Source: Planctomycetota bacterium (lineage in GTDB: Bacteria > Planctomycetota > UBA1135 > UBA2386). Taken from it: a stretch of DNA of 14,058 bases. Positions 1-14,058 of the stretch are shown here, in pieces. The stretch is taken from positions 1-14,058 of the forward strand of contig JAGQRA010000420.1 in NCBI GenBank assembly GCA_020425885.1, read 5' to 3'. A program made the translations under genes and the position numbers. Under the pieces are notes generated by a model. That model made no database searches and was not told the origin of the DNA. It saw only the letters and a list, made by a program, of their open reading frames with translations. Every line of letters begins with the position of its first letter. Position 1 is the stretch's first letter.

Positions 1-706
1 GTCGGCCGAGATGACCAAGTACGCGGCCAACGCGATGCTGGCGACCAAGATCTCGTTCATGAACGACATCGCCAACCTCTGCGAGCGCCTCGGCGCCGAC
101 GTCAACGAGGTGCGCAAGGGCATCGGCAGCGACCCGCGGATCGGCAACCGCTTCATCTATCCCGGCATCGGCTACGGCGGCAGTTGCTTCCCGAAGGACG
201 TCAAGGCGCTGGTCCGGACCGGGCGCGAGAGCGGCTACGAGCTGCGCATCCTGCAGTCGGTCGAGGACGTCAACGAGGATCAGAAGCACGTGCTGGTCGG
301 CAAGATCAGGCAGCAGTTCGGCGACGACCTGCGGGGCCGTCACTTCGCGATGTGGGGGCTCAGCTTCAAGCCCGAGACCGATGACATGCGCGAGGCGCCG
401 GCGCTGGTGATCTGCGGTCAGCTGATCGAGGCCGGCGCCACGGTCACGGCCTACGACCCGGTCGCGATGCCGGAGTGCCGGCACATGATCGGCGACAAGA
501 TCGGCTATGCCAAGGAGGCCTACGCCGCGCTCGAGGGCGCCGACGCGCTGCTGCTCGTCACCGAGTGGCGTGAGTTCCGCGTGCCCGACTGGGATCGCGT
601 CAAGGCGGCGCTGAAGCAGCCGGTCGTCATCGACGGCCGCAACATCTACAGCGGCGAGGAGCTGCGCGGGATGGGCTTCACCTACAGCGGCATCGGAGTG
701 AAGTGA
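1..706 (+). CDS. ugd: UDP-glucose 6-dehydrogenase, C-terminal part (5' end outside window)
   Basis: Oxidises UDP-glucose to UDP-glucuronate with two NAD+ in the cytoplasm, feeding glucuronate and xylose donors to the next gene. The reading frame is already open at base 2 (Ser-Ala-Glu before the first visible Met at 11), so the N-terminal NAD-binding Rossmann domain lies outside the window. Visible are the central-domain motif [10 protein letters not shown] with its conserved Lys, the catalytic-cysteine motif [10 protein letters not shown] (Cys codon at 185-187), and the C-terminal UDP-binding domain with [15 protein letters not shown] and VVIDGRNIY. These are diagnostic for the UDP-glucose/GDP-mannose dehydrogenase family. 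The UDP-glucose assignment is favoured over GDP-mannose by the SCFPKD context and by the adjoining UDP-glucuronate decarboxylase. The stop is 1 bp from the next start, so it is probably co-transcribed and translationally coupled. Nothing looks damaged apart from the window edge. Confidence 0.93.
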
Positions 707-707
707 C

Positions 708-1690
<983 letters not shown>

Positions 1691-1694
<4 letters not shown>

Positions 1695-2719
1695 TGAAGA
1701 AGGTCCTCGTCACCGGCGGTCTCGGCTTCATCGGCTCGCACACCACGGTCGAGCTGCTGCGCAAGGGCTACCGCGTCGTCATCGCCGACAACCTCGCCAA
1801 CACCCGCGCCGATGTGCTCGACGGCATCGAGGCCATCGCCGGCACGCGGCCCGAGTGGGTGAACGTCGACCTCGCCGATCCCGTCGCCTGCGGCGCCTTC
1901 CTCGGCGCGCACCCGGACCTCGACGGCATCATCCACTTCGCCGCCCACAAGGCCGTCGGCGAGTCGGTGCAGATCCCGCTCGAGTACTACCGCAACAACC
2001 TCGGCAGCCTGCTGTTGCTGCTCGACTACCTGAAGCGGCGGCCGCAGTGCGCCTTCATCTTCAGCAGCTCGTGCACCGTCTACGGCCAGGCCGATTCGCT
2101 GCCGATCGTGGAGGACGCGCCGATCAAGCCAGCCGAGTCGCCGTACGGCAACACCAAGCAGATCGGCGAGGAGATCATCCGAGATGGCGCCCGGGCGCAC
2201 GGCTTCCGCAGTATCCTGCTGCGCTACTTCAACCCGATCGGCGCCCATCCATCGGCGCGCATCGGCGAGCTGCCGCTCGGCGTGCCGCAGAACCTGGTGC
2301 CGTTCATCACCCAGAGCGCGGCCGGTCTGCGCGGCCCGCTCAAGGTGTTCGGCAACGACTACCCGACCCGCGACGGCACCTGCATTCGCGACTACATCCA
2401 CGTCGTCGACGTTGCCCTGGCGCACATCGCCGCCATGGAACGGCTGCTCGACGGCCGCGGCGACGAGGCGGTCGAGGTGTTCAACCTCGGCACCGGCACC
2501 GGCTCGACGGTGCTCGAGGTCATCGGGGCGTTCGAGTCGGCGACCGGCATCAAGCTGCAGTGGGATTTCGCCGCCCGCCGCGAGGGCGACGTCATCGCCG
2601 CCTTCGCCGACACCGCAAAGGCTCTCGCCGGACTCGGCTGGAAGGCGGAGCTGCCGCTCGAGCGGGCCATGGCCGACGCCTGGCGCTGGCAGCAGGCGCT
2701 CGGCGCCGAGGCGAAGTAG
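1691..2719 (+). CDS. galE: UDP-glucose 4-epimerase
   Basis: Interconverts UDP-glucose and UDP-galactose (some members also act on N-acetylated sugars) in the cytoplasm, supplying galactosyl donor. The 342-aa length is typical. Visible are GGLGFIG at residues 9-15, the [11 protein letters not shown] stretch at 83-93 characteristic of GalE, SSSCTVYG at 125-132 with the catalytic Ser, YGNTK at 152-156 giving the Tyr152/Lys156 pair, [12 protein letters not shown] at 177-188, and [13 protein letters not shown] at 228-240. The first ATG (1691) overlaps the upstream stop by 4 bp, a coupling arrangement, and GAGGG lies 12 nt upstream at 1674-1678. A second ATG immediately follows and would change the protein by one residue only. 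It sits inside the sugar-nucleotide run, 18 bp before a glycosyltransferase. Substrate range (Glc/Gal versus GlcNAc/GalNAc) cannot be settled from motifs. Confidence 0.94.
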
Positions 2720-2737
2720 CGAAGGGGCTCCCGAGAG

Positions 2738-4159
2738 ATGCGCATCGCGATCCTGTCCTACGAGTATCCGCCCGACACCGGCTTCGGCGGCATCGGCACC
2801 TACAGCTACTACCAGGCCCGGGCGCTGGCGAAGCTCGGCCACGACGTCCACGTCTTCGCCGGCGCCACCACGCCGGGGGTCACCCACAGCGAGCACGACG
2901 GCGTCAAGGTCACGCGCATCAAGCACGAGGGCTGGCTCGACCGGATGCTCGGCGACAGCAAGAAGATGCGGGCGTGGTGGTTCCAGAACCGGCTGACGAC
3001 GGCCTGGAATGCGCACAAGATCCTGCTGCGGGAGCACGACAGAAAGCCGTTCGACTTCGTCGAGGCGCCGGAGTGCGGCGCCGACGCGATGGTGTCGACG
3101 ACGCTGCTGCAGGTGCCGACGGCGCTCAAGTTCCACTCGCCGGCGCGGCTGATCATGGACATCTACGACGTGCCCAAGATCGACCGCGAGCTGACCGCGT
3201 TCGCCGAACAGCTCGGCATCAACCAGGCCGAGGTGCTGACCTCGTGCAGCCGCTTCCTCGCCGACGAGGTGGCGGCGAAGATGCACGAGACGAAGCCGAT
3301 CCACGTCGTCCAGAACGGCATCGACGTGCCGATGTTCGACGCCGACTCTGGCATCGACGTGTTCGCGAAGTTCGGTCTGCCCAGGGACAAGAAGCTGATC
3401 TTCTTCGCCAACCGGATGGAGCCGCGCAAGGGCGTGCACATCCTCAAGGAGGTGGTCGAGCAGACGCTGGCGAAGTACCCCGATATCGCCTTCGTGTTCG
3501 CCGGCCGCGATCTGTTCGGCTGGATGGAGCAGAAGATCCTGCCGTGGGTGAAAGACCACGGCCTGCAGGATCGCTTCTTCTACCTCGGCCAGCTCGGCCT
3601 GGCCGAGGTGCGCGGTTGCCTGAAGGTGAGCAGCATCTTCCTGATCCCGAGCCTTTGGGAGAACTGTCCGTACTCGTGTCTCGAGGCCATGACGGCGGGG
3701 CTGGCGATCGTGTCGTCGGACTGCGGCGGTATGCCGGAGCTGATCGAGGATCATCGCACCGGGCTCCTGGCGACGAACGGCGACCCGTCCTCGTTCGTGC
3801 GCGCGCTGCAGGAGATGATCGAGGACGAGGGGCTGCGCGAACGCTGCGGCGCGGCGGCCCGGGCCGAGGTCGAGAAGCGGCTGACCGACACCGCCATCGC
3901 CGAGCAGAGCGTCGCCGTCTATCGCGGCTTCCTCGACGGCAACCCGGTGGCGACGGAGTCGCAGCGTGAGCGCGTCGAGCGGCTGCTGGCGTCGTCGGCG
4001 GACGGCAGGGGCCGTGGCTCGGTGGAGGTTGCGAATCTGAAGGCCGAGATCGCGGCGCTGCGCGGGCAGATTCGCGGCCTCGAGGGTCGGCGCGAATGGA
4101 GCTGGGGCTCGGCGCTGCTGCACGTGGTGACGTTCGGCGCCAGCAAGCCGAAGCCGTAG
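2738..4159 (+). CDS. GT4-family glycosyltransferase with short helical C-terminal tail
   Basis: Predicted retaining glycosyltransferase of GT-B fold that moves a sugar from a nucleotide-sugar donor to a growing glycan on the cytoplasmic side. The 473 aa begin with the typical GT4 N-terminal fold (SYEYPPDTGFGGIGTYSY, residues 7-24, glycine-rich acceptor-side loop). NGIDVPMF is at 193-200, the donor-domain motif EPRKGVHIL at 228-236, and the EX7E catalytic motif ENCPYSCLE at 308-316, followed by the G-G-M-P-E-L-I segment at 330-336. Residues about 403-450 are an unusual extension rich in Glu, Arg, Leu and Ala, likely a short amphipathic or coiled-coil helix, followed by a Trp/Phe-containing tail ending in KPKP. 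AAGGGG at 2722-2727 lies 10 nt before the ATG. It is 18 bp after galE, so probably the same operon, and converges on the isomerase gene 9 bp away. Donor and acceptor are unknown; the neighbours make UDP-GlcA, UDP-Xyl and UDP-Gal available. Confidence 0.88.
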   Translation: MRIAILSYEYPPDTGFGGIGTYSYYQARALAKLGHDVHVFAGATTPGVTHSEHDGVKVTRIKHEGWLDRMLGDSKKMRAWWFQNRLTTAWNAHKILLREHDRKPFDFVEAPECGADAMVSTTLLQVPTALKFHSPARLIMDIYDVPKIDRELTAFAEQLGINQAEVLTSCSRFLADEVAAKMHETKPIHVVQNGIDVPMFDADSGIDVFAKFGLPRDKKLIFFANRMEPRKGVHILKEVVEQTLAKYPDIAFVFAGRDLFGWMEQKILPWVKDHGLQDRFFYLGQLGLAEVRGCLKVSSIFLIPSLWENCPYSCLEAMTAGLAIVSSDCGGMPELIEDHRTGLLATNGDPSSFVRALQEMIEDEGLRERCGAAARAEVEKRLTDTAIAEQSVAVYRGFLDGNPVATESQRERVERLLASSADGRGRGSVEVANLKAEIAALRGQIRGLEGRREWSWGSALLHVVTFGASKPKP

Positions 4160-4168
4160 GAAGCGAGG

Positions 4169-5083
4169 TCACCCGGCCGTGGCGTCGATCCGGCCGATGA
4201 CCGCGTCGCCGTCGGCCGCCACCTCGATGGCGTAGCGCAGCCCCGGCGTCGCGAGTCGCATGGCACCGGCCGGCACGGTGATCTCCGCGTCGTCGAGCAC
4301 GACGCGGTTCGTGTCGGCGATCGTGATCAGCAGCTCGTCGTCTTTGGCGAGCCGTTGATGGCGGCCGCGGCCGAGGACCTCGAGCACGAGGTGCTTGCCG
4401 CGCAAGGTGGTCGGGGGCGCGCCGGGCTGCCAGACAGTCGGGCTCGAATCGACACGGAGCGCGGCCAGCGCGGCGCCGACGTGCAGCTCCCGCTCACTGC
4501 CGTGATCGAACAGGCGCAACGTGCAGTCCGACGGCTGCTGCAGTTCGGCGAGCAGGATGCCGGCGCCGACCGCGTGCACCGTCCCCGCCGGAACCAGGAT
4601 CACGGTGCCGGGGCGGACCGGGATCGGGCGCAGGGCATCGAGGAGCTCGGCACCGCGGCCCGGGTCTTCAGCTGCGCCTCGAGTGGCTACCGCGAACGTC
4701 GCGGCATCGATGCCAGGGCGGATGCCGGCGAGGACGCGGGCTTCCGGGTCGGCAGCGAGAACGACCCAGGCCTCCTCCTTGCCACCGCGCCCGGTGGTTG
4801 CGTCGTCGCCGGGATGGACCTGGATGCTCAGCTCGCTAGCCGTGTCGAGCAGCTTGCCCAGAAACGGCAGCGGTCGACCCAGAACCTGTGACAGCGGCAG
4901 GCCGTTGGTGCGGCTTTCGCTGTCTGGCATGGTCGAGAACTCCCACGACTCGCCGATCGGCAGAGGGACCGCGATGGGGCCATCGTGCATGGCTGCCAGC
5001 CGGCGCCCGCCCCACGGCCGCGACTTCAGCGTCGTCGGACCCGGTTCGGGGATGAGCAAGGTGGGGTGCGGTCGAAGCGGCAT
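4169..5083 (-). CDS. manA: Mannose-6-phosphate isomerase, type I
   Basis: Zinc-dependent interconversion of fructose-6-phosphate and mannose-6-phosphate, the entry to GDP-mannose. The 304 aa match the short bacterial form. Visible are KSRPWGGRRL at 20-29, GESWEFST at 44-51, and LGKLLDTASELSIQVHPGD at 75-93 carrying likely zinc ligands Gln88 and His90. GKEEAWVVL at 101-109 has the ligand Glu103, and VPAGTVHAVGAG at 164-175 has His170, so all four metal ligands of the cupin site are present. A GGAGAAG sequence (read on the - strand, bases 5094-5100) lies 10 nt before the ATG. It faces the GT4 gene tail to tail and has the same strand as the VTC cassette, 121 bp downstream of it, so it could be read through from that operon or have its own promoter; nothing in the gap decides this. 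No mannose-1-P guanylyltransferase or phosphomannomutase is visible here. Confidence 0.93.
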   Translation of the reverse strand: MPLRPHPTLLIPEPGPTTLKSRPWGGRRLAAMHDGPIAVPLPIGESWEFSTMPDSESRTNGLPLSQVLGRPLPFLGKLLDTASELSIQVHPGDDATTGRGGKEEAWVVLAADPEARVLAGIRPGIDAATFAVATRGAAEDPGRGAELLDALRPIPVRPGTVILVPAGTVHAVGAGILLAELQQPSDCTLRLFDHGSERELHVGAALAALRVDSSPTVWQPGAPPTTLRGKHLVLEVLGRGRHQRLAKDDELLITIADTNRVVLDDAEITVPAGAMRLATPGLRYAIEVAADGDAVIGRIDATAG

Positions 5084-5204
5084 CGGTGCAGTGCTTCTCC
5101 ATACGCCCTGAGCCGCGAGAGCTGGAGCAGAAACCCCGTTCCAGGATTCATCGCCAAGACCATGTGAACTCAGGATGCGAGGGTATCAGTGGCTTGGCCC
5201 GCCG

Positions 5205-5936
5205 TCAGACCGTCTCCCACCGCAGCCGCTCCTGTTGCATGATCTGCGAGATGCCGTGGCAGTACTTGCTGATGCGATCCAGGTTGCACTCGTGCCGAGC
5301 GAGCAAGGTGACGAGCCAGTGCGGAACGCGCTCGTTGGCCTTGACCTCCATCACGGCCTTGCCGGCGGGGTAGGCCAGCATCTCCCGCCGAGGCTGCTCG
5401 AGGTCGAAGCTGGCCCGTCGAGTGCGGATCATGGTGTCGAACGTCACCCGCAGGCCCGGATCCATGAAGTACCCTTCCCAGGCCTGGCGGGTGTAGCTGA
5501 TGACGTTCTGCGGGACCAGCCGAAGCGATCGGACGAGGCAGTGGATCTCGTCCGCGACTTCCTGGTCGTCCGGCTCGCTGAGTTCGAATCGCATGTCGCC
5601 GGAACACAGCCGATACGCGTCCGGCAAGGTCATGGCGAGGCGGCGCTTCTGAACGGTGCGGTTGATCCGCTGTTTGATCTCGACGAAGGCCGGAGCGTTC
5701 GGCGCGTCCGGGTAGATCCGGATCCGCAGTTTGCGGCGGAACAGCAGGCCGTCGATCTTGTTGCGGTAGCAGTCGAGTCCCGGCGTGTCGAAGTAGAGGC
5801 TCGCCACCTTGTAGAACCCGGATTCCGTGGAGTGGGGGTCCGGACGCAGGAAGCGCATGAGATCCGGCATCAGGTGGCGCATGCTCGCCGCCGGGATCGA
5901 GTACTTGATCTCGTACCTGTTGAAGCGCTTGATCAC
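5205..5936 (-). CDS. VTC-domain polyphosphate polymerase family protein
   Basis: Member of the VTC family (triphosphate tunnel fold), whose yeast Vtc4 version makes inorganic polyphosphate from ATP. In bacteria these are stand-alone domains often next to CotH and DUF4956 genes. The 243 aa are nearly all domain, with no signal peptide or membrane helix, so cytoplasmic. The basic tunnel residues expected for the family are in order: RYEIKY at 7-12 (Lys11), YFDTP at 48-52, RKLRIRIY at 68-75 (Arg71, Arg73), VEIKQR at 85-90 (Glu86, Lys88), VQKRR at 95-99, SYTRQAWEG at 147-155 (Arg150), RVTFDT at 163-168, VMEVK at 195-199 (Glu197, Lys199) and SKYCHG at 223-228. The start is a GTG at 5934-5936, overlapping the upstream stop (GTGA). 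It must be used, because RYEIKY begins 6 residues later. Polymerase activity is inferred; a triphosphatase or other TTM enzyme is less likely given the full VTC motif set. Confidence 0.9.
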   Translation of the reverse strand: MIKRFNRYEIKYSIPAASMRHLMPDLMRFLRPDPHSTESGFYKVASLYFDTPGLDCYRNKIDGLLFRRKLRIRIYPDAPNAPAFVEIKQRINRTVQKRRLAMTLPDAYRLCSGDMRFELSEPDDQEVADEIHCLVRSLRLVPQNVISYTRQAWEGYFMDPGLRVTFDTMIRTRRASFDLEQPRREMLAYPAGKAVMEVKANERVPHWLVTLLARHECNLDRISKYCHGISQIMQQERLRWETV

Positions 5937-6580
5937 TGGATCAACTCGACTCGTTCGAACTTGAGGCCACGCGATTTGCCTTCGACCATGACCGGGTGGC
6001 TCGCACCGACACTGATCGCGAGGCTCGACCCGGGGGCGACCTTCGGGGTGGTCACCGAGCCCGCCTTGCTGGTGCCGTCGCCGGTCAATGAGAACCAGAC
6101 GGGATCACCACCGATCAGATGGCGCGCCTTGCCGTCGCCAGTGGTCGTGAAATGGAGCGCGACCTGCTGAGGTGCGGGGGTCGGGTTGCGCAGGATGAAC
6201 GTTGCCAGTTTGTTGCCGGCGGTCCAGCCTTCCGCATCGAGGCCGAACGCCCAGATCGTGCCCGGCATGATCTCACGCAGGCCAGCGCCTTCGGCCGACA
6301 CGCCGCTGCGCTCGAGCTCTGCGAACACCTGATCCGCCAGTTCCAACTCGGAGCGCTTCAGCGCCAACTCGAGGGCGCGCCGCAGCCACTGGTCCCGCTT
6401 GTCGGTGTCCGATCCCTTGGCGATGCCGAGCAGGTACCGGGCTTCGCCGACGTCGCGCTCCCGGCTTCCCCAGGGGTGCTCGAAGAAGAAAGGTCGGTTG
6501 ATGTAGTCGAGGAACCAGGGTACCGCGGCCACCGTCAGCAGCAGATAGCCGAAGCCGAGCGAAGGTGGACGAATCCTCAT
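5933..6580 (-). CDS. Unrecognised 215-aa membrane-anchored protein between CotH and VTC genes
   Basis: I do not recognise a family. The protein starts with two Arg residues and one hydrophobic stretch (about residues 9-26, GFGYLLLTVAAVPWFL), an uncleaved signal-anchor or signal peptide that would put the remainder outside the cytoplasm. Residues about 40-105 are charged and helical (EARYLLGIAK, WLRRALELALKRSELELADQVFAELERSG in pieces) and resemble helical-repeat hairpins of TPR type only loosely. Residues about 106-215 alternate hydrophobic and polar positions with many Gly/Thr/Ser and look like a beta-sandwich (TIWAFGLD, LATFILRNPT, VALHFTTTGDG, GLKFERVELIQ). GGAGG on the - strand at 6587-6591 lies 6 nt before the ATG, which overlaps the CotH stop by 4 bp; its own stop overlaps the VTC start. 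Such tight placement suggests a dedicated partner, perhaps an extracytoplasmic adaptor. That role is inference only. Confidence 0.82.
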   Translation of the reverse strand: MRIRPPSLGFGYLLLTVAAVPWFLDYINRPFFFEHPWGSRERDVGEARYLLGIAKGSDTDKRDQWLRRALELALKRSELELADQVFAELERSGVSAEGAGLREIMPGTIWAFGLDAEGWTAGNKLATFILRNPTPAPQQVALHFTTTGDGKARHLIGGDPVWFSLTGDGTSKAGSVTTPKVAPGSSLAISVGASHPVMVEGKSRGLKFERVELIQ

Positions 6581-9303
6581 GACCCGCCTCCGGTGTGGAG
6601 CACCGCGTCGAGGTTCGCCGGCACCGTGGACAGGCTGTCGTGGGTTACCGCCTTGCCCTTGCTGTTCCAGATGTTGAGGGCATCGGCCTGGAGGGTGCCG
6701 CCGCGGCTGAAACGTTCGTTCTTGCGATACAGGTTGATGCCGGTGCCGCAGGCATCGATGACAGTCGAGCCGTCGAGGGCGGCGACGCTGCCATCCTTGA
6801 TCTCGACACCGATCACGCAGTTGGCGAAGCGCGAGTCCTTCAGGGTCAGGGTCGAGCCCTCGCCGACCGAGATACCCTTGTCGCCGCTGTTGGTGAATCG
6901 GCACTGCCTGACCTCGACTCGCGACGCCATCAGGTCCAGGCAGTCGTTGCCGCTGTTCTTGAACTCGCAGTTCGAGATCACCATCCCCTCGCTGATGTCG
7001 ATGTCGAGCGCATCGCTCCTCGCGCCGTCGAAGATGCAATCCCTGATCGCCACTTCGGCGACGTAGCCCCAGTGCATGGCGTCGTCGCCGATGTGGTTGA
7101 CGCCGATCTGCGAATGCTCGAGGACGATGTCGCGGGTGTCGATCACGCTGACCATGCCCGAGCGGATCATGAGATCGTGTTCCACGATCGATCCACCGTG
7201 CCACCGACAGTGGCTCATCCTGCTGCCGGCGGTGCCCTGCCCGTGCAGCAGCATCACGCCCCACGGCTTGTCGGCCGCAAGCGGTTCGAACACGATCGGC
7301 GCATCCTCGCGGCCGACCGCCATCACCTTGCCGAAGCAGAGCAGGCTGACGGCGGGGGCGAGCTTCACGGTGGTCCCGGGCGCGAAGGTGACGGTGGTCT
7401 CGGGGCCGAATCGGCGTGACGAGGTGAACTCGACCGTGCCGGGCCCGAAGGCGACGAACTGCGTGGCCGGCGGCAGCGGCAGATCCCACGGGTGGGTCGA
7501 GAACGGTTCGATCGATGGCGGCAGTGACTTCACACGGCGCGCCTCGACGGTCGAGCCGGTCACGGCGTTCTTGGTCGCCAGCGACGACACGTCCTCCACG
7601 CTGCCATCGCAGCGGAGGAAGTAGCGGTAGTGCAGAGGGGTCGGCGCCAGGTCGAAGTGTCCGTAGAGCTGCGGCATCGGATTCCAGGTCGGGACCTTCC
7701 TCAGACCCGGGAACAGCAGCTCGTGGATCGCGATTCGGGTCGATTCGCCCTCGAGGCTGGCCTCGGCCACCACCGGATCCGCGGCGTCGAGCCGACCGTT
7801 CCTGTTGCGGTCCTGCACGAGTTCGAGATGGCCGGTGCCGCGCACCGTCAGCGCCGTGAGCTCCTGTGCGGCATGGCCGAGGGCAGCGATCTCGAGTTGC
7901 CCGGTCGGGCCGCGTGAGAAGTCGAAGTCGCACCCGGCGTCGTCCAGGTCCTTCATGACCCCCGCGTGCAAGGTCTCGAAATCCCGCTTCCTGCTCTCGG
8001 CCTCGCCGAGGAACTCGTCGATGCCGAAGTAGACGCACGGCACGAGGTGGAACTGGAGATCGCGCATCGCCGGCCAGTCACGGTGATCGCGTTGGGCGTC
8101 GGCTTTGAGGGCCGGCAAGATGCTCGCCACCAGCTCGTCGAGCCGGTCGGCCATGACGGTCGGGGTGAACCAACTCGTCAGCTCGTGCAGCTTCCGCTGC
8201 AGTCTGAACTCGAAGTCGGGGTGCCGTTTGAGTGCCGTGAGCAGCGGGTACTCCGTCGCATCGAAGCTCTTCTGCTTGTAGGCGAAGCCCCAGTCGCCGA
8301 AGTCCCACTGGATCGGTTCGAAGCGCCCCTTGTAGGGATCGAAGTAGACCTTGTGGTTGTGGTTGTAGTCGTGATGTCGGCCGGCGAAGAGTCGGTCGAT
8401 CGCGATGTAGCTGGCGTAGGCGTCGAACGCCATGTGGCGCTCGGCGAAGTCGTGGAACGGGACGGGGTCGCCGTTGATGGCGCCGATCAGAGCTTCGATG
8501 TCCGTCCGGTTGGCCGCCTGCTCCGCGTTCCGCGCCGACACCTTGTCCCAGAATCTGGCCTCGCGAAACATGCTGCTCACCCCGTCGGGGCCGACCGGGC
8601 CGGTCTCGCCCTGGTAGATGCTGCCCGGCATCCGCCCCTTCAGGCGCAGCAGCGATTCGTCGGCCTGGTCCCAACGCAGGTAGAGGCCGCCGTAGGTTCC
8701 GTTGAGCATGAACTTGATCGGCTCCACCTCGGGTGTGAGCACACCCAGCTCGGCCGACAGGCGGGTGATCATGGTCTCGCTGATCGCGAGTCGGCTCGGC
8801 GGGTTCTTCAGGTTGAGGGCGGATCGGTTACGGAACGGGGCGCCCTTCTTGGTCTTTATCCGCCAGGACTTCTGCGGGAACAGCCAGTGCCAGTGGTTGT
8901 CACCCATGTAGCGGACACTGACCGGCATCCGCGCGTCGTTGGTCTCGAACAGCGCCGGTTGATAGCCGCTGTCCTTGCCGCTCTTCGGCAGATCGGCGTT
9001 GAGGCTCGCCAGACAGTGCCCGGGGACCGTCAGTGAGAAGGCCTCGAGCCCGTCGTCGGTCGGCATCCGGGGCGCGAACAGATCGGCGAGGTCCTCGCGA
9101 AAAGCATCGCGGGCGAAGTAGCGCCATTGCTCGATGTGCGGCGGCGGCGGCGACCCCCAGAATCCCGCCTTGCGCCCGAGCAGCTTCTCACCCGAGAGCA
9201 CACCCTGGAATGCGATCCAGCCGACGAGGATCTGCAGCGGCAAGGCCACGACGAGCGCGTACCGCAACGGAATGCGCCAGAGCCGGCTCAGGATGCGAAG
9301 CAT
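6577..9303 (-). CDS. CotH kinase-like protein with C-terminal parallel beta-helix
   Basis: CotH-family proteins are atypical kinases (spore-coat CotH phosphorylates coat proteins); many bacterial members are extracytoplasmic with unknown substrates. The 908 aa start with four Arg in the first 14 residues and a hydrophobic helix at about 15-35, a type II signal anchor placing the enzyme outside the cytoplasm. The CotH domain spans about 125-460: MPVSVRYMG at 126-134, FPQKSWRIKTKKG at 142-154 (the Lys-rich segment expected near the nucleotide), LRWDQADESLL around 209-219, AIDRLFAGRHHDYNHNHKVY at 301-320, and PIQWDFGDWGF at 330-340 with the Asp334/Asp337 metal-type motif. DRNRNGRLDAAD at 498-509 is an EF-hand/dockerin-like calcium loop. 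From about 615 to 860 the chain shows repeated short beta strands and N/S/G turns (NCEFKNSGND, QCRFTNSGDKG, DSRFANC), typical of a right-handed beta-helix. The ATG is 1 bp after the DUF4956 stop. Substrate unknown; the beta-helix suggests glycan or surface binding. Confidence 0.9.
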   Translation of the reverse strand: MLRILSRLWRIPLRYALVVALPLQILVGWIAFQGVLSGEKLLGRKAGFWGSPPPPHIEQWRYFARDAFREDLADLFAPRMPTDDGLEAFSLTVPGHCLASLNADLPKSGKDSGYQPALFETNDARMPVSVRYMGDNHWHWLFPQKSWRIKTKKGAPFRNRSALNLKNPPSRLAISETMITRLSAELGVLTPEVEPIKFMLNGTYGGLYLRWDQADESLLRLKGRMPGSIYQGETGPVGPDGVSSMFREARFWDKVSARNAEQAANRTDIEALIGAINGDPVPFHDFAERHMAFDAYASYIAIDRLFAGRHHDYNHNHKVYFDPYKGRFEPIQWDFGDWGFAYKQKSFDATEYPLLTALKRHPDFEFRLQRKLHELTSWFTPTVMADRLDELVASILPALKADAQRDHRDWPAMRDLQFHLVPCVYFGIDEFLGEAESRKRDFETLHAGVMKDLDDAGCDFDFSRGPTGQLEIAALGHAAQELTALTVRGTGHLELVQDRNRNGRLDAADPVVAEASLEGESTRIAIHELLFPGLRKVPTWNPMPQLYGHFDLAPTPLHYRYFLRCDGSVEDVSSLATKNAVTGSTVEARRVKSLPPSIEPFSTHPWDLPLPPATQFVAFGPGTVEFTSSRRFGPETTVTFAPGTTVKLAPAVSLLCFGKVMAVGREDAPIVFEPLAADKPWGVMLLHGQGTAGSRMSHCRWHGGSIVEHDLMIRSGMVSVIDTRDIVLEHSQIGVNHIGDDAMHWGYVAEVAIRDCIFDGARSDALDIDISEGMVISNCEFKNSGNDCLDLMASRVEVRQCRFTNSGDKGISVGEGSTLTLKDSRFANCVIGVEIKDGSVAALDGSTVIDACGTGINLYRKNERFSRGGTLQADALNIWNSKGKAVTHDSLSTVPANLDAVLHTGGGS
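6587..6591 (-). promoter_or_regulatory. Strong Shine-Dalgarno (GGAGG) deciding the start of the 215-aa protein
   Basis: Read on the - strand, GGAGG is placed 6 nt before the ATG at 6578-6580, inside the last codons of the CotH gene. It fixes the start of the small protein and argues against the much longer open frame that continues upstream antisense to nothing and in another frame of the CotH gene. Confidence 0.7.
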
Positions 9304-9304
9304 C

Positions 9305-10000
9305 TCACAGGTCCATCTGCTGGTGGCCTTCGATCAGGCTCACCTTCTTCTGGCCGGTCAGTTCGCGAACCCGCTGGAAGAACGGGCCGCTCTCGAACTT
9401 GCTCGGCAGCGTGATGCTGTAGACGAGCTGCACCGTCTTGGCCTCGGGCAGGGTCTCCATGCTGATCAGGAAGTGCTCGCGAAAGCTCTTGCGGAACAGT
9501 TCGCCCAGCAGCTCCTCGTGCTTGACCCCGTCGTCGACCTCGACCATCAGGATGCGTTCACGCACCGTGCGGGCGAAGAAGTTCAGGTAGTACATCAGCA
9601 GCACGAACATGGTGATGACCACCGTCGCGAACACGGCCATCAGGTAGAACTTGGTGCCGACCGCCATGCCGATCGCCATCGCCCAGAAGACGAAGCCGAC
9701 ATCGCGGCTCTCCTTGACGGCGTTGCGGAAGCGGACGATGGAGAGGGCGCCGACCAGCGAGAATGCGCGCGCGATGTTCGAGCCGATGATCAGCATGATC
9801 ACGGCGACGATGACGCACATCATCACGTAGGTCTGCACGTTCGACTGCGAATACGAGATCCCCTTGTGGGTGACCTGGTAGACCTTGCCGATGATCAAAG
9901 CCAGGATGAAGGACAGGAACAGCACGATCGCGATCTCGATCGGGTTGAAGATCGCGCCCTCCTGGACGGCAGACCATTCCTTGACGAACTGTTCAAACAT
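9305..10000 (-). CDS. DUF4956 integral membrane protein
   Basis: Member of the uncharacterised DUF4956 membrane family, commonly beside VTC-domain and CotH genes. From the chosen ATG (10000) the protein is 231 aa. Likely membrane helices lie at about 22-42, 58-78, 102-118 and 119-141. Between them is the family signature GALSIVRFRNAVKESRD (84-100), a basic/acidic loop resembling the GALSIVRFRT motif of MgtC-like proteins. Residues about 145-231 form a soluble alpha/beta tail that includes EVDDGVKHEELLGELF and ends in EGHQQMDL. The frame stays open upstream to 10210 but is Pro/Arg/His-rich there, with no membrane or family features, and no convincing ribosome site precedes either candidate start. 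The family usually begins just before the first helix, so I chose MFEQF. It is the first gene of the tight cassette. Function unknown; a channel or scaffold role for polyphosphate is a hypothesis only. Confidence 0.88.
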   Translation of the reverse strand: MFEQFVKEWSAVQEGAIFNPIEIAIVLFLSFILALIIGKVYQVTHKGISYSQSNVQTYVMMCVIVAVIMLIIGSNIARAFSLVGALSIVRFRNAVKESRDVGFVFWAMAIGMAVGTKFYLMAVFATVVITMFVLLMYYLNFFARTVRERILMVEVDDGVKHEELLGELFRKSFREHFLISMETLPEAKTVQLVYSITLPSKFESGPFFQRVRELTGQKKVSLIEGHQQMDL

Positions 10001-10198
10001 GACGGACGGATAGAGGGGGAATCGGGGCTGGGGGTGACGCCCGGAGTGGCGCCTGGAGTGCATCGGAGGGACAAGGGCGCAGGGTTGAGCCCACCAGAGC
10101 AGATCCGCCGTGGGGCAGACCGCTATGGCCTCGGGGGGGCCCGGTCGAGACCTGACGCTTTGCTGCGGTCGTCGCACAGAGCCGTCCGCAGGCGGCGC

Positions 10199-10227
10199 AT
10201 CAGACTGCACACCACGTCGAGATTCAA
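10199..10227 (-). promoter_or_regulatory. Weak sigma-70-like promoter candidate for the DUF4956-CotH-VTC cassette
   Basis: Read on the - strand, TTGAAT (10222-10227) and TCTGAT (10199-10204) each match four of six consensus bases and are separated by exactly 17 bp. It would leave a leader of roughly 190 nt before the DUF4956 start. The match is weak and could be chance in a sequence this long; the host's promoter consensus is unknown. Confidence 0.2.
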
Positions 10228-10243
10228 GTTGGCCAGTTGCGCG

Positions 10244-10261
10244 CGCCCGCCATGGCGGGCG
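10244..10261. terminator. 18-bp perfect palindrome (hairpin) after the phosphoesterase gene
   Basis: CGCCCGCCATGGCGGGCG is identical on both strands and can form a GC-rich hairpin with a 7-bp stem and small loop. It lies 23 nt past the phosphoesterase stop on the - strand, a sensible place for a transcript end. The sequence after it on that strand has no run of T, so it is not a classic Rho-independent terminator. It could instead be a dyad operator or stabilise the 3' end of the message. Confidence 0.35.
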
Positions 10262-10284
10262 GTGATCCGTCCGATGTCGCGCCC

Positions 10285-12045
10285 CTACGGCTTCTCGTAG
10301 TAGTACCAGCCGTTGCGGAGGTCGATCGGAACCGTCCTTGGGATGGCGCGGATCAACTCGTCGCCGCGGAAGTGCAGGTCGAGGTAGGCCAGTGGCCGCT
10401 CACCCCGGAACATGAAGCCGGTGGTGATGTAATAGGTCCCGTTTGGAGCGACGCAATGTCCGGCGAGTCGCTTGTAGATGTCGCCGAAGAACACGTACTT
10501 CACGCGGCCGTCGAGCAGCGGCAGGACGTCGGTGTTCCAGTTGCTGTAGCCACCGTACGGCTTGTTGGGATCGACGCCCGGCGGGCACTCCGACACCGGA
10601 CGGTAGCGATAGCTCATCAGGTGGGTCAGGAAGAACGTGTTGGCCACGTCGGCCGAAGGGGTGAAGGCCCGGTCCAGATAGGCCAGATCATCGGGGCTGT
10701 AGACCTCGCGGTAACCGAACAGCACGAACCGGTTGCGTCCGATCACGACCTGGTTGTTGCGCACGTCCCCGGCGAGTTCCTCGAGCACCGGCAGCTTCTC
10801 GATCCGCTCGTGGTTGCCGCGGATCATGTGCAGCTGGGCGTGGATGCGAGTGAAGTGCTTCTTGACGATCGCCCACTCGTCGGCGGAACTCGGCTCGAAG
10901 ACATGATCGCCGAGCGCGAAGACGTGATCGAACTCGAGGCGGTTGAGCTCGTCGACGAAAGCCGAGATCAGCTCCTCGGTTTCGATCCGGCCGTCGTCAT
11001 GGTTGTCGATGTGCATGCTGTAGGCGTGTCCCCACAGCGCCATCCTGGTGATCCCCTCCTGCTTCTCGTCGGGCAGTGACCAGACGACCTTGCCGGCGGC
11101 CGGCCCCGATACTTCGGGCTCCGGCAGCCAATCGCCGGGGGCAGCACGGGTCGCGCCGTTGTCCCAGCCGGGGTGGAACTTGAACCACGGGTGTCGGACG
11201 TCGAGCGGGATCGCGCGCGGCAGGATGCCGGTCAGCTCGTCGCCATCGAACCGCAGTTCGACATAGAGCCCAGGGCCGCGGTAGCCGCTGAAGTGGAAAC
11301 CGGGGCAGAAGTAGAACAGGTCGGGGGCCTCGGCACGGCGCGGAACCACATGGGTCGACAGCATCGCATCGTTCGTCTCGCCGCAGAAGACGTAGCGTAC
11401 GCCGTGCTCCTTCAGGATCGGCACCACGTCCCGGTTCCAATTGCTCTTGTCGTCGTCGAGCTCGAACAGCCGCGAGTGCGTCATGACGAAGGTGTTGGCG
11501 CGCGACTCGTGTTCGCTGCAGGCCGACCCGAGGAACTGCAGGTCTTCGGCCGAGAACATGGTCCGGTTGTCGAGCAGGACGAACCGGTTCCTGCCGACGT
11601 CGACCATGCGGTTGGCGGCGCCGCCGCCGGCAGCCTCGTATCCCGGAAGGGGGCCGCGATCGAGGTCGCCGCGGATTAGGTGCACCGCGGCGGTGCTACG
11701 TTGCAGGTGCTTCTGGCATGCCTGCCACTGCCATGAGTTGCCGGGCCGCGCGTGGTCGCCGAGGCCGAACACGTGGCTCGCTCCGCTGCGATCGATCGCC
11801 TCGTCGAATGCGTCCCAGACGTCTTCCGAGGGGCCGCCCCCGGGCGCGAGATTGGTGAGCAGGCTGGATCCGGAGCCGTAGACGATCATGCTCGAACGCG
11901 AGCTGTTCCGAGCAGACGCAGCAGCGGCGGGGCCCGGACGCTCCTGGCCACACGAAGAGGCGAGGAGCATCGAAACCGCGATGCAGCAGTGCAGGCCGGT
12001 CCTCAACCTGAAGCCCAGGCCCGGAGGCGTCGCTCGTTCGATCAT
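10285..12045 (-). CDS. Putative lipoprotein with two tandem metallophosphoesterase-like modules
   Basis: The 586-aa protein has an N-terminal secretion signal (Arg4, Arg13, Arg15, then a hydrophobic run) ending in LLASSC with Cys32, a relaxed lipobox, so it is probably membrane-tethered and extracytoplasmic. Two homologous modules follow, about 52-290 and 332-580. They share GLGDH/ALGDH, GRNRFVL, ANTFVMTH/ANTFFLTH, SNWNRDV/SNWNTDV and GDELTGILPRAIPLDVR/GDELIRAIPRTVPIDLR. Module 2 keeps calcineurin-like motifs (GDH at 379-381, RGNHER at 409-414, His475), while module 1 has RGDLDR in place of RGNHE. Neither has a standard DxH first motif; module 2 has WGHAYSMH at 338-345. The start is the last ATG that leaves a complete signal; the frame is open for 97 more codons upstream without protein-like features. 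No clear ribosome site precedes it. Substrate is unknown; it may oppose the kinase-like enzyme encoded downstream. It could also be non-catalytic. Confidence 0.78.
   Translation of the reverse strand: MIERATPPGLGFRLRTGLHCCIAVSMLLASSCGQERPGPAAAASARNSSRSSMIVYGSGSSLLTNLAPGGGPSEDVWDAFDEAIDRSGASHVFGLGDHARPGNSWQWQACQKHLQRSTAAVHLIRGDLDRGPLPGYEAAGGGAANRMVDVGRNRFVLLDNRTMFSAEDLQFLGSACSEHESRANTFVMTHSRLFELDDDKSNWNRDVVPILKEHGVRYVFCGETNDAMLSTHVVPRRAEAPDLFYFCPGFHFSGYRGPGLYVELRFDGDELTGILPRAIPLDVRHPWFKFHPGWDNGATRAAPGDWLPEPEVSGPAAGKVVWSLPDEKQEGITRMALWGHAYSMHIDNHDDGRIETEELISAFVDELNRLEFDHVFALGDHVFEPSSADEWAIVKKHFTRIHAQLHMIRGNHERIEKLPVLEELAGDVRNNQVVIGRNRFVLFGYREVYSPDDLAYLDRAFTPSADVANTFFLTHLMSYRYRPVSECPPGVDPNKPYGGYSNWNTDVLPLLDGRVKYVFFGDIYKRLAGHCVAPNGTYYITTGFMFRGERPLAYLDLHFRGDELIRAIPRTVPIDLRNGWYYYEKP
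10306..11892 (-). repeat. Internal duplication: two metallophosphoesterase-like modules in one protein
   Basis: Residues about 52-290 and 332-580 of the lipoprotein align block by block in the same order (GDH, GRNRFVL, ANTF..TH, SNWN.DV.P.L, YVF.G, GDEL...PR..P.D.R). The similarity is clear at protein level but not as a long DNA repeat, so the duplication is old. Module 1 has diverged at metal-binding positions. Confidence 0.8.
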
Positions 12046-12558
12046 CCTGCCGGTGTCACCGTCGTGCTCGAGATCCGTCGAAGGCAACGACGAACCCGCC
12101 GGCACGGTGGAGTTGAGAGTTGCCTCGGTACCATCAGGTTTGGGGCAGTGGTGGTTCACGATCATTTGCGGCCCATTTCGGCGGGGCTTGCATCCAAGCT
12201 GGAGGGGCTGACGACCGGATAATAGGGGGTCGTGCGCGTGAGGGCATGGCAACGGAGGCGGAATCGGATGGCGGGCCGATCGGACGCTGCCGATGGCAGC
12301 CGCGTGGCGGCCGCCTGACGTCGGCAGGGCGGGCAATGGCCGTGCGGTATGGGTGCGTTCAGGTTCGTTACGGGCTAATGTCCGCCCTCAGGTATGACGA
12401 GTCGCACCCGTACTACATCTCCGGTTGACGTCGGTCGGGCGCGCCTGCTCGTCCTTCGGTCACACGCCAGGCCGACCCGTGTCGTCGTCGATCCTGCGGG
12501 CGCGCGGCCGGGCAAGCTGGTCTGAGCGGGTGCCGCGCGTTTCGTAAACCCGCCTACC
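12046..12558. other. 513-bp gene-free divergent region
   Basis: It lies between the divergent starts of the phosphoesterase lipoprotein (-) and the second glycosyltransferase (+). All open frames here are low-complexity Arg/Pro/Gly shadows. It contains small dyads: a 6-bp stem with GAT loop at 12286-12300, GGCGGCCGCC at 12306-12315, and a 15-nt near-palindrome at 12314-12328. A direct repeat at 12316 and 12426 is listed separately. On the - strand TATTAT (12219-12224) resembles a -10 box, but the nearest TTGCCA (12247-12252) is 22 bp away, too far for a standard promoter. It probably holds promoters for both flanking genes, which I cannot place. Confidence 0.5.
12316..12444 (+). repeat. Imperfect direct repeat TGACGTCGGnnGGGCGnGC, two copies 110 bp apart
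   Basis: Copies start at 12316 and 12426 and agree at 16 of 19 positions, including an unbroken TGACGTCGG. Both lie in the divergent spacer, the second about 115 bp before the glycosyltransferase start. Two copies in GC-rich DNA could be chance; if real they may be a regulator binding site. Confidence 0.25.
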
Positions 12559-13911
12559 ATGCTCCGCGGTCTGCTCAAGAGGTGCTGTCGAAGGGCCCGT
12601 GACCTCAGGACGCGCCTCGGGTTGCGGCGCGCGCGCGGCGATGCCGGTCGCGTGGTCGTCGCCTCCACCTGGGACTTCCCCAACCCTTCGCACGCCTACG
12701 CGTACCAGGAGATGCTGGGGTTCCTCGATGCTGGCTACGACGTGCGGGTCTTCATGGGCGAACGGCGTCCCGCGCAGGAGCTGGCGGCCCGCTTCCGGCC
12801 GTTGCTCGACCGCACCGTGTGCGTCGAGACCCTGGCTTCGATTCACGAACGCGATCTCCGCCACCTCGATCGGGGGCACCCGGGCAAGGTCGATACCTTC
12901 CTGCGGCGTGTGGCCGAGGTCACGGGGCGGAGCCTCGGCGAGTTGCGAGCCGAGCCGTTGGTGCTGCGGGCCTGCACGTTCACCCGGCTCGTCGAGCTCT
13001 CGCGGGCACGCTACCTGCAGAGCTGGTTCTTCTACGACCAGTCGTTCATGGCGATGTTCGCTGCGCAGGTGCTCGGCATCCCGCGCGGCATCTCGTGTCA
13101 CGTCGACCATGTGCTGGCCGATCACCCGTTCAAGCTCGTGCCGCTGCAGTTGCAGACGGCGGACCTGGTGTTGGCCATCAGCGAACGCACCAGGGACGAA
13201 CTCGTGCGTCTCGGCGGGGCCGGCTGCGCCGACAGGATCCTGGTCAAGCGCATCGGCGTCGATGGCACGGCGCTCCGTTCGCTGCGGCAGCCGCGTCCGG
13301 TCGGTGAGGCCTTCGAGCTCGTGTCGGTCTGTCGGATCGAGCCGAAGAAGGGGCTGGTGACGCTGATCGAGGCCTGCGAGCTGCTCCGGCGACGCGGTCT
13401 CGGGATCCGCATCCGACTGGTCGGCGGTGTCGACCCGAGCATGTCGTCAAGTGCCGACTACGCCGCCAGAGTCCGGCGCCGGGTCACCGAGCTGGGGCTC
13501 TCGGACCTGGTGTCGTTCACGGGAGCGCTCGCTCACGATCTGGTGCCGGACGTCCTCGCCGCCGCGCACGCGTTCGTCGCCCCCTATGTCGAGGTGGAGG
13601 GCGGTGACAAGGACGGGATCCCGACGGCCATGGTGGAGGCCATGGCCGCGGGATTGCCGGTGATCGCCAGCGCCGTCGGTAGCATCGGCGAAGCCGTAGT
13701 CGAAGGTGAGCAGGGGCTCCTGGTGCCACCCGGTGATGCGGTCGCCCTGGCCGCGGCGATCGAGCGGCTGGCGGGCGATGAACGTCTGCGAGAGCGGCTC
13801 GCCGCGGGCGCTGCCCGACGCTTCGATCGCGAGTACGACTGTCGCGTCACCGACGTCGCCTTGCATGACAAGGTCAGGGCCTTCCGGGGTTCGCCGAATC
13901 AGGTCCGGTGA
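12559..13911 (+). CDS. GT4-family glycosyltransferase
   Basis: Predicted retaining GT-B glycosyltransferase acting on a surface polysaccharide on the cytoplasmic side. The 450 aa begin with a basic N-terminus (residues 1-30, rich in Arg and Lys, possibly membrane-associating). The N-terminal domain includes STWDFPNPSHAYAYQE at 36-51 and ends around ADLVLAISERTRDEL at 201-215, a common GT4 hinge-side motif. The donor domain has CRIEPKKGLVTLIEA at 258-272 and DKDGIPTAMVEAMAAGLPVIAS at about 350-371. In the latter, Asp352 replaces the first Glu of EX7E while Glu360 is kept, a variant common in colanic-acid WcaL-like enzymes with the DGxPxxxxEAM form. GEAVVEGEQGLLVPPGD at 377-393 completes the fold. 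I used the ATG at 12559; no clear ribosome site precedes it, so the basic N-terminus may be shorter or longer. It converges with a sulfotransferase-like gene 7 bp away. Donor unknown. Confidence 0.86.
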   Translation: MLRGLLKRCCRRARDLRTRLGLRRARGDAGRVVVASTWDFPNPSHAYAYQEMLGFLDAGYDVRVFMGERRPAQELAARFRPLLDRTVCVETLASIHERDLRHLDRGHPGKVDTFLRRVAEVTGRSLGELRAEPLVLRACTFTRLVELSRARYLQSWFFYDQSFMAMFAAQVLGIPRGISCHVDHVLADHPFKLVPLQLQTADLVLAISERTRDELVRLGGAGCADRILVKRIGVDGTALRSLRQPRPVGEAFELVSVCRIEPKKGLVTLIEACELLRRRGLGIRIRLVGGVDPSMSSSADYAARVRRRVTELGLSDLVSFTGALAHDLVPDVLAAAHAFVAPYVEVEGGDKDGIPTAMVEAMAAGLPVIASAVGSIGEAVVEGEQGLLVPPGDAVALAAAIERLAGDERLRERLAAGAARRFDREYDCRVTDVALHDKVRAFRGSPNQVR

Positions 13912-13918
13912 CTCCGAT

Positions 13919-14058
13919 TCACTCCTCGTAACCGAGGAGATCGAGCAGGAAGTGGAACCGTTGGCCCAGCCGCGAGCGGGCCTCGTTCGTCAGCAACGAT
14001 TCCCACAGCCGGACCTTGCCGGACCGGATGTGCGGCGACCCCTTGAACGTCTTGCTGA
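13919..14058 (-). CDS. Probable sulfotransferase, C-terminal 45 codons (5' part outside window)
   Basis: An open frame enters from the right edge on the - strand and ends at a TGA at 13919-13921. The visible piece includes SKTFKG, then GKVRLWESLLTNEA, and ends LLDLLGYEE. A Gly-Lys-Val followed by Trp, a short spacer, Leu-Thr, and a final Leu-Gly-Tyr-Glu is the usual C-terminus of PAPS-dependent sulfotransferase-family proteins, where this region helps bind the nucleotide. If correct, it would add sulfate to a glycan or lipid, in keeping with the glycosyltransferase next to it. The nucleotide-binding P-loop-like motif lies outside the window, so the family call rests on one end only. Confidence 0.55.
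   Translation of the reverse strand, partial: SKTFKGSPHIRSGKVRLWESLLTNEARSRLGQRFHFLLDLLGYEE

Follow-up and report, generated by a model that had tools for sequence, protein, structure and literature searches.

In streptococci, clostridia and bifidobacteria, genes for CotH, a poly-phosphate polymerase and a DUF4956 protein are described as contiguous with pel genes (Whitfield 2020, PMC7112168). In Streptococcus intermedius, each of SIR_1592-1594 has been deleted singly (Raju 2025, PMC12345266). In that study, cells grown in sputum medium are reported to lose more than half of their aggregation when either the DUF4956 or the CotH homologue is deleted, and Pel is raised in the DUF4956 deletion and reduced in the CotH deletion. 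No phenotype is reported there for deletion of the VTC homologue, and the authors state that they did not find the trio arrangement outside the Pel locus (PMC12345266). For the CotH family, the D228Q variant of Bacillus subtilis CotH is described as inactive (PMC7821199).

The window analysed here, a stretch of 14,058 nucleotides from a Planctomycetota bacterium, carries a four-gene cassette on its minus strand. The genes encode a DUF4956 membrane protein (9305..10000; 231 aa, ATG start; Pfam DUF4956, PF16316), a CotH-family protein (6577..9303; 908 aa, ATG start; Pfam CotH plus beta-helix), a 215-aa protein (5933..6580; ATG start) and a VTC-domain protein predicted to be a polyphosphate polymerase (5205..5936; 243 aa, GTG start; Pfam PF09359). 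A single base, 9304, separates the DUF4956 and CotH genes, CotH and the 215-aa gene share ATGA (6577-6580), and the 215-aa and VTC genes share GTGA (5933-5936). This layout of four minus-strand genes, first described in a sequence-only reading of the same DNA, was reproduced by reading the strand and by a separate codon-model gene caller, which returned the identical four genes with identical ends. The earlier reading also saw in it the arrangement of proteins made in fixed ratio; gene overlaps alone do not imply this. The cassette is flanked by sugar-nucleotide epimerases, glycosyltransferases, a phosphomannose-isomerase-like gene and a calcineurin-type phosphoesterase. On the plus strand, positions 1-4159 hold a row of sugar-nucleotide genes (two epimerase/dehydratase family proteins) and a GT4 glycosyltransferase, resembling an exopolysaccharide locus. 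The phosphoesterase (10285-11889) is encoded upstream of the cassette, likewise on the minus strand; to the eye, one half of the protein is a repeat of the other (VFGLGDHARP / VFALGDHVFE), and none was seen beside the cassettes of relatives. The closest relatives of the window are Planctomycetota or bacterial metagenome-assembled genomes, with 68-69% identity in VTC.

Across the genomes sampled, VTC and DUF4956 hardly ever occur without each other. The phylum samples were not chosen by VTC similarity, and the co-occurrence probabilities ignore the relatedness of genomes; with that reading, each family was found in 40 of 149 Planctomycetota genomes and both in 38, against 10.7 expected. With DUF4956 matches restricted to those above the Pfam cut-off, 37 genomes remain, 35 of them shared with VTC. 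All 16 Actinomycetota genomes with VTC also had DUF4956, and the reverse (n = 149), and in Pseudomonadota (n = 200) the counts were eight for VTC (seven over the cut-off), seven for DUF4956 and seven for both. Among 14 control genomes, the two families occurred in the same three, those of Bacteroides ihuae, Corynebacterium glutamicum and Methanosarcina acetivorans; the C. glutamicum genome had CotH as well. In Planctomycetota, CotH was present in 44 of 149 genomes; 37 of these are among the 40 VTC-containing genomes (11.8 expected). Two negative controls in the same phylum stayed near expectation: PPK1, the usual bacterial polyphosphate kinase, was found in 83 of 149 genomes and in 23 of the 40 with VTC (22.3 expected), and PelG in 18 of 149 and in 7 of the 40 (4.8 expected).

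The association extends to gene order. A similarity search with the window VTC yielded 80 loci, a sample biased by that choice of query; DUF4956 adjoined VTC in all 80, CotH was present in 79 of them, and 67 had the layout VTC-DUF4956-CotH on one strand. Sixty further loci were fetched from 79 VTC places in three phyla (40 in Planctomycetota, 14 in Actinomycetota and 6 in Pseudomonadota). In this phylum sample, DUF4956 was beside VTC in 56 of 60, on the same strand in 56 of 56, and CotH was present in 42. Likewise, 41 of 51 Planctomycetota VTC matches had DUF4956 within 5 kb, every one on the same strand; this analysis used 51 of 52 VTC matches (a fragment of the same G141 gene was left out) and all 50 DUF4956 matches, and the number of CotH genes it gives, drawn from contigs of interest among the matches listed, is a minimum. 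We therefore consider it very probable that VTC and DUF4956 form an obligate-looking pair with CotH as a frequent third partner.

Tree distances of VTC and DUF4956 were correlated over 55 loci (r = 0.73; L209 left out), and within seven multi-copy genomes the true pairing ranked first of 1,536 re-pairings. Correlations with CotH over 41 loci were lower, at 0.30 for VTC and 0.18 for DUF4956. Because linkage alone can yield such a fit, the co-variation of VTC and DUF4956 favours joint inheritance over contact. One genome, G003, has four VTC-DUF4956 pairs (L167, L177, L205 and L206), three of them with a beta-helix CotH, and L195 and L204 have four to five CotH genes in tandem beside one pair. 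In L209 the VTC and DUF4956 frames are interrupted by one TAG and one TGA, which may reflect pseudogenes, assembly errors or recoding. A protein of 550-590 aa with a thymidylate-kinase-like P-loop domain adjoins VTC in L186, L189, L193, L195, L197 and L204. Response-regulator-like genes flank 40 of the 80 VTC-similarity loci (L001-L080), mostly in Actinomycetes; a histidine kinase cluster is seen as well.

The 215-aa gene does not share this distribution. It is present in the window, at L001-L003 (L003 and L167 being one place) and in three database proteins besides itself. At the corresponding spot, L168 has a 189-aa protein that is a weak possible relative; a 365-aa protein at that spot in L173 was rejected as a relative on comparison. 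The protein had no Pfam match at E values up to 0.1 and no NCBIfam match. Its model, built from seven sequences (pLDDT 86.4), has a membrane helix (8-27), a helical part (40-91) and a beta-sandwich (101-213), with weak matches to jelly-roll or carbohydrate-binding-module-like folds at TM-scores of 0.34 or less. CotH lies on the opposite strand in L001-L003 and inside the operon in the window. The proposal that the four genes form one fixed machine was therefore abandoned, given the restriction of the 215-aa gene to the window, these three loci and three database proteins, a small planctomycete clade. Of the four-gene co-occurrence expected from it, the part concerning VTC, DUF4956 and CotH stood in our neighbourhood survey and the part concerning the 215-aa gene did not: the conserved core is three genes, and the fourth is clade-specific.

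The VTC protein matches PF09359 at E = 2.8e-44 (151.9 bits against a cut-off of 23) and has no predicted membrane segment. A profile (A2) built from 61 bacterial VTC proteins, namely 60 of 76 non-redundant proteins plus that of the window, matched Vtc4 of yeast at 1.2e-30 and gave lower scores to Vtc2 and Vtc3. We take the Vtc4 catalytic set to be K200, R264, R266, K281, K294, Y359, R361, E426, S457 and K458; equivalents of all ten are present in the window protein. Across the 61 rows, seven of the ten are found in 61 or 57 sequences, and the equivalents of K200, Y359 and S457 in 55. Residues K69, R71, Y75, K88, K97, R150, D167, E197, K199 and K224 are invariant in the 61. Judged by its residues, the window protein appears to be an intact Vtc4-type domain and is a predicted polyphosphate polymerase. 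The polyphosphate label would be misleading if the protein were a triphosphate-tunnel enzyme of another kind, acting on a different substrate or yielding a different product, as a tripolyphosphatase or a nucleotide cyclase-like enzyme would. Distant relatives in the triphosphate-tunnel family vary in chemistry, and we found no assay of any bacterial VTC in the open-licence literature; set against these points, the preference of the profile for Vtc4 and the full catalytic set make such an enzyme very unlikely. None of the four cassette proteins matched an SPX or VTC1-type membrane domain in Pfam at E values up to 0.1. A PHO4 phosphate permease adjoins VTC at one locus, L225.

The DUF4956 protein matches PF16316 at E = 7.9e-16 (58.7 bits against a cut-off of 30.6). 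The sequence-only reading had missed a weak match to MgtC (PF02308; 5.7e-6, 27.1 bits, below the cut-off of 31.4). The model has five membrane helices and a C-terminal domain that appears ACT-like, and Foldseek and VIA matches covered only this C-terminal domain. The cytosolic loops are basic and carry an R90-F-R92 motif in which R92 is invariant. A profile of the family (A1) found no match among solved membrane proteins, and neither Pfam nor profile searches showed kinship to the yeast VTC membrane domain, so that a channel role has no backing from homology. These features also suit a reading in which DUF4956 regulates VTC: as an MgtC-like sensor in the membrane, it would respond to a small molecule through its ACT-like domain, and polyphosphate would be kept inside the cell as a store or signal. 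Both the MgtC-like transmembrane match and the apparently ACT-like domain speak for it, and obligate pairing would suit a regulator equally well. The presence of PPK1 in more than half of the VTC genomes, however, means that many of these genomes would hardly need another store inside the cell, and the genes beside DUF4956 in its relatives point outwards, as does the mostly exported CotH. We regard the regulator as a doubtful alternative.

In 12 of the 60 phylum-sample loci (11 in Planctomycetota, 1 in Pseudomonadota), the strand of DUF4956 also carries a gene for an HlyD-type adaptor, at a distance of 26-131 bp; the type was checked with Pfam in two of the twelve and confirmed in both. HlyD-type adaptors serve an inner-membrane transporter. 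In the VTC tree, these loci account for 12 of the 14 members of one clade, and one of the two exceptions, L182, is a contig that ends just past DUF4956. A TolC-type outer-membrane efflux protein (OEP) follows HlyD in L171, L175 and L176, the three loci whose proteins built the OEP profile and the only ones in which it was seen. No other recurring transporter was found near DUF4956 among 25 of the 59 families listed and the 41 of 51 neighbour ORFs scanned, and ABC genes were present, by our reading, in L171 only. In the window, a Pfam scan of ten ORFs showed neither HlyD nor OEP. Our search of the open-licence literature found no paper on HlyD beside DUF4956 or on the VTC-DUF4956 pairing. The earlier proposal that a separate polytopic DUF4956 protein supplies the membrane crossing for a soluble VTC domain is thus upheld in part: the pairing is general, and the HlyD and OEP neighbours of relatives fit a membrane-crossing role.

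On balance, we favour a cassette that makes polyphosphate inside the cell and passes the polymer outside, a reading to which we give an evenly divided verdict. In it, soluble VTC would polymerise phosphate from ATP at the cytosolic face, as its conserved residues suggest. The MgtC-like DUF4956 protein, with invariant arginines on its cytosolic side and a putative ACT-like regulatory domain, would then carry the polyanion across the inner membrane; in some relatives the HlyD adaptor and the TolC-type channel may take it on through the envelope, polyphosphate being their presumed cargo. CotH would work beyond the cytoplasm, its target being either the exported polymer or polymers of the cell surface. 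Synthesis and export are supported by the conserved VTC residues, by the HlyD and OEP genes of relatives and by the polar layout. The reading is weakened by the silent VTC deletion reported for S. intermedius (PMC12345266), and by the confinement of HlyD to a fifth of the loci, the window not among them. It is weakened further by the 4 of 60 loci in which VTC lacks DUF4956 (L185, L186, L189 and L193; in L186, L189 and L193 the thymidylate-kinase-like P-loop protein is present), by the 18 of 60 without CotH, and by the lack of any VTC-DUF4956 fusion, there being no fusion among VTC, DUF4956 and CotH genes in 140 loci.

The window CotH matches PF08757 over residues 140-406 (E = 3.4e-25, 89.7 bits against a cut-off of 23.8) and the CotH structure in PDB 5jd9 at 1.2e-8. 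It has an N-terminal hydrophobic segment and, overlooked in the sequence-only reading, a right-handed beta-helix at residues 736-862 (Pfam, 7e-16). The beta-helix is a fold common among polysaccharide-binding proteins. N-terminal hydrophobic segments were found in 100 of 112 CotH proteins, against 433 of 1,270 other genes and 13 of 112 shuffled sequences; by type, 13 of 18 beta-helix CotH proteins had one and 87 of 94 others, the 18 counting L003 and L167 separately although both are one place. Thirteen of the 60 loci have a beta-helix CotH (L177, where the beta-helix is a separate protein, was not counted), and nine of these share with the window the order DUF4956-CotH-VTC, which was found in Planctomycetota and Pseudomonadota. 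The equivalent of B. subtilis D251 is D334 in the window, and is Asp in 16 of 18 beta-helix CotH proteins and 92 of 94 others. The D228 column, by contrast, is gapped in the window. The loop sequence there is RHHDYNHN: His takes the place of the Asp of other CotH proteins, and an Asp comes one or two residues later. The loop motif H-x5-N is present in 16 of 18 beta-helix CotH proteins and in 0 of 94 others. From the alignment, it appears that either His replaces the catalytic Asp in the window protein or the Asp is shifted by one or two residues. We found no paper on beta-helix CotH in the open-licence literature.

One extension of the make-and-export reading, which we consider decidedly improbable, would have exported polyphosphate serve as phosphate donor for extracytoplasmic CotH, which would phosphorylate surface proteins or polysaccharides. 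With no ATP outside the cell, CotH would draw its phosphate from the polymer made by VTC and exported by DUF4956, and the beta-helix CotH with His for the catalytic Asp could be a polyphosphate-adapted form. If this were true, the MgtC superfamily would gain a molecular function.

The published occurrence of the trio beside pel genes (PMC7112168) suggests another role, that of an exopolysaccharide accessory module in which CotH phosphorylates matrix or synthesis proteins and VTC and DUF4956 adjust phosphate supply. The changes in Pel level and aggregation reported for the DUF4956 and CotH deletions (PMC12345266) are in keeping with this, as are the sugar-nucleotide and glycosyltransferase genes flanking the window cassette. 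Yet a PelG profile search found PelG in none of 140 loci, so no fixed tie links the trio to Pel; the genome-level link in Planctomycetota was at chance, neighbouring genes otherwise vary, and we consider the accessory module unlikely. Four sequences went into the profile; that of L165 was a 247-aa translation in the wrong frame, and the correct L165 frame was still matched at 2.3e-127. In all seven genomes with both, PelG and VTC lie on different contigs, the assemblies being fragmented. The Pfam scan of ten ORFs of the window likewise revealed no Pel family. A Pel-locus origin of the sampled loci was rejected on the absence of PelG from them together with the chance-level genome count.

Taken together, these data show that the trio also occurs away from Pel loci, contrary to the impression in print. 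The VTC-DUF4956 pairing bears on how bacteria may export polyphosphate, on what bacterial VTC proteins do and on the function of MgtC-type membrane proteins, and makes all three questions directly testable in C. glutamicum, a harmless laboratory species with genes for VTC, DUF4956 and CotH.

Compared with described systems, the window shares its three neighbouring families with the Gram-positive pel accessory genes CotH-PPP-DUF4956(-DUF4832), which likewise comprise a secreted CotH, a DUF4956 protein of four transmembrane segments plus an ACT domain, and a VTC-type polymerase. It differs in having no pel genes, in the order DUF4956-CotH-VTC, and in the beta-helix on CotH, the extra orphan gene and the altered CotH catalytic loop; its relatives, moreover, have HlyD and OEP. 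In NELoc-2 of Clostridium perfringens, VTC, CotH and membrane proteins of about 222-226 aa labelled tubulin/FtsZ adjoin (PMC2879425), and we infer that the latter are DUF4956 proteins; order and neighbours are different there, and the genes are not treated as a system in that paper. With the Bacillus spore-coat kinase CotH, the window protein shares the CotH domain and the retained D251 equivalent, whereas it has an N-terminal hydrophobic segment and a beta-helix, and in its subtype the D228 equivalent is replaced or displaced. Like the yeast VTC complex (Vtc1-4), the window couples its polymerase to a membrane part, and the catalytic domain is of the Vtc4 type and keeps the active-site residues. 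Unlike that complex, it has no match to an SPX or VTC1-type membrane domain, its membrane partner is a separate MgtC-like protein and its kinase-like partner is exported. Finally, the window DUF4956 protein resembles MgtC (PF02308) in joining a transmembrane domain to what may be an ACT-like C-terminal domain, but it scores below the MgtC cut-off, and DUF4956 is genetically tied to VTC.
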